Source of the DNA: a virus | Reading direction: 5' to 3' (one strand) | IMG/VR virus record: IMGVR_UViG_3300035698_007841 | Span: 1 to 48,721 of that record | Length of the DNA stretch: 48,721 nt | In this document: one piece after another, positions 1 through 48,721 of the stretch | Layout of the letters: each line of letters starts with the position of its first letter | Numbering within the stretch: the first letter of the stretch is position 1 | Translations under genes and position numbers: made by a program | The notes under the pieces: model-generated | What the model was told of the DNA's origin: nothing | Seen by the model: only the letters and a program-made list of their open reading frames with translations | Database searches by the model: none

Positions 1-127
1 AAGACACAAAAGAATATCAGCATCCTCTTTCATGATGAAGTTCTTACCTGCATCCGCAATGACTAAAACTTTTTTATTGTTAAAATAGCTGTTTGGCATA
101 ATAACTTTGGGCCCTTAAAGCCAATTA
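1..127. repeat. Terminal direct repeat, left copy (circle join)
   Basis: Bases 1-127 are identical to bases 48595-48721. A 127-base identity equals a common maximum assembly k-mer, so this is most simply an assembler overlap on a circular or circularly permuted molecule and not a biological long terminal repeat. It contains the 5' part of the neuB-like gene and the 3' end of the methyltransferase gene ending at 63. Confidence 0.9.
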
Positions 128-806
128 AATTAGTAATCTTCTCATATAACCAAGTGATGGGTCGTTCCCAACACTTGGGTATCGGTGTAAAAAGAGGGAA
201 GTAATTGATCCATTCAACTTTCGTCTCATAAGAAACCTGTGGATTCTCAGTGATGACCCTACGGTACTGATCCACATCTATACTTGTCCTGTGATATTTA
301 TCACTTCCAAACACATTCAACACTTGAGGTGAGAACTTGTTAGGAATAATGAAACATACAATGACACCGCCACCTTTTAATACCCGGAGCTGTTCATCTA
401 TAAATAGAACATAATCGTCAATATGTTCAGCCAATCCTACGGAAATTATGGCATCAAAACTAGAATCACTGAACGGTAGTTCAGTAGCTTCGGCCTTAAT
501 GAACCTATCAACACCCCACTTGAACAAATTACCCCAAGCCAAATCAAGAGCTTTCTTACTATTGTCCACTAAACAAGGCTTCAGATGACGATCAAATGTA
601 AGATACTCAGAAATAGTACCGCGACCACAACCCAGATCAAGAACCTGAGGATGTTCTTTTTTATATATATCAGCCATGTGTAAATGAAAATCGACCAATC
701 GCCAATATTGCCTGTAAAAGAACTGCCGCTGTGTTACAGGACTTTGATCCTGATAGACATACAAACTCTTCTCTGTTTCGTTTTGCCATTTGGTATTGAA
801 TCTCAT
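63..806 (-). CDS. Class I SAM-dependent methyltransferase
   Basis: The 247-residue protein has the glycine-rich SAM motif VLDLGCGRGT at about residues 55-64, an acidic residue after the next strand (LVDNS), and the post-motif stretch LRVLKGGGVIVCFIIPN typical of class I small-molecule methyltransferases. The substrate cannot be read from the sequence. Across the circle join its 3' end overlaps the start of the neuB-like gene by 37 nt, and at its 5' end it overlaps the HU-like gene by 4 nt, so it links the DNA-metabolism genes to the sugar cassette. Methylation of a nonulosonate or glycan intermediate is my inference. A similar but unrelated-looking methyltransferase lies at 46183-46890. Confidence 0.85.
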   Translation of the reverse strand: MRFNTKWQNETEKSLYVYQDQSPVTQRQFFYRQYWRLVDFHLHMADIYKKEHPQVLDLGCGRGTISEYLTFDRHLKPCLVDNSKKALDLAWGNLFKWGVDRFIKAEATELPFSDSSFDAIISVGLAEHIDDYVLFIDEQLRVLKGGGVIVCFIIPNKFSPQVLNVFGSDKYHRTSIDVDQYRRVITENPQVSYETKVEWINYFPLFTPIPKCWERPITWLYEKITNLIGFKGPKLLCQTAILTIKKF

Positions 807-1054
807 ACTTGTTTTTTCTGAACTAAACGTTTAAGAGTATCCGATGGTTTGAACTTAACAGTACGCTGAGTAGGAATCTCAATCTCCTCACCTGTGTTTA
901 TATCCTTGGCTTTGCGTGCTTTCATTTCAACTAAGCGAAACGTACCAAACTTACCAAGCTTGATGGACTTCTTCTTTCTAAGAGCCAAAACAAACTTCTC
1001 AAAAAAAGGCTGATCCATCCCGTCACCTATGAAAAATGTCTCTGTTTTAATCAT
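803..1054 (-). CDS. HU/IHF-family DNA-binding protein
   Basis: This 83-residue protein matches the HU/IHF fold: GKFGTFRLVEMKARKAKD followed by the segment NTGEEIEIPTQRTVKFKPS, which corresponds to the beta-arm and the conserved final strand and helix. HU proteins bend DNA and in phages serve replication, recombination or packaging. It overlaps the VRR-NUC gene by 4 nt and the methyltransferase by 4 nt, so it is part of the same transcript as recA. The length is slightly short of the usual 90 residues, mainly at the N-terminal helices. The assignment rests on recognisable motif order. Confidence 0.85.
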   Translation of the reverse strand: MIKTETFFIGDGMDQPFFEKFVLALRKKKSIKLGKFGTFRLVEMKARKAKDINTGEEIEIPTQRTVKFKPSDTLKRLVQKKQV

Positions 1055-1359
1055 ATATTATCAATTACGTCCTCTAATGAATGCGCGAGTATGTACTTAC
1101 CGCCTGCTGTCTCTAGTCGAACTTGGAATACCCTCTGATCAGGTGACTGTTTACCCTTAGGACCTTTGACTTCAATACCAACGTACTGTCCTTTGATAAC
1201 GGCAATAATGTCTGGCGAGCCCTTAGCTCCAAAACGGACGTAATATCGTTTACCATTCGTTGTGCGAGGCATGGCCCCTGTATTATTCCTGTAATGGAAG
1301 TGTCCTTTTGCATTTAACCAATCAAGTATTAATTTTTGTAAGTCTGCTTCTTTCATCAT
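1051..1359 (-). CDS. VRR-NUC domain nuclease
   Basis: The 102-residue protein is a minimal VRR-NUC nuclease of the PD-(D/E)xK superfamily. Visible catalytic elements are GSPD (D50), then IEVKG (E63, K65) and a following KQSPDQ segment with the conserved Gln. Stand-alone VRR-NUC proteins in phages are regarded as Holliday-junction or flap nucleases. The position directly downstream of recA and a small conserved gene supports a role in recombination or resolution of replication intermediates. It overlaps its neighbours by 4 nt on both sides. Confidence 0.88.
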   Translation of the reverse strand: MMKEADLQKLILDWLNAKGHFHYRNNTGAMPRTTNGKRYYVRFGAKGSPDIIAVIKGQYVGIEVKGPKGKQSPDQRVFQVRLETAGGKYILAHSLEDVIDNI

Positions 1360-1796
1360 AATAAATCAGCTATAAATTGCTTTGTTGGTTCTGATTGGTT
1401 TTCTAGGTTGTCGTCTTTCCATTCCCATCTTTTAACAACACTCCATACTTTATCGTCAAACTCCTTAAACCTATCTCCAACTTGAAACTCTGTTATTTCT
1501 ATAGGTGCAGGTATTGAATGAGCTATAGCCAACAACACATCTGCGAGGTGGATAGGGCGACCTATGATTTCGAGATTTTCTGAAAACTCTTGGCTTATAT
1601 TCTCGTTTCCGTACCAAAGTACACCGACAAAGTTTTCATACATAGATACAATAATCCCTTCCTTTCCTTCTGACCTTGCTTTTCTACCTACTGCATCAGT
1701 TCCACTTTTTCTAACTACCTCACACCCAAACTTAAGCTCCACTATCTCAGAATTAGCTTTGATACACGCTTCTCTTATTTTTTGTAGATTACTCAT
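1356..1796 (-). CDS. Conserved phage protein of unknown function
   Basis: The 146-residue protein begins with KIREACIKANSEIVELKFGCEV and contains GRPIHLADVLLAIAH near residues 80-95. I recall this start and the LADVLLAI block as a recurring uncharacterised phage family, but I know no function. There is no membrane segment or obvious catalytic motif. It overlaps the 3' end of recA by 8 nt, which suggests coupled translation, and is followed by the VRR-NUC nuclease. A role linked to recombination is only suggested by position. Confidence 0.7.
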   Translation of the reverse strand: MSNLQKIREACIKANSEIVELKFGCEVVRKSGTDAVGRKARSEGKEGIIVSMYENFVGVLWYGNENISQEFSENLEIIGRPIHLADVLLAIAHSIPAPIEITEFQVGDRFKEFDDKVWSVVKRWEWKDDNLENQSEPTKQFIADLL

Positions 1797-2775
1797 TTAA
1801 TTTATCTTTAATATGCTCTGAAATAACTTCAGATAATGCGGGATCTTCTTTAAGTTTCAACCGAGTAGCATCGTATCCATACCCAATCTTCTCACCATTG
1901 TAAGAATAACTAGCCCCTGACTTGCTGATGATACCAAGCTTATCTCCTAAAGCGAGAAGTTCACCCTCGACTGAAAGACCCTCGCCATAAATGAGATCAA
2001 TCTCAGTCGATTTGAAAGGCATGGCGAGCTTATTCTTGGCAACCTTGATCTTCGTGCGACATCCAACAATCTCCTCACCTTTCTTGATTGCTGCAGTACG
2101 CCTGATATCAAGTCGAACACTTGCATAATACTTGAGGGCCTTACCGCCCGGAGTAATCTCAGGACTACCATAGCCTGTTAGATTCGCGCGCAATTGATTA
2201 ATGAAGATGACTGTAGCGTTATTTTTAGAAACGATACCTTTGAGCTTCTTAAGACCCAAAGACATCATACGAGCGTGTGTGCCCACGTGACGTGCATCCA
2301 TCTCACCTTCAAGCTCTGCTTTAGGAGTGAGTGCTGCAACTGAGTCAACTATGATGACACAGTTCTTTTCAAAACGAGCCACCTCTTCGACAATACTTAA
2401 TGCTTCCTCACCACTATCAGGCTGAGATATCAAAAGACTATCAGTATCGATACCAAGCTTTTGAGCATACTCAATACTCAACGCATGCTCAGCGTCCACG
2501 ATTGCACAGATATTACCCTGTCTCTGAGCTTGAACAAGAATCTGTAACGCCAATGTAGTCTTACCTCCTGACTCTGGCCCAAAGATTTCAACTACTCTAC
2601 CGCGCGCAATGCCTCCGACTCCAAGAATGTGATCAACACCAATGAAGCCTGTTGGAATAACTTCAACTTTCTTAGGTTCAGTATCCTTTAAGACAACGAC
2701 AGCGTCATCGCCAAACTTCTTATTGATGCTCCCAACGAGAGCAGATACATCTTTAACTTCTGTTTTTTTAGCCAT
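1789..2775 (-). CDS. recA: RecA recombinase
   Basis: The 328-residue protein is a bacterial-type RecA, not a T4 UvsX. It shows Walker A GPESGGKTT (residues 66-74), the catalytic DAEHAL segment, Walker B CVIIVDSVAAL, and the L2 region NQLRANLTGYGSPEITPGGKALKYYASVRLD. RecA catalyses ATP-dependent strand exchange. The C-terminal domain is short but present, with YGYDATRLKLKEDPALSEVI. The start chosen is the ATG at 2775; no strong Shine-Dalgarno sequence precedes it. A possible promoter lies about 22 nt upstream. In a 48-kb phage an own RecA suggests recombination-dependent replication or repair independent of the host. Confidence 0.97.
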   Translation of the reverse strand: MAKKTEVKDVSALVGSINKKFGDDAVVVLKDTEPKKVEVIPTGFIGVDHILGVGGIARGRVVEIFGPESGGKTTLALQILVQAQRQGNICAIVDAEHALSIEYAQKLGIDTDSLLISQPDSGEEALSIVEEVARFEKNCVIIVDSVAALTPKAELEGEMDARHVGTHARMMSLGLKKLKGIVSKNNATVIFINQLRANLTGYGSPEITPGGKALKYYASVRLDIRRTAAIKKGEEIVGCRTKIKVAKNKLAMPFKSTEIDLIYGEGLSVEGELLALGDKLGIISKSGASYSYNGEKIGYGYDATRLKLKEDPALSEVISEHIKDKLNE

Positions 2776-2797
2776 AATGTCTGGTTATGTTATTACT

Positions 2798-2825
2798 ACT
2801 GTAGCATACAATCCGTGGAAAACAA
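2798..2825 (-). promoter_or_regulatory. Possible recA promoter
   Basis: On the minus strand I read TTGTTT, a 16-bp spacer ending in TGC, then TACAGT. The TGC in front of TACAGT gives an extended -10 form. The ATG of recA is 22 nt beyond the -10 box. The -35 match is weak, so this is tentative. Confidence 0.4.
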
Positions 2826-2830
2826 CGCAT

Positions 2831-3142
2831 TTATGGGGACAACTTATGCTCTAGATATTTAAGCCTTTGGTGCAGGTTTACAGCCTTAGAGTAATAGTTG
2901 AGCTGAACATCACTCATGCGCCTAAGCATGACTAGATCAAGTTTTTCGCGCATTTCAACGTTTCTGGCCTTTTTGTGGACTGCCTGAGTGACCGGGAGTA
3001 TGCACTCTTTCTCCTGCACTTGCCTGCCTGCAAAGATAAGATTATGATGCCACTCAATCTTCTCGTTCCTTTCTCCTGTAATGCAACACACCTTATAGAA
3101 CGGATCATCGGACATCTCCTGCCGCAACTTAGGTGGTATCAT
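2831..3142 (-). CDS. HNH-like zinc-binding endonuclease or recombination protein
   Basis: This 103-residue protein has CCITGERN, then IEWHHNLIF and a downstream ILPVTQAVHKKA. The order Cys...WHH...H resembles the HNH/beta-beta-alpha-Me fold with one zinc-binding half. The C-terminal half is basic and helical. Small HNH proteins in replication operons of phages cut or nick DNA in packaging or recombination. It abuts the upstream 153-residue gene (1-nt overlap) and sits just before recA. A second CxxC pair is not evident, so the zinc site may be incomplete. Confidence 0.6.
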   Translation of the reverse strand: MIPPKLRQEMSDDPFYKVCCITGERNEKIEWHHNLIFAGRQVQEKECILPVTQAVHKKARNVEMREKLDLVMLRRMSDVQLNYYSKAVNLHQRLKYLEHKLSP

Positions 3143-3603
3143 TAGAAATCTTCGTTATTCTCCTTGATCAATCTCTGTAATTCCTCGACTATCTCTACAG
3201 AAACCTCAACACCATATTTGCGGAAGATACCTCGAGCAATCTCATTAGTGTCAGTGACCTGCGGTGCTTCCAAACGCTTGTTAACAGGCAACTCCTGCTT
3301 GATCTTGGTCCATGATGCAGATTTGCCCTCAGGCAACTTATCAAGCTCAGGGTACTGATCATAGAACTGAACAGCATACCAGAGTGTGCGCTCAGCACAT
3401 TGCATGTCCTCAGACATATTCCGTAACAACTTAGTAATAGAACCTACACCTGCGGTATTACGGATGGCTTCACCAATACCGTGGTACATCTCAATTCGAG
3501 TCCAGTTAGCCTCGAAAGACTTCTCAGTGATGATAGAACGACACTCTTCAATAAGAGCATCGTAATGCTCATCACCCCTTACGATTGCAATTTCTTTTGA
3601 CAT
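3142..3603 (-). CDS. Conserved hypothetical protein, helical
   Basis: The 153-residue soluble protein is rich in predicted helix. Its middle reads MYHGIGEAIRN followed by ERTLWYAVQFYDQYPELDKLPEGKSASWTKIKQELP. Segments of the type 'HxIGxxI...R..WYAVQFY' resemble DNA-binding helical proteins loosely related to DUF1016-like N-terminal regions, but I cannot assign a family. It lies between the HNH gene and a 178-residue unknown in the helicase operon, overlapping the latter by 25 nt. Confidence 0.6.
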   Translation of the reverse strand: MSKEIAIVRGDEHYDALIEECRSIITEKSFEANWTRIEMYHGIGEAIRNTAGVGSITKLLRNMSEDMQCAERTLWYAVQFYDQYPELDKLPEGKSASWTKIKQELPVNKRLEAPQVTDTNEIARGIFRKYGVEVSVEIVEELQRLIKENNEDF

Positions 3604-4115
3604 ATGTAATCAAAATTAGCTTGTAAAAACCTCTTGAAACCCTGACGTTTGATATCCTTAACAAACTCAGGGGTTAATATATCAGCGAGTGAAACCACAG
3701 CATAACCTCGTTTCAACTCCTCATGTTCAGTAATCAATTTTTTAAGAGCTTCCAAACCTTTGCCTGTCTTCTCCCTGCGTTCTACAAACGACAATCCCTG
3801 TGCTCTTAGATCATCATTCATTTCAATCAAATCAGCATATCGTTTATTAAACCATACTATACGCTCATCAATCATAGACGATACAGCCTTTCTTACAAAC
3901 TCGGGAGAATACTTGCTGACCATATAAGGAACTACAACAGATTTCCAGTACATATCGCAATCCTGAAACTCCTCAATTGTGATACCTGCCTCCTCAGGAT
4001 GAGTAAAAATAAACTCCTGAGCTTCATCACCAAAGAAAATGGACCACACAGTCTTCTTGTGATCCCAAACTCTCTCTACTCTTTTACCAATCTTTGTCGT
4101 CATTTTCTTCATCAT
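3579..4115 (-). CDS. Hypothetical protein downstream of helicase
   Basis: The 178-residue protein is charged and helical, with no membrane segment or catalytic motif I recognise. It starts with a run of methionines (MMKKM), so the true start may be 4115 or a few codons later. It overlaps the 3' end of the helicase gene by 32 nt, consistent with coupled translation. Position suggests a replication accessory role such as a helicase loader, but nothing in the sequence proves it. Confidence 0.6.
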   Translation of the reverse strand: MMKKMTTKIGKRVERVWDHKKTVWSIFFGDEAQEFIFTHPEEAGITIEEFQDCDMYWKSVVVPYMVSKYSPEFVRKAVSSMIDERIVWFNKRYADLIEMNDDLRAQGLSFVERREKTGKGLEALKKLITEHEELKRGYAVVSLADILTPEFVKDIKRQGFKRFLQANFDYICQKKLQS

Positions 4116-4971
4116 CTATTGGATTAATAATCTCCTCAAGGTAGTGGTTAATATGAGTCATCAACCAAAAGCCAAGTGTACCCTCACCCCGGTTCTTTAA
4201 TACCTTAACCTTGGCCCAGTTGTCATGCTCACCAAGCTCAGTCGGTCGTCTCTTAGGGTTAATCTTGCCAGTACGGACTCGCCAGATACCAATGATAGTA
4301 TCTGCAGCTCTTTCAATGAGCCCGGAGTCTCGCAGGTCTTCCTTTCTAATCTCAGCAGTAGGACTCTGTGTATTGTTGCGGTTATGAACGACTAAGAAAA
4401 TAGCAATATTATTCTTCACCGCGATATCCTTTATTTTATTAGCAAGCGCGCCAATCTCAAGCGAAGTATTTCCACTGATTTTTATAAGGTCGAAAATCTG
4501 ATGTAAGTGATCAATAAATACAACCTTTGCATCGTACTTAACAATAGACTCAATGATACGATCTTCAAGCCAAGCAATCTGATTGTCTACGTTCTGACGT
4601 GGCATATAAAACAACGGTAAATCATCCTGATTTGCTGACATCTTTTTAATGAACTGTCGTGGAGTAACCTCAAGAGTGAACCATGTCGACTTAATACCTG
4701 CATTAGCCATGTTGTTAGTGATCGTCATCATGAGAGTGGTTTTACCCTCACCAGATGGACCAGTAACAACTACGAGCTCACCGGCTTCAATGTTCTCTAG
4801 GATACGGTCCATTGATGGGATACCAGTCTTAAACTCAAGAACAGCATCCTTGGTCTCTTCTAGTTCCTTTGCGAGATCGTGAGAGGATATGACACGATCC
4901 TGCCCCTCATAGGTATACAGTTCCTGTTCTTTTTCTGCGAGCTCTTCGCTTGATAGTTTTTTATCGCTCAT
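4084..4971 (-). CDS. DnaB-like replicative helicase / RecA-fold ATPase
   Basis: The 295-residue protein has a RecA-fold core of the DnaB type: Walker A GPSGEGKTT at residues 71-79, a segment FTLEVTPRQFIKKM that corresponds to the DnaB H1a region, and Walker B VVFIDHLHQ near 150-158, followed by FLVVHNRN. It lacks the N-terminal domain of full DnaB (about 450 residues), so it is a short helicase like those in many small phages. It probably acts as the replicative 5'-3' helicase. It overlaps the exonuclease gene upstream by 4 nt. A RadA-like role cannot be excluded. Confidence 0.85.
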   Translation of the reverse strand: MSDKKLSSEELAEKEQELYTYEGQDRVISSHDLAKELEETKDAVLEFKTGIPSMDRILENIEAGELVVVTGPSGEGKTTLMMTITNNMANAGIKSTWFTLEVTPRQFIKKMSANQDDLPLFYMPRQNVDNQIAWLEDRIIESIVKYDAKVVFIDHLHQIFDLIKISGNTSLEIGALANKIKDIAVKNNIAIFLVVHNRNNTQSPTAEIRKEDLRDSGLIERAADTIIGIWRVRTGKINPKRRPTELGEHDNWAKVKVLKNRGEGTLGFWLMTHINHYLEEIINPIDDEENDDKDW

Positions 4972-5579
4972 ATTTCTAAACAGATTTTCTGATAAATCCT
5001 GTGAGTCAATTCGACATCACCTAAGGCCCTGTGCATAGTGACATCAGTTGTATCAATTTTTAATTCCTCACAGCAAAGTGGGATGTTGTATTTAACTCCA
5101 AACGCTCTGATATCCATGACTCTGCGAGCAAATGAAATAAAATCTTCATTCCAATTCTGAGATAATTCAAGCTTAGTCGCTTTATAAATGACTGCAGTAT
5201 CTACCATACCCTTAAGAAAACGCTCCTTATACTCTTCACACCGAGCTTCATCCAACGCACCAAAGAGGAATGGTATATCAAACTTGTAACCGTTGTGAGT
5301 AAGATTAGCGTCAGCTGCCTCTGCGAACCACAAGAAACTATCGTAAGCCTCAATTGGATCGATACCCTCTGCATCAATCAACTTCTTATCAATTCCAGTA
5401 AGATTAGTAATGAATTCAGATATCTCAATACCATGATTCAAAAGCCAAGACTCTTTTTTAATAACCTCACCATCATGAATGAGCATAGCCCCTATTTCTA
5501 AAATCTTATCTTCCTTTGAACTAAGACCTGATGTCTCCAAGTCCCACGCTACATATTTTCTAGGATAATTTATTTTCAT
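4968..5579 (-). CDS. DnaQ-like 3'-5' exonuclease
   Basis: This 203-residue DEDD-family exonuclease shows Exo I motif WDLETSG (D13, E15), an Exo II region LTHNGYKFDIPF with Asn and Asp, and Exo III HRALGDVELTHR with the catalytic His and Asp. Stand-alone DnaQ-like enzymes proofread or trim DNA ends. No DNA polymerase gene is recognisable in this genome, so it may act with the host polymerase. It overlaps the helicase gene by 4 nt. Confidence 0.92.
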   Translation of the reverse strand: MKINYPRKYVAWDLETSGLSSKEDKILEIGAMLIHDGEVIKKESWLLNHGIEISEFITNLTGIDKKLIDAEGIDPIEAYDSFLWFAEAADANLTHNGYKFDIPFLFGALDEARCEEYKERFLKGMVDTAVIYKATKLELSQNWNEDFISFARRVMDIRAFGVKYNIPLCCEELKIDTTDVTMHRALGDVELTHRIYQKICLEI

Positions 5580-5581
5580 AT

Positions 5582-6247
5582 TTATTTATTAACTTTATAA
5601 AACGCTTCTGCAAATCCCTGAGGTGTTATACTCCTGCGTATTTGTACTGATTTCATATTTTCATCTCTTATATAATCTTCCGGTATCAATGGTAAAGGAC
5701 GTATATTATTACGCGATGGTAAAAGCTCTTTTTGATTAAGATGAATAGGTTTTTTCTTAGGATCATTAAACATGCCCCACAACCACGTTTCCTTTGAATG
5801 TCTATCACCAAAATCATAAGGCTGAAACTTAAAAGCAGGTTCTCCCATGAATCGCCTCAAATGTCCTGCCGGATTCTCCATAGCCCAAAATTTCAATCCA
5901 AACCTGTTCATATACTGAACTTCCCAAATAACATCCAGACATGCTTGTACTATCTCCATTGCTCCTCTAAAGTCTCTTGGTTCCTTAGCAGTAGTTCGAG
6001 CACGACTGAACATGGTACAAGGAGGAGCTGCAAATATCCCATAAACGTCTTTTATATCAACCCAATGTCTGCCGATGTGTGTCTCATCTCTATAAAACAA
6101 AATCATACTTTCGGTTATTTTAGTATGCAATATATCGCAATGTGGTAGAGTAACAACCCGCACATCATATCCTGCGTCTTTATAAGGCTTACTCCATGCA
6201 CCAGTACCACCACATAAATCAAGAATTATTTTTTCACTATTTTTCAT
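5582..6247 (-). CDS. C5-cytosine methyltransferase-like protein
   Basis: The 221-residue protein has the SAM motif ILDLCGGTGAWSKP (residues 8-21), the motif-IV-like AAPPCTMFS with Cys77 in the PC position, and WAMENPAGHLRRF in place of the usual ENV motif. The C-terminal RSITPQGFAEAFY resembles the final motif of the family. It is shorter than restriction-associated C5 methyltransferases and lacks an obvious target recognition domain, a form often seen in phages. The role could be self-methylation against restriction. Activity is uncertain because motif VI is ENP, not ENV. Confidence 0.75.
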   Translation of the reverse strand: MKNSEKIILDLCGGTGAWSKPYKDAGYDVRVVTLPHCDILHTKITESMILFYRDETHIGRHWVDIKDVYGIFAAPPCTMFSRARTTAKEPRDFRGAMEIVQACLDVIWEVQYMNRFGLKFWAMENPAGHLRRFMGEPAFKFQPYDFGDRHSKETWLWGMFNDPKKKPIHLNQKELLPSRNNIRPLPLIPEDYIRDENMKSVQIRRSITPQGFAEAFYKVNK

Positions 6248-7035
6248 AAATCATGTCGCGCCTTAAACGCATTTATCTGGTTATCCGACAAAGCTCTAGT
6301 TAAGCTCATCAACTGATCGTCCGGCAATCCCTGCGTAAGCCATTCAGATAGTAGCTTCTTAATCTGAAGTTCAGTAAGGCCACCTGTGGACATCGCACGG
6401 TTAACCTGCTTATACCAACCTGCATTAGATAGTGGCAGAGTACCAAAATCTCGTTTACAGAGCTTCTTAAAACCCATAACGATACGTTTGACCGCTTCAT
6501 TGTATTTAGTCTCATATTTATAGTCTTTCTTACCATCCACACGCTTGCCAAACGCCCCAGTGCGCGGCTCTCCAGTCTCTGGGTCTATACTTTCATCTAT
6601 CGTTATGTCATCCGAATAAGATGAAGATTCTTTTTTAGAATCTTCAATGGTACTCTTTGTAGTAGTCTCTGTAATAGAATGTGCTGACGTTTCCACCTGA
6701 CTAGTGCTGACGTTTCGACAGCACTGGTCAAGGCAATTCGACAGTACTGAAATGTTAATTTTAAAGAAATTACGAGCAGGAACTCCCCTCTTTTCAATGC
6801 TCACAATACCCAACTTAAGTAACATATCTTTAACAGTTCTCTGCTCTCGTTCAGTAAGTCCAGTCTCATCCTCCCAATCGCTCACAGTTTTGTAAAACCA
6901 TCCTTGAGGGTCTTTTGTGCGCTTGGACCAGTAAATACATTGAGATAGAAACAAAGCTCCATTAACCTTAAGACCTAATCGAACAAAGTCCCGGTTAAAT
7001 GCTATAGGCCTATCTGGTATAAGTATATTTTTCAT
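6244..7035 (-). CDS. Replication initiator-like winged-helix protein
   Basis: The 263-residue protein begins with PDRPIAFNRDFVRLGLKVNGALFLSQCIYWSKRT and continues WEDETGLTEREQRTVKDMLLKLGIVSIEKRG, which is the winged-helix form of phage replisome organisers. A Ser/Thr-rich linker follows, then a basic helical C-terminal part with WYKQVNRAM and LSEWLTQGLPDDQL, reminiscent of DnaD-like or O-like initiators. It sits between a sigma region-4-like gene and the replication enzymes. It probably recognises an origin or loads the helicase. The function is inferred from fold and context. Confidence 0.7.
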   Translation of the reverse strand: MKNILIPDRPIAFNRDFVRLGLKVNGALFLSQCIYWSKRTKDPQGWFYKTVSDWEDETGLTEREQRTVKDMLLKLGIVSIEKRGVPARNFFKINISVLSNCLDQCCRNVSTSQVETSAHSITETTTKSTIEDSKKESSSYSDDITIDESIDPETGEPRTGAFGKRVDGKKDYKYETKYNEAVKRIVMGFKKLCKRDFGTLPLSNAGWYKQVNRAMSTGGLTELQIKKLLSEWLTQGLPDDQLMSLTRALSDNQINAFKARHDL

Positions 7036-7247
7036 AGATCGTTGAGTTTAATATTTTCAATAATACGCAGACCTTTTCTAGAGAACTTAAGTACTTCATC
7101 GCGAGTCAACCCCAAAGCATTGCCGATATCCTGCAGCGTCTGCACTTTATTGTATGGTTTCAACCCATGCCTACGAAGTAGAATATCTACAATAATAGGC
7201 TTCAATCTAGATGCGACTTGATCAATTTGTTGTTGTGTAACTTTCAT
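7032..7247 (-). CDS. Sigma-70 region 4-like miniprotein
   Basis: The 71-residue protein aligns by eye with the helix-turn-helix of sigma factor region 4: ILLRRHGLKPYNKVQTLQDIG, then NALGLTRDEVLKFSRKGLRII, comparable to 'RFGL...TLEEIG..LGVTRERIRQIE.KALRKL'. There is no region 2 or 3, so it cannot be a complete sigma factor. It may bind promoter -35 DNA or the RNA polymerase flap as a transcription regulator, or act as a simple repressor. It overlaps the initiator gene by 4 nt. A large imperfect inverted repeat lies directly upstream at 7257-7348. Confidence 0.65.
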   Translation of the reverse strand: MKVTQQQIDQVASRLKPIIVDILLRRHGLKPYNKVQTLQDIGNALGLTRDEVLKFSRKGLRIIENIKLNDL

Positions 7248-7256
7248 AATTTTACA

Positions 7257-7348
7257 GACACTCCATACTCATTCTCAAGGTCGATCCAATAGACTCTAAC
7301 GCGTCACGAAACAGACTAAGAGAAATTTGAGAATGAGTAGGGAGAGTC
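7257..7348. repeat. 22-bp imperfect inverted repeat in intergenic gap
   Basis: Bases 7257-7278 and 7327-7348 are inverted copies with two mismatches, separated by 48 bp. A 10-bp direct repeat, AGACTCTAAC, occurs inside the loop (7291-7300) and just outside (7352-7361). The gap lies upstream of the sigma-like and initiator genes. It could be an operator, an RNA hairpin or part of a replication origin. Confidence 0.6.
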
Positions 7349-7356
7349 CGAAGACT

Positions 7357-7674
7357 CTAACCCCGTCTAATGTACCTTACTTCAATGGTTCTACTCTCAT
7401 TTGAAGCTCTGCGCATACCTTGTTGCATACCCTCTGAGATACCTAGATCAGCATATACGACAGTAAGATCAGCTTTAAGACCCCATTCAAGACCTGCTTG
7501 AATACCAAGATGACGTTCTTCAGGAACTTTATCATCGAGAGCCTGTGTATATAGAAGATGAGATGCGAGAGGTGCTTCGTCTCTAAATAAAGAGTCACGC
7601 ATACACTCTATTGCATATTTTATATTCTCATCGACATCACCGGCATATGGACTTTCAATAATTACTAATCGCAT
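7357..7674 (-). CDS. DUF7768-like protein (nucleoside deoxyribosyltransferase-like fold)
   Basis: Using the ATG at 7674, the protein is 105 residues and starts MRLVIIESPYAGD, followed by LASHLLYTQALDD, EERHLGIQAGLEWG and VVYADLGISEGM. This order matches the small DUF7768-type phage proteins that resemble nucleoside 2-deoxyribosyltransferases. An upstream in-frame extension to 7743 would overlap the SSB-like gene by 68 nt and is less likely. The biochemical role is not established. It may act in nucleotide salvage or as a base-modification helper. Confidence 0.7.
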   Translation of the reverse strand: MRLVIIESPYAGDVDENIKYAIECMRDSLFRDEAPLASHLLYTQALDDKVPEERHLGIQAGLEWGLKADLTVVYADLGISEGMQQGMRRASNESRTIEVRYIRRG

Positions 7675-7675
7675 A

Positions 7676-8257
7676 TTATTCTTGATCTGGGAACGGTTCA
7701 CCCTGATTCTCAGGGTATTCTGGTGCTTTAGGACCAACCCCATCTTCTTTCATCTTCTTATCTTTCATGGATTGGATCACTTGCTCAACAGTAGACTCCT
7801 TGCTGAGCTTCTCAAGCACTTCTGCAGAAACGTCAGTGTTCTCACGACTAGGCTTGAGTGTATACTCTACAGTCTTTTTACCTGCACCTTTTGCATGAAT
7901 TGTAATGTCATATGGCATTGGGAAATTCTCAAAGTCATACCCATTAGTCTCATCGCGCTTATAATCGGCCAATTGTTTTGAGATAACAAAAGGGAGCGAA
8001 TACAACATAACTGTATTGCTCTTATAATTCAATATCCAAGTAAGATATTTATGCGTAAGCTTTGCATCATCCTTTTTAAGAGCTTCATCACTACAATAAC
8101 CACAATCTTTGTAGCAGACACCCTTACCATAGCGAGATACAGTATGCACAGGTTCAACAAGAACACGCATCTTATTATCTCCCTCTTCAACCTTAAACCA
8201 ACCCCCTGATTCAATTTCCTCGCGAACTTCATCAATAGAGTCTTCAAAATTGCTCAT
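7676..8257 (-). CDS. Putative single-stranded DNA-binding protein
   Basis: The 193-residue protein has an N-terminal GGWFKVEEGDNKMRVL of the kind seen in phage gp32-like or OB-fold proteins, three cysteines at 48, 52 and 55 (a possible zinc site), and an acidic proline-rich tail ending EPFPDQE, similar in character to SSB tails that recruit partners. It lies directly downstream of the RecB-like nuclease (4-nt overlap) and within the replication block. The call rests on composition, tail and context. No full OB-fold can be proven by eye. Confidence 0.55.
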   Translation of the reverse strand: MSNFEDSIDEVREEIESGGWFKVEEGDNKMRVLVEPVHTVSRYGKGVCYKDCGYCSDEALKKDDAKLTHKYLTWILNYKSNTVMLYSLPFVISKQLADYKRDETNGYDFENFPMPYDITIHAKGAGKKTVEYTLKPSRENTDVSAEVLEKLSKESTVEQVIQSMKDKKMKEDGVGPKAPEYPENQGEPFPDQE

Positions 8258-9135
8258 TTTGTTTTTTTCTTAGTCTTAGTAATCTTCTTAACTGTAGGAA
8301 TATCCACCTTGATTTCGGCAGGGAACTCCTTAATTGTAGGCTCTGGTGGACCCTCCTTGAACATATGTATCACCTTGATGGCATTAAATACCTTAACATG
8401 ATACGCAGTTTGTTTAGGAGTCCAAAGCTTAAATTCATACCCACACTTGTGCTTAGTACCCAAACGTAAGACAGCTGTATGCAAACCTGAAGCCTGTTTA
8501 CGTTCCCTTAAGATATCCCAATACGCACCTAATTGCATATTGTAAGCATCGTGAATTGCAGAGCTTGTCTTGAAATCAAGCAACACACGAACTCTACGCT
8601 TCTTGATCTTCGCATTCTTACCGATACCGACCTTTGCTGTGAGCTCTATAGTACATATCCAATCATATGTACCAGCACACCCTTTCTTCGTGGAGCTGAT
8701 AGTCTGCTCCAAAGAAATAGAAATAGGTTTGTAGTCCTCAACAAACTGTGCGAACGATCTTATAAAACCCCACTCTTCATCTGTGAGTTTCCTTCCGTGA
8801 CCTGTAATCCTATCAATGTAAACATCATCAAGTTTTACAGAATTACCTATGACTAGATTGGCGACAGCCATGTGAACTCGTGTACCTCGGTTTCCAGTCT
8901 CTTCCAAAATCTGCTTTGCTTCCTCGGAAGTTTTTGACAAAAGCCAAATGACGAAACCAATACCTTTGTTGTAACCCACATCAAGAATATGACTTACGGC
9001 CCACATATACTTGTCGGCTTTCTTGTCATAGTACATCTTCCAATCGCCCTTACGATTAGCAAGACGAAATATGTTCTTGTCAGAAGTCTCAACAAGAGTG
9101 TGACTCTTGATCACTTCGATCTTCTTTTTACCCAT
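8254..9135 (-). CDS. RecB/Cas4-like PD-(D/E)xK nuclease
   Basis: The 293-residue protein has the order expected for RecB-family nucleases: TRVHMAV with H88, GTYDWIC (D158), VLLDFKTS (D187, K189) and YNMQLGAYWD (Q201, Y205). Such enzymes degrade or resect DNA ends, often with a recombinase. The C-terminus is very lysine-rich (ITKTKKKTK), possibly a nonspecific DNA-binding tail. It is the first gene of the DNA-metabolism block. A GGGAGGA sequence lies about 25 nt before the ATG, too far for standard initiation. Confidence 0.85.
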   Translation of the reverse strand: MGKKKIEVIKSHTLVETSDKNIFRLANRKGDWKMYYDKKADKYMWAVSHILDVGYNKGIGFVIWLLSKTSEEAKQILEETGNRGTRVHMAVANLVIGNSVKLDDVYIDRITGHGRKLTDEEWGFIRSFAQFVEDYKPISISLEQTISSTKKGCAGTYDWICTIELTAKVGIGKNAKIKKRRVRVLLDFKTSSAIHDAYNMQLGAYWDILRERKQASGLHTAVLRLGTKHKCGYEFKLWTPKQTAYHVKVFNAIKVIHMFKEGPPEPTIKEFPAEIKVDIPTVKKITKTKKKTK

Positions 9136-9238
9136 GAATTAGTTAGGAGTCTCGACTTAAAATCCTCCCAATTAACGTGCTACTAAATCGACCTTGCAAT
9201 ATAGAAATACTCCCATAAATGCGATGGAAAAGCAATAA
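9136..9238 (-). promoter_or_regulatory. Intergenic region with a weak promoter-like sequence
   Basis: This 103-bp gap separates the lysis genes from the DNA-metabolism genes. On the minus strand I read TTGCAA, a 17-bp spacer and GTTAAT, four of six matches at each box. It is a plausible place for an early promoter, but the match is weak. No small gene is evident. Confidence 0.3.
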
Positions 9239-9586
9239 TTAGTTATCCCCTTGTATCCAAAATCCACGAATTGAAAGGTCCTTGTACGATATTAAACGAT
9301 ACCCTTGCACTCCCGGCTCAAAGTTTCCCTCATAAACCCAGAAACCGTCATCGCGGAACTCCACGATAACGGCTATATGATCGTCATTAGGATAGCTGAG
9401 AAGTATCAGACCTCCAACAACCGGAACTGAGTTGGGTATAAAATCAGATGCGTTCGTCCCTATGGGAATGTCTATACCATATTCTCTGGCAGTAACGATG
9501 CAGGAACAGCCAGATTGAACGCACTCAATACTCTCAACAACTATAGGTTGGGCAACTACTTGAGCCTCTACATGCTCTATGATCAT
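9239..9586 (-). CDS. CHAP-like lysis enzyme, possibly with hidden N-terminal anchor
   Basis: The 115-residue protein fits the CHAP/NlpC-type fold: a Cys segment CSCIVTAREYG, then VVGGLILLSYPNDDHIAVIVEF with the candidate catalytic His, and VYEGNF and IRGFWIQGD at the end. It would cleave peptidoglycan stem peptides or amide bonds. The ATG at 9586 has no Shine-Dalgarno sequence. The same frame stays open to a stop at 9644-9646 and encodes the hydrophobic segment IILSTLAALIFGVLIAPP, but offers only ATT or ATC as starts (9637 or 9640). The real product may carry that signal anchor. Confidence 0.65.
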   Translation of the reverse strand: MIIEHVEAQVVAQPIVVESIECVQSGCSCIVTAREYGIDIPIGTNASDFIPNSVPVVGGLILLSYPNDDHIAVIVEFRDDGFWVYEGNFEPGVQGYRLISYKDLSIRGFWIQGDN

Positions 9587-9646
9587 CGGTGGTGCTATTA
9601 AAACACCAAAGATGAGTGCTGCGAGAGTAGATAAAATGATACTTTA

Positions 9647-9826
9647 TTATTTCCCCATTCCTGCCCGAAGTGCTCCAAGACCTGCTCCATTCAACAAAAT
9701 AAGCAAGTTAGGATCAGACAACAACTCTGAAAGTGACGCATCACCTACTAGGAAGTTAACTACTGCAACTGCCATCAATAAAAATGACACGACATAACTC
9801 TTCTTTCCTTTAAGATAATTAACCAT
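9647..9826 (-). CDS. Small membrane protein, holin candidate
   Basis: This 59-residue gene begins with ATG at 9826 and ends in tandem stops TAATAA. It has a basic N-terminus (MVNYLKGKKS), a hydrophobic segment YVVSFLLMAVAVVNFLVG, and a second short hydrophobic part LLILLNGAGLGALRAGMGK. The ending 'LGALRAG' is familiar from small phage membrane proteins near lysis genes. It lies between the amidase and the CHAP-like gene. Holin function is inferred from size, topology and position. Confidence 0.65.
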   Translation of the reverse strand: MVNYLKGKKSYVVSFLLMAVAVVNFLVGDASLSELLSDPNLLILLNGAGLGALRAGMGK

Positions 9827-9844
9827 AATATTGTAAATTAAAAT

Positions 9845-10483
9845 TTATAATGACGACCTTAAGTTTGCAATGGTTTGCAACAAAGCAAGTATCTGGGCCC
9901 ACAGTCGTTTAATCTGTAAATCAATATCCTTAGATTTAGACTGCGAAGCCTGATAGCGTTTGATGCCCTCAATTATTCCTCGCGCGGCTGTGTCTATTCC
10001 TCTAGGTGTATTGATTAACTTTCTGTCATGCCAGTTAGTTAGATAACATATTTCAACAAGTACTGAACGGCAGTTCAGTTTGCGTAACCACCCAAGTGAC
10101 CCGACATATGTCTCAGAATCATGCCGTGCACCCCTGTTGGTTACCCCAAGTCGCTTAGAAACAATGTCTGAGAAATAGGTAGCAATAACAGAATCATTAG
10201 CATAGTAGACCTCAGTTCCTTTTATTTCGGTATTGTTATTAGAATTTAAATGAATACTAACAGCGAGATCATTGGGTTGAGAATGTTCATTTACATAATT
10301 AATGGACGCTCTCAGATTAAGAGCATCAGGTATAAAATATATTTCAGGCATTAATTGAGCAACACGGTTGCGTATATTCATAGCAATAACACTCTCCTTG
10401 TGAGCTCCGACTCGAGCTCCGGGGTCTTCTATAGCTTCAGTATTAATGTCATCCCAGTGACCTGCGTTGACGAAAATTCGCAT
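9845..10483 (-). CDS. N-acetylmuramoyl-L-alanine amidase (Amidase_3)
   Basis: The 212-residue enzyme matches zinc amidases of the Amidase_3 family: VNAGHW (H9), AHKES (E30), AVSIHLNSN (H78) and VLVEICYLTN (E144) supply the zinc ligands and catalytic Glu. It cleaves the bond between N-acetylmuramic acid and L-alanine and is the likely main endolysin. There is no signal peptide. The C-terminal 30 residues form a helical tail (DIDLQIKRLWAQILALLQ). Neighbouring small membrane proteins could provide its export. Confidence 0.93.
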   Translation of the reverse strand: MRIFVNAGHWDDINTEAIEDPGARVGAHKESVIAMNIRNRVAQLMPEIYFIPDALNLRASINYVNEHSQPNDLAVSIHLNSNNNTEIKGTEVYYANDSVIATYFSDIVSKRLGVTNRGARHDSETYVGSLGWLRKLNCRSVLVEICYLTNWHDRKLINTPRGIDTAARGIIEGIKRYQASQSKSKDIDLQIKRLWAQILALLQTIANLRSSL

Positions 10484-10485
10484 AG

Positions 10486-10677
10486 TTATTGTAGATTAAG
10501 TATTATATAAATCATACCACCTGCAAGTGGTGTCATCAATAGCCAGAAAAACTTCATCAACCACTCCTGATTTGTGGCTACACGTGCAAGTTCCTTGCCA
10601 TTTTCAGCATATATCTCAAGATGTTTATCGAACCTATCCTCTAATGTCTTCAACGCAGTTGTTTCCTGTTTTTTCAT
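10486..10677 (-). CDS. Small membrane protein (XhlA-like, holin or spanin-type candidate)
   Basis: The 63-residue protein has an amphipathic charged N-terminal part (KTLEDRFDKHLEIYAENGKEL) and one C-terminal membrane segment, FFWLLMTPLAGGMIYIILNL. This layout resembles hemolysin XhlA-type small proteins found beside endolysins. It overlaps the end of the polyvalent protein gene by 4 nt and precedes the amidase by 2 nt. It is a second holin candidate besides the 59-residue protein. Confidence 0.7.
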   Translation of the reverse strand: MKKQETTALKTLEDRFDKHLEIYAENGKELARVATNQEWLMKFFWLLMTPLAGGMIYIILNLQ

Positions 10678-13600
10678 ATTTCTAAATTAATATCTAGATC
10701 TAAATCAATATCGAGATCAAGATCAAGGCCTAATAAATCTGTATCCAACCCAATATCTCCATCGCCAATACCAAGCAACTCGCTTGTACGATCAATAGGA
10801 GAAATAAACGTATCTTCGACCCCACTTCTGAACTCAATACTTCTCGGTGCTTCAGCTCCCGGAATACCGATATAATCCGCGAGCTCTTGCATTGAAAAGA
10901 ATATCTCTCCCATGAATGAGAGTGATGGGTTTTGAGTAAACATATTGAGGATAGTAGGAGTAGTAAACAACTCGACAATAGAGTTGAACGCCTCTGCCAT
11001 TGATTTAGCCACTTTAGCAGCACGTTTGTGACCTGATTTTGCAAGTTCAAATGAGAGCCACATTCCGAAACCATATAAGACGAGGGCTTTAAGTAATTTA
11101 ATAGCATTAGGACCCTTGAGATTACCTGCGCGGATTTCTTTGACTGCCTTAGGGCCAATACGTCTGATCATATTGAAGTTTGTAATACGCCATCGGTTCA
11201 TTTGTAAGAATAACCGTCCATACCATGTTTGTACCCAAAGAGGGGAATCAACTTTAGTAAACATACCTTGAGTGATAGCGATCAAGTCCTTAATCTCTCG
11301 CACACGCTCGTCTGACAACTTGCCAGATTCCCATTCAGCTTCTGTCATCTCACCTGCCATGATAGCTGAACGAATCTCCCACTCACCAAGTCTCTGATAG
11401 ATAAACGCCCAATCGCGAGTCTTCTTAAACTTATCAAGAATACCTGTGGAGATATACTCATAGAAAGCACCCTCCATGATGTGATGATCATTGGCAATCT
11501 TGACTGCCCTTTTTGGACTCGTAACAAATCGCTGCTTACCTGTCATGAACTTCTTGAAGTCCTGATTTATAAAACTATTGGCAGTACCTGCTACCCAGTT
11601 TGTAAGACCTGACCAATGGTTGAGAGCAAGGAGTTTGAAATATCCTAAAGTAATGATGTTATCAGCAATCTTAGCAAGCCATCCAAACTTGCCATTACGG
11701 AATCGGAAATCAAGTCCTCGTCCTTTGACATTCTGTAAGAACCTCTTCTGCCACATGGCAGTACGCGGTTTAAGCAATAACTGAACCATGGCCTGACTCT
11801 CTGGAAGTATACGATCAAGTGCCATCTTCTCCTCAAACATTTCAGAATATGCATTAACGACTCGCCTGAGATTAAATGATGGATCTACCTGATCCGTTCT
11901 CTCAAGAGCAAATCTGAAGAACTTCTCTGAGCCAATAATGTTATCAAGTTCAAGCATTATATTTACAGGGATTTTCTCTTCAAGAGGTTGTAATCTGCGA
12001 GCATTAACAATACGTTTCAATCCTTCAACTACCCCATGCTTGAATATCTTCTCAGTCCACGTTGTCTCCATGTGTGTGATGTAATTCTGACGAGTACGTT
12101 CTAGATCAAGCCCTTGCTCACCGCGCACCTTTACAAAGAAATTCTTAAGTCGAGCAATGATTGCCGCTTCACCCGGAGTCAATTGAATTCCTGTCTCTCC
12201 TGAAAGCACCCTGAACATCTCAGGATTCTGTGGCAATAACTTTCGTGAAATTCTCTGCTTTGGAGTAAGAAGTGCATTACGCTCTTTCTCGGCTTTCTTA
12301 AACATAACGTTGAGCTCCTTTGCTCTCTTCTCTGCATTCTTCTCACCTTGAGCAATTGCAGTATCAGTAAGATTAACCGTTCGCTTAACAAGTGGGTTCT
12401 TCTCTTTGAGATCAACTGATGGGAATAGATCGTCAGCAATAAACTTCGTGATGCGACCCTCTGCGATATCAGTGAGTTCTCCGTATGTTTCGCTAAGTTC
12501 ACGCTGTGTGATGAACTCTAATTTTTTATTGAAAAGCGAAAGATCAATGAAGTCCTCAAGTGCGTCCATTTGCATTGAAGTAAGGAACTTGTCACCCTCT
12601 TCGAGAGTATCCATAAATGTAATGAGATCATCCAACTGCTCATCGGATGCAGACTTGATATTGTGAATACCTAAGTCCTTTTTAATTCGTGAAACTGTAA
12701 GATTTGATAACTGAAGTTCTCTTTGGAGCTCTTTGACTCGAGCCACTTCCTCACGTTCACCACCAACAAGCTTACCCTCTACCTTGAGAGCATCAGTGAT
12801 GATTGATTCTGTCTCATCTGAAACAATAAGAGAGGTAGGGGTAGCACCCTCCTTGTATGCAAAGATTTGAGCTCCTCTGGTGCTTTTAGACACAGACTCG
12901 ATATACTCAGCATCTACATCGTTTGTAAAGGCTAGTTTTGCCCCATTCTCGCCCTGTGTGAAGACTTTATCGTGTGATGCGACCAATGCCTCACCTGATG
13001 CGAAATTAGCCAGTTCTTTGGCATTTTCATACACATCCGCCGACTGTGTGTATGGTGGGTCAAGATAATAAGCTGTTACCTCAGGGGCTAAATTTAGCCT
13101 GTTGACTAATTTTGCACCATCCTCGTTGTATAGAAAAATCTCTGCATCATTGTCCTTTGCAAGATTAAAGACTTTATCAATTTGCTTGAATGCTGCAATC
13201 TGACCGAACTTACCAAAGACGCGCGCTTCGAAAGGACGGAATCCGTTGACTCCTATAAGACTCTGACCTTTACCTCCAAACATACCTGTCCTTTTAATCA
13301 ATTCATTAAGGACAGCATCTGATAGATCGTCTGATGTAAATTTAGATGTAAACAACTCATTGTATGCACCTTGAAATGTCTTGGCCCACGCCTTGCGATC
13401 ATCTTCATAGACAGTTACCTGAGAGCCTATAGGACGTTCCGTGACGAATGAGTGGAACTCCTTTGATCCAATAAATGAATCAGGATGCTCTTTGAAGAAC
13501 TCATCAAGTAGCGATTTGACTTCAGCATTAGATGCGTGTTTTCGTATTGAATCAGAGAGTGTCTTTACAGCATCCTCTTCGTGTTTTATGACTTCATCTA

Positions 13601-16600
13601 TCTTGCCATCCTGAATAGCCTTAACGATAAGGAACTTCTCGCGATCGAAAATGTTTGAGTGATACTCCTTGAGTCCGGCCTTAATTGGATCTTCCAAAGA
13701 ATGAGTACCAAGAGTGTACGCACCGGCATATGGTTCAACAATTATCTCTGTGCCACCCTCTACCCACTTAGTGAACACTTCCCTAAAGAGAGGTACTGTG
13801 GTGTCTTTGTTTCCCAATAAAGAGAATGCGCGCGCATTCTGTGATCGTGATGGTCGGAAAAAAGTATTGATCCTCTTCTTAAGAGCAGGGCTGATTCCGA
13901 GATATTCCTCTGTACGATTAACTACTTCGCTATCACCTGACTTAATCTCAACCTCTGGGTCTGCAATCTCGACTCTAGGTTGAACCTTGCGTGGTAATAC
14001 ACCGGAGCCTTCGATGTTGTTTGGTAGTGGTTCACTGCTTACAACAACCTCTCCTTCAGACTCAAAAAAATGTTCAATTGCAGACCTAAGTCCTAGATCA
14101 GATATGGAATCAAGAACAAGGTCAAAGACATCAGAATCCTCCGTAAGTTTATTGAAATCGACAAGAATCCTGTTATTAGGAATGATTTCTTCGATAACTC
14201 TTCCACCTTTTTTTTCAACACCAAATTCCTCAGCGGTCTGATGATCATGAGTCCACGATACAAACTTCTTAGATTTCTCATTAGGAACAGTTCCTCTAAA
14301 CAAACTCATAGCACTCTTCCCTTTAAATTGTGACAACCATGTAATAATCTCTAAAGACGGTGATTTTGTACTACGCGCACTAATCCAATCAATAATCCAT
14401 TTAGACGCATCATCAAAAATTTTCTGTTGCTCTGCTGTTTGAGGTAACTTAAAATTCCGTTTATTAATTTTGAATCGTGTAACAGGATGACCCTCAGTAA
14501 ACACACCTGTTCGTCCCTTTGTTATTATTTGGTCGTAAATCTGTTCAAGTCCTGACGATCGTCTGATCCATGTACGGATAGCTTCTAATAGCTTCTCCCA
14601 TTGCTGACGTAAGAAACCGCCATACTGTTCACTCGTAGTCTTGCTCCTCATATACTTAGCGAAATCATCTGCCATCCACTCCTCTGCACGTTCGTCAGCT
14701 GATATATAGTTCTCGTGCGGATATAGCTTCTGAGAGATTGCTCCGGGATTAGCTTTAATCTGTGCGAATATTTCCTGCCGTGTGTCGTTGTCTACAAAGT
14801 TATTAAAGAATGCATGAAAAGACTCGTGATACACAGTCTGACTGCTTACCTTTCCATCCTTTTGAACTACATCAACAATGTTAATCCACTCTGGGCTAAA
14901 AGGTCTTGGCTTCTTTGTGAATAAACCGAGAGTGTCACCTCTCTCAAGTGCTGTACCTATCTCATCAGAGATTATAAATTTAACTTCATTCTGATCAAAA
15001 AACTTTCTGAACTCAGTTATTGCTTGTTCAGGTGTTAAATCAAACTCAACTTGTCCATCAAGAAGTTGTGCTCGCTCTATATCTTTTGTTTTATTAAAGA
15101 TATTAGTAAGTTGTGTTTCAGTAATTATATCCTGTTCAGGAAATAGACTGATCTTTGCTAAGAAATCTTTATCACTAACTGAGCTAGGATGTTCAAACTC
15201 TAAATATCTAAATCCATCATTTCTTGCTTTTTCTGCTTCTCGAGCTATAACATCATCAAGAGTATCAACAGGATCAATATCTTCATCCTCTTCAAGTACA
15301 AAATCTGTAACTTGTTTAGATATGTTTTTAGTCTTCCCATCAATAATAGTAAACTCTAATACTCGAGGTGTTCCTTTGCCAACCCCACCGCCTGCTATAA
15401 GATTTTCAGAAAAGAATTTCGCCTCTTCTCTTATATCAGTCAAATAAACTAAGCCGTCCTCATTACCTTTTATCTGATCAAATTCCTCTGCTGATGTGCC
15501 ATGAAAAAATTTAGGTTGAGCATCAACAAACTCTTCCGCAGTATCAAACTTCTGCACCTCTTTAACTAAAGATTCAGACACAGGTGTAACATCTGCCTCT
15601 TCCGGGATTCCCGGTACTTTTATAAAACCACGCTGATCATTGGATGCACGTTCAAGTATCTCACCAAACTCATCCTTGGCTTTGACGACACCTTCTTTCA
15701 CTTTTTCTACTACCTCAGCACCTGTTCGTTTATCGATACCGAACTCTTCATTAAGTGTGTTTATAGTTTCCTCGGTTGCAGCAATCTCAAACGCTCCACC
15801 GGCAATAAAGCCGACTGGAAGTGTGACAACGAAAGTTTCAGCCATTTCAGTTAATAACTGATCAAGAGGTAAGTCAGGATTAAAACCTACCTTCTCAACG
15901 AGTGTAGACCACAATAGCTGTGATTCTTCCTGTATTGTCTCCAAAACAGCTCGCACGCTTGCACCATAGAGTTTGCTACCTCCATAGCTTTTAAACATGA
16001 ATTCAAGGCCTAAACGCTCTAATAAGACTATACCTGCGGTGTCCACAGATGCGATATTAAGAGCTTCTTGAGGATCTTTCCCTGCCCTACGAGCCTTGTT
16101 GTATGTCTCAGTTCCCTCGAGTCCACCAAGGGCCACAGCAGCCAGTGTAGGGTTTTTTGTGGCCATTGTGATAGCTACAGCCAATGCGACAGAACTAAGA
16201 CCGCTTGTGACACTGTATGTGAATTTTGCAGGATCGAATATAGATGTTTCTGCAGTGACACCAAGTTCAGCTAGATTCTTCACACGCTCGCGATCAAGAA
16301 AATCACTAATCTCATTTATTTTAGCAACACTCTTGTCTTCAAAACCTGCCAATGTTTCTGGTTTCCAAAGAGAGATAGGACCAAAGCCCGGTATATCAAG
16401 TCCCGGATTACTAGCAACATTCTCAATCGCTGCCTTAGTGAGTGTGAGAGCTGTCTTGGGAATTGTATTACCTACAAAATCTTTGACACCTTGAGCACCT
16501 GCAAATAATGCACGGCTAAACTGTTCTGCGACAAAACCTGTGTTTTCTATGGCTTGAGGTGTAGAAGTCTGGACTCCCCAGATATTACCTAAAAAGTCGA

Positions 16601-16847
16601 TATTCTGATTTCTCTCCACATCAACTGTAGTATCTACCGGAGCAACTACATTAAAAGACAACGGAGATGAAATAGGCTCTTTGCGTACAGGTGCTTCGTT
16701 TATAACTACAGGTTCTTCAACCTTGACTTGTGGAGTAGTTGTCTGTATATTCCCCAAATCACTGAACGGCCGTGCAGTAATAAAGCTAGACAGACTTGGA
16801 AATTCATTATTTTCTCCGTCTTTTTTTTTGAAAAAACTAAATAGCAT
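10674..16847 (-). CDS. Large polyvalent protein: two ART-like regions, zincin-like motif, D12 adenine methyltransferase
   Basis: The 2057-residue protein is a mosaic. Residues 205-245 are hydrophobic. Residues 445-560 have FFHGTS and VYLTD resembling an ADP-ribosyltransferase fold. HESFH at 674-678 is an HExxH zinc-protease motif. Residues 845-940 carry LFRG (R851), SWT (864-866) and EGE (931-933), the R-S-ExE order of ADP-ribosylating toxins. Residues 1000-1340 hold a D12-class adenine methyltransferase with EPYAGAYT (1038-1045) and DPPYT (1263-1267). The rest is helical, with a late hydrophobic stretch and the repeat-like acidic end LDLDIDLDLDINLEI. Known polyvalent proteins are injected with phage DNA to protect it and disarm the host. 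The position among internal virion proteins agrees with this. Confidence 0.85.
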   Translation of the reverse strand: MLFSFFKKKDGENNEFPSLSSFITARPFSDLGNIQTTTPQVKVEEPVVINEAPVRKEPISSPLSFNVVAPVDTTVDVERNQNIDFLGNIWGVQTSTPQAIENTGFVAEQFSRALFAGAQGVKDFVGNTIPKTALTLTKAAIENVASNPGLDIPGFGPISLWKPETLAGFEDKSVAKINEISDFLDRERVKNLAELGVTAETSIFDPAKFTYSVTSGLSSVALAVAITMATKNPTLAAVALGGLEGTETYNKARRAGKDPQEALNIASVDTAGIVLLERLGLEFMFKSYGGSKLYGASVRAVLETIQEESQLLWSTLVEKVGFNPDLPLDQLLTEMAETFVVTLPVGFIAGGAFEIAATEETINTLNEEFGIDKRTGAEVVEKVKEGVVKAKDEFGEILERASNDQRGFIKVPGIPEEADVTPVSESLVKEVQKFDTAEEFVDAQPKFFHGTSAEEFDQIKGNEDGLVYLTDIREEAKFFSENLIAGGGVGKGTPRVLEFTIIDGKTKNISKQVTDFVLEEDEDIDPVDTLDDVIAREAEKARNDGFRYLEFEHPSSVSDKDFLAKISLFPEQDIITETQLTNIFNKTKDIERAQLLDGQVEFDLTPEQAITEFRKFFDQNEVKFIISDEIGTALERGDTLGLFTKKPRPFSPEWINIVDVVQKDGKVSSQTVYHESFHAFFNNFVDNDTRQEIFAQIKANPGAISQKLYPHENYISADERAEEWMADDFAKYMRSKTTSEQYGGFLRQQWEKLLEAIRTWIRRSSGLEQIYDQIITKGRTGVFTEGHPVTRFKINKRNFKLPQTAEQQKIFDDASKWIIDWISARSTKSPSLEIITWLSQFKGKSAMSLFRGTVPNEKSKKFVSWTHDHQTAEEFGVEKKGGRVIEEIIPNNRILVDFNKLTEDSDVFDLVLDSISDLGLRSAIEHFFESEGEVVVSSEPLPNNIEGSGVLPRKVQPRVEIADPEVEIKSGDSEVVNRTEEYLGISPALKKRINTFFRPSRSQNARAFSLLGNKDTTVPLFREVFTKWVEGGTEIIVEPYAGAYTLGTHSLEDPIKAGLKEYHSNIFDREKFLIVKAIQDGKIDEVIKHEEDAVKTLSDSIRKHASNAEVKSLLDEFFKEHPDSFIGSKEFHSFVTERPIGSQVTVYEDDRKAWAKTFQGAYNELFTSKFTSDDLSDAVLNELIKRTGMFGGKGQSLIGVNGFRPFEARVFGKFGQIAAFKQIDKVFNLAKDNDAEIFLYNEDGAKLVNRLNLAPEVTAYYLDPPYTQSADVYENAKELANFASGEALVASHDKVFTQGENGAKLAFTNDVDAEYIESVSKSTRGAQIFAYKEGATPTSLIVSDETESIITDALKVEGKLVGGEREEVARVKELQRELQLSNLTVSRIKKDLGIHNIKSASDEQLDDLITFMDTLEEGDKFLTSMQMDALEDFIDLSLFNKKLEFITQRELSETYGELTDIAEGRITKFIADDLFPSVDLKEKNPLVKRTVNLTDTAIAQGEKNAEKRAKELNVMFKKAEKERNALLTPKQRISRKLLPQNPEMFRVLSGETGIQLTPGEAAIIARLKNFFVKVRGEQGLDLERTRQNYITHMETTWTEKIFKHGVVEGLKRIVNARRLQPLEEKIPVNIMLELDNIIGSEKFFRFALERTDQVDPSFNLRRVVNAYSEMFEEKMALDRILPESQAMVQLLLKPRTAMWQKRFLQNVKGRGLDFRFRNGKFGWLAKIADNIITLGYFKLLALNHWSGLTNWVAGTANSFINQDFKKFMTGKQRFVTSPKRAVKIANDHHIMEGAFYEYISTGILDKFKKTRDWAFIYQRLGEWEIRSAIMAGEMTEAEWESGKLSDERVREIKDLIAITQGMFTKVDSPLWVQTWYGRLFLQMNRWRITNFNMIRRIGPKAVKEIRAGNLKGPNAIKLLKALVLYGFGMWLSFELAKSGHKRAAKVAKSMAEAFNSIVELFTTPTILNMFTQNPSLSFMGEIFFSMQELADYIGIPGAEAPRSIEFRSGVEDTFISPIDRTSELLGIGDGDIGLDTDLLGLDLDLDIDLDLDINLEI

Positions 16848-16858
16848 ATAAGATAATT

Positions 16859-18256
16859 TTATTCACCTTTCGGTAAGACTCGCTGCACTGCCGTGCGACC
16901 CTTGCCCATGAACGCAATTATCTTATCCTGTTGTGCAGGTGTTAATATGACCTTCTTACCTTTGACTGTTATAGAACCTGAGCGTATCTGTGCTTGTGCT
17001 GCTGCCAGTTCATCCTCTTTACTGACTCCAAACTTGGATGCAGCCTTAAGAAGTGCAGTCGACACAGATTTCAATTTAGTATCATCAAGAAATACTTCAC
17101 TTTTAGATCGTCCTTTCTCTTCAAGAATTGCCGTAGCCTCACCAGTAGTAAGTCCTTCCTCGATAAGTTTAGTCTTCAGTTCAGCGAATGTTGACTCTGT
17201 TTCCTCATCAACTGTTGTTCGTGCTTTATCAAATCTCGCTTTCTTTTCAGCTTCTTTCTCTTCATCTGTTTTAGGAACTGCCTTTGAACCACCTGTGAAT
17301 GTTTGTATAATCTCAGGATTTCCATCTTCGCCTTGCACGATCATCCATGCAAATTCATTACCCTCTGCGTCAGTGCTTTTGCCAGACTGAATAACATTAG
17401 CTTTAGGCTTCGTGGTAGCAAGTGACTCAAATGTGCCGACAGGTAATCCGATCTTCATTTCAAGCTCTGTGATTTGTTGCTGTTGAACAGTGGTTAGATC
17501 ACCAAACTCCTTGTTGGAATTAGCGAACATATTAGTGAGCGTATTATATGTAGCACGATCATGTGACATCTGTGCTGTTTCCTCTGACTTAAACGCAGTC
17601 TGAATAGCGAGATTTTTATTGAACTCAAACTCATACTCTTTTCGAGCTTCATTAAAATCTTTCTCAGTAAGATTCATTGTAGTCTCAATCGCAGCATTCT
17701 TGGTCTTGAGTCGGTTATTGAGTATAGTTTCACGTCTTTGTAAAATATCTATACGCTCCTGAACATTACGCTGTTCTTCTGTAATACGTCCTTGAGCAAA
17801 TCCTGAAGATTGACCCTCAGATTCTTTACGCTTAAACTTCTCAAAATTAGCAACAAGACTCTCCTGTTCAGAACGATTAGTCTCAAGCTCGGTGTCAATT
17901 TCCTCAACACCTGCCTCTTCACGTAAACGAGTGAATTCATCTACACGTTTTTCACCGCGCTCAGGAGCACCACCCTCTGGTTTTACACGATCCTTAAACT
18001 CATCAAATTTCTCTTCAGAACCAAACTCAATCTTTGCAGGGTCTTCTCCTCTATCTTTAATATCCTTTCGAACGGTAGTTGATGATGCGACACCTGAAGC
18101 ATTGTCAGCAACAAATTCGTCAAATCCAATGAACTCACCGCCTCGCCCCTTTGCAAGACCCTCAGCTTGATCTGCTGTCGTAGTAGCAACCCTCTTTCCA
18201 TTTTCAAGGATTTCTACATTGTCACCTGCTTTTTTTAATGAAACTTTTTTAGACAT
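16859..18256 (-). CDS. Internal virion protein, coiled-coil
   Basis: The 465-residue protein is highly charged (Lys, Glu) with long predicted coiled-coil between about residues 110 and 270 and again near 330-390. No catalytic motif is visible. It precedes the polyvalent protein by 11 nt and follows a tail or connector gene by 2 nt. In podoviruses this location holds the internal core or ejection proteins, so I read it as an ejected virion protein. The sequence alone does not prove it. Confidence 0.6.
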   Translation of the reverse strand: MSKKVSLKKAGDNVEILENGKRVATTTADQAEGLAKGRGGEFIGFDEFVADNASGVASSTTVRKDIKDRGEDPAKIEFGSEEKFDEFKDRVKPEGGAPERGEKRVDEFTRLREEAGVEEIDTELETNRSEQESLVANFEKFKRKESEGQSSGFAQGRITEEQRNVQERIDILQRRETILNNRLKTKNAAIETTMNLTEKDFNEARKEYEFEFNKNLAIQTAFKSEETAQMSHDRATYNTLTNMFANSNKEFGDLTTVQQQQITELEMKIGLPVGTFESLATTKPKANVIQSGKSTDAEGNEFAWMIVQGEDGNPEIIQTFTGGSKAVPKTDEEKEAEKKARFDKARTTVDEETESTFAELKTKLIEEGLTTGEATAILEEKGRSKSEVFLDDTKLKSVSTALLKAASKFGVSKEDELAAAQAQIRSGSITVKGKKVILTPAQQDKIIAFMGKGRTAVQRVLPKGE

Positions 18257-18258
18257 AA

Positions 18259-19500
18259 TTATGTTATGTCTCTATCAAAGACTGAACCTAAGTCTCGATC
18301 ATCTCCTATTGAACCTAGTTCATAGTAGGACTCAGTCAATACCTTAGCCTCTGATGGATTTCTAGTCTGATAATCTTCTTTAGCCTCAAGCCACTCTTGC
18401 TTTGCTTCATTCTTCTCGTTCTGTGGAGCTCTATTGGCTCGAGCAAGATTGAAATTAAGTCGTGATAATATGAGATCAAGTTCATCTGTATCAGCAATAA
18501 CCAAATCAGTATCAGCTGTACTATTCTCAAGATATACATCCGATGAGGTGGTCCATCCAAACTTTGTGTAATAGATGACATCATGTGGAATACCTCTGCG
18601 CGCAACAAGGAAATCAACACGCCAATCAGTTGTCTGAGTAGCGAGAGCTGCACTTAAGGTTATGACGATCTGAACAAAATCAACTGATGTAATAATAGGT
18701 GTACCATCTGTAGCAACTGAAACATCCCAGTCAAATCTGAGTAGATTCCAACCTGCTTGGAATGCTAGGCCCTCATTAGTGACAGTGACTTGACGATTGT
18801 AATGATTATCAGAATCATCTCCCCAGTTTAAATCAACTGAAGAAACGGAACTCTGTGAACCTGATGGGATATACATCCATAAGAAAATTGATTCGCCCTC
18901 ATAGTCAGTGAGGTCAACCGAAGTCATACCAGTTATATCAATCTCCGCTGATGTGCCAGATGTGTCGACATCAAAGTTTACACTGGCTGTACCATTGACG
19001 AAGTTATTATTATCTAGTGTTTGGTTGTTGGCTGCAGAGTTGTCTGAGTCAGCATCCACCGTTCCGTTACCTAAGAGGGAATCAAAGTCATGTAAAGTGG
19101 TCTTATTGCTATCAAGAACGGCTGATACTAATAGTGAACCAATGTTGTCGTGATTATCAATTGCCAAGAAATTTCTATATGAACGTTTGTATCTATCAAA
19201 ATTCTCTGGGCTAGTAAGGAAGAACTCCCCACGGAATCCCTCAGTTCTGTGAATTTGTGGCTTAATATCTACGATACCAAGGCCTTTGAAATCAGCAGGT
19301 TTAGTATAACGATATTGGTCCTGAGAAAGGGCAGGCGACATCTGAGCTTTACGCTTAGCACTTCGAAGATCAACTACAGCGTTAACCTCACGAACTGACC
19401 GGTTAATGAGCTCGCGCAACTTCTTGACGTTACTTGTTCCACCATGAGCAAGTCCTTGAGATGCGTCCACTACGCTTGTATATGAGTATATATATGACAT
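18259..19500 (-). CDS. Tail/connector structural protein
   Basis: The 413-residue protein begins YIYSYTSVVDASQGLAHGG and has VKKLRELINRSVREVNAVVDLRS in its first 60 residues, followed by a beta-rich Ser/Thr/Asp central part (about 130-310) and a helical end with LSRLNFNLARANRAPQNEKNEA. This mix of helical ends around a beta domain, and the place between a tail protein and an internal virion protein, suggest an adaptor or tail tubular protein. I do not recognise a named family. Confidence 0.55.
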   Translation of the reverse strand: MSYIYSYTSVVDASQGLAHGGTSNVKKLRELINRSVREVNAVVDLRSAKRKAQMSPALSQDQYRYTKPADFKGLGIVDIKPQIHRTEGFRGEFFLTSPENFDRYKRSYRNFLAIDNHDNIGSLLVSAVLDSNKTTLHDFDSLLGNGTVDADSDNSAANNQTLDNNNFVNGTASVNFDVDTSGTSAEIDITGMTSVDLTDYEGESIFLWMYIPSGSQSSVSSVDLNWGDDSDNHYNRQVTVTNEGLAFQAGWNLLRFDWDVSVATDGTPIITSVDFVQIVITLSAALATQTTDWRVDFLVARRGIPHDVIYYTKFGWTTSSDVYLENSTADTDLVIADTDELDLILSRLNFNLARANRAPQNEKNEAKQEWLEAKEDYQTRNPSEAKVLTESYYELGSIGDDRDLGSVFDRDIT

Positions 19501-19502
19501 GT

Positions 19503-21365
19503 TTATTCGTTAGCACTAAAGTGCGTTTTAATTAGAGCTAATAATTGTTCAACCTCCATTGCATTTCCACGAAGCTCAATCTTATACTGCATTCTAGTGG
19601 CGTTAGTTAATATATTACCATCTGAATCGTCAGCAGGTAATACAAACTCGTGATAACTTGTAGTCTGACCAGTGTCACTAAACAACTCAACTAAACGCCA
19701 ATTATCATAAAGCACTAACGCGCTTCGTGTTGCGTCCTCTAATGCAGCCTCACTAATAGACACATCAAGGTTAGTTGCACCATCAGGTGTAGTGGCCACA
19801 CCGTCTGTATCATTAAGGACTGAAATATGATACATCTGACCTGCATTCTGTCCCGCGACAACCTCAATTTCATGGCCTATTTTGACACCTGTAGGAACGA
19901 TTGTAGTGAAGTGAGTATCAGTGACCCAAACAGCAGTACTACTCATCACAGTACCCAATGCTTGTAAAGGATGTAACGATCGATATTTAACAGATATCTT
20001 ATTACCTGAATCAACAAATTGTCTAAACAAAACAGTTAGTTTTCTAAAATCTTCCTCTATTGATCTCGCCTTTATGAAAGGGGTAACAATATAACCGCGT
20101 GCAGCCACTGACCCTGATTCGACATTCTTATCAAGCCTGTAAATAGCGGTAGCAGTTCCTGAAGTATAATCAGTGTAATGTGCCCCACCGGCAAGTAAGC
20201 TAGGAGTTGCAATACCATCGTTATCTCCTTTGATACTTAAAATACCACCAACACGGAATAACTGACCTTGTCCATGATCCACGACAGTACCCCCTGTATC
20301 ACTTCCAAGTGACTGATGATGATATAGATTTCCATTATCTAGATTAAGATGCCAAATTCCTGCCCTCATTTTATGAGATGCGAGAGGTTTGCCTGCGAGT
20401 ATCTTTACTATATTACCCTCTACCTCACACGCATATTTAGTTATCCTGTCGACAGTTCCTGCAGCAATAGAAAAATGTTCATTCTCATAAAAATTAGGAA
20501 ATGCTGCAAAAGGCTTAAACGAACTTCCATCATATTTCATTATTTGACCATAATGATTTATAAAATAAGGTATACCATCGGCTACGAAACCAGATATAGG
20601 AGTACCGACAAATGGATATTCCCTATTCCAAGATTCACGCGAACCATCCCATTCGATAATAGTACCCTCACCCGGACGGTCGTCCTGCCCAAGACCTATC
20701 CAAAACCTTTCCGGACCAGTGTATATACATTTTTCTGTATATCCTGCACGAAACTTTAGGCGTTGGTAATTAACAACATCATTACGATCAATGGTATGTA
20801 GTGCACTAAGATCACCAACAACGGCTAGTTTCTGTAACCGAGCAAGAGAATGGTCACCTGACTTAAGAGCTGTCTGACCAAGTCCACCATCAGAATCGAC
20901 TGCGGTCCACCAATCAGTATCCCAAGCATTCAAACCACCAACCCTATTAAGAATCATTAAAGTGGTTAAATTAGCGACAACTAAACGATCTGATTCACCT
21001 GTATCTGAAAGATCTGAATCACCATGTATGATAGCGTCCTGAATACCTGTTAATGGCGAACCTGAAGTAGTATCTCCAGTCCATGCACTACTTGCACTTG
21101 AATTCAAAGTACTCAAAAGCATACCCTCTGTAATAGCCCAATATCGCAGTGTGCCGTCAGCCTCGTGTCGTATGAATTTCTCAGGAATATCAAAAAGATC
21201 ATCACTATCAGATTCTCTAAGTAAACGGTGCATACCAGAAAGCATTGCATTACCGGGTACACTCTCGAAGTCTATATTAAAAGTCTGATGGAAATCACCA
21301 TCATACTTACTAGGAAACACCCCTCTCCATTCTGATCTTCGGTTGTTCGGTATTCGTATTATCAT
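19503..21365 (-). CDS. Tail tube / propeller-like structural protein
   Basis: The 620-residue protein starts IIRIPNNRRSEWRGVFPSKYDGDF, then repeats Gly/Asp/Trp-rich beta strands over about 500 residues, with elements such as DRLVVANLTTLMILNRVGG and ERFWIGLGQDDRPGEGTIIEWDG that look like beta-propeller blades. No enzyme motif was seen. Proteins of this size and pattern beside the connector are typical of T7 gp12-like tail tubes or tail hubs. It overlaps the upstream gene by 4 nt. Confidence 0.55.
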   Translation of the reverse strand: MIIRIPNNRRSEWRGVFPSKYDGDFHQTFNIDFESVPGNAMLSGMHRLLRESDSDDLFDIPEKFIRHEADGTLRYWAITEGMLLSTLNSSASSAWTGDTTSGSPLTGIQDAIIHGDSDLSDTGESDRLVVANLTTLMILNRVGGLNAWDTDWWTAVDSDGGLGQTALKSGDHSLARLQKLAVVGDLSALHTIDRNDVVNYQRLKFRAGYTEKCIYTGPERFWIGLGQDDRPGEGTIIEWDGSRESWNREYPFVGTPISGFVADGIPYFINHYGQIMKYDGSSFKPFAAFPNFYENEHFSIAAGTVDRITKYACEVEGNIVKILAGKPLASHKMRAGIWHLNLDNGNLYHHQSLGSDTGGTVVDHGQGQLFRVGGILSIKGDNDGIATPSLLAGGAHYTDYTSGTATAIYRLDKNVESGSVAARGYIVTPFIKARSIEEDFRKLTVLFRQFVDSGNKISVKYRSLHPLQALGTVMSSTAVWVTDTHFTTIVPTGVKIGHEIEVVAGQNAGQMYHISVLNDTDGVATTPDGATNLDVSISEAALEDATRSALVLYDNWRLVELFSDTGQTTSYHEFVLPADDSDGNILTNATRMQYKIELRGNAMEVEQLLALIKTHFSANE

Positions 21366-22153
21366 ATGTTTTTACGTTGTTGTGCATATTCCATATGTCC
21401 AAACCTCAACTCTGATGCATTAGTATCTGTAGTCTTTACTCGAGCACCTAACCATTCGAACATCTGACCACTAGGTATATTTGTGGTAATAGTACCCATT
21501 AACACACGATCACCTGTATAGTTCACTCGAACATAAAACTCAATCTTCTCACCGGGAGTAAGTCGGAGCTCAACAAAATAAATAGGATCAATCGTGGTAG
21601 GATGATTCGTTGAAATAGTTAATAGTTCCAGAGTCGTTTGTGTTGTGCCATCTGCACACGAAGCAAAGAGCTTAGTATCGTTTACAAAGAATCCCATATG
21701 AGCTCCTGTGACACCGTTGTTAACTTCCCCTATTCCTATAAATGCTTCCGTTTCAGATGTTGAAGTCAAAAAGAATGATGATGTAAATATACTCCTACGA
21801 TCAAACGATAAGACATTCTGATACACTGGCTCTTTATCAATACTCGATTGATCATTTAACGTCGTACCTGTCTGAAGATGAACACCTAACCTTGATACAA
21901 TTGAAGTACCTGTATCCTGAAGATTCCAACCGTCTAAACTCTCAAAGAAAGTCTGAAAATAAAAGTAATTATCCCAATTGAGATCAAAGACTTTGTCTGA
22001 CATGAAAGAATCAACCGACTCCTCAACACTCTTCTTTGTAGTGACATCAGGTGGATATTTAAGCTGACCGAGTTTAAAATCTTTGAAAGAGTCCATAAAA
22101 GACTCCATCTCCTCTAGTCGTTCTTCTGTTGTCATTTGGTCTTTATCCGCCAT
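21362..22153 (-). CDS. Virion protein with jelly-roll/lectin-like domain
   Basis: The 263-residue protein has an acidic helical N-terminus (TTEERLEEMESFMDSFKDF) and then a beta-rich domain from about residue 75 (FFESLDGWNLQDTGTSIVSRLGVHL) that resembles concanavalin-like or jelly-roll folds in tail proteins. The same type of beta domain seems to occur in the 433-residue protein at 25069-26370, with comparable phrases (IGIMDATST versus IGIGEVNNG; GFHVWANSG versus GFFVNDTKL). It probably decorates the tail or binds glycans. Family assignment is open. Confidence 0.5.
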   Translation of the reverse strand: MADKDQMTTEERLEEMESFMDSFKDFKLGQLKYPPDVTTKKSVEESVDSFMSDKVFDLNWDNYFYFQTFFESLDGWNLQDTGTSIVSRLGVHLQTGTTLNDQSSIDKEPVYQNVLSFDRRSIFTSSFFLTSTSETEAFIGIGEVNNGVTGAHMGFFVNDTKLFASCADGTTQTTLELLTISTNHPTTIDPIYFVELRLTPGEKIEFYVRVNYTGDRVLMGTITTNIPSGQMFEWLGARVKTTDTNASELRFGHMEYAQQRKNI

Positions 22154-22155
22154 AT

Positions 22156-23178
22156 TTAGACTTTAAAATGTAATAAACCAATAAGAGATCTAACTAGCTT
22201 ATGCATCGGGGCAAGAATCCATTGTGAGTTGTTGTAATCCTCTTCTTCTTCAGCAGCCACCATTGTCCATGTTCCACTTTCATTGAATGTATAAATTGTG
22301 TTTGCTCCACTTGTAGTTTTAGTATTTGAAGCACCTGTGAATGTTGAGTCGGGAGAGACCCCGTCAGAGCCGTCTGTAGCAAAGGCAATAATAATGATGC
22401 CTGAACCCCCAGCTTTCCCTGCGCCATCTGTAGGGTGTGCACCTCCTCCTCCTCCGAAGTTTGCTGTACCAGCTGTTGGTTCTCTTCTAACTGAACCAGT
22501 ATGATAAAGTCCGCCATCTCCTGCATTTGTTCCACCATCTCCTGCTAAGGCTTGGTCATTATGAACATCTTGTATACACCCACCCGCACCTGAACCATAA
22601 ATTTCAGCAGAACCAGAAATTGAGTTGGATATTCCTTCCCCGCCATCTCCACCATTACGAGGAATAGTATCGTCAAAATCTCCACCAGCTTCACTTGCCC
22701 CACCACCGCCACCACCAATAAGACCATTACCGCCAGGCATATGTATCCCATCTCCACCGTCAAATCCTTGGTCTCCAGTACCTCCTTGTATAACTACAGT
22801 TATAACTGTACTAGCCCCTCCTCCGCCAGAGCCTCCGTCTCTACCAACATGGTCGCCTCTGTCTCTTGAGCCACCACCTCCTCCGCCATTTCCAGTTATT
22901 GAATCAAATACGGAATCGTTACCATCTGCTCCTGAGTTAGGGTCATTTCCATAAATACCACCTGGACCTCCTGCCCCTACTGTAATAGTATATTCTTGTT
23001 CAGTTACGACAAAAGTAGTGTCAGCTTGATATCCTCCCCCTCCTCCTCCTGCACCAGCACCTGTTCCTCCTCCCCCTCCTCCTGCTTGTACTAAAGTATC
23101 TACAGTAGCACTCAGTGCTATAACAGGAGTAAATACCAGTAATAAAGTAAGTATTAAACTAAAGATTGTCTTTTTCAT
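22156..23178 (-). CDS. Secreted-type glycine-rich adhesin-like protein
   Basis: The 340-residue protein has a clear signal peptide (KKTIFSLILTLLLVFTPVIALSA, cleavage near residue 24) and then a glycine-rich region with runs of six or more glycines, which recalls polyglycine type II helical sandwiches of phage tail-tip adhesins and Gly-rich surface proteins. The C-terminus contains a short beta domain (TIYTFNESGTWTMVA) and an amphipathic tail. A Sec signal on a phage tail gene is unusual. It may be exported for surface assembly, or the leader may have come along with a host adhesin gene. Confidence 0.65.
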   Translation of the reverse strand: MKKTIFSLILTLLLVFTPVIALSATVDTLVQAGGGGGGTGAGAGGGGGGYQADTTFVVTEQEYTITVGAGGPGGIYGNDPNSGADGNDSVFDSITGNGGGGGGSRDRGDHVGRDGGSGGGGASTVITVVIQGGTGDQGFDGGDGIHMPGGNGLIGGGGGGASEAGGDFDDTIPRNGGDGGEGISNSISGSAEIYGSGAGGCIQDVHNDQALAGDGGTNAGDGGLYHTGSVRREPTAGTANFGGGGGAHPTDGAGKAGGSGIIIIAFATDGSDGVSPDSTFTGASNTKTTSGANTIYTFNESGTWTMVAAEEEEDYNNSQWILAPMHKLVRSLIGLLHFKV

Positions 23179-23594
23179 GTAGTTGTTGCTGTAGTTGTTC
23201 CTACTTTGTCGTCAACTTCAATCACGGGCATAATCCATTGGGCGGTGTCTTCATTGAGTATTGCATCTTCGTGTGGTTTTTTAGAAATGAAGGCATCTAG
23301 TCTCTTATCATATTTATAGCCCTTCCCTGCGTAATTCTTTCTTTTAGAACCGTCCATATAAGTTTCTACCCAATTTGAGGGGTCGCCAACTCTACCAGAA
23401 TCTATAAACTCTTGACTAGCTACTATCACTCTCATTACAACATCGTCCTTATCTATTTCTGCAAAATAAGTGGGATCATTATTAAACATTCCAATAGATT
23501 CTTCAACCAAATAAGCTCCTCCTGCAAAGGCAACACTGCCTATAAACAGCCATACAAACTTTTGTTTTATCCAATCATATATTTTAATCATCAT
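23175..23594 (-). CDS. Membrane-anchored virion-associated protein
   Basis: The 139-residue protein has an N-terminal membrane segment (FVWLFIGSVAFAGGAYLV) and a soluble part with NWVETYMDGSKRKNYAGKGYKYDKR, then FISKKPHEDAILNEDTAQWIMPVI. The latter resembles a small domain I recall from marine phage fibre clusters ('F..KP...W.L.....W..P'). It overlaps the fibre gene upstream by 11 nt and the Gly-rich gene by 4 nt. The Thr-rich end TTTATTT is low complexity. Function unknown. Confidence 0.55.
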   Translation of the reverse strand: MMIKIYDWIKQKFVWLFIGSVAFAGGAYLVEESIGMFNNDPTYFAEIDKDDVVMRVIVASQEFIDSGRVGDPSNWVETYMDGSKRKNYAGKGYKYDKRLDAFISKKPHEDAILNEDTAQWIMPVIEVDDKVGTTTATTT

Positions 23595-25050
23595 ATGTGA
23601 ATGTTATTGTAGGTATGACTAATCGTGGCCGTGATCCTGTTGGCTCAGCATCTGGTAAAGTAATCGTAACAACACTTCCTGCTGAAATCGCTGTGCTTGA
23701 AAGCGTGGACGAGGCTGTGTTATTGTCTGCTCCACAAGTGATGCCTGTACCATATAGCACATCTGTTCCATCGATCTTAACTTGTGCTGTAGACGTGCCC
23801 GCATCTAATGCTTCACAATCTATTTGCGTTATTGTGGCTGCTTGATGGAATCGTTTTGATAACCATGCACTAGATGAAGTAGCGATAGCGTTAGATGACG
23901 TGGCGTGTAAGTTTCCTGCAATGCTTTCTGTATAAAGTTCTGCATCTGCATCTAATACATTACTAACAACAGATAAAGAACGTCCAGCAAAGTCAGAGAT
24001 TGAATCTCCACTTATTATTATATTATTCGCAAACGTAGCGTTCTGTGAGTTATCGAGTGTAAGGACAGTAGCACTTTCCTCTGTTCTGAATATGATGCTC
24101 CCCGTATTTCTGTTATCTATAAAGAGAGTGGAACCATTAGATGTTATTCTAAATGAATTTACACTATTCAAATCACCGAATATTGTTGCATTGCCTGATG
24201 ATGGATTTATCATCAAATCTCCATCTATTTCTAATGCACTTGATGGACTTGTCGTGCCGATACCGACATTGCCTGTTTGGTGATCATAAACAAATCCTGA
24301 AGTGTCTATAATAAGCCCCCCCACAAAGGTAGATGTAGCGGAAGCATTAGTTGATGCAAAGATACCTCCACTTATAGTTCCTGTAGTAGTAATTGAAGAA
24401 GCGCCATTGTCTATTGTTCCAAAGTTAGCTGTGATAGAACCCCCATCTAATGCTCCAACTGAAGTGACCTGAGTCTGTGCAGCATCAACATTTAATGCAT
24501 TCCCAGAAACCGTTAATCCTGTACCTGCGAAATCATTTATCGTATCTCCACTGATTATGATATTTGTAGCTGACACATCTACAGCTAAAATATCGTCAAA
24601 TACAGACCCGACAGATGTAGAGGTAGCATTTATAGCAGGTGTCTCAATTATAGTTCCTGCCTGAAAAACACTCGTCCATAACTGCTGTATTGTTGATGTT
24701 GCAGAAGTCGACGTACCAACATAATAAGGTGCTGAGTGGAAGTCTCCGCCTTGAGGAAATACAAACCCACCTCCGTCTACATGGAGAGTAGAACCTCCTG
24801 CAGGTATTGCTTGAAATGTTGGATCAGAACCTGCTCCATTAGATGTAAGGACGTGAGTCGCTGTACCTACCGCAGTGACCTGTAAGGCATTTGAGCCATT
24901 ACCTACTACCACACCACCGTCAGTGGCAGTATTAAACCCCGTACCCCCTTGTGGTACGAATACCAGAGTCGCAGCTCTAGCGACGTTGGCAAATATACCA
25001 ACGTTTATGATGATTAGAGCGAGTACTACAATGTCCTTAAATTTGTTCAT
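23584..25050 (-). CDS. Secreted-type tail fibre/adhesin with GNVGIGTTSP motif
   Basis: The 488-residue protein has a signal peptide ending near ANVARA (residue 26), then LVFVPQGGTGFN, Ser/Thr/Ala-rich 'ATST' stretches, and GNVGIGTTSPSSALEIDG at 260-277, a motif found in fibre chaperone-linked and adhesin proteins. Two related blocks, NIIISGDTINDFAG (163-176) and NIIISGDSISDFAG (343-356), show an internal duplication. The C-terminal 85 residues form a separate beta domain with two cysteines. It is likely a receptor-binding or surface fibre. Similar proteins abound in Parcubacteria genomes, which hints at the host. Confidence 0.65.
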   Translation of the reverse strand: MNKFKDIVVLALIIINVGIFANVARAATLVFVPQGGTGFNTATDGGVVVGNGSNALQVTAVGTATHVLTSNGAGSDPTFQAIPAGGSTLHVDGGGFVFPQGGDFHSAPYYVGTSTSATSTIQQLWTSVFQAGTIIETPAINATSTSVGSVFDDILAVDVSATNIIISGDTINDFAGTGLTVSGNALNVDAAQTQVTSVGALDGGSITANFGTIDNGASSITTTGTISGGIFASTNASATSTFVGGLIIDTSGFVYDHQTGNVGIGTTSPSSALEIDGDLMINPSSGNATIFGDLNSVNSFRITSNGSTLFIDNRNTGSIIFRTEESATVLTLDNSQNATFANNIIISGDSISDFAGRSLSVVSNVLDADAELYTESIAGNLHATSSNAIATSSSAWLSKRFHQAATITQIDCEALDAGTSTAQVKIDGTDVLYGTGITCGADNNTASSTLSSTAISAGSVVTITLPDAEPTGSRPRLVIPTITFTYDD

Positions 25051-25068
25051 AGGTCTTATAATTAATGA

Positions 25069-26370
25069 TTAAAATAGTTCTTGCCAGAGCATTTGACAAT
25101 TCATTGTGGCGGAGTTAGCACTCGTACCGGCACATGTTATTGTCTCTCCCGGATTAAGAATAATCTTTAGATTCAATACATTCTCTACAATTTTGTCATT
25201 CTTGCCTGCAAGGGGAATGTTTATAATAGTTGTACCTCCAGTGACTGTAGAGGCTGTAGTATCTACTTCCATTATTGAGTTCCGAGAGTTTATATCTGAA
25301 TAAGACTCATTCCCATCTAATGTAGCATTTTTAATTAGACGTATATCACCTAGATTATTAGCAGAGTTAGCTTCAATTGAACCACCGTAATGCTCTAAAA
25401 TAATATCAATGAAGTTCTCTTTACCCACATAAGTGGATTTATTTCTTAATGTAAATATAGGAACTTCGGTAGTCACAGTTGTCGTGGACAAAACATCTGA
25501 TGAGAATTGAGGTTGGTGTAATTCTATAAATGAAGTTATTCCTTCTATGAAATAAGCATAGGAAGATGACTTTATTATCATGTTACTGGTCGTAATCCCA
25601 TTATCAACTTCCATAGTAAAGTGAAAATTAGGATTGTGAACCGATGGAGTTACATTTTTGTTTGCGTAATTAATCCTGTGTGCTAATACAGGATTGCCAG
25701 TCCTATCACTTTCTACAAAGAGATTAATTGCTCCTGCTCCAAGATACTGATATTGAATGTAGAATATATTCAACTTAGTGTGATCAAGCTTCATACCAGA
25801 ATCTCCTGTACCATCCATAGGATCATCCCAATCAGCTTGTGCAATTGTGGTAGTCCCACTATTGGCCCATACATGGAAACCAAACCCAGTACCTACATAT
25901 CCAACTGCATAACCATTTTTGAAAGAAGCGGTCGTACTTGTAGCATCCATTATTCCTATCAATTGAGTTGTGCTTGCTATCGGAGAAGTAAACAATGAAG
26001 TAAATCGAATCACTCCACCCATTCCCGGCTTATACTTGGCATGCTGCTTACTTTTGAAATTAGCGACTTCATTTGAGTTTGTAGAAGTCTGAAGTACTGC
26101 CATACCACTGTCTTGTGTGATGGTGGCATTTGAAGTAGTTGAAAGTGTAAAGAGTGCTGTATTATTTACAGTATACTCAAACGAACCTTGAAATTGAGGA
26201 CGAAGTTCAGCTACCAATTGCTCACCGAACGCAGTAGTCTCAAGAATCTGAGTCTGCCCACCGTCAGTTGATCTTCCTGCTTCAACCATCTTGAAAGCAG
26301 AAAATGAAAACGAAGCACCTATAATTAGCAATAGTGCAATTATCTGGACTGTTCTATCTTTTGTAATCAT
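25069..26370 (-). CDS. Fibre/virion protein with N-terminal anchor
   Basis: The 433-residue protein starts with a basic end and the hydrophobic segment IIALLLIIGASFSFSAF, which is a signal anchor or signal peptide. The body is beta-rich, with FRITSL-like and lectin-like strands (VIRFTSLFTSPIASTTQLIGI; GFGFHVWANSGTTTIAQ) and a C-terminal beta domain that includes ILNPGETITCAG. It is one of four neighbouring fibre-cluster genes with an N-terminal export-type segment. A host-attachment role is inferred from place and fold. Confidence 0.55.
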   Translation of the reverse strand: MITKDRTVQIIALLLIIGASFSFSAFKMVEAGRSTDGGQTQILETTAFGEQLVAELRPQFQGSFEYTVNNTALFTLSTTSNATITQDSGMAVLQTSTNSNEVANFKSKQHAKYKPGMGGVIRFTSLFTSPIASTTQLIGIMDATSTTASFKNGYAVGYVGTGFGFHVWANSGTTTIAQADWDDPMDGTGDSGMKLDHTKLNIFYIQYQYLGAGAINLFVESDRTGNPVLAHRINYANKNVTPSVHNPNFHFTMEVDNGITTSNMIIKSSSYAYFIEGITSFIELHQPQFSSDVLSTTTVTTEVPIFTLRNKSTYVGKENFIDIILEHYGGSIEANSANNLGDIRLIKNATLDGNESYSDINSRNSIMEVDTTASTVTGGTTIINIPLAGKNDKIVENVLNLKIILNPGETITCAGTSANSATMNCQMLWQELF

Positions 26371-26380
26371 AATTATATTT

Positions 26381-26683
26381 TTAAGTGTCTGTATCTATTA
26401 AAAACCACGCTAGGAATATACTTCCTGTGAGTGGCCCTGAAACCATAGTGAGAGAAGTACCAGATAAGGTATAGTCCTCACCGCCTGCCTTTAGTGTGAT
26501 CCCATTAAGAACCAATTTAAGTGATCCTGCAGGGCTTGGACTCTTAGTCAGCGTAAACGCTGTATTCGAACCGTTGATAGTTCCACTAGGAACTTCCGCT
26601 TGCCCTGTACCGGCCTGCAGATTGGCGATAAGAGTCTCCTCTGCCAATGTAAGTTCGTCTCCACCTGATGATACTCTTCCCAT
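26381..26683 (-). CDS. Small beta-sandwich fibre protein
   Basis: Starting at the ATG at 26683 (one base after the upstream stop), the protein has 100 residues. It carries a short helical head and the domain GTINGSNTAFTLTKSPSPAG, then LKLVLNGITL and YTLSGTSLTMVSGPLTGS, a beta-sandwich common in tail fibre and baseplate proteins. The start at 26701 would add six residues inside the preceding gene and is less likely. It may be a fibre knob or adaptor. Confidence 0.65.
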   Translation of the reverse strand: MGRVSSGGDELTLAEETLIANLQAGTGQAEVPSGTINGSNTAFTLTKSPSPAGSLKLVLNGITLKAGGEDYTLSGTSLTMVSGPLTGSIFLAWFLIDTDT

Positions 26684-26684
26684 A

Positions 26685-27329
26685 TTATTTAAGGTTTTCA
26701 ATTATGTCGATTAAATGTTGCGGTATCGCACGACCCTCCTTACGATACAAACGCAAGTGCCTTTTCGCGTAAAAAGCCCAATCCTTTTTGATTGTATAGA
26801 AATTCTCCTTATCCTTTTCAAGTTTCTTCTGTCCATCTTCGAGCTCCTGCTTATCCTTTTCGAAATCATCCTTCTCAGACTTCATTGATTTGCGTACTTC
26901 CTTAAGAGCATTCGAAGCTTTCATTAACTTTTGAAGTGTCTTAGCATATGCAGTCTGCGCCTTGTCAGCCTTAGCTTTCCAAGTCTCTGCATCTGCTTCA
27001 AGCCCCTCAATAGCAAGTCGTTCCCTTTGAGCATTATCTAGCAATGACTGCAAAAGCGTAAGCTCATCAGAAAGACCTATGTTATTGGTCTTGTCTTTCT
27101 CAGACTTCTTTTCTAAGTCCTCTTGAGCTGTCTCTATTTGACCATCAAGCTTATCAATGATCTGTTTGCGCGCGAGTATATCCTCATTGAGAATACCAAT
27201 CCGTTTGAGTAATGCTTTTTTGTTAACCAAAATAGCATCGAACTTCTCGTATTCTTTGTTTACCTCCTTTGCCTTTCCTTCTAGTTCGGCTTGGAGTTCA
27301 TTGATTTTTTTCCGATACTCCGCTGACAT
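26685..27329 (-). CDS. Long coiled-coil protein
   Basis: Read from the ATG at 27329, the 214-residue product is almost entirely coiled-coil with heptads rich in Lys, Glu and Leu (KKINELQAELEGKAKEVNKEYEKF and onwards) and a basic C-terminus (FYAKRHLRLYRKEGRAIPQHL). It lies inside the fibre gene group. It could be a fibre shaft, an assembly chaperone or an ejected protein. The alternative start at 27362 lies within the preceding gene. Confidence 0.6.
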   Translation of the reverse strand: MSAEYRKKINELQAELEGKAKEVNKEYEKFDAILVNKKALLKRIGILNEDILARKQIIDKLDGQIETAQEDLEKKSEKDKTNNIGLSDELTLLQSLLDNAQRERLAIEGLEADAETWKAKADKAQTAYAKTLQKLMKASNALKEVRKSMKSEKDDFEKDKQELEDGQKKLEKDKENFYTIKKDWAFYAKRHLRLYRKEGRAIPQHLIDIIENLK

Positions 27330-27330
27330 A

Positions 27331-27726
27331 TTACTCGTTTGTGAATGCTGTGTAATACACATCCAATTGACCTGCTGTATACGCAGTAATCAATGGACAG
27401 ATAAAATCAAGACCATTGGTGTTGATTTCAATGATACGGTTGTCATCAGCGACAACAGCAATACCTGTATCTCCGTCAATGCTTGTACCATCTTCAAGAT
27501 CAGTAACCTCAATATTATCCCAACGATTTGTAGCACTCTGTGCTGAGTTGAAATCAGGCACGGTATCACCAATGGCTCCGCGAATAGAAGCGGTCATGGT
27601 AGACGTATCTGAAAAAGCAAGATGTAAGATAATGTGCTTATAATCGGTAACTCTCAAAGCGTTATCGATATTTGTATCACCTGCGGCGGTCATTAGACGA
27701 CCAGTTACTCTTCCTCTGCTGCTCAT
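27331..27726 (-). CDS. Small virion protein, beta-rich
   Basis: The 131-residue protein is beta-rich with a start MSSRGRVTGRLMTAAGDTNIDNALRV and a closing AYTAGQLDVYYTAFTNE. It resembles small head or tail accessory proteins, but I cannot name a family. It follows the four MptE/DUF115-like paralogues with a 4-nt overlap and precedes the coiled-coil gene by one base. Confidence 0.5.
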   Translation of the reverse strand: MSSRGRVTGRLMTAAGDTNIDNALRVTDYKHIILHLAFSDTSTMTASIRGAIGDTVPDFNSAQSATNRWDNIEVTDLEDGTSIDGDTGIAVVADDNRIIEINTNGLDFICPLITAYTAGQLDVYYTAFTNE

Positions 27727-28373
27727 GATTTTTTATGGTTTAATTTGAATAATAACTCTCCCGACTCATCTAGTTTATCCTTAAGAGTCAGATACGGCAT
27801 GCGATAGCCATAGATAACTCCATCCAAGTTTGCAAGAAGTGCTGACCTGCCTCCGTGAATATGGACACCAATGCCCATACCGATTGCAAGCCCGACCCAG
27901 AACTCCACACAAGCTTTATGAAAAACGAACTCACTCTGTGCTGATTGATTAACTCCCCATAGATCAATGCTCTTAACATCTGTGGCGATAGCATATGCGA
28001 TCATGTAAGTAATCGTATTAACAAAATATGGAACTTGGATCATTTCCATGATCTCTCGTATTGGGTAAGGCCTGTAAGTAGGTAGATCAGGATAGGCGTA
28101 TGTTGAAATGAAATCAATCTTATCGTCCTTAATCTTATCCTTAAGAGTCTCAAGAGTGCATGGCACTTGCTTGTTATCTTTCCAATAAAATCCATTAGCA
28201 ACGGCTGACCGTCGCTCCATTGGGTCTGTCATGAAGAGTTTGTCGAGCTTCTTAACGGTGAACATGCCCATATTGAGTGTCCATATTTCGTCAGCTTTAT
28301 AATCACATTGTTCGAATCCGGGGCCCTGCCCAAGAATGATTACGCTCTTTCCTTTGTTTTCATCATTTATCAT
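27723..28373 (-). CDS. MptE/DUF115-like Rossmann protein, paralogue 4
   Basis: This 216-residue protein is the last of four tandem paralogues. It starts KSVIILGQGPGFEQCDYKADEIWTLN, has DKLFMTDPMERR, then YFVNTITYMIAYAIATDVKSIDLWGVNQ and VEFWVGLAIGMGIGVHI. The set of a glycine-rich first strand, a D near MTD or MDD, and a helix followed by 'I.LWGV.Q' resembles the DUF115/MptE-like fold used by 6-hydroxymethylpterin diphosphokinases and by Maf flagellin glycosyltransferases. Here MTDP replaces the MDD of the other copies. Function unknown. Confidence 0.55.
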   Translation of the reverse strand: MINDENKGKSVIILGQGPGFEQCDYKADEIWTLNMGMFTVKKLDKLFMTDPMERRSAVANGFYWKDNKQVPCTLETLKDKIKDDKIDFISTYAYPDLPTYRPYPIREIMEMIQVPYFVNTITYMIAYAIATDVKSIDLWGVNQSAQSEFVFHKACVEFWVGLAIGMGIGVHIHGGRSALLANLDGVIYGYRMPYLTLKDKLDESGELLFKLNHKKS

Positions 28374-28993
28374 AGATCAATATCGATGTTAAATTCCTCT
28401 TTTAATTCGTGCTGTGTTCTATTATAACCGTATAACAGTTTCCTGTCAGGCTTCAATAGTGCGCTTGGCCCCTCGATATGAAGCTCAATGCCCATCCCAG
28501 TGACCAGACCAATCCAGAATTCAACACCTCGCCTCTCTCGTAGATACTCAATTGAGCCTGTTTGATTGATGCCCCAAAATGTAATCTTGTCGACATCATC
28601 AAGCCATAAAGCATAAGCGAGCATAAAACAGATCGTATTGGTGTAATAAAATACTCCAAATAACTCAACGATCTTCTTAAGAGGAAAAGCTTTGACATTA
28701 TCAAGCTCAGGATACTCATATGATGTGATCAACTCAGCCTTTGATTTGTTAATCACTTCAATGAAATAATCAAGTGTGTACGGTACTTTATGAGGGCTAT
28801 TAGGATCGAATGACTGCATATGCATGATGTCGTCCATATTGAACAGCTTATCAATGCGCGCATGCTCCATCTCCTGAAACTTCTTATTCATGAGCATCTT
28901 AGCAATACCCCAGACTTCAACATCCTTTCCATATTCTTCGAAAGGACAGTGATGCCAACCTGCTCCGCTGCCTAGAATTACAATGTGTTTCAT
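28370..28993 (-). CDS. MptE/DUF115-like Rossmann protein, paralogue 3
   Basis: The 207-residue protein shares the family core: IVILGSGAGWHHCPFEEYG, DKLFNMDDIMHM, YYTNTICFMLAYALWLDDV, KITFWGINQTGSIEY and VEFWIGLVTGMGIELHIEG, followed by SALLKPDRKLLYGY. Start and stop overlap its neighbours by 4 nt each. The conserved NTIC and ATG-GI blocks mark it as a close relative of paralogue 1 (29589-30167). No membrane segment. The substrate is unknown; a nucleotide-sugar or pterin-like ligand would fit the fold, but this is inference. Confidence 0.55.
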   Translation of the reverse strand: MKHIVILGSGAGWHHCPFEEYGKDVEVWGIAKMLMNKKFQEMEHARIDKLFNMDDIMHMQSFDPNSPHKVPYTLDYFIEVINKSKAELITSYEYPELDNVKAFPLKKIVELFGVFYYTNTICFMLAYALWLDDVDKITFWGINQTGSIEYLRERRGVEFWIGLVTGMGIELHIEGPSALLKPDRKLLYGYNRTQHELKEEFNIDIDL

Positions 28994-29592
28994 ATGCCTT
29001 TTTCTAAAGTTTCTACTAAGTCTCTAGCGAACTGAAGTGGTTTGTCCCCACGTTGTGCACGGTTCTTTGTAAAACCGTATGGCTTATCAAAGGTGTTTTT
29101 GAGCAATGACGAATCTTTTTCCACAAAGATATCAACACCAAAGCCTCGAGCAAAACCAAGCCAGAACTCCATACCTCGACGTTCTTCAAAGAACTCCCAG
29201 AATCCACGTTGACTCACTCCGTAGAAGTGGATCTCATCGACTCCCTCATAAATTGCCAGAGCAATCATGTATGAGAATGTGTTCGTGAAGAAATCTGTCT
29301 CGAAATAATCAGAAACCTCTTTTAAAGGATACTCAATGGAATTAGGGATGTCATCATACGCTTTCACACAATAAAATGGTGAATGCCACATCTTGATGAC
29401 TTCCTTGAATCTTTCAAGGCTAATCACACCGTTTTGGACATCTGCAAGCGTTTCTATGTCGTCCATGAGGATTATACGGTCTACACGCTTTAGACCCTCC
29501 TGTAGGACAGTTTTGCCAAAAACCCATGTCTCCATATCGAATGGGCACTTGTCCAATCCTTTACCTCCTGCAATGATAGCTATTTTTCTCAT
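28990..29592 (-). CDS. MptE/DUF115-like Rossmann protein, paralogue 2
   Basis: The 200-residue protein is the most diverged copy in its N-terminus (IAIIAGGKGLDKCPFDMETWVFG) yet keeps DRIILMDDIETL, FFTNTFSYMIALAIYEGV, EIHFYGVSQRGFWEF, MEFWLGFARGFGVDIFV and SSLLKNTFDKPYGF. Overlaps of 4 nt on both sides tie it to the same operon. The retained MDD, TNT and YG(V)xQ residues suggest that all four copies keep the same ligand pocket. Confidence 0.55.
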   Translation of the reverse strand: MRKIAIIAGGKGLDKCPFDMETWVFGKTVLQEGLKRVDRIILMDDIETLADVQNGVISLERFKEVIKMWHSPFYCVKAYDDIPNSIEYPLKEVSDYFETDFFTNTFSYMIALAIYEGVDEIHFYGVSQRGFWEFFEERRGMEFWLGFARGFGVDIFVEKDSSLLKNTFDKPYGFTKNRAQRGDKPLQFARDLVETLEKGI

Positions 29593-30167
29593 GATTCTTT
29601 ATCCATTAATTGATCGATAGTTTCGACATATCCATAAGGATAGCTCATGTTTGGATTCTTGAGTAACGCAGTCATGGTCTTGAAGTTAATCTTGACCCCT
29701 AGACCTGCTGCCATACCGAGCCAAAACTCGACACCGGCTTTCTCAGCTGAATACTCAAACGCAGCCATCTGGGCCACTCCATAGAAATCTATATGAGTGA
29801 CTCCTTTCCAAAGAGCATACGCAATCATGTAACAGATTGTGTTAGTGAAGTAGGGAACTCGATATCTATTAACGATCTCCTTGAATGGGAATGCTTTGCT
29901 TTTAACAATCTCATCGCGGACATGAGTAGAAATATAACGGACATTTCTGTCGTTAATATTTGCTACAAACTCGTCTTTAGTAAAATCTCCCCTGCGTATA
30001 GTCAATAGGTAATCTATATCGTCCATCGAAAATAACATATCTACTTTCGTAGGTGGATGATCGAGCATGACCATCTTAGCGACAGCCCATATTTCTCGAT
30101 CCGTTGACTTGAATGGGCATGATTGCCAATCAGGTCCTGAACCTAAAATAATGATTTTTCTCTCCAT
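29589..30167 (-). CDS. MptE/DUF115-like Rossmann protein, paralogue 1
   Basis: The 192-residue protein opens the four-gene array. It shows KIIILGSGPDWQSCPF, DMLFSMDDIDYL, PYFTNTICYMIAYALWKGV, HIDFYGVAQMAAFEY and VEFWLGMAAGLGVKINF. The shared 'GSGxxWxxCPF' signature with paralogue 3 may include a functional Cys. About 90 bp of structured RNA (30200-30245) precede its ATG. Placement between capsid and tail genes suggests high late expression, either as virion components or as enzymes acting on virions. Confidence 0.55.
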   Translation of the reverse strand: MERKIIILGSGPDWQSCPFKSTDREIWAVAKMVMLDHPPTKVDMLFSMDDIDYLLTIRRGDFTKDEFVANINDRNVRYISTHVRDEIVKSKAFPFKEIVNRYRVPYFTNTICYMIAYALWKGVTHIDFYGVAQMAAFEYSAEKAGVEFWLGMAAGLGVKINFKTMTALLKNPNMSYPYGYVETIDQLMDKES

Positions 30168-30199
30168 ATTATGTTGTTAAGGTTCTATCTGATACGGTC

Positions 30200-30245
30200 G
30201 GCAGGGATCTGGTTGCCCTGCCCAACGTACCAGACAGACGTTGGG
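30200..30245 (-). ncRNA. Tandem hairpins with complementary loops
   Basis: A 7-bp stem (30200-30206 with 30216-30222) and an 8-bp stem (30221-30228 with 30238-30245) lie side by side and share two bases. Their 9-nt loops contain TCTGGT (30208-30213) and ACCAGA (30229-30234) in the plus-strand reading, an exact 6-nt reverse complement, so the loops can kiss or form an alternative hairpin. No T-run follows, so it is not an ordinary terminator. It fills the gap between the beta-helix gene and the four paralogues. Confidence 0.6.
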
Positions 30246-30256
30246 CGAATAAAAAC

Positions 30257-31189
30257 TTAAGTGGTTGAAACACCACCTGTGATATCAAGTGCACCTGTTT
30301 CACCAACTGCGTTAGTTCCATAGTTTTCATATGAATCTACACTTCCCGGAGTATTAATCCAACCTCCAAGATCGTCAGTTCTATGTGCCATTGAGTTAAA
30401 TCGTATGACACCTGTCATAGAAGCAACTCCTTGAATCGCAGCAGTACCTGAAGCCACTTGGTTAATCAAGCTGTTGTGCTCGATTAACACATTCAATGGT
30501 GCAGTTGTCACAAGAGCCAAAGGAGCTTGTGAGAATGAACCCTGAATGTTGTTATGTCGAATCTTGTGCTCAATACCGCCAATGATTCGAATAGCAGCCG
30601 CTGGACCTGCAATAGTGTCTCCGTAGAAATCACAGCCTTCGACAGTAAGTCGATCAACACCAGTATCCGAAAGGACACCAACGACGGCTTGACCATCAGA
30701 GTCACCCATGAGAACACGACACTTGCGCATTGTGAAATCACTTGCGTTAACATCAATACCTGCAGCAATGGCATCAACACCTGTCATGTCAAAAATCAAG
30801 TTCTCAACAGTAACATTAACGGCATCGATATCAACATCAGCTGTACTAATAGTAGTGAAGTTAACTGTAGGTCGGTCAGACCCATTACCCAAACCAAGTA
30901 CTAAGATACCTGCAACATCGAGATCAAGAGCTGCTGCTTCAGTAACCGTCTCAGTATGTCCGGGCATTACGAGGATTATGTCGCCTGCATTGGCTGTACC
31001 TGCTCCTACCGCAGCATCAATTGTGCTGTGGAATCGAACATCACCATCTGGATCGACAGGAAACAAGTCCTTCAAATGAGAAAGATTTGCCGTGCTTGAA
31101 TCTCCAACAATGAAGATTTTACCACTCCCTATCAATGGCAGACCTGCCATTTGCGATTGACCGTATCCTGAATTTTGGTTATAAACCAT
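30257..31189 (-). CDS. Beta-helix capsid-associated protein
   Basis: The 310-residue protein has an N-terminal NQNSGYGQSQMAGLPLIGSGKIFIVGD and then repeated strands of right-handed parallel beta-helix type (GDIILVMPGHTETVTE; VTVENLIFDMTGVDAIAAGID; IRHNNIQGSFSQAPLA; VLIEHNSLINQ). Proteins like this next to the major capsid gene usually decorate capsids or act as head fibres. It ends with a tail rich in Gly and Thr. A structured gap precedes it and another follows. Confidence 0.65.
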   Translation of the reverse strand: MVYNQNSGYGQSQMAGLPLIGSGKIFIVGDSSTANLSHLKDLFPVDPDGDVRFHSTIDAAVGAGTANAGDIILVMPGHTETVTEAAALDLDVAGILVLGLGNGSDRPTVNFTTISTADVDIDAVNVTVENLIFDMTGVDAIAAGIDVNASDFTMRKCRVLMGDSDGQAVVGVLSDTGVDRLTVEGCDFYGDTIAGPAAAIRIIGGIEHKIRHNNIQGSFSQAPLALVTTAPLNVLIEHNSLINQVASGTAAIQGVASMTGVIRFNSMAHRTDDLGGWINTPGSVDSYENYGTNAVGETGALDITGGVSTT

Positions 31190-31204
31190 AATTTTTAGGA
31201 TGTT

Positions 31205-31239
31205 TCAGCCCCACCACCGTCCTATAAGACACAGGCTGA
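31205..31239 (-). ncRNA. Hairpin after the major capsid gene
   Basis: TCAGCC (31205-31210) and GGCTGA (31234-31239) form a 6-bp stem that encloses GTCCTATAAGAC (31219-31230), itself able to fold. There is no downstream T-run on the minus strand. It may stabilise or mark the 3' end of capsid mRNA. Confidence 0.4.
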
Positions 31240-31265
31240 TTCATCAATTAACGTTCGAATAAACT

Positions 31266-32273
31266 TTAAGCTACATCGTCACCTGTTGAGATGTGTACCC
31301 ACTTACCGTCAACGATAACGAGTCCGTATCCTGCGCGGTTTCGGAACTCCCAGTCATCTGTCATCACATCCTCAGCGTTTGAATTGGCGCTTGGGTTGAT
31401 TAGATGTGGCTCTTCCCATACTCCAAGATAAGCTGAAGTGAATGCAGACGAAGCAATACCCCAGTATCTTCGCTTTGCTGTGTCAACTGCACCTGCAGCT
31501 GTCGTAGCAATTCGAGGAAGTTTCACCAACTTGTACTTCGCTTTGTACACGTTAGTTACTCCTGAGTTAGGTGCTTCTGGAGCTGCGATTGAACGCAAGT
31601 ACTCTAGAGCTGTGTTCTCAACCTGAGGATCATCAGTGATCCAAAGTAGATCGAAAGGCACAGTCATCTTCTCTCCGAATTGGTTGAGGGTATTCTCAAC
31701 AGCTTGTCGCTCCATTGCTTCTAGAGCTCCACGTGATAGCTGTGGGTTACCTGCCAACCTGTTACGGTAAGTAGATGAAGAACTTCTAAGAGTGTGAGCT
31801 GTAGCAAATAGAGCAAGTCCATCCCCCACAGTCGTACTAATGGTACGTCCATCCCTATCAGTATAAGAAGTGACAGTACCGAACCCGATTTGATGTGACA
31901 TGTCGAGGTCCATAGTGTTGGGCCCCTTGCGTCCACCCCCAGTTAGTCTTCCGACTACCTCAGGATACTTGTTCTCATGACGCATTTCGTATGTGATCCC
32001 AATGTTCTCGGCAACTCGGAACTTAGTCATAGTTTTGGTGAAACCTTGCTGTACTTTCGCACGCTTTGCTTGGTCTCCCTCACCTTTGTATGACAAGTAT
32101 TCGTTGTCGTCAATCGATGAGAACTCTCGTGTATTACCAGAATTCTCAGAGATGTTAAGAACACGGAACATACCGGAACTTCGAGCAAATGTCGGAATCG
32201 ACATCTTAGCCTTAAGCCAGATGACTTGTGCCAACTTTGTGAAGTCGCTAAGTGAAATTGTGTTTAATTCCAT
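31266..32273 (-). CDS. Major capsid protein
   Basis: The 335-residue protein lies in the expected place after scaffold and decoration genes and has HK97-like features: an N-terminal helical stretch (ISLSDFTKLAQVIWLKAKM), MRHENKYPEVVGRLTGGGRKG, DMSHQIGFGTVTSYTDRDG and a C-terminal WEEPHLINPSANSNAEDVMTDDWEFRNRAGYGLVIVDGKW typical of capsid P-domain ends. It assembles the icosahedral head. The ATG at 32273 has no Shine-Dalgarno sequence but is directly preceded by a small TTAAC/GTTAA hairpin. Confidence 0.85.
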   Translation of the reverse strand: MELNTISLSDFTKLAQVIWLKAKMSIPTFARSSGMFRVLNISENSGNTREFSSIDDNEYLSYKGEGDQAKRAKVQQGFTKTMTKFRVAENIGITYEMRHENKYPEVVGRLTGGGRKGPNTMDLDMSHQIGFGTVTSYTDRDGRTISTTVGDGLALFATAHTLRSSSSTYRNRLAGNPQLSRGALEAMERQAVENTLNQFGEKMTVPFDLLWITDDPQVENTALEYLRSIAAPEAPNSGVTNVYKAKYKLVKLPRIATTAAGAVDTAKRRYWGIASSAFTSAYLGVWEEPHLINPSANSNAEDVMTDDWEFRNRAGYGLVIVDGKWVHISTGDDVA

Positions 32274-32311
32274 GTTAACAAAAGTTAATTCTATGCCTTA
32301 ACCGTGTCTCT

Positions 32312-32351
32312 CTTGGATTCCACAAGCCGGGATGACCGTTACTTGCCCAAG
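32312..32351 (-). ncRNA. Nested hairpin upstream of the major capsid gene
   Basis: Three nested pairings can form: CTTGG (32312-32316) with CCAAG (32347-32351), CAAG (32323-32326) with CTTG (32342-32345), and CGG (32328-32330) with CCG (32336-32338). The rest of the 101-bp gap 32274-32374 holds no gene. It is one of three structured gaps around the capsid genes. Confidence 0.4.
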
Positions 32352-32374
32352 TGCAAAGAAAGATGAATAAAAAA

Positions 32375-32818
32375 TTAAGTGGAGATTACAAACGATGGGT
32401 TGAATGAGTTAACTGCTGATTTAGCAAGAACTCCAACTACCTTAGTAGCTGAAATAACTCGTGTAACCAAGAACACTTTGTCAGTAGTAACATTCATATC
32501 AATGTTTTCACCGAGAGTATCTAGGTCACGCAATCCACCGACATCTGAACTCGCTGCTCCACCATCCGAGTCAGTGTCTACTTCCCACTCCATCCACATC
32601 TCCAAAGGAACTTCAACTGCGATAGGATCGCTAGTTGTATCCGTTGTAGCATGAGAATCGCGAGAAACACCCACGATCATCTCGTTTGTATCAGAAATAC
32701 AAGGTCGAATACCACCGGAGCTGTTTAGCTTTAGAAACTCATTTGCAGAATATGCAACAGAAGGGGTCTTAGGCAGGTAGATTAACTTTGTTCTACCTGC
32801 ATGTCTTTTTACACTCAT
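32375..32818 (-). CDS. Capsid decoration-like protein
   Basis: The 147-residue protein is beta-rich: KRHAGRTKLIYLPKTPSVAYSANEFLKL, then IRPCISDTNEMIVGVSRD and VPLEMWMEWEVDTDSDGG, followed by DKVFLVTRVISATKVVGVLA. This is the pattern of small trimeric decoration or head-stabilising proteins encoded right before the major capsid gene. No Shine-Dalgarno sequence precedes the ATG. It would be the first gene of the transcript from the promoter at 33127-33156, with a leader of about 300 nt. Confidence 0.6.
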   Translation of the reverse strand: MSVKRHAGRTKLIYLPKTPSVAYSANEFLKLNSSGGIRPCISDTNEMIVGVSRDSHATTDTTSDPIAVEVPLEMWMEWEVDTDSDGGAASSDVGGLRDLDTLGENIDMNVTTDKVFLVTRVISATKVVGVLAKSAVNSFNPSFVIST

Positions 32819-32968
32819 ATTATATAAGGGTTAAAAGGTTCTAATAAAGTCTCGTCACAGTACTTCGTGACAAGGGCCTGTTTGCGGTACAGGTAGACCC
32901 AATTACTCTTTCGAGCAAAGCATTGAAGTCCAAGTCGAGTGCACTCCAATGGCTCTGCTAAAAACAAA

Positions 32969-33097
32969 GCGGTGCATCGTGCACCTAATTCAGAATCCAA
33001 GCTCCTGTTATTCAAGGATAACGATAGACCTGCCGAAGCCTGCCATCACTAACCCTAAATAAAGGTAAGACTCTGAATAAGATGTACGATGCACCGC
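32969..33097 (-). promoter_or_regulatory. Structured leader with mutually exclusive hairpins (attenuator or riboswitch-like)
   Basis: In the minus-strand RNA, the 12-nt arm at 33097-33086 pairs exactly with 32980-32969, and a 7-bp helix inside joins 33078-33072 with 32994-32988, closing about 75 nt. The 3' arm of the long helix also pairs locally: GGTGCA (32985-32980) with TGCACC (32976-32971) around a CGA loop, followed by GC and the T-rich TTTGTTTTT. That local form looks like an intrinsic terminator. So the long helix would block the terminator. The enclosed domain has further small hairpins, including GTTAT/ATAAC. Confidence 0.55.
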
Positions 33098-33126
33098 GAG
33101 AGTTTCGTAGATGCTTACTATCTAGA

Positions 33127-33156
33127 ATTATATACCACAACTATCAATGAACACAA
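33127..33156 (-). promoter_or_regulatory. Sigma70-type promoter for head genes
   Basis: The minus strand has a perfect TATAAT (33127-33132), an 18-bp spacer and TTGTGT (33151-33156). The start of transcription would be near 33120. The promoter lies in the non-coding gap 33016-33171, directly in front of the structured leader. Confidence 0.65.
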
Positions 33157-33171
33157 GAGTTATCAACACCA

Positions 33172-33369
33172 TCACTCAATACCCTTTAATTCCGCATCCA
33201 AATCGAGGTCATTAAACAGAATGACTTTGTGAAAGCGTTGAGGGATACCATCACGAACTTTGAGGGTAATCTCCCCAAACTTAACCTTTCGTATCCCCAG
33301 AATCAGGGCTATCTCCTTCGGATGAAGAAGTATCACTCTGTCCCCCACTTGTATCTGTACTTTTTTCAT
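33172..33369 (-). CDS. Small protein upstream of the head promoter
   Basis: The 65-residue protein reads KVQIQVGDRVILLHPKEIALILGIRKVKFGEITLKVRDG, a compact beta-type fold like small SH3 or OB barrels. It overlaps the 162-residue gene by 89 nt in another frame, which is large for this genome. Its non-repetitive composition and the good hydrophobic pattern favour a real gene. Function unknown. Confidence 0.45.
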   Translation of the reverse strand: MKKVQIQVGDRVILLHPKEIALILGIRKVKFGEITLKVRDGIPQRFHKVILFNDLDLDAELKGIE

Positions 33370-33769
33370 TAATGAATGTGAATATACTATCTAAGTCTCT
33401 CAATGTTCGTCTCTTTAAGACTTGCAACCCTGAAAGTGTTTTGTCTTCTGGATTGTTCCTCATATGAGGTCGCCACAATAGAGCGTTTGCTGCTTCAGCT
33501 TTCTCTGTTAAGAAATTAGAAACCTGAGGCATAACAGTCTCGATTTCATCTATTGTGATATCTTCATCTAAGAAGACCTTGACAACTTTTTGAGTGATAT
33601 TAAGTAGTCGAGCATCTCCAAGTGTAGTTAGATCAGACACCTGTTCAGTAGCACAATACTCATACATGGACTTGCTCCATACAAGCTTGTCACCATTTAC
33701 TAAAAGGATATTGACCGAATCACCATCTAAGTCTACAACCTGCTTTATTTCATTTGGTCCTAAATACAT
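33281..33769 (-). CDS. Head-region hypothetical protein
   Basis: The 162-residue protein has a beta-rich N-terminus (EIKQVVDLDGDSVNILLVNGDKLVWSKSM), a helical centre and a low-complexity acidic Ser/Thr/Gly tail (DTSGGQSDTSSSEGDSPDSGD). It lies between scaffold-region genes and the head promoter. I cannot assign a family. The tail overlaps the 65-residue gene. Confidence 0.55.
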   Translation of the reverse strand: MYLGPNEIKQVVDLDGDSVNILLVNGDKLVWSKSMYEYCATEQVSDLTTLGDARLLNITQKVVKVFLDEDITIDEIETVMPQVSNFLTEKAEAANALLWRPHMRNNPEDKTLSGLQVLKRRTLRDLDSIFTFINEKSTDTSGGQSDTSSSEGDSPDSGDTKG

Positions 33770-33771
33770 AT

Positions 33772-34140
33772 TTAATTGTTAAATAAGTTGTGAGGTACGT
33801 GGAGTGTAAGAATATTACCTTGCTCATCCTTAGCCTTGCAGTGGTAATGCGTCTTTGTATGTCCACTTCCTAGCACACGAATAATTGTGTACACATTCTG
33901 AAACCTAGCCTTTTTGAATGTAGGTACAACATCAGCCTCCTTAGGTGCTTTCTTAGCAGCTTTCTTGGCTACAGGCTTTTTCTCCTCTTTAGGAGCCTCT
34001 TGAGATTTTACGTACTCATTGTAAGCTCGAGTATGAGCTGCTTTAAGTTGAGCAAGCTTTGTACCCGGCTTAACTTCTTTACCAAACTTCTTCAATGCCT
34101 CAGTATAATCCTTAATCGTCTTTAATTCTTTAGTTACCAT
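33772..34140 (-). CDS. Basic head-region protein with histone-like linker
   Basis: The 122-residue protein has a lysine/alanine-rich linker (EEKKPVAKKAAKKAPKEAD) like histone H1 tails, preceded by a helical part and followed by a small domain with VYTIIRVLGSGHTKTHYHCKAKDEQGNILTLHVPHNLF. The His/Cys pattern could bind metal. It may contact packaged DNA, but no direct evidence exists. Confidence 0.5.
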   Translation of the reverse strand: MVTKELKTIKDYTEALKKFGKEVKPGTKLAQLKAAHTRAYNEYVKSQEAPKEEKKPVAKKAAKKAPKEADVVPTFKKARFQNVYTIIRVLGSGHTKTHYHCKAKDEQGNILTLHVPHNLFNN

Positions 34141-34173
34141 GACACTAATTAATTACTTCTCTAATAAATCGAC

Positions 34174-34821
34174 CTAGTTAACAAACGGACTAGCAATCCG
34201 GATTTCCTCTCCTTTCTTGAAAGGATGTGATACACGGTAAATGTATTGACCGCTACCATCCTGAAGTTCTTCTCGACCAAGAACATTAACTAGCTTTTGT
34301 TCGGCACGCTTTGCATCATCAAACTGCAAATAAGACTGGAACTCAAGCTTTGAGTCGTCATCAAAGACAACCTCAACAAGCTGTTGCTCGATCCAAGCGT
34401 TGCTTTGTGGGTTCTTTCGGACAATATCTTTCTTCATTTCCCAACCCAAGATGATCTTACCCTCATAGGTACTCACTCGTAATGTGCTTTTAATAGGACC
34501 TTTGCCCTTGTTTTGAGCGTTGTACAAGCGTTTCTCGTCAGCAGCATCAGTAAGGACATCAATCTGTTTACCTTGCTCTGCAATTTCCTTAGAGAACTCA
34601 CCACGCACCCTATCAGTAACTTTCACCTCAATCTCACCAAGGAGTCCACGGAGTTCACCTTTCTTCATGGTTACAACCTCACTGTCATCTCCACGTGCAG
34701 GTTGCCCTACAGGCGGTTCAACAATAGGTGCGTCAGTATCTTTAGCCTCAGTCTCTTCTTTCTTTGGCTCTTCGGCAGGAGCTGTGTTATCACCTGCTGC
34801 CGGTGTTTTGTCGTCTTCCAT
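34174..34821 (-). CDS. Head-assembly protein with acidic disordered N-terminus
   Basis: The 215-residue protein begins with an acidic Pro/Ala/Glu-rich region (about residues 1-50), then a helical segment (GELRGLLGEIEVKVTDRVRGEF) and a beta-rich C-terminal domain (STYEGKIILGWEMKKDIV; QLVEVVFDDDSKLEFQSYLQF). Position directly after the scaffold-like gene suggests a head assembly role. It is not recognisable as a known family. Confidence 0.5.
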   Translation of the reverse strand: MEDDKTPAAGDNTAPAEEPKKEETEAKDTDAPIVEPPVGQPARGDDSEVVTMKKGELRGLLGEIEVKVTDRVRGEFSKEIAEQGKQIDVLTDAADEKRLYNAQNKGKGPIKSTLRVSTYEGKIILGWEMKKDIVRKNPQSNAWIEQQLVEVVFDDDSKLEFQSYLQFDDAKRAEQKLVNVLGREELQDGSGQYIYRVSHPFKKGEEIRIASPFVN

Positions 34822-34827
34822 AATGGT

Positions 34828-35472
34828 TTAAATTAATCCTGCCTTATCGGCATTCTCGTAATCCTTCTCATCCAAACCGAAATTAGCTCCGACCTTCTTT
34901 ACATCGTCAGAGATTTTCTCAGTTGCATCAGTTGGAGCTTTACCACCTGCTGAAGAGATTACACTATTAAGTTTGTCAGTATCAGTGATACCAGTAGCAA
35001 GAGTGTATGCGGCTGCAAGCTTAGCCTGCAACTCTTCTTCTGTACCCTCAGGCATTCCTGCGACTGTCTTCTCGAGATGCAGCTCAATCTTGTCCTTAAG
35101 CTCTTTGTCATCTCCTACAAGACCCTTCATGTATGTATCCTTTCGGAACTTCTGCTCCGTGCTACCAAGCTTCTCTTCAAGGTCTGTCTTCTCCTTAGTA
35201 ACAGTTTCAAGAGCAGTGTCCTTTTCTTTAAGAGTAACCTCAAGCTTCTCCTTGTTTTCTCGGAGCTCTTTGAAGTCCTTGTCTTTCTCGTCAACTTTCT
35301 CAAGGGCTTCAGTGGCTGTCTTAAGCTCACCCTCGATCTTCTCCTTCTCACCTGTTGCAGTTTTTAAGCCATCCTCATTAGTCTTGATAGCTTCCTCGAC
35401 TTGCACTGCATCATATACTTCAACCTTTTCACCATCGGCTGTCTCAATGGTCTTTTTTTCTAAATCAGACAT
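34828..35472 (-). CDS. Scaffolding-like coiled-coil protein
   Basis: The 214-residue protein is acidic with a central coiled-coil (EKEKIEGELKTATEALEKVDEKDKDFKELREN...) and a C-terminal helical, slightly hydrophobic part (LAAAYTLATGITDTDKL). Such proteins between portal and capsid genes act as internal scaffolds for procapsid assembly. The order portal, small genes, this gene, decoration, capsid supports it. Confidence 0.65.
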   Translation of the reverse strand: MSDLEKKTIETADGEKVEVYDAVQVEEAIKTNEDGLKTATGEKEKIEGELKTATEALEKVDEKDKDFKELRENKEKLEVTLKEKDTALETVTKEKTDLEEKLGSTEQKFRKDTYMKGLVGDDKELKDKIELHLEKTVAGMPEGTEEELQAKLAAAYTLATGITDTDKLNSVISSAGGKAPTDATEKISDDVKKVGANFGLDEKDYENADKAGLI

Positions 35473-35494
35473 ATCTATGTGAATTAACGAATAA

Positions 35495-35674
35495 TTACTT
35501 CCCTTGTCGCTTTAACGTTTCCATGATGGCCTCGACCCTAGAATCGCCATACTTCCACCTGCGACACTTGTTACATAACGAGAGTCTGACATTTCCTGCC
35601 ACATCCTCTGGTGGACACCCTCGCCAATGCTTAATGAAATAATACCACCTTTTGATGATGTAGTGAATCTTCAT
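35495..35674 (-). CDS. Small Cys-containing protein
   Basis: Read from the ATG at 35674, the 59-residue product is KIHYIIKRWYYFIKHWRGCPPEDV..., with LSLCNKCRRWKYGD holding CxxC and an earlier Cys. The start follows the upstream stop codon by one base, which favours it over longer forms that overlap the neighbour by 130 nt. It may be a small zinc-binding protein. Function unknown. Confidence 0.5.
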   Translation of the reverse strand: MKIHYIIKRWYYFIKHWRGCPPEDVAGNVRLSLCNKCRRWKYGDSRVEAIMETLKRQGK

Positions 35675-35675
35675 A

Positions 35676-36113
35676 TCACTGAGGTGTTGAAAACTCTGAT
35701 AATATATTGTACTTCTCAAGCGGATCTTCCGCCTCCTTAGGTCTAGAACGATCACGTGCCTCTGAATCAAGGAGCTCAAAACGTTCAAACACCAACTGAA
35801 TGCCATTCAGTGTTCCCTTACCAAAGAGATGTTGACGATCACCATCGGCTTTCTCTCCCATCCAATACACCTGCGTATCCATGAGAGCATTGAGCTCGCG
35901 CTTAAAGGCTGCCTTCTGAAAGATAACAGATACAGAGCCAACATGGTCTCTACGTTCTTCCTCTCTCATGTTCTTGACGTACTCGACCTGCTCTTTATCA
36001 ATAGAACCTAAGAAGTTACGTTTAGCGATAACATCGCGCTCAATGACCTTCTCAACTTCATAAGGCTCACCCCATAGAGCACGCCATGCATGTTTTAGTC
36101 TGGTTATTATCAT
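35676..36113 (-). CDS. Hypothetical protein downstream of portal
   Basis: The 145-residue protein is helical and charged: RLKHAWRALWGEPYEVEKVIERDVIAKRNFLGS, then EQVEYVKNMREEERRDHVGSV and FKRELNALMDTQVYWMGEKADGDRQHLFGKGTLNGIQLV. The N-terminal basic amphipathic part could contact the portal or membrane. No named family is recognised. The position suits a head completion or portal accessory protein. Confidence 0.5.
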   Translation of the reverse strand: MIITRLKHAWRALWGEPYEVEKVIERDVIAKRNFLGSIDKEQVEYVKNMREEERRDHVGSVSVIFQKAAFKRELNALMDTQVYWMGEKADGDRQHLFGKGTLNGIQLVFERFELLDSEARDRSRPKEAEDPLEKYNILSEFSTPQ

Positions 36114-36123
36114 GTTGTTTTAA

Positions 36124-38106
36124 TTATACTTGACCACCTGCCCCTATATCCTTATCTTTTACTACAGGATTAGCAGGAGCACCCGGAGCTTTGACACCAT
36201 TCGCAACACTAGGATCAACATGCCCACCTTGTCGGTTGAATACCTTTTGAGGATTACGGCCGTATGTGGTGGCTGCATTCTCCTCGAACCAATCCATAGA
36301 GAAGTTAGGCGATAATGCAAACACATTGGTCTCCTGTTGGAACATAGCCTTTTGCATGTTAGAGCTTCGTTTAGGTGTTGGCACAACAGCCACACGATAT
36401 GTATTCTTAGCGACTCGTATCTGCTCAGCCGAGAGCACTATCTTACGAGTAGGAATACCTGTCTCTCTAGTAACTCGTTTCTCTTCTTCAAAGATTTCGA
36501 AAGGACTAGGAGTAGCACCCGGCACGACTTCAACGATTTCTTGCCCTATTCCCTCACCATCGATAGGCTTCTCAAGGTTAGAGCGTCTAAACACCGGTAC
36601 GAGCGAGTTTAGGACTTTGTCGACCACTTCATCGACAGGGTCGAACCAATTGGCCAGTAATATAGGAATAGACTTCTCTGCAAGTTTCTTTTCGAGGAGT
36701 GCAGCAGGGAATACAGTCAATCCAAAGAGCCTCTCAGCCTGTGCTTGGACGGTTGATACCTCTTCTGCAGTAGTATTCTTCTTTATAGCCTGACCACCAA
36801 ACTGCTCACTAGAACTATTGTCCTCAATGTTCTCTCGAAGTAAGGCCAATACCTGCGTTTCATTCGTTGTCACGCCCCTTAATTGAGAATCTAATATCGG
36901 CTTAAACTTATCAGGTGGGATGTTAGGAGTAATAACACCGGGCATGAGCATACGAGATGACATAGCTCGTCCTGTGTTATTGATCATTGATGGAATAGCA
37001 CCCTGTTGCCCCTTGAGTAGAGTAAGCTTCCAGAACTCATCTTCAAGAGCTTGAGATGTCTTAAGGATTTGGATGAGTGACTTACCATAAGCGAAGTGTG
37101 AATCAATAAGAGAGAATATCTGACCCTCAAGAAGATATGTACCATCAGGGGTAATCTCAGACAATGGAAAGCCAATCGGTAGCATAGGGATACCATTAAG
37201 AAAGATTTGGAACTCATTGTCTACCTGTGACTGATACTTAATGACTTCAACACGATTCTTCTTGTGCTTGCCTACAGTCCATACAGATAGATAGCCACTC
37301 TCCGAATCAGCAGTCTGTGAAACAAAGTTAGTCATGTCGCGCGGTACGAACTTCCACATATCAAAGTCCTGAAACGATGCCTGCAGGTCTTCATATGGTA
37401 GGTTCTCAGCAGTAAAGAGATGGGGTTGTTTAGATACAATAGGCTGTGCAAGATCACCGAGGTATACCTTTTCATTCATGATGACGCTAGATGTGAGCTT
37501 ACCGAGAGATTTCTTCAAGCGTGAACGTATCTGCACATTACGGAACTTACCTGTAACGAAGTTCTGCATAGTCTTCTTAAGCTCAAAACCTTTCTTCCAC
37601 ATGAGCTCAACATATACCTCACCCTGTTCCATGAGTGTGTACTGTCGCATTAGCTTCTGTTCTTCATCACCATCAATCTCTCGTGCTTTCTCAAGGATAT
37701 TCTCCATAGCCTCTCCAAGCTCAGTAAAGACAAGATCGTTACGATCGTATGCAGTGATGTCAGGCTCTAGGTTTAAATTAACAAGACCGGCAAGGTCAAC
37801 CATCAACTGCTTCCTACTCTTACCAGTTGTGAAGTTGGTCTCTTGTCGGTTTCTACGAGGTTTAATATAAGAAGTCGCACCCCTACGATTAGAGATACAA
37901 CGTTCGATATAAGTCATTCCATCAAAGCCATCATGATTAGTATCACGGTTCTGCTTATCAGTGATTAGTCTTCTACGCATAGCACCAAGATATACTTTCT
38001 CTTCATCAGTATAGTCAGGTGTAGGCACTTCTTCAGTGTTCAAATCACGGAGTACACCAGACTTTAGCTCCTCCATGTTGTTTGGTATTAATGCTGATTC
38101 AGGCAT
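36124..38106 (-). CDS. Portal protein
   Basis: The 660-residue protein follows the large terminase, as portal genes do, and has portal-like features: an N-terminal region with RRRLITDKQNRDTNHDGFDGMTYIERCISNRRG, a helix-rich core with DLVFTELGEAMENILEKAREIDGDEEQKLMRQYTLMEQGEVY, and a long C-terminal helical part with SIPILLANWFDPVDEVVDKVLN. It would form the dodecameric vertex ring through which DNA passes. Its size fits podovirus-like portals with barrel extensions. Confidence 0.8.
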   Translation of the reverse strand: MPESALIPNNMEELKSGVLRDLNTEEVPTPDYTDEEKVYLGAMRRRLITDKQNRDTNHDGFDGMTYIERCISNRRGATSYIKPRRNRQETNFTTGKSRKQLMVDLAGLVNLNLEPDITAYDRNDLVFTELGEAMENILEKAREIDGDEEQKLMRQYTLMEQGEVYVELMWKKGFELKKTMQNFVTGKFRNVQIRSRLKKSLGKLTSSVIMNEKVYLGDLAQPIVSKQPHLFTAENLPYEDLQASFQDFDMWKFVPRDMTNFVSQTADSESGYLSVWTVGKHKKNRVEVIKYQSQVDNEFQIFLNGIPMLPIGFPLSEITPDGTYLLEGQIFSLIDSHFAYGKSLIQILKTSQALEDEFWKLTLLKGQQGAIPSMINNTGRAMSSRMLMPGVITPNIPPDKFKPILDSQLRGVTTNETQVLALLRENIEDNSSSEQFGGQAIKKNTTAEEVSTVQAQAERLFGLTVFPAALLEKKLAEKSIPILLANWFDPVDEVVDKVLNSLVPVFRRSNLEKPIDGEGIGQEIVEVVPGATPSPFEIFEEEKRVTRETGIPTRKIVLSAEQIRVAKNTYRVAVVPTPKRSSNMQKAMFQQETNVFALSPNFSMDWFEENAATTYGRNPQKVFNRQGGHVDPSVANGVKAPGAPANPVVKDKDIGAGGQV

Positions 38107-38128
38107 ATGTTATATAAATTACTGATAA

Positions 38129-39778
38129 TTAAACTATCGAGCCTATGACATCATGTCTATCCATAGGGTCATCTGGTGTTTGATGAGATTCTTGCTTCAC
38201 CTGTGTAGGGAATGCATGTCGAGCCATCTGCAAACATCCTGCACAAGCCATGAGTAAATCCCAATGGCTCTCATGGTTATCATCATATTTTATACGTGAA
38301 AGATCATCCTTGTTGTATGTACGACACTCCCTGACTATCCTGCGTGATGGAATGAGTATGTCTTTATTGTTGATTGCTGTATTTAAATCATATATCATCA
38401 CCGGCTTAGTGACAATGGTAGTATTCCACCCTAGCTTTTCACTAACTATATCACCTGTAGACTTGTCTTGTCGAACTTCTGTGTATAAGTTGTTATAGAT
38501 ACCTTTAATAGTGACAGTCACAGCATGGCCATGATTGTTACGCTCCCATCCTACTAAGCAAGCACCATAAAGAACTCCGGCATTCTTGAGCTCATGAGCA
38601 AAGATATCAGGCGGTGTCTTGTTAGATAAAAACTCAGCTACTACCTTAGGTACTAGGACGTTCCCTACCTTATGAGAGAAATCAATCACAACTGCGGCCG
38701 CACCGTCCTTACCAATACCCTCACTTGGATCTCCAAAGACTGCGTAGGTGTGTCCGGGGATGTAGTGCTCATAATATATCCAATCATTGACACGCTCTCC
38801 TTGTTCTGTCTTCATAGCCTTGAGCATGTTGGCATCAAATATCTTACCACCAGAGGATACAAACGCTTCATCAGGTGTGGTGGGGTACTCTTGAAAGAGC
38901 ATGTTCCAATCACGGTTAAGAGTAAGCCAACAGTAATACCAGTATGTGAGCTGTAAGTCAGTGATGGGCTCAAGTGAGTCATCATGCTCTGCAAGCTGAT
39001 TATGCTTTCTCTGATAGATATAGAAGTCCTCAGGTATGTTAGGGTCAACACCTTTTATCTTATTGAGTTCATTATCATCCCACTGCCAATTATAGAAGTG
39101 GCCCTTGTATTCAACCTCATTGGTAGGCTCTCCACGCTCCCATGCCTCCCAGAACATATCATAAAATGCACCAAACTCGCCTTCTGCGGTGCTTTCGAAG
39201 TCCACTCGAGCTCCCATAGCAGACGCTTGTAGCGTACCTGAGAGTATTTCCTTGGCTTTCTTGGGGTCTTGACGGCATATCTTGCCAAACTCTGACACAT
39301 GGGTACGCTGAAAAGTACCTGAACGGCCCTTAGTTCGCACTTTAACAGACGAATACTCACCCCTTGATACCTCTACACGCAACTCATTAGCGCGCTCTGT
39401 ATCAACCTTGTAGTATTTCTTGACTGATTCAGGTAGACTCTCCCATGCAAACTTTATCTTGTCGTCAAATATATCAAGCTGTGAAGGGATATCATACGAG
39501 AGCATGATAGCCTTGAAGTTGGCATTAAAGAGAACATCATCCAACTCATCCAAAGCTTCATAGGTAGTGAACCCGAGCTGCCGGCTCTTAAGAATGATAT
39601 TACGAATAGACTTGTTATCATTGAAATGCTTCTGGGCCCTGTTGGGCACAAACTTAGAGATAGCACCCTCACGATTAACAATGGTGTAGAGGTTATTCAT
39701 GCGCCAGTCCTTATCTAGGAACTTGTTGATCCCCTCTTCATTGATACCTAATTCAACTAATACTTCGCTATATTCCAT
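38129..39778 (-). CDS. terL: Terminase large subunit
   Basis: The 549-residue protein is the packaging motor. The ATPase domain has the Walker A-like KSRQLGFTT (64-72) and the acidic HVSEFGK (160-166). The later part has the DNA-packaging signature FQEYPTTPDEAFVSSG, then the RNase H-like nuclease with AVFGDPSEGIGKDGAAAVVID, an interior Glu region and SHWDLLMACAGCLQMA near the C-terminus with the final Asp. The length is normal. It overlaps the small subunit gene by 11 nt. Confidence 0.95.
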   Translation of the reverse strand: MEYSEVLVELGINEEGINKFLDKDWRMNNLYTIVNREGAISKFVPNRAQKHFNDNKSIRNIILKSRQLGFTTYEALDELDDVLFNANFKAIMLSYDIPSQLDIFDDKIKFAWESLPESVKKYYKVDTERANELRVEVSRGEYSSVKVRTKGRSGTFQRTHVSEFGKICRQDPKKAKEILSGTLQASAMGARVDFESTAEGEFGAFYDMFWEAWERGEPTNEVEYKGHFYNWQWDDNELNKIKGVDPNIPEDFYIYQRKHNQLAEHDDSLEPITDLQLTYWYYCWLTLNRDWNMLFQEYPTTPDEAFVSSGGKIFDANMLKAMKTEQGERVNDWIYYEHYIPGHTYAVFGDPSEGIGKDGAAAVVIDFSHKVGNVLVPKVVAEFLSNKTPPDIFAHELKNAGVLYGACLVGWERNNHGHAVTVTIKGIYNNLYTEVRQDKSTGDIVSEKLGWNTTIVTKPVMIYDLNTAINNKDILIPSRRIVRECRTYNKDDLSRIKYDDNHESHWDLLMACAGCLQMARHAFPTQVKQESHQTPDDPMDRHDVIGSIV

Positions 39779-40367
39779 GTTTCTCTAAAATACTATCGAC
39801 TGTACTGCCCTGTGTGGGCTTTTCTTTGACCACTTGGACCTGTGACTCGACCTGTTTAGGCTCAACAACCGTAGCTTCCACATGTTTAGGCTCATTGTGT
39901 GCAGCGTGAGCATTAATGATATCGCCCATGAATATCATAGTTGCACCCTCAAGCTTCTTAGATACTCTACCCTTGAGCACATTGTATTCTTTAATCCCAC
40001 CAAGCTTAGTCTTAAAATCACTGTTCTGTGTAATAAGAAACTCCAATTGCTTATCCACAAAGATATCATTCAATCCATGTAGTTCTAATAGCTCATTGCA
40101 AGCACTCAAAATGTCAACATTGGTCAATAACTTACTCGCACGACTAGTAGCGACACTATAATCTACAGTGCCTGTACCTATACCAATCTTAACTCCATAT
40201 GCTCTGCAATAGCTCCTCACTCCATTACCAAAAAACTCTGTCTGTCCCATAGTATAGAAACGACAGAAGTCTTGATTCTTTAATGATAGATTATCGAGAG
40301 CATTCTTAGCTCGACTTGAGATTGCTCTCTTGTTAGTACTAGTTCCTTTTGGTCCTCGCTTACCCAT
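39768..40367 (-). CDS. terS: Terminase small subunit
   Basis: The 199-residue protein has the helical DNA-recognition domain common to Terminase_2-like small subunits: NQDFCRFYTMGQTEFFGNGVRSYCRAYG, then ATSRASKLLTNVDILSACNELLE. A helical oligomerisation region and a variable C-terminal tail rich in Val/Glu/Lys follow. It selects the packaging site and regulates TerL. A good promoter lies so close to the ATG that the mRNA may be leaderless. Confidence 0.8.
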   Translation of the reverse strand: MGKRGPKGTSTNKRAISSRAKNALDNLSLKNQDFCRFYTMGQTEFFGNGVRSYCRAYGVKIGIGTGTVDYSVATSRASKLLTNVDILSACNELLELHGLNDIFVDKQLEFLITQNSDFKTKLGGIKEYNVLKGRVSKKLEGATMIFMGDIINAHAAHNEPKHVEATVVEPKQVESQVQVVKEKPTQGSTVDSILEKHGI

Positions 40368-40374
40368 TAGGATA

Positions 40375-40403
40375 ACTATAACCCTGTAAGTATTATTTGT
40401 CTA
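40375..40403 (-). promoter_or_regulatory. Promoter of the packaging genes
   Basis: The minus strand shows TAGACA (40398-40403), a 17-bp spacer and TATAGT (40375-40380), five of six matches at each box. The ATG of terS begins 7 nt after the -10 box, so transcription would start at or next to the start codon. Confidence 0.65.
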
Positions 40404-40420
40404 TGTCAGGGGATATGAAA

Positions 40421-40657
40421 TTAAGTGAAATCAATTTTACATCCGCCATCCCGCAACCATTCGTCGTATCTAACCACTTTCTTTGTAAGAATAAAACGAC
40501 GTAACCATGTCTTAAATGGTTTACCTATAAATCCCTCCACGGGCCAACCATCTGCTCCTACGTGGACATACTTAGTTCTCATATTTACCCTTTCTCTTTG
40601 TTCACATTTTGAACATTCAACTGTATTCTTTTGTGCTGCAAATCCTTGTGTTTCCAT
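40421..40657 (-). CDS. Small zinc-ribbon-like protein
   Basis: The 78-residue protein has CSKCEQRERVN and a later Cys in GGCKIDFT, with KTWLRRFILTKKVVRYDEWL between. The single CxxC and basic patches suggest a small nucleic-acid or metal-binding protein. It is the last of a row of small Cys-containing genes upstream of terS. Confidence 0.55.
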   Translation of the reverse strand: METQGFAAQKNTVECSKCEQRERVNMRTKYVHVGADGWPVEGFIGKPFKTWLRRFILTKKVVRYDEWLRDGGCKIDFT

Positions 40658-40675
40658 ATCATTTATTATTTAATA

Positions 40676-40768
40676 CTAAAGATCTAAAAACCTACGAAGC
40701 ATATAAAATAGACCCAATATTGTTGAAACTAAGATTAGTGCTATTCCGACTTGTGTCCAATCAATCAT
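40676..40768 (-). CDS. 30-residue single-span membrane protein
   Basis: ATG at 40768 to TAG at 40676 encodes a 30-residue peptide with one membrane segment, VGIALILVSTILGLFYML, followed by RRFLDL. It sits 4 bp after the 59-residue Cys protein gene. Size and location agree with the small-gene operon. It could be a holin-like or membrane regulator peptide. Confidence 0.5.
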   Translation of the reverse strand: MIDWTQVGIALILVSTILGLFYMLRRFLDL

Positions 40769-40772
40769 ATAT

Positions 40773-40952
40773 TTATGTCTTAAGCATTAATTGAAATTCT
40801 AAATCAGCCACCCTCTTCTCTTCCCTAGTCACTGGTTTCAAATAAGTAAATATATGTCTACCATAGAAAGCACCCCAAGAATTACAACCGTTAGGATTCT
40901 CTCTTTTACCTTCTCCACATCTTATACAATATTTTGATATTACCTTTCTCAT
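40773..40952 (-). CDS. 59-residue Cys-rich protein
   Basis: ATG at 40952 to TAA at 40773 gives a 59-residue protein with YCIRCGEG and NGCNSWGAFYGRHIF, a half zinc ribbon, then a charged helix (VTREEKRVADLEFQLML). It begins 1 nt after the upstream stop region of the 79-residue gene. The regular operon spacing supports it as real. Confidence 0.6.
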   Translation of the reverse strand: MRKVISKYCIRCGEGKRENPNGCNSWGAFYGRHIFTYLKPVTREEKRVADLEFQLMLKT

Positions 40953-40953
40953 G

Positions 40954-41193
40954 TTAAATTATTTTAATTTTCTTACCTTCTAAATCTATATCACAAACAT
41001 TTGTATTACATCTCTCACAAAATGCCTGCATTCCCTCCGGTGTCCATCCCACTGCTAAACTACCCGATTGTTTTTGACGCTCAACATCATCAGAATTTAA
41101 ACAGTTCTTACAATGCCAATACTGTTTTATCCTTGGATACAATCTGCTTTTGATTCCTTTTTCCTCGGTGCCTGACATATCATTCTTTATCAT
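40954..41193 (-). CDS. Zinc-ribbon protein
   Basis: The 79-residue protein has two CxxC pairs, HCKNCLN and FCERCNTN, about 30 residues apart, a typical zinc ribbon. It is basic (IKSRLYPRIKQYW). A DNA or RNA contact or a regulatory role is plausible, but unproven. Confidence 0.65.
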   Translation of the reverse strand: MIKNDMSGTEEKGIKSRLYPRIKQYWHCKNCLNSDDVERQKQSGSLAVGWTPEGMQAFCERCNTNVCDIDLEGKKIKII

Positions 41194-41332
41194 AATCCTC
41201 TACTATTTCCATTAATGTACCAAGCAGCTCACACTCATCATTATTATAATTTGGCGGTTTTTGCATGCGAGCTCGAACATCATGCATCCTACTGAGATTG
41301 CTATGTAATTGTTTAAGAAATACTTGGTCCAT
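41180..41332 (-). CDS. 50-residue hypothetical protein
   Basis: ATG at 41332 to TGA at 41180 encodes a 50-residue protein (DQVFLKQLHSNLSRMHDVRARMQ..., ending IVEDYDKE). It overlaps the start of the zinc-ribbon gene by 14 nt and the end of the upstream gene by 20 nt, which fits the compact operon. It fills the only sizeable gap there. No family is recognised. Confidence 0.5.
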   Translation of the reverse strand: MDQVFLKQLHSNLSRMHDVRARMQKPPNYNNDECELLGTLMEIVEDYDKE

Positions 41333-41627
41333 GTTCGAGATTACTAGCTGTTAAACGCATCCTATAACTATAAAATGTAAGCCATCGCCACAATCGTACA
41401 TACCACGGTGTAAGCTGTGAATGTCTACTCAGTTGTATTGGTGTAACGTCTGATGTTGGTTGATAATCCGGTATACCTCTTCCTTTGGGATATACCATCC
41501 ACATTCGACCCTTCTTGCGACACGCCTTATGCCAAAACTTAATCTGTCCCGGTGTAAGAAAAAGCCTTACATCACACAGATTACAAATACCATTCTTAAG
41601 TTTTCCTTTTATTATTGTGTCGCTCAT
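41313..41627 (-). CDS. Zinc-finger-like protein
   Basis: Read from the ATG at 41627, which overlaps the upstream stop (ATGA), the protein has 104 residues. It carries CNLCDVRLFLTPGQIKFWHKACR, a CxxC...HxxxC zinc finger, followed by KGRMWMVYPKGRG and a basic C-terminus. An upstream extension to 41678 would overlap the small membrane gene and is less likely. It looks like a small DNA-binding or HNH-derived protein. Confidence 0.6.
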   Translation of the reverse strand: MSDTIIKGKLKNGICNLCDVRLFLTPGQIKFWHKACRKKGRMWMVYPKGRGIPDYQPTSDVTPIQLSRHSQLTPWYVRLWRWLTFYSYRMRLTASNLEHGPSIS

Positions 41628-41761
41628 ATGATCCAAATTAATGCTAATACTATAAATACAATAAAGGCGTGACCCCAATCGTAGTGCTCCGGGTCAGCTA
41701 TATAATACACAAATAGTGCGATTAAAGCTGATATTATTATTCCTATTATTTTCTGTTCCAT
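41624..41761 (-). CDS. 45-residue double-span membrane protein
   Basis: From the ATG at 41761 the peptide has 45 residues with two hydrophobic segments, IIGIIISALIALFVYYIA and HAFIVFIVLALIWII. The ATG stands directly after the T-run of the terminator at 41762-41795. A longer frame from 41821 would read through the terminator hairpin and add 20 residues. Its product may be a small membrane pore or stress peptide. Confidence 0.55.
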   Translation of the reverse strand: MEQKIIGIIISALIALFVYYIADPEHYDWGHAFIVFIVLALIWII

Positions 41762-41795
41762 AAAAAAATTCGAGATGACCAGAGCCACCTCGAAT
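41762..41795 (-). terminator. Strong intrinsic terminator
   Basis: On the minus strand, a 10-bp stem (41786-41795 with 41768-41777, one G-T pair) with an 8-nt loop is followed by seven T residues. It closes the unit 41818-42546. Confidence 0.85.
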
Positions 41796-41817
41796 AAGGT
41801 TGTCTGGCTTAAAGAAC

Positions 41818-42177
41818 TCATATCCCTTTCCCTTCGGGAGTCACAGTGCCGAAGACAATGGCATATGCTTTTAATCCACCTCTAAGGATTACTTCCATCA
41901 CAACGATAATATCGCTGTTTCCATATCGGCGGTAATACTTCCAATCTTTCTCGGTGCTCTCTGGTGGCACGAGTGCCCTTAAGAGAACACACCTTTTTTG
42001 AAGAGACAGATTGCTTGCAAGTGCGACGGCTTCCTCTTGTACGTCGTCCACTTGGACATCAACAAGAGCTTTCGCATCGTCCAAGCTATTGCAAACGATG
42101 TATCGTCCGATTTGTTGAGCGTCAGATGATCCAACACTCAGGACGATTAGAATTCCAGCGAGCAACAAGGTCTTCAT
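41818..42177 (-). CDS. Secreted hypothetical protein in moron-like unit
   Basis: The 119-residue protein has a signal peptide (KTLLLAGILIVLSVGSSDA, cleavage near residue 20) and two cysteines at about 29 and 59, suggesting a disulfide in an exported domain. The rest is mixed helix and strand (SDIIVVMEVILRGGLKAYAIVFG). A strong AAGGAGAAAAGGAT precedes the ATG, unlike most genes here, and base composition looks more GC-rich than the neighbours. This fits a transferred accessory gene. I do not recognise a family. Confidence 0.65.
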   Translation of the reverse strand: MKTLLLAGILIVLSVGSSDAQQIGRYIVCNSLDDAKALVDVQVDDVQEEAVALASNLSLQKRCVLLRALVPPESTEKDWKYYRRYGNSDIIVVMEVILRGGLKAYAIVFGTVTPEGKGI

Positions 42178-42322
42178 ATCCTTTTCTCCTTTTCCTGATG
42201 AGGTTTTTGCGTGGACGAGTCATTAAATGTCTACACCCACTCTTGGAGCAATATCTAATAATTTTAGACATTGGCGGTTTCTTGATATCGCAATAGTAAT
42301 ACAGGTTTTTGTTCAGAGTCAT
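42122..42322 (-). CDS. Small basic protein with Cys/His residues
   Basis: The 66-residue protein starts at an ATG that overlaps the upstream stop codon (TAATG), a sign of coupled translation. It is basic (TRPRKNLIRKRRKGYEDL) with YYYCDIKK, RYCSKSGCRHL and a Cys near the end. Its 3' end overlaps the signal peptide of the next gene by 56 nt. A metal site is possible. Confidence 0.5.
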   Translation of the reverse strand: MTLNKNLYYYCDIKKPPMSKIIRYCSKSGCRHLMTRPRKNLIRKRRKGYEDLVARWNSNRPECWII

Positions 42323-42546
42323 TACACATCTCCCTCCGCTTCAAGATATGCGAGAAGACAACGATAATCACAGAAGAAATCTTCAACTGGAAGTATCGTC
42401 AGCACTCCTTCCTCATAACATCTCAATGTTGTACCTTCCACATAAATGCTGGCACATATATCAAGGTGTCTTTTGCAAGTACAGCACTCGACTATACCTC
42501 GTTCTTTTTGCAACTCTTTGGAAGTTGCAAGAAAGTGTATACACAT
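42322..42546 (-). CDS. Cys-rich zinc-binding protein, first gene of moron-like unit
   Basis: The 74-residue protein has CCTCKRHLDIC, then a beta-rich stretch (ASIYVEGTTLRCYEEGVLTIL) and FFCDYRCLLAYLEAEG. The CxxC...CxxxC pairs suggest a treble-clef or zinc ribbon. It has the strongest Shine-Dalgarno in the window (AAGGAGG, 5 nt before ATG) and a branched RNA leader. It may be a regulator of the unit. Confidence 0.65.
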   Translation of the reverse strand: MCIHFLATSKELQKERGIVECCTCKRHLDICASIYVEGTTLRCYEEGVLTILPVEDFFCDYRCLLAYLEAEGDV

Positions 42547-42581
42547 AGCAACCTCCTTTTCAAAGAACTATTCACGGTTTC

Positions 42582-42728
42582 TTACCGTCAGCCAATCTCA
42601 AAGATTAGCTGAAGAACTTAGAATACGATTTTTTAAAATCGCCTGACGGTAAAGAACTGGTGGGGATATATGTGTACCTATCTGTACAATTCCCCATTGG
42701 CTTTAGTGTTAAACACATAGCCCCACCA
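42582..42728 (-). promoter_or_regulatory. Branched structured leader of the moron-like unit
   Basis: A perfect 10-bp helix joins 42582-42591 with 42643-42652 and encloses two hairpins: 42589-42598 with 42602-42611 (10 bp, one wobble) and 42626-42641 (6-7 bp), giving a three-way junction shape. Just upstream in the transcript, an 8-bp helix (42658-42665 with 42721-42728) encloses a 7-bp helix (42669-42675 with 42713-42719). The junction ends about 25 nt before the AAGGAGG of the 74-residue gene. Confidence 0.55.
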
Positions 42729-42741
42729 AATCTCTACGTAC

Positions 42742-42771
42742 AAAAAGACACGCTCTAGGCGTGCCCTTTTT
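42742..42771 (-). terminator. Intrinsic terminator after the 31-residue gene
   Basis: A 7-bp stem (42759-42765 with 42747-42753, one G-T pair) with a 5-nt loop is followed by TTTTT on the minus strand. An A-run on the other flank makes it potentially active in both directions. Confidence 0.85.
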
Positions 42772-42867
42772 TTACTCTTCAGTACTCTCACCACCCTCGC
42801 CTTCTGTTGCAGGGGTTGTGTCCGGAGCCTCTGCTCCTGTATCTTCTCCATCAAATACAAATGTCAT
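42772..42867 (-). CDS. 31-residue acidic peptide
   Basis: ATG at 42867 to TAA at 42772 encodes MTFVFDGEDTGAEAPDTTP and a Glu/Gly-rich end. It is a single-gene unit with its own extended -10 promoter upstream and a terminator right after the stop codon, which argues for a real and probably well expressed small product. Acidic disordered peptides can act as DNA mimics or inhibitors, but nothing specific can be read. Confidence 0.55.
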   Translation of the reverse strand: MTFVFDGEDTGAEAPDTTPATEGEGGESTEE

Positions 42868-42904
42868 GATGTTTGTAGATTACTAGTAATAACGTTACAT
42901 TAAA

Positions 42905-42942
42905 AGTATAGCACAAATGGTGATAACTCCGACCCAGTTATC
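42905..42942 (-). promoter_or_regulatory. Extended -10 promoter with dyad for the 31-residue gene
   Basis: The minus strand has TGC-TATACT (-10 at 42905-42910). A -35 box is not evident. GATAAC (42922-42927) and GTTATC (42937-42942) form a dyad with a 9-bp centre across the -35 area, a possible operator. Confidence 0.5.
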
Positions 42943-42948
42943 CCCTCA

Positions 42949-43845
42949 CTATTCCACATTAATAGGCGTTTTATCGCCTAATGTCTTAGCGACTTTCTCA
43001 GCAATATGAAGTTCTGTCATGTGTGAACTATCGATCGTACAGCCACCAATGTGATTAGTAATAATGAGATCGTCATGCTCTCGTGCGTATCCAATTAAGT
43101 CTTCACGATCATCTTCGCGAGTTACATCGACCGCTGCACCTGCGATTTGATTATCCCAGAGTGCTTTGCGTAAAGCTCCTTTTTTAATTATGTCACCTCG
43201 GCTGATATTCACTAGGTATGCAGACTCTTTCATGACCTCAAACTCCTTAGCACCAAAACTATCCCTTGTCTGGGCATTCAATGGGAGCGAGAGCAATATG
43301 ATATCAGCATATCTCAATATATATTCTCTGCTTTGGAGGGTTTGAGTTGTGTTAATATCGTAAGCAATTACATCCATACCAAAAACCTTGCCGTAAATCT
43401 CAATCTTGCGACCGATACGGCCGTATCCAATTATCCCAAGAGATTTACCTTTCAAATCCTGACCTCTATAAGTAGAGCGCGGCTGTGGTACGTCAACAAA
43501 ACTGAACGCCTTTCCATACTTACGAAAACAACTGATAATCAAACCGAATGCATGTTCAGATGATGCCGGGATTTCTGCAGTAAAGGGATCACCTTGAAGT
43601 GAAATAATCCTTATACCTTTATCAAATGCATATTTAATATCTACATGATCATGACCTGTTGCATTAAAAGCGATCACCTTGAGGTTGGGTAGTGAATCAA
43701 TCATGTCTTTAGTAACAGGATCAAGGCGTACAACAAGCACCTGAGTATCGGGATGTATGTCTGGACCAAATGTTACTGCACCAAGATCATAGTAAACCTT
43801 GAGAGCCTTAGGGTTATAATCTCTATCGTCTATTATATGAATCAT
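42949..43845 (-). CDS. D-2-hydroxyacid dehydrogenase
   Basis: The 298-residue enzyme has the NAD-binding motif GYGRIG (140-145) and the catalytic set R216 (ISRGD), an acidic residue near 244 (VTRED) and H265 (TNHIGGCT). The family oxidises or reduces 2-hydroxy acids with NAD(P). It overlaps the neuA-like gene by 4 nt. Dehydrogenases of this type occur in surface-sugar clusters. It may act on a sugar-acid intermediate here. Substrate not known. Confidence 0.88.
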   Translation of the reverse strand: MIHIIDDRDYNPKALKVYYDLGAVTFGPDIHPDTQVLVVRLDPVTKDMIDSLPNLKVIAFNATGHDHVDIKYAFDKGIRIISLQGDPFTAEIPASSEHAFGLIISCFRKYGKAFSFVDVPQPRSTYRGQDLKGKSLGIIGYGRIGRKIEIYGKVFGMDVIAYDINTTQTLQSREYILRYADIILLSLPLNAQTRDSFGAKEFEVMKESAYLVNISRGDIIKKGALRKALWDNQIAGAAVDVTREDDREDLIGYAREHDDLIITNHIGGCTIDSSHMTELHIAEKVAKTLGDKTPINVE

Positions 43846-44429
43846 ACATTTAAGAGCTTCTCGGCTCGTTTAAAGTCTTCTAATGTGTTTATATCGATAC
43901 TTGCCCTAACATCCATCACAATGCGCGCGCTATCACCATTTTCAGGGAAAATATAGCACTCTCTACTGAACAGCCGTGCAGTAGATACCATATAAATTGC
44001 TGCATTCCGCCTATTTTGAGTATCTACACTAATGACAGAATCTCGTGGATCTTCCTCAAATGTGGCCAAAGCGTCATTGATATGCTCCCAAGTCCTGAAA
44101 GGAGAGGTAGGTTGTAAGATCATTACAGCATCGTAACTCATGCGATGATTAAGCTTCATCCACTCCACAGCGTGCTGTATGACTGGCAAATGAGGTGTAC
44201 GAGCCTGACACAACCATTCTGGGCGTGGGAATCCATACAAACGCAGGTCCTTAATCAGAGTATTGTGAATATCCATGTCATCAGTTGAAATGACAATATC
44301 AGTAAGTGACGACTTCTTAGCTTCGTCTACGGTCCACTGATAAAGTGGCTTATGACCAAACATCATCTTATTCTTACCCTTAAGACGTTGAGAACCTGCT
44401 CGAGCTGTTATTATTCCTAGTGTTTTCAT
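43842..44429 (-). CDS. neuA: CMP-nonulosonic acid cytidylyltransferase (NeuA-like)
   Basis: The 195-residue enzyme starts LGIITARAGSQRLKGKN, the nucleotide-binding signature of CMP-sialic acid and related synthetases, then has VISTDDMDIH, LQPTSPFR and SIDINTLEDFKRAEKLL. It activates a nonulosonic acid as CMP-sugar. It is about 30 residues shorter than common bacterial forms, mainly in the dimerisation loop region. Together with NeuB- and NeuC-like genes it forms a nearly complete pathway. Confidence 0.9.
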   Translation of the reverse strand: MKTLGIITARAGSQRLKGKNKMMFGHKPLYQWTVDEAKKSSLTDIVISTDDMDIHNTLIKDLRLYGFPRPEWLCQARTPHLPVIQHAVEWMKLNHRMSYDAVMILQPTSPFRTWEHINDALATFEEDPRDSVISVDTQNRRNAAIYMVSTARLFSRECYIFPENGDSARIVMDVRASIDINTLEDFKRAEKLLNV

Positions 44430-44430
44430 G

Positions 44431-44643
44431 TTAACAGTCTAGATAAACGCTAGTAAACCTTAAACTCCACCAACTCCAATTATATACGATTGAACATTCC
44501 TCCTTGTCAGAAATCCATTCTTTTTCAATAAGCCTATCAACTCGACTATTTGCTTCAAGAGTCCATGCAATAGCAGGACTAAGACGAATCCAAGCGAACA
44601 TAAGAAAGAGTACCACTATTGCTATTTTCCATTTATTATTCAT
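44431..44643 (-). CDS. Small membrane or exported protein
   Basis: The 70-residue protein has an N-terminal hydrophobic segment (WKIAIVVLFLMFAWIRLSPAIA) with a possible signal cleavage after AIA, and a short Trp-rich exported part with two cysteines (EECSIVY; VYLDC at the end). It lies between the neuA-like gene and the 3D-domain gene, 1 nt from each. It could be a cell-surface accessory protein. Confidence 0.55.
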   Translation of the reverse strand: MNNKWKIAIVVLFLMFAWIRLSPAIAWTLEANSRVDRLIEKEWISDKEECSIVYNWSWWSLRFTSVYLDC

Positions 44644-44644
44644 A

Positions 44645-45007
44645 TTACAAAATTACTAAAGCCCCCTGAACACCCCAATCCCATGCATCATCGGTGTCAG
44701 CAAACCAAATATCAAAGTGCTCGCATCCATATCGACTATTCATGCGGTCTTGCACTTCGTATATCTTATTTCTAATCTCGACCTCTGTACCAAAATCTAA
44801 ACAGTTGTTAGCTACGATCCCATCACGGACCCTCTCATTGCTTGCAGTAATGAATGGGCTGTCGTCAGTCTGTCGTTCCTCTGAACTATATCCACTAACC
44901 ACTCCACGAATAGTGACGAGAGGTTCGTGCGCGCGAGTATAAGAAGTGAAGCTCGGCAGTGCGAAGATATAAACTATTAGTAAGCTGTAAATGATTAAGC
45001 GTTTCAT
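44645..45007 (-). CDS. Secreted 3D-domain protein
   Basis: The 120-residue protein has a signal peptide (RLIIYSLLIVYIFALPSFTSYTRA) and a 3D (double-psi beta-barrel) domain: SGYSSEERQTDDSPFITAS, RVRDGIVANN, FGTEVEI, QDRMNSRYG and HFDIWF with conserved aspartates D62, D87 and D99. This domain is related to RlpA and MltA barrels that bind or cleave peptidoglycan glycan strands. The form 'ITAS...VRDGIVA' resembles Parcubacteria proteins that I recall. It might remodel the cell wall during infection. Confidence 0.75.
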   Translation of the reverse strand: MKRLIIYSLLIVYIFALPSFTSYTRAHEPLVTIRGVVSGYSSEERQTDDSPFITASNERVRDGIVANNCLDFGTEVEIRNKIYEVQDRMNSRYGCEHFDIWFADTDDAWDWGVQGALVIL

Positions 45008-45300
45008 ACCGTTATTAATTTATTCTCAATTAAATACTCAACAGCTTTCGCCATTGTGTCAGCAGGATTATGTAATTTCTCTGTGAGGTGTAAGCGGTTA
45101 TAGGGCATTTGTTCGTAATCAGTAAGTATCCCCTGCGTAGCTCTTAAAGTGCCTGACTGTGCAATCATCTGTTTTTGCACCTCTTTCAGATATTCAATAT
45201 CAGTTTCATCCAACATACCAACAAACTGAAAAATCATCGTTATTTTTCCTGCCGTAATTTGAGCTTGTTTTTTATCTACCTTTAAATTTTTTTCTGACAT
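45004..45300 (-). CDS. Hypothetical protein
   Basis: The 98-residue protein is helical and soluble: KKQAQITAGKITMIFQFVGMLDETDIEYLKEVQKQM, then AKAVEYLIENKLI at the end. It overlaps the neuC-like gene by 19 nt and the 3D gene by 4 nt. No motif is recognised. Confidence 0.5.
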   Translation of the reverse strand: MSEKNLKVDKKQAQITAGKITMIFQFVGMLDETDIEYLKEVQKQMIAQSGTLRATQGILTDYEQMPYNRLHLTEKLHNPADTMAKAVEYLIENKLITV

Positions 45301-46208
45301 AATTCTATTAGCTTATTAGTTATATGTAAACTTGTGTCTGGCTTAAAGTAAACATCAGACTGGGGAAAACTCCCCATATTTAGGAGTAAATCAGTAGTAT
45401 GTATGATCATGTTGCTATCATAGGGCACTGACACCACGTTTTTGGGCTTCAGGCGGTTGTTCTGCCGAGTTCCGATGTCTACCACCGGAGTACCGAATAT
45501 GGACGCTTCTTTGAGGAATGAGGACGAATTACCGATCAAGCAGTTCGCATGCTTCAATAAAGAAAGATACTCAAGTGGTTCGTATGACTCGCCTTTGTAC
45601 TCCATACCATAATCACTATTCGAAGTGATGTTCACAATTTTATACAAACCATCGAGGTGCTCTATGACTCCTCTTAGGATACTTCCATCCTCTTCCGGGA
45701 ATGGATGAAAAGCTATCATTACATACGGCTCATCGACAATCCTCTTAAGGCCACTCTCATTGGCCGTATGAGCAAACTCTACATCAAGAGAACCGAAGTT
45801 AAATGTATGATCAGGATCAGTACCCATTCGAATCAAACGACTATACGCTTCGTTGTTTGTAGCAAAATGATAATCAGAGAGTTGAGTAATTGCATGACGT
45901 ACCTTGTTATCAACTACTCCTGACTGATCGCCACCCTCGATGTGGGCCACCTTAACACCTGCATAGACTGCGACCATAGCCATAGGCAGCATCTCAAATC
46001 TATCACCGCGAATAAGAACTAGATCAGGCCTGTGATCGTGGATCATCTTTGAGAACCAACGACCATGGCGAGATGCTTGGTACTCCATGTTCCCCTCCTT
46101 TTTTTCTGGTTCAACTATAACCACATCGAAATGCTCTGAAAGCATATCGAGTAAGGTACTCTGGCGAGCCAAATGTACGCGGTTAGTTGCCGGAAATAAA
46201 ATCTTCAT
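45282..46208 (-). CDS. UDP-GlcNAc 2-epimerase (NeuC/WecB type)
   Basis: The 308-residue enzyme shows the family signatures LIRGDRFEMLPMAM, KVAHIEGGDQSG, VRHAITQLSDYHF, FNFGSLDVEF, HPFPEEDG and LIGNSSSFLKEASIFGTPVVDIGTRQ. Hydrolysing NeuC enzymes make ManNAc from UDP-GlcNAc; related ones act on 2,4-diacetamido sugars for legionaminic acid. The length is about 60 residues below typical. It overlaps the methyltransferase gene by 26 nt. It supplies the hexose substrate for the NeuB-like synthase. Confidence 0.88.
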   Translation of the reverse strand: MKILFPATNRVHLARQSTLLDMLSEHFDVVIVEPEKKEGNMEYQASRHGRWFSKMIHDHRPDLVLIRGDRFEMLPMAMVAVYAGVKVAHIEGGDQSGVVDNKVRHAITQLSDYHFATNNEAYSRLIRMGTDPDHTFNFGSLDVEFAHTANESGLKRIVDEPYVMIAFHPFPEEDGSILRGVIEHLDGLYKIVNITSNSDYGMEYKGESYEPLEYLSLLKHANCLIGNSSSFLKEASIFGTPVVDIGTRQNNRLKPKNVVSVPYDSNMIIHTTDLLLNMGSFPQSDVYFKPDTSLHITNKLIELCQKKI

Positions 46209-46890
46209 CGTTCTTAAAATAACCCCTACTTGCTAAGTCATCGAATAACGTGTCACGCATTTCTATCATTCCATCCTTTGGTTCACCGATTCTCATCAAT
46301 ATAGTGACTCCATCTGTAGACTGAATGACTTTAAAATAACTACTAAAAAATCTAAGCATGACTCTGACCATTTCCCTTCTGCCGTCAATATAGAATACCG
46401 TACCCTCCTTAGTCTTATCAATCAGATGAAAGAAATCTCCACCGGGTAGATCAAATAGATAACCGACTGCCTTATCCTCACCCTGTTGCATATAGGCAGG
46501 GCCCGGACCATCGATAACCACAAGATCGTAATCGTCCTCTGGCAATTCCTTGTATGTGAGAAAATTACGATCATGAATACCCCTAATACTGCACACTGCC
46601 ACAGGCTGAGTATGAAAGGTAATCTTGTGCTGTAACTCCTCAGGTATGAGCCGTTTTGCCAGTGCTGTGCACTTAGGAAAAGCTTCGACCGAATGCACAT
46701 GACCATCCGCCTCCATAGAATTAGAGATCAACGCAGTAAGACAACCCACTCCACCGCCTAACTCAAGGACTCTCTTGTTTTTGTTAGCCCTAATGTAAGT
46801 ACCTAGAGTCTCGTAATCACCGAAATCAACAATCCACTCTCCATGCTTTGACTCCTGAAATATGCTATATAGTTTTTTTAATTCCATCAT
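46183..46890 (-). CDS. Class I SAM-dependent methyltransferase, glycan-cluster type
   Basis: The 235-residue protein has RVLELGGGVGCLTALIS as SAM motif, an acidic VEAFPKC, and DLVVIDGPGP after strand 4. This arrangement is typical for FkbM- or O-antigen-linked methyltransferases. It lies directly upstream of the NeuC-like gene (26-nt overlap). Methylation of a surface sugar is a fair guess. Confidence 0.7.
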   Translation of the reverse strand: MMELKKLYSIFQESKHGEWIVDFGDYETLGTYIRANKNKRVLELGGGVGCLTALISNSMEADGHVHSVEAFPKCTALAKRLIPEELQHKITFHTQPVAVCSIRGIHDRNFLTYKELPEDDYDLVVIDGPGPAYMQQGEDKAVGYLFDLPGGDFFHLIDKTKEGTVFYIDGRREMVRVMLRFFSSYFKVIQSTDGVTILMRIGEPKDGMIEMRDTLFDDLASRGYFKNDEDFISGN

Positions 46891-46892
46891 AA

Positions 46893-47507
46893 CTATTCCT
46901 CTAGTTCCCCACGACTTATCATCTGTCGTCTAACAAACAACACAACTTTCTCGCTTGATTCAGAGAGTCTCGCGGTCTCACCGACAGTAATCCCACGAAC
47001 GAGTAAACTCTTTATATGTTTACTTCGTTCGTCCGCACGTTCCTCTGAGCCTGCCACCGAGCCCTCCACAGGCTCCTCTTCTGAGCCCACTTCCTCACTG
47101 CAAGATGCTCTGGTATGTCCTTCCTTGCCACAATTACCACAAGTAAACACACCCTTCTTTTGTGGTTCTTTCTTGTCATCTAGTATGCCTTCCTTCTTTG
47201 CAGTCGATTTAATATTGTAGATAGTCTGAGTACTGACCTTGTGTTTATCTGCAATATCTTTAGTTTTCATTCCTGACTTAATGTCTTTAATGACATCGGC
47301 AAGATTATAATCAGTCTTCATACCTCTTGCTGCACATCCGTCTTTCCTCTTTTTTGGCACTATTTCAATCTCCTCTTCCTCCTCTTCATCACTGACCATC
47401 TCGACCGCTCCATCAAACTCAATCACATTATCTAATTCCCCATCCTCAAAAAACTCAGCGAGTATGAGCATCTCCAATTCTTTGTTGTAATAATATTTCT
47501 TAATCAT
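46893..47507 (-). CDS. Helix-turn-helix protein with CCHC zinc knuckle
   Basis: The 204-residue protein has an acidic patch (DEEEEEEIEIV, 40-50), a helix-turn-helix MKTKDIADKHKVSTQTIYNIKS (80-101), and a CCHC knuckle, C123-C126-H131-C136 (CGNCGKEGHTRASC). A second HTH-like segment is ITVGETARLSESSEKVVLFVRRQ near the C-terminus. CCHC knuckles bind single-stranded RNA or DNA and are rare in phages. I read it as a transcription or post-transcription regulator of the cassette. Confidence 0.6.
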   Translation of the reverse strand: MIKKYYYNKELEMLILAEFFEDGELDNVIEFDGAVEMVSDEEEEEEIEIVPKKRKDGCAARGMKTDYNLADVIKDIKSGMKTKDIADKHKVSTQTIYNIKSTAKKEGILDDKKEPQKKGVFTCGNCGKEGHTRASCSEEVGSEEEPVEGSVAGSEERADERSKHIKSLLVRGITVGETARLSESSEKVVLFVRRQMISRGELEE

Positions 47508-47508
47508 G

Positions 47509-47685
47509 TTACTTTTTTCTGGTTACTATACTATTAAATATTCTTAATGCGATCGTTGTCGCTGAATCCTTGTGGTATCTCTTGTGCATTCGACTGCGGT
47601 GTGCCCTGTACTGACAGAAAGTGCGGTCACCAAGATATGTATACTTGATACCATCACACTGCAGAATATCACACAGATGTTTCAT
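47509..47685 (-). CDS. 58-residue basic Cys-containing protein
   Basis: ATG at 47685 to TAA at 47509 encodes a 58-residue basic protein (HLCDILQCDG, RTFCQYRAHRSRMHKRYH), with several Cys and His that could bind a metal. It overlaps the zinc-ribbon gene by 17 nt and ends one base before the start of the zinc-knuckle gene, so the spacing is operon-like. Confidence 0.55.
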   Translation of the reverse strand: MKHLCDILQCDGIKYTYLGDRTFCQYRAHRSRMHKRYHKDSATTIALRIFNSIVTRKK

Positions 47686-47827
47686 TTTTGTGAATAAACA
47701 TTAATCTCTCAGCTTTCCTACGATTAAGAAATGACTGAAACTCTAAACAATCTGAACAAAATAACTCAAAATGAGGTCCGACTTCCCTCACTCTTAACTC
47801 TTTCGATTTACAGAACTTACAAAACAT
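47669..47827 (-). CDS. 52-residue zinc-ribbon protein
   Basis: ATG at 47827 to TGA at 47669 encodes a zinc ribbon with FCKFCKSKE and FCSDCLEFQ, followed by a basic helix (FLNRRKAERLMFIHKN). It starts 2 nt after the stop of the neuB-like gene. Together with the next gene it fills the 320-bp stretch between the larger genes. Confidence 0.65.
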   Translation of the reverse strand: MFCKFCKSKELRVREVGPHFELFCSDCLEFQSFLNRRKAERLMFIHKNETSV

Positions 47828-47829
47828 AT

Positions 47830-48693
47830 CTATGATTTTCTGAAGTTCTCATGAAACGCTAACTCCTCAGGATACAGAATCTTGTCATTGCTGCCGTATG
47901 CGAATAGCTCAAGCTCCTCATCCCGGATATGCTCAATGTACTCTTTCATTTCATCGAATCCCATTGCCATGTGATGATCAGGACCAAATGCCTGCTTATC
48001 AAGCGTGAAGTGCTTCTCAATCAATGTAGCACCTAATCTGACAGCCATAGCTCCTATCTTAGTAGACTGTGAATGGTCAGAGAAACCGATCGGAGTGCTT
48101 GGATACCTAAATCCAAGAGCCTTAACCATATTAAGATTCAACTTATAAATAGGGCATGGATAAATAGATGTGCAATGTAAAACTGCGAAATCTGTATTAG
48201 CAGCATGTAATAAGGCAAATGCATTATCCGACTCCTCAACAGTACTCATACCACTAGAGATAATGACAGGCTTCTTCTGTGCAGATACATAATGGAGTAA
48301 ATCATCATTCACAATATCAGCTGAACCGATCTTAAAGATATCAACTAAATCACTAATCTTTTCAGCAGCCATGCGTGACATAGGAGTGACACAAAATACC
48401 AACCCCAAGTCCTTACAAAACTCAGCGAGTGGCTTCCAAAAATCATCATATGGAGTAAGACGCTCATTCATCTTGATCCAATCATAACGCTTCTCACTTC
48501 GAACATACTGCTCATCTTCAAATACATGAATCTGAAACTTAATTACATCGACACCGGCACGTTGAGCAGATCGTGCAAGGTTCTTAGCTTCATCAAGACA
48601 CAAAAGAATATCAGCATCCTCTTTCATGATGAAGTTCTTACCTGCATCCGCAATGACTAAAACTTTTTTATTGTTAAAATAGCTGTTTGGCAT
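47830..48693 (-). CDS. neuB: Nonulosonic acid synthase (NeuB-like) without SAF domain
   Basis: The 287-residue enzyme is the catalytic TIM barrel of the NeuB family: VDVIKFQIHVFEDEQ, VFCVTPMS, IFKIGSADIVN, IISSGMSTVEE, VLHCTSIYPCP, GFSDHS and IEKHFTLDKQAFGPDHHMA. It condenses phosphoenolpyruvate with an N-acylhexosamine. The protein ends in FHENFRKS, where standard enzymes (about 340 residues) continue into the SAF/antifreeze-like domain, so that domain is absent. The gene is complete in the window. Across the join it follows the methyltransferase gene with a 37-nt overlap. Confidence 0.93.
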   Translation of the reverse strand: MPNSYFNNKKVLVIADAGKNFIMKEDADILLCLDEAKNLARSAQRAGVDVIKFQIHVFEDEQYVRSEKRYDWIKMNERLTPYDDFWKPLAEFCKDLGLVFCVTPMSRMAAEKISDLVDIFKIGSADIVNDDLLHYVSAQKKPVIISSGMSTVEESDNAFALLHAANTDFAVLHCTSIYPCPIYKLNLNMVKALGFRYPSTPIGFSDHSQSTKIGAMAVRLGATLIEKHFTLDKQAFGPDHHMAMGFDEMKEYIEHIRDEELELFAYGSNDKILYPEELAFHENFRKS

Positions 48694-48721
48694 AATAACT
48701 TTGGGCCCTTAAAGCCAATTA
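48595..48721. repeat. Terminal direct repeat, right copy (circle join)
   Basis: Identical to bases 1-127. It holds the 5' part of the neuB-like gene. See the left copy for interpretation. Confidence 0.9.

Follow-up and report, generated by a model that had tools for sequence, protein, structure and literature searches.

We analysed the capsid region of a phage, hereafter W, in a 48,721-nucleotide stretch of viral DNA (the window). The genes that could be assigned in the window lie nearly all on the minus strand and are tightly packed. The capsid unit starts with a gene for a 147-aa capsid decoration (cement) protein (32375–32818, minus strand), followed by that for the 335-aa major capsid protein (MCP; 31266–32273, minus strand). 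Neither of these two proteins of W has a database match, W's own MCP giving none in PHROG. The AlphaFold model of the 147-aa product (pLDDT 82) matches capsid decoration proteins, with capsid proteins of Haloferax tailed virus 1, Pam3, Sf11 and T1 as the best matches, and the decoration protein of one relative matches Pfam Phage_cement_2. Phrog_1650, 'major head protein', was matched by 7 of the 13 aligned 335-aa members (best E 2.9e-4). As the structure model of W's MCP was poor (pLDDT 38), the capsid identity rests on the PHROG matches of its relatives and on the cement-protein fold; together they bear out the proposal of an earlier reading of the letters alone (the sequence-only reading) that the leader described below lies ahead of capsid genes. 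Just after the capsid region (27723–30167) are four adjacent genes whose ~200-aa products resemble one another in sequence (IILGSGPGW...CPF start) and which are apparently tandem paralogues; two of them were searched against Pfam and had no match. Positions 42949–48693 hold a nonulosonic (sialic-type) acid gene set (NeuB-like protein, UDP-GlcNAc 2-epimerase, cytidylyltransferase and 2-hydroxyacid dehydrogenase) and also code for a methyltransferase and a helix-turn-helix protein.

The decoration gene is preceded by a gap of 353 nt (33171–32819), one of the four largest in the window, whose start is marked by the stop of a 65-aa ORF (33172–33369, minus strand); in the close relative L004 a 64-aa ORF lies at the same place. 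The leader region is non-coding in W, with stops in every frame. A 66-aa TTG ORF spanning the leader was rejected as a gene, because its reading frame is broken in L004 and in a second close relative, L017. Inspection of the sequence reveals a perfect −10 element, TATAAT (33127–33132, minus strand), separated by an 18-nt spacer from a weak −35-like hexamer, TTGTGT (33151–33156, minus strand). The hexamer agrees with the TTGACA consensus at 3 of 6 positions and is therefore missing from the output of the consensus promoter scan. The promoter that the sequence-only reading had placed at 33127–33156 thus stands as regards its −10 element, but has a poor −35.

A rod hairpin and its U-run in W and two close relatives

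Folding of the leader gives a rod-like hairpin of 53 bp in 129 nt (32969–33097, minus strand), the base of which abuts a U-run, TTTGTTTTT (32960–32968, minus strand), that starts directly at the rod's end. Over 138 nt the rod has a minimum free energy of −68.9 kcal/mol (z −10.0), a value reached by none of 200 shuffles, and the z-score for the whole leader is −8.1. The rod is the longest and first-listed inverted repeat of the 48.7-kb window; the second-listed one, with 22-nt arms that are 91% complementary, is at 7257–7348, in the gap upstream of the gene at 7032–7247. The outer arms, GCGGTGCATCGT (33086–33097, minus strand) and ACGATGCACCGC (32969–32980, minus strand), each of 12 nt, pair perfectly at just these coordinates, as had been proposed, and their 12 bp form the base of one near-continuous rod running from 33097 to 32969.

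Within the 3′ arm is nested a small hairpin, GGTGCA-CGA-TGCACC (32971–32985, minus strand), which alone has an energy of −8.6 kcal/mol and is followed by GC and then by TTTGTTTTT. The 3′ arm can therefore indeed fold by itself into an alternative terminator-like stem with its U-run. The hallmark of an intrinsic terminator, a GC-rich stem that closes immediately before a U-run, is present in W and kept in L004 and L017. Directly 3′ of the U-run, alignment of the three sequences shows a second conserved hairpin (32915–32958, minus strand; apical ACTCGACTTG), predicted in all three, with the tip ACTCGACYTG, and their comparison a small GNRA-loop hairpin, CTC-GAAA-GAG (32906–32915, minus strand). 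When a DNA pattern for the second hairpin was searched, the only leaders matched were those of L004 and L017; the stretches matched in other contigs were, by eye, not capsid leaders.

L004 and L017 were found by MCP searches (79% and 71% MCP identity, respectively), and both have the −10 TATAAT, the rod and the U-run at the same place as W. The rod is 129 nt long in W, 118 nt in L004 and 63 nt in L017, with unrelated interior sequence; this type of rod was seen in these three sequences only, all of them related. In the outer helix, both sides of pairs 5, 9, 10 and 11 changed among W, L004 and L017. In the small hairpin, both sides of pair 3 changed, and pair 4 became G–U in L004. A T-to-C/A-to-G change in L017 is common to the 5′ arm and both halves of the 3′ arm, turning GGTGCA/GGTGCA/TGCACC of W into GGCGCA/GGCGCA/TGCGCC. 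The counterparts of the small hairpin are GGTGCATGATGTACC in L004 and GGCGCATAGTGCGCC in L017, those of the U-run TTTTCGTTTTT and TTTTTG, and those of the GNRA-loop hairpin, with paired changes, TCC-GAAA-GGA and GUUC-GCAA-GAAC, respectively. In the stretch 3′ of the U-run the sequence itself is conserved across the three. Compensatory changes in both helices, which the sequence-only reading had named as what would speak for them, were thus found, and both helices are supported by them on three related sequences.

Two helices sharing one strand therefore exist, as the sequence-only reading had it, but they do not form the terminator/antiterminator pair that it took them for. Since the rod and the small hairpin abut the same U-run, both would be expected to terminate, and neither fold leaves the U-run lacking an adjacent stem. 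Minimum-energy folds of growing transcripts, which are not kinetics, had the rod as their default, closed at the U-run. Imposing the small hairpin instead takes ~12 kcal/mol, and excluding both helices ~33 kcal/mol, a loss that no rival fold of the W leader freeing the U-run was found to compensate.

Capsid leaders across the wider family

Two more-inclusive MCP searches extended the set to ~60 loci, nearly all with a gap ahead of the decoration gene; 58 gaps were usable. An initial terminator scan that allowed branched folds had an inflated null, and a test for a U-run after the single best hairpin was confounded by stems running through A/U flanks; both were replaced by unbranched, U-anchored scans. 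With these, a strong unbranched hairpin closed at a U-run was found in 26 of the 58 leaders versus 11 of 290 shuffles. In W and 16 relatives (17 of 58 leaders, against 0 of 290 shuffles) TATA(A/C)T lies 30–72 nt upstream of a strong U-tailed hairpin. TATAAT itself occurs on the coding strand in 24 of the 58 leaders and on the other strand in 13 (shuffles, 9.4±3.0); for its TG-extended form the count is 12 versus 1.5, with 1 on the other strand. As the hairpin sequences differ widely among relatives, it is the layout that is kept, not the letters. A DNA search of phage records gave no match, and an Rfam search of seven relatives (E up to 3) gave one match, judged to be chance.

About one-third of the relatives have, by eye, a strong hairpin in this position that lacks a U-run (L025, L034, L037 and L006 among them). 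In others the rod is replaced by a tRNA-Met (CAT) gene (L018:3325–3396, L020:3353–3427, L021:3363–3434 and L022:3191–3262) or by a reduced tRNA-like fold with acceptor and T arm only (L023, L033 and L073). Termination is thus not universal in these leaders. In addition, many relatives that are not of the W clade have an A-rich 5′ flank and a U-rich 3′ flank, so that some of what counts as U-run signal could belong to a paired stem.

A second element, motif M, is present in most other relatives between the hairpin and the start codon of the decoration gene. It is a 5-bp hairpin with a purine-rich loop and an A-rich tail of the GUUAAAAAA type, often in two copies and enclosed by a helix (for example L006:3398–3430, L036:3429–3458 and L040:3423–3454, and ~25 other capsid leaders). 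A covariance model (R1) built from 12 hand-picked copies matched many leaders that were not in the seed, and nearly all of its matches were on the coding strand and in the capsid leader. In 28 records searched whole, the checked matches at E < 0.05 sit in leaders, and most genomes searched have one site per phage genome. The five pairs of the motif show 44 double-change cells, and the covariation score of 0.71, which leans upward because the alignment was fitted to its structure, compares with 0.24±0.03 in shuffles (0 of 500 reach 0.71) and with at most 0.12 in slid versions. The enclosing helix scores 9.7 in true combinations and 6.2±0.9 in mismatched ones, of which 0 of 300 were as high. A generic scan for a helix, a hairpin and an A-tail was overall no better than shuffles, and the covariance model is therefore needed to see the motif. 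Motif M was not above chance in W, L004 and L017, and it had no match in Rfam among the seven relatives scanned; it is a candidate new RNA family.

Two smaller elements recur in these leaders. A mini hairpin, CYR-AAGAA-YRG, lies just 5′ of the U-tailed hairpin in L042, L043, L045, L015, L073, L010, L009 and L007, its 3′ half overlapping the 5′ arm of the terminator; the pairs seen are CTG/CAG, CCG/CGG and CCA/TGG, suggesting covariation and a possible protein site. A hairpin with an AGTCGA-containing loop recurs 3′ of motif M, shortly before the start codon of the decoration gene, in L027, L037, L047, L021–L023, L068, L069, L076 and L077.

Read-through, processing and other readings of the leader

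The reading we favour, with a probability of roughly 0.5, is that the element is a promoter-proximal intrinsic terminator heading the decoration/MCP unit, which late transcription must read through, that is, an attenuator in the broad sense. We infer that transcription starts near 33120 and that the nascent RNA zips into the rod; as the last arm emerges, the GC-rich stem would close directly upstream of the U-run. Most polymerases would then release near 32960, leaving a short RNA of ~160 nt as the default product, and the nested hairpin of the 3′ arm would offer a second route to termination if the 5′ arm were occupied. Because of this release, the capsid mRNA would depend on read-through, owing either to partial efficiency of the terminator or to a late-acting antitermination factor from phage or host. 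It is probably at this hairpin that capsid production is gated, since the relatives keep the layout with quite different sequences.

The arrangement resembles pR′–tR′ of bacteriophage lambda, where an intrinsic terminator stands shortly after the promoter and ahead of late (head) genes. With lambda Q, which is loaded at a promoter-proximal pause (PMC7171158), RNA polymerase gets past the terminator that precedes the late genes (PMC4825925). Control of phage late (head) genes by a promoter-proximal terminator is thus known in principle (PMC4825925); the sequence-only reading knew of no described switch of its kind controlling phage head genes. The sequence architecture of a promoter-proximal terminator ahead of late structural genes, as in lambda, was found in W and 16 relatives. 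Full late-gene expression needs read-through in lambda and would need it here. There are also differences: one unit covers lysis, head and tail genes in lambda, whereas the putative terminator of W lies between the upstream head genes and the decoration/MCP pair, and, unlike tR′, the stem of W reaches 53 bp and has a second stem nested in it. A Pfam search of 33 window proteins, a set in which most phage proteins are matchless, found no antiterminator of the Q family (PF06530, PF03589 and PF06323) or of the N-like type. Should our reading hold, promoter-proximal terminators would gate the capsid genes of an entire phage group, and an antitermination system should therefore exist in these phages or their hosts and could be searched for; the many relatives with conserved layout and different sequence are a ready test set.

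The rod might instead be a structure that protects the 5′ end of the capsid mRNA or is processed by RNase III, the U-run being secondary. A long near-perfect stem is a natural RNase III substrate, which the 53-bp rod with its few mismatches resembles, and mRNAs of T7-type phages carry RNase III processing stems. These share with W a long near-perfect stem between co-directional phage genes; the rod of W differs in lying just after a promoter and in ending at a U-run. Strong structure at the 5′ end is found in relatives with or without a U-run, and tRNA-Met or tRNA-like folds in its place would fit RNase P/Z. It is these exceptions to termination that lead us to keep processing or 5′-end protection as a serious rival, although we consider it rather less than probable: it accounts neither for the U-runs that close the stem in 26 of 58 leaders (shuffles, 11 of 290) nor for the conservation of the nested terminator hairpin within the W clade.

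It is improbable, in our view, that promoter and terminator make a stand-alone small RNA (~160 nt in W and ~100 nt in L017) that works elsewhere and lies ahead of the capsid genes only incidentally. The compact promoter-to-terminator unit with its fixed spacing would suit such an RNA, for which IsrK of prophage Gifsy-1, a phage RNA that is both a small RNA and a read-through mRNA, is a precedent (PMC4825925). IsrK, too, combines a phage promoter and a terminator with a message farther downstream that arises by read-through (PMC4825925); it is, however, not upstream of capsid genes, and its action is in trans, on the message that its own read-through yields. Between relatives the hairpins have hardly any conserved sequence, which would be unusual for a base-pairing small RNA, and the constant feature is the location ahead of the decoration gene. 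We give very little credence to the rod being a plain terminator of the upstream head genes with a TATAAT nearby by chance: the genes are co-directional and the gap divides the upstream head genes from the decoration/MCP pair, but the spacing of the −10 motif to the hairpin recurs in 17 leaders and in no shuffle, and TATAAT is in excess on the coding strand.

Least likely of all is a true switch, in which a ligand, a protein or the ribosome would set termination by choosing between rod and small hairpin. In its favour, the two helices are conserved and share a covarying position, and the 3′a segment, which forms wobbles in the rod, pairs by Watson–Crick rules in the small hairpin, as though selection acted on both; but both states close at the same U-run. 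The aptamer-like enclosed domain of about 75 nt in the sequence-only reading turned out to be part of the rod, and the varying length and sequence of the rod interior speak against an aptamer. No conserved ligand-binding domain was found within the helices, no Rfam family matched the W leader (at the gathering threshold and at E up to 10), and no short conserved ORF covers the arms as in leader-peptide attenuators. Attenuation riboswitches of the Rfam classes share with W a long structured 5′ leader with a terminator-like hairpin; here there is no conserved aptamer or antiterminator state. The leader thus does not look like a metabolite-sensing switch.

It is possible, though we hold this only tentatively, that the capsid leaders of this group are an undescribed class of regulatory RNA, built of a promoter and a terminator-like rod or a tRNA-like fold, to which most relatives add a covarying domain of hairpin and A-rich tail before the decoration gene; read-through and mRNA processing by an unknown factor would control capsid synthesis, and the W clade would be a dual-stem version. 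The related phages offer a lead to an ultra-small bacterium as host. The only relative with an organism name is a contig in a Woesebacteria (Patescibacteria) bin, and among 287 genomes of that phylum the capsid protein was found in that known bin only (0 of 286 others). As it rests on one binned contig, the host group is a lead only. To our knowledge, phages of Patescibacteria are almost unstudied, and the literature looked at yielded no account of a regulatory RNA from them. In the Woesebacteria bin contig (L060/G029:C20) the capsid gene is divided near residue 79, its two parts lying ~1.2 kb from each other, and no Rfam intron was found at the split. In L077, a group I intron (RF00028, at gathering score) lies inside the major capsid gene (L077:4454–4646).
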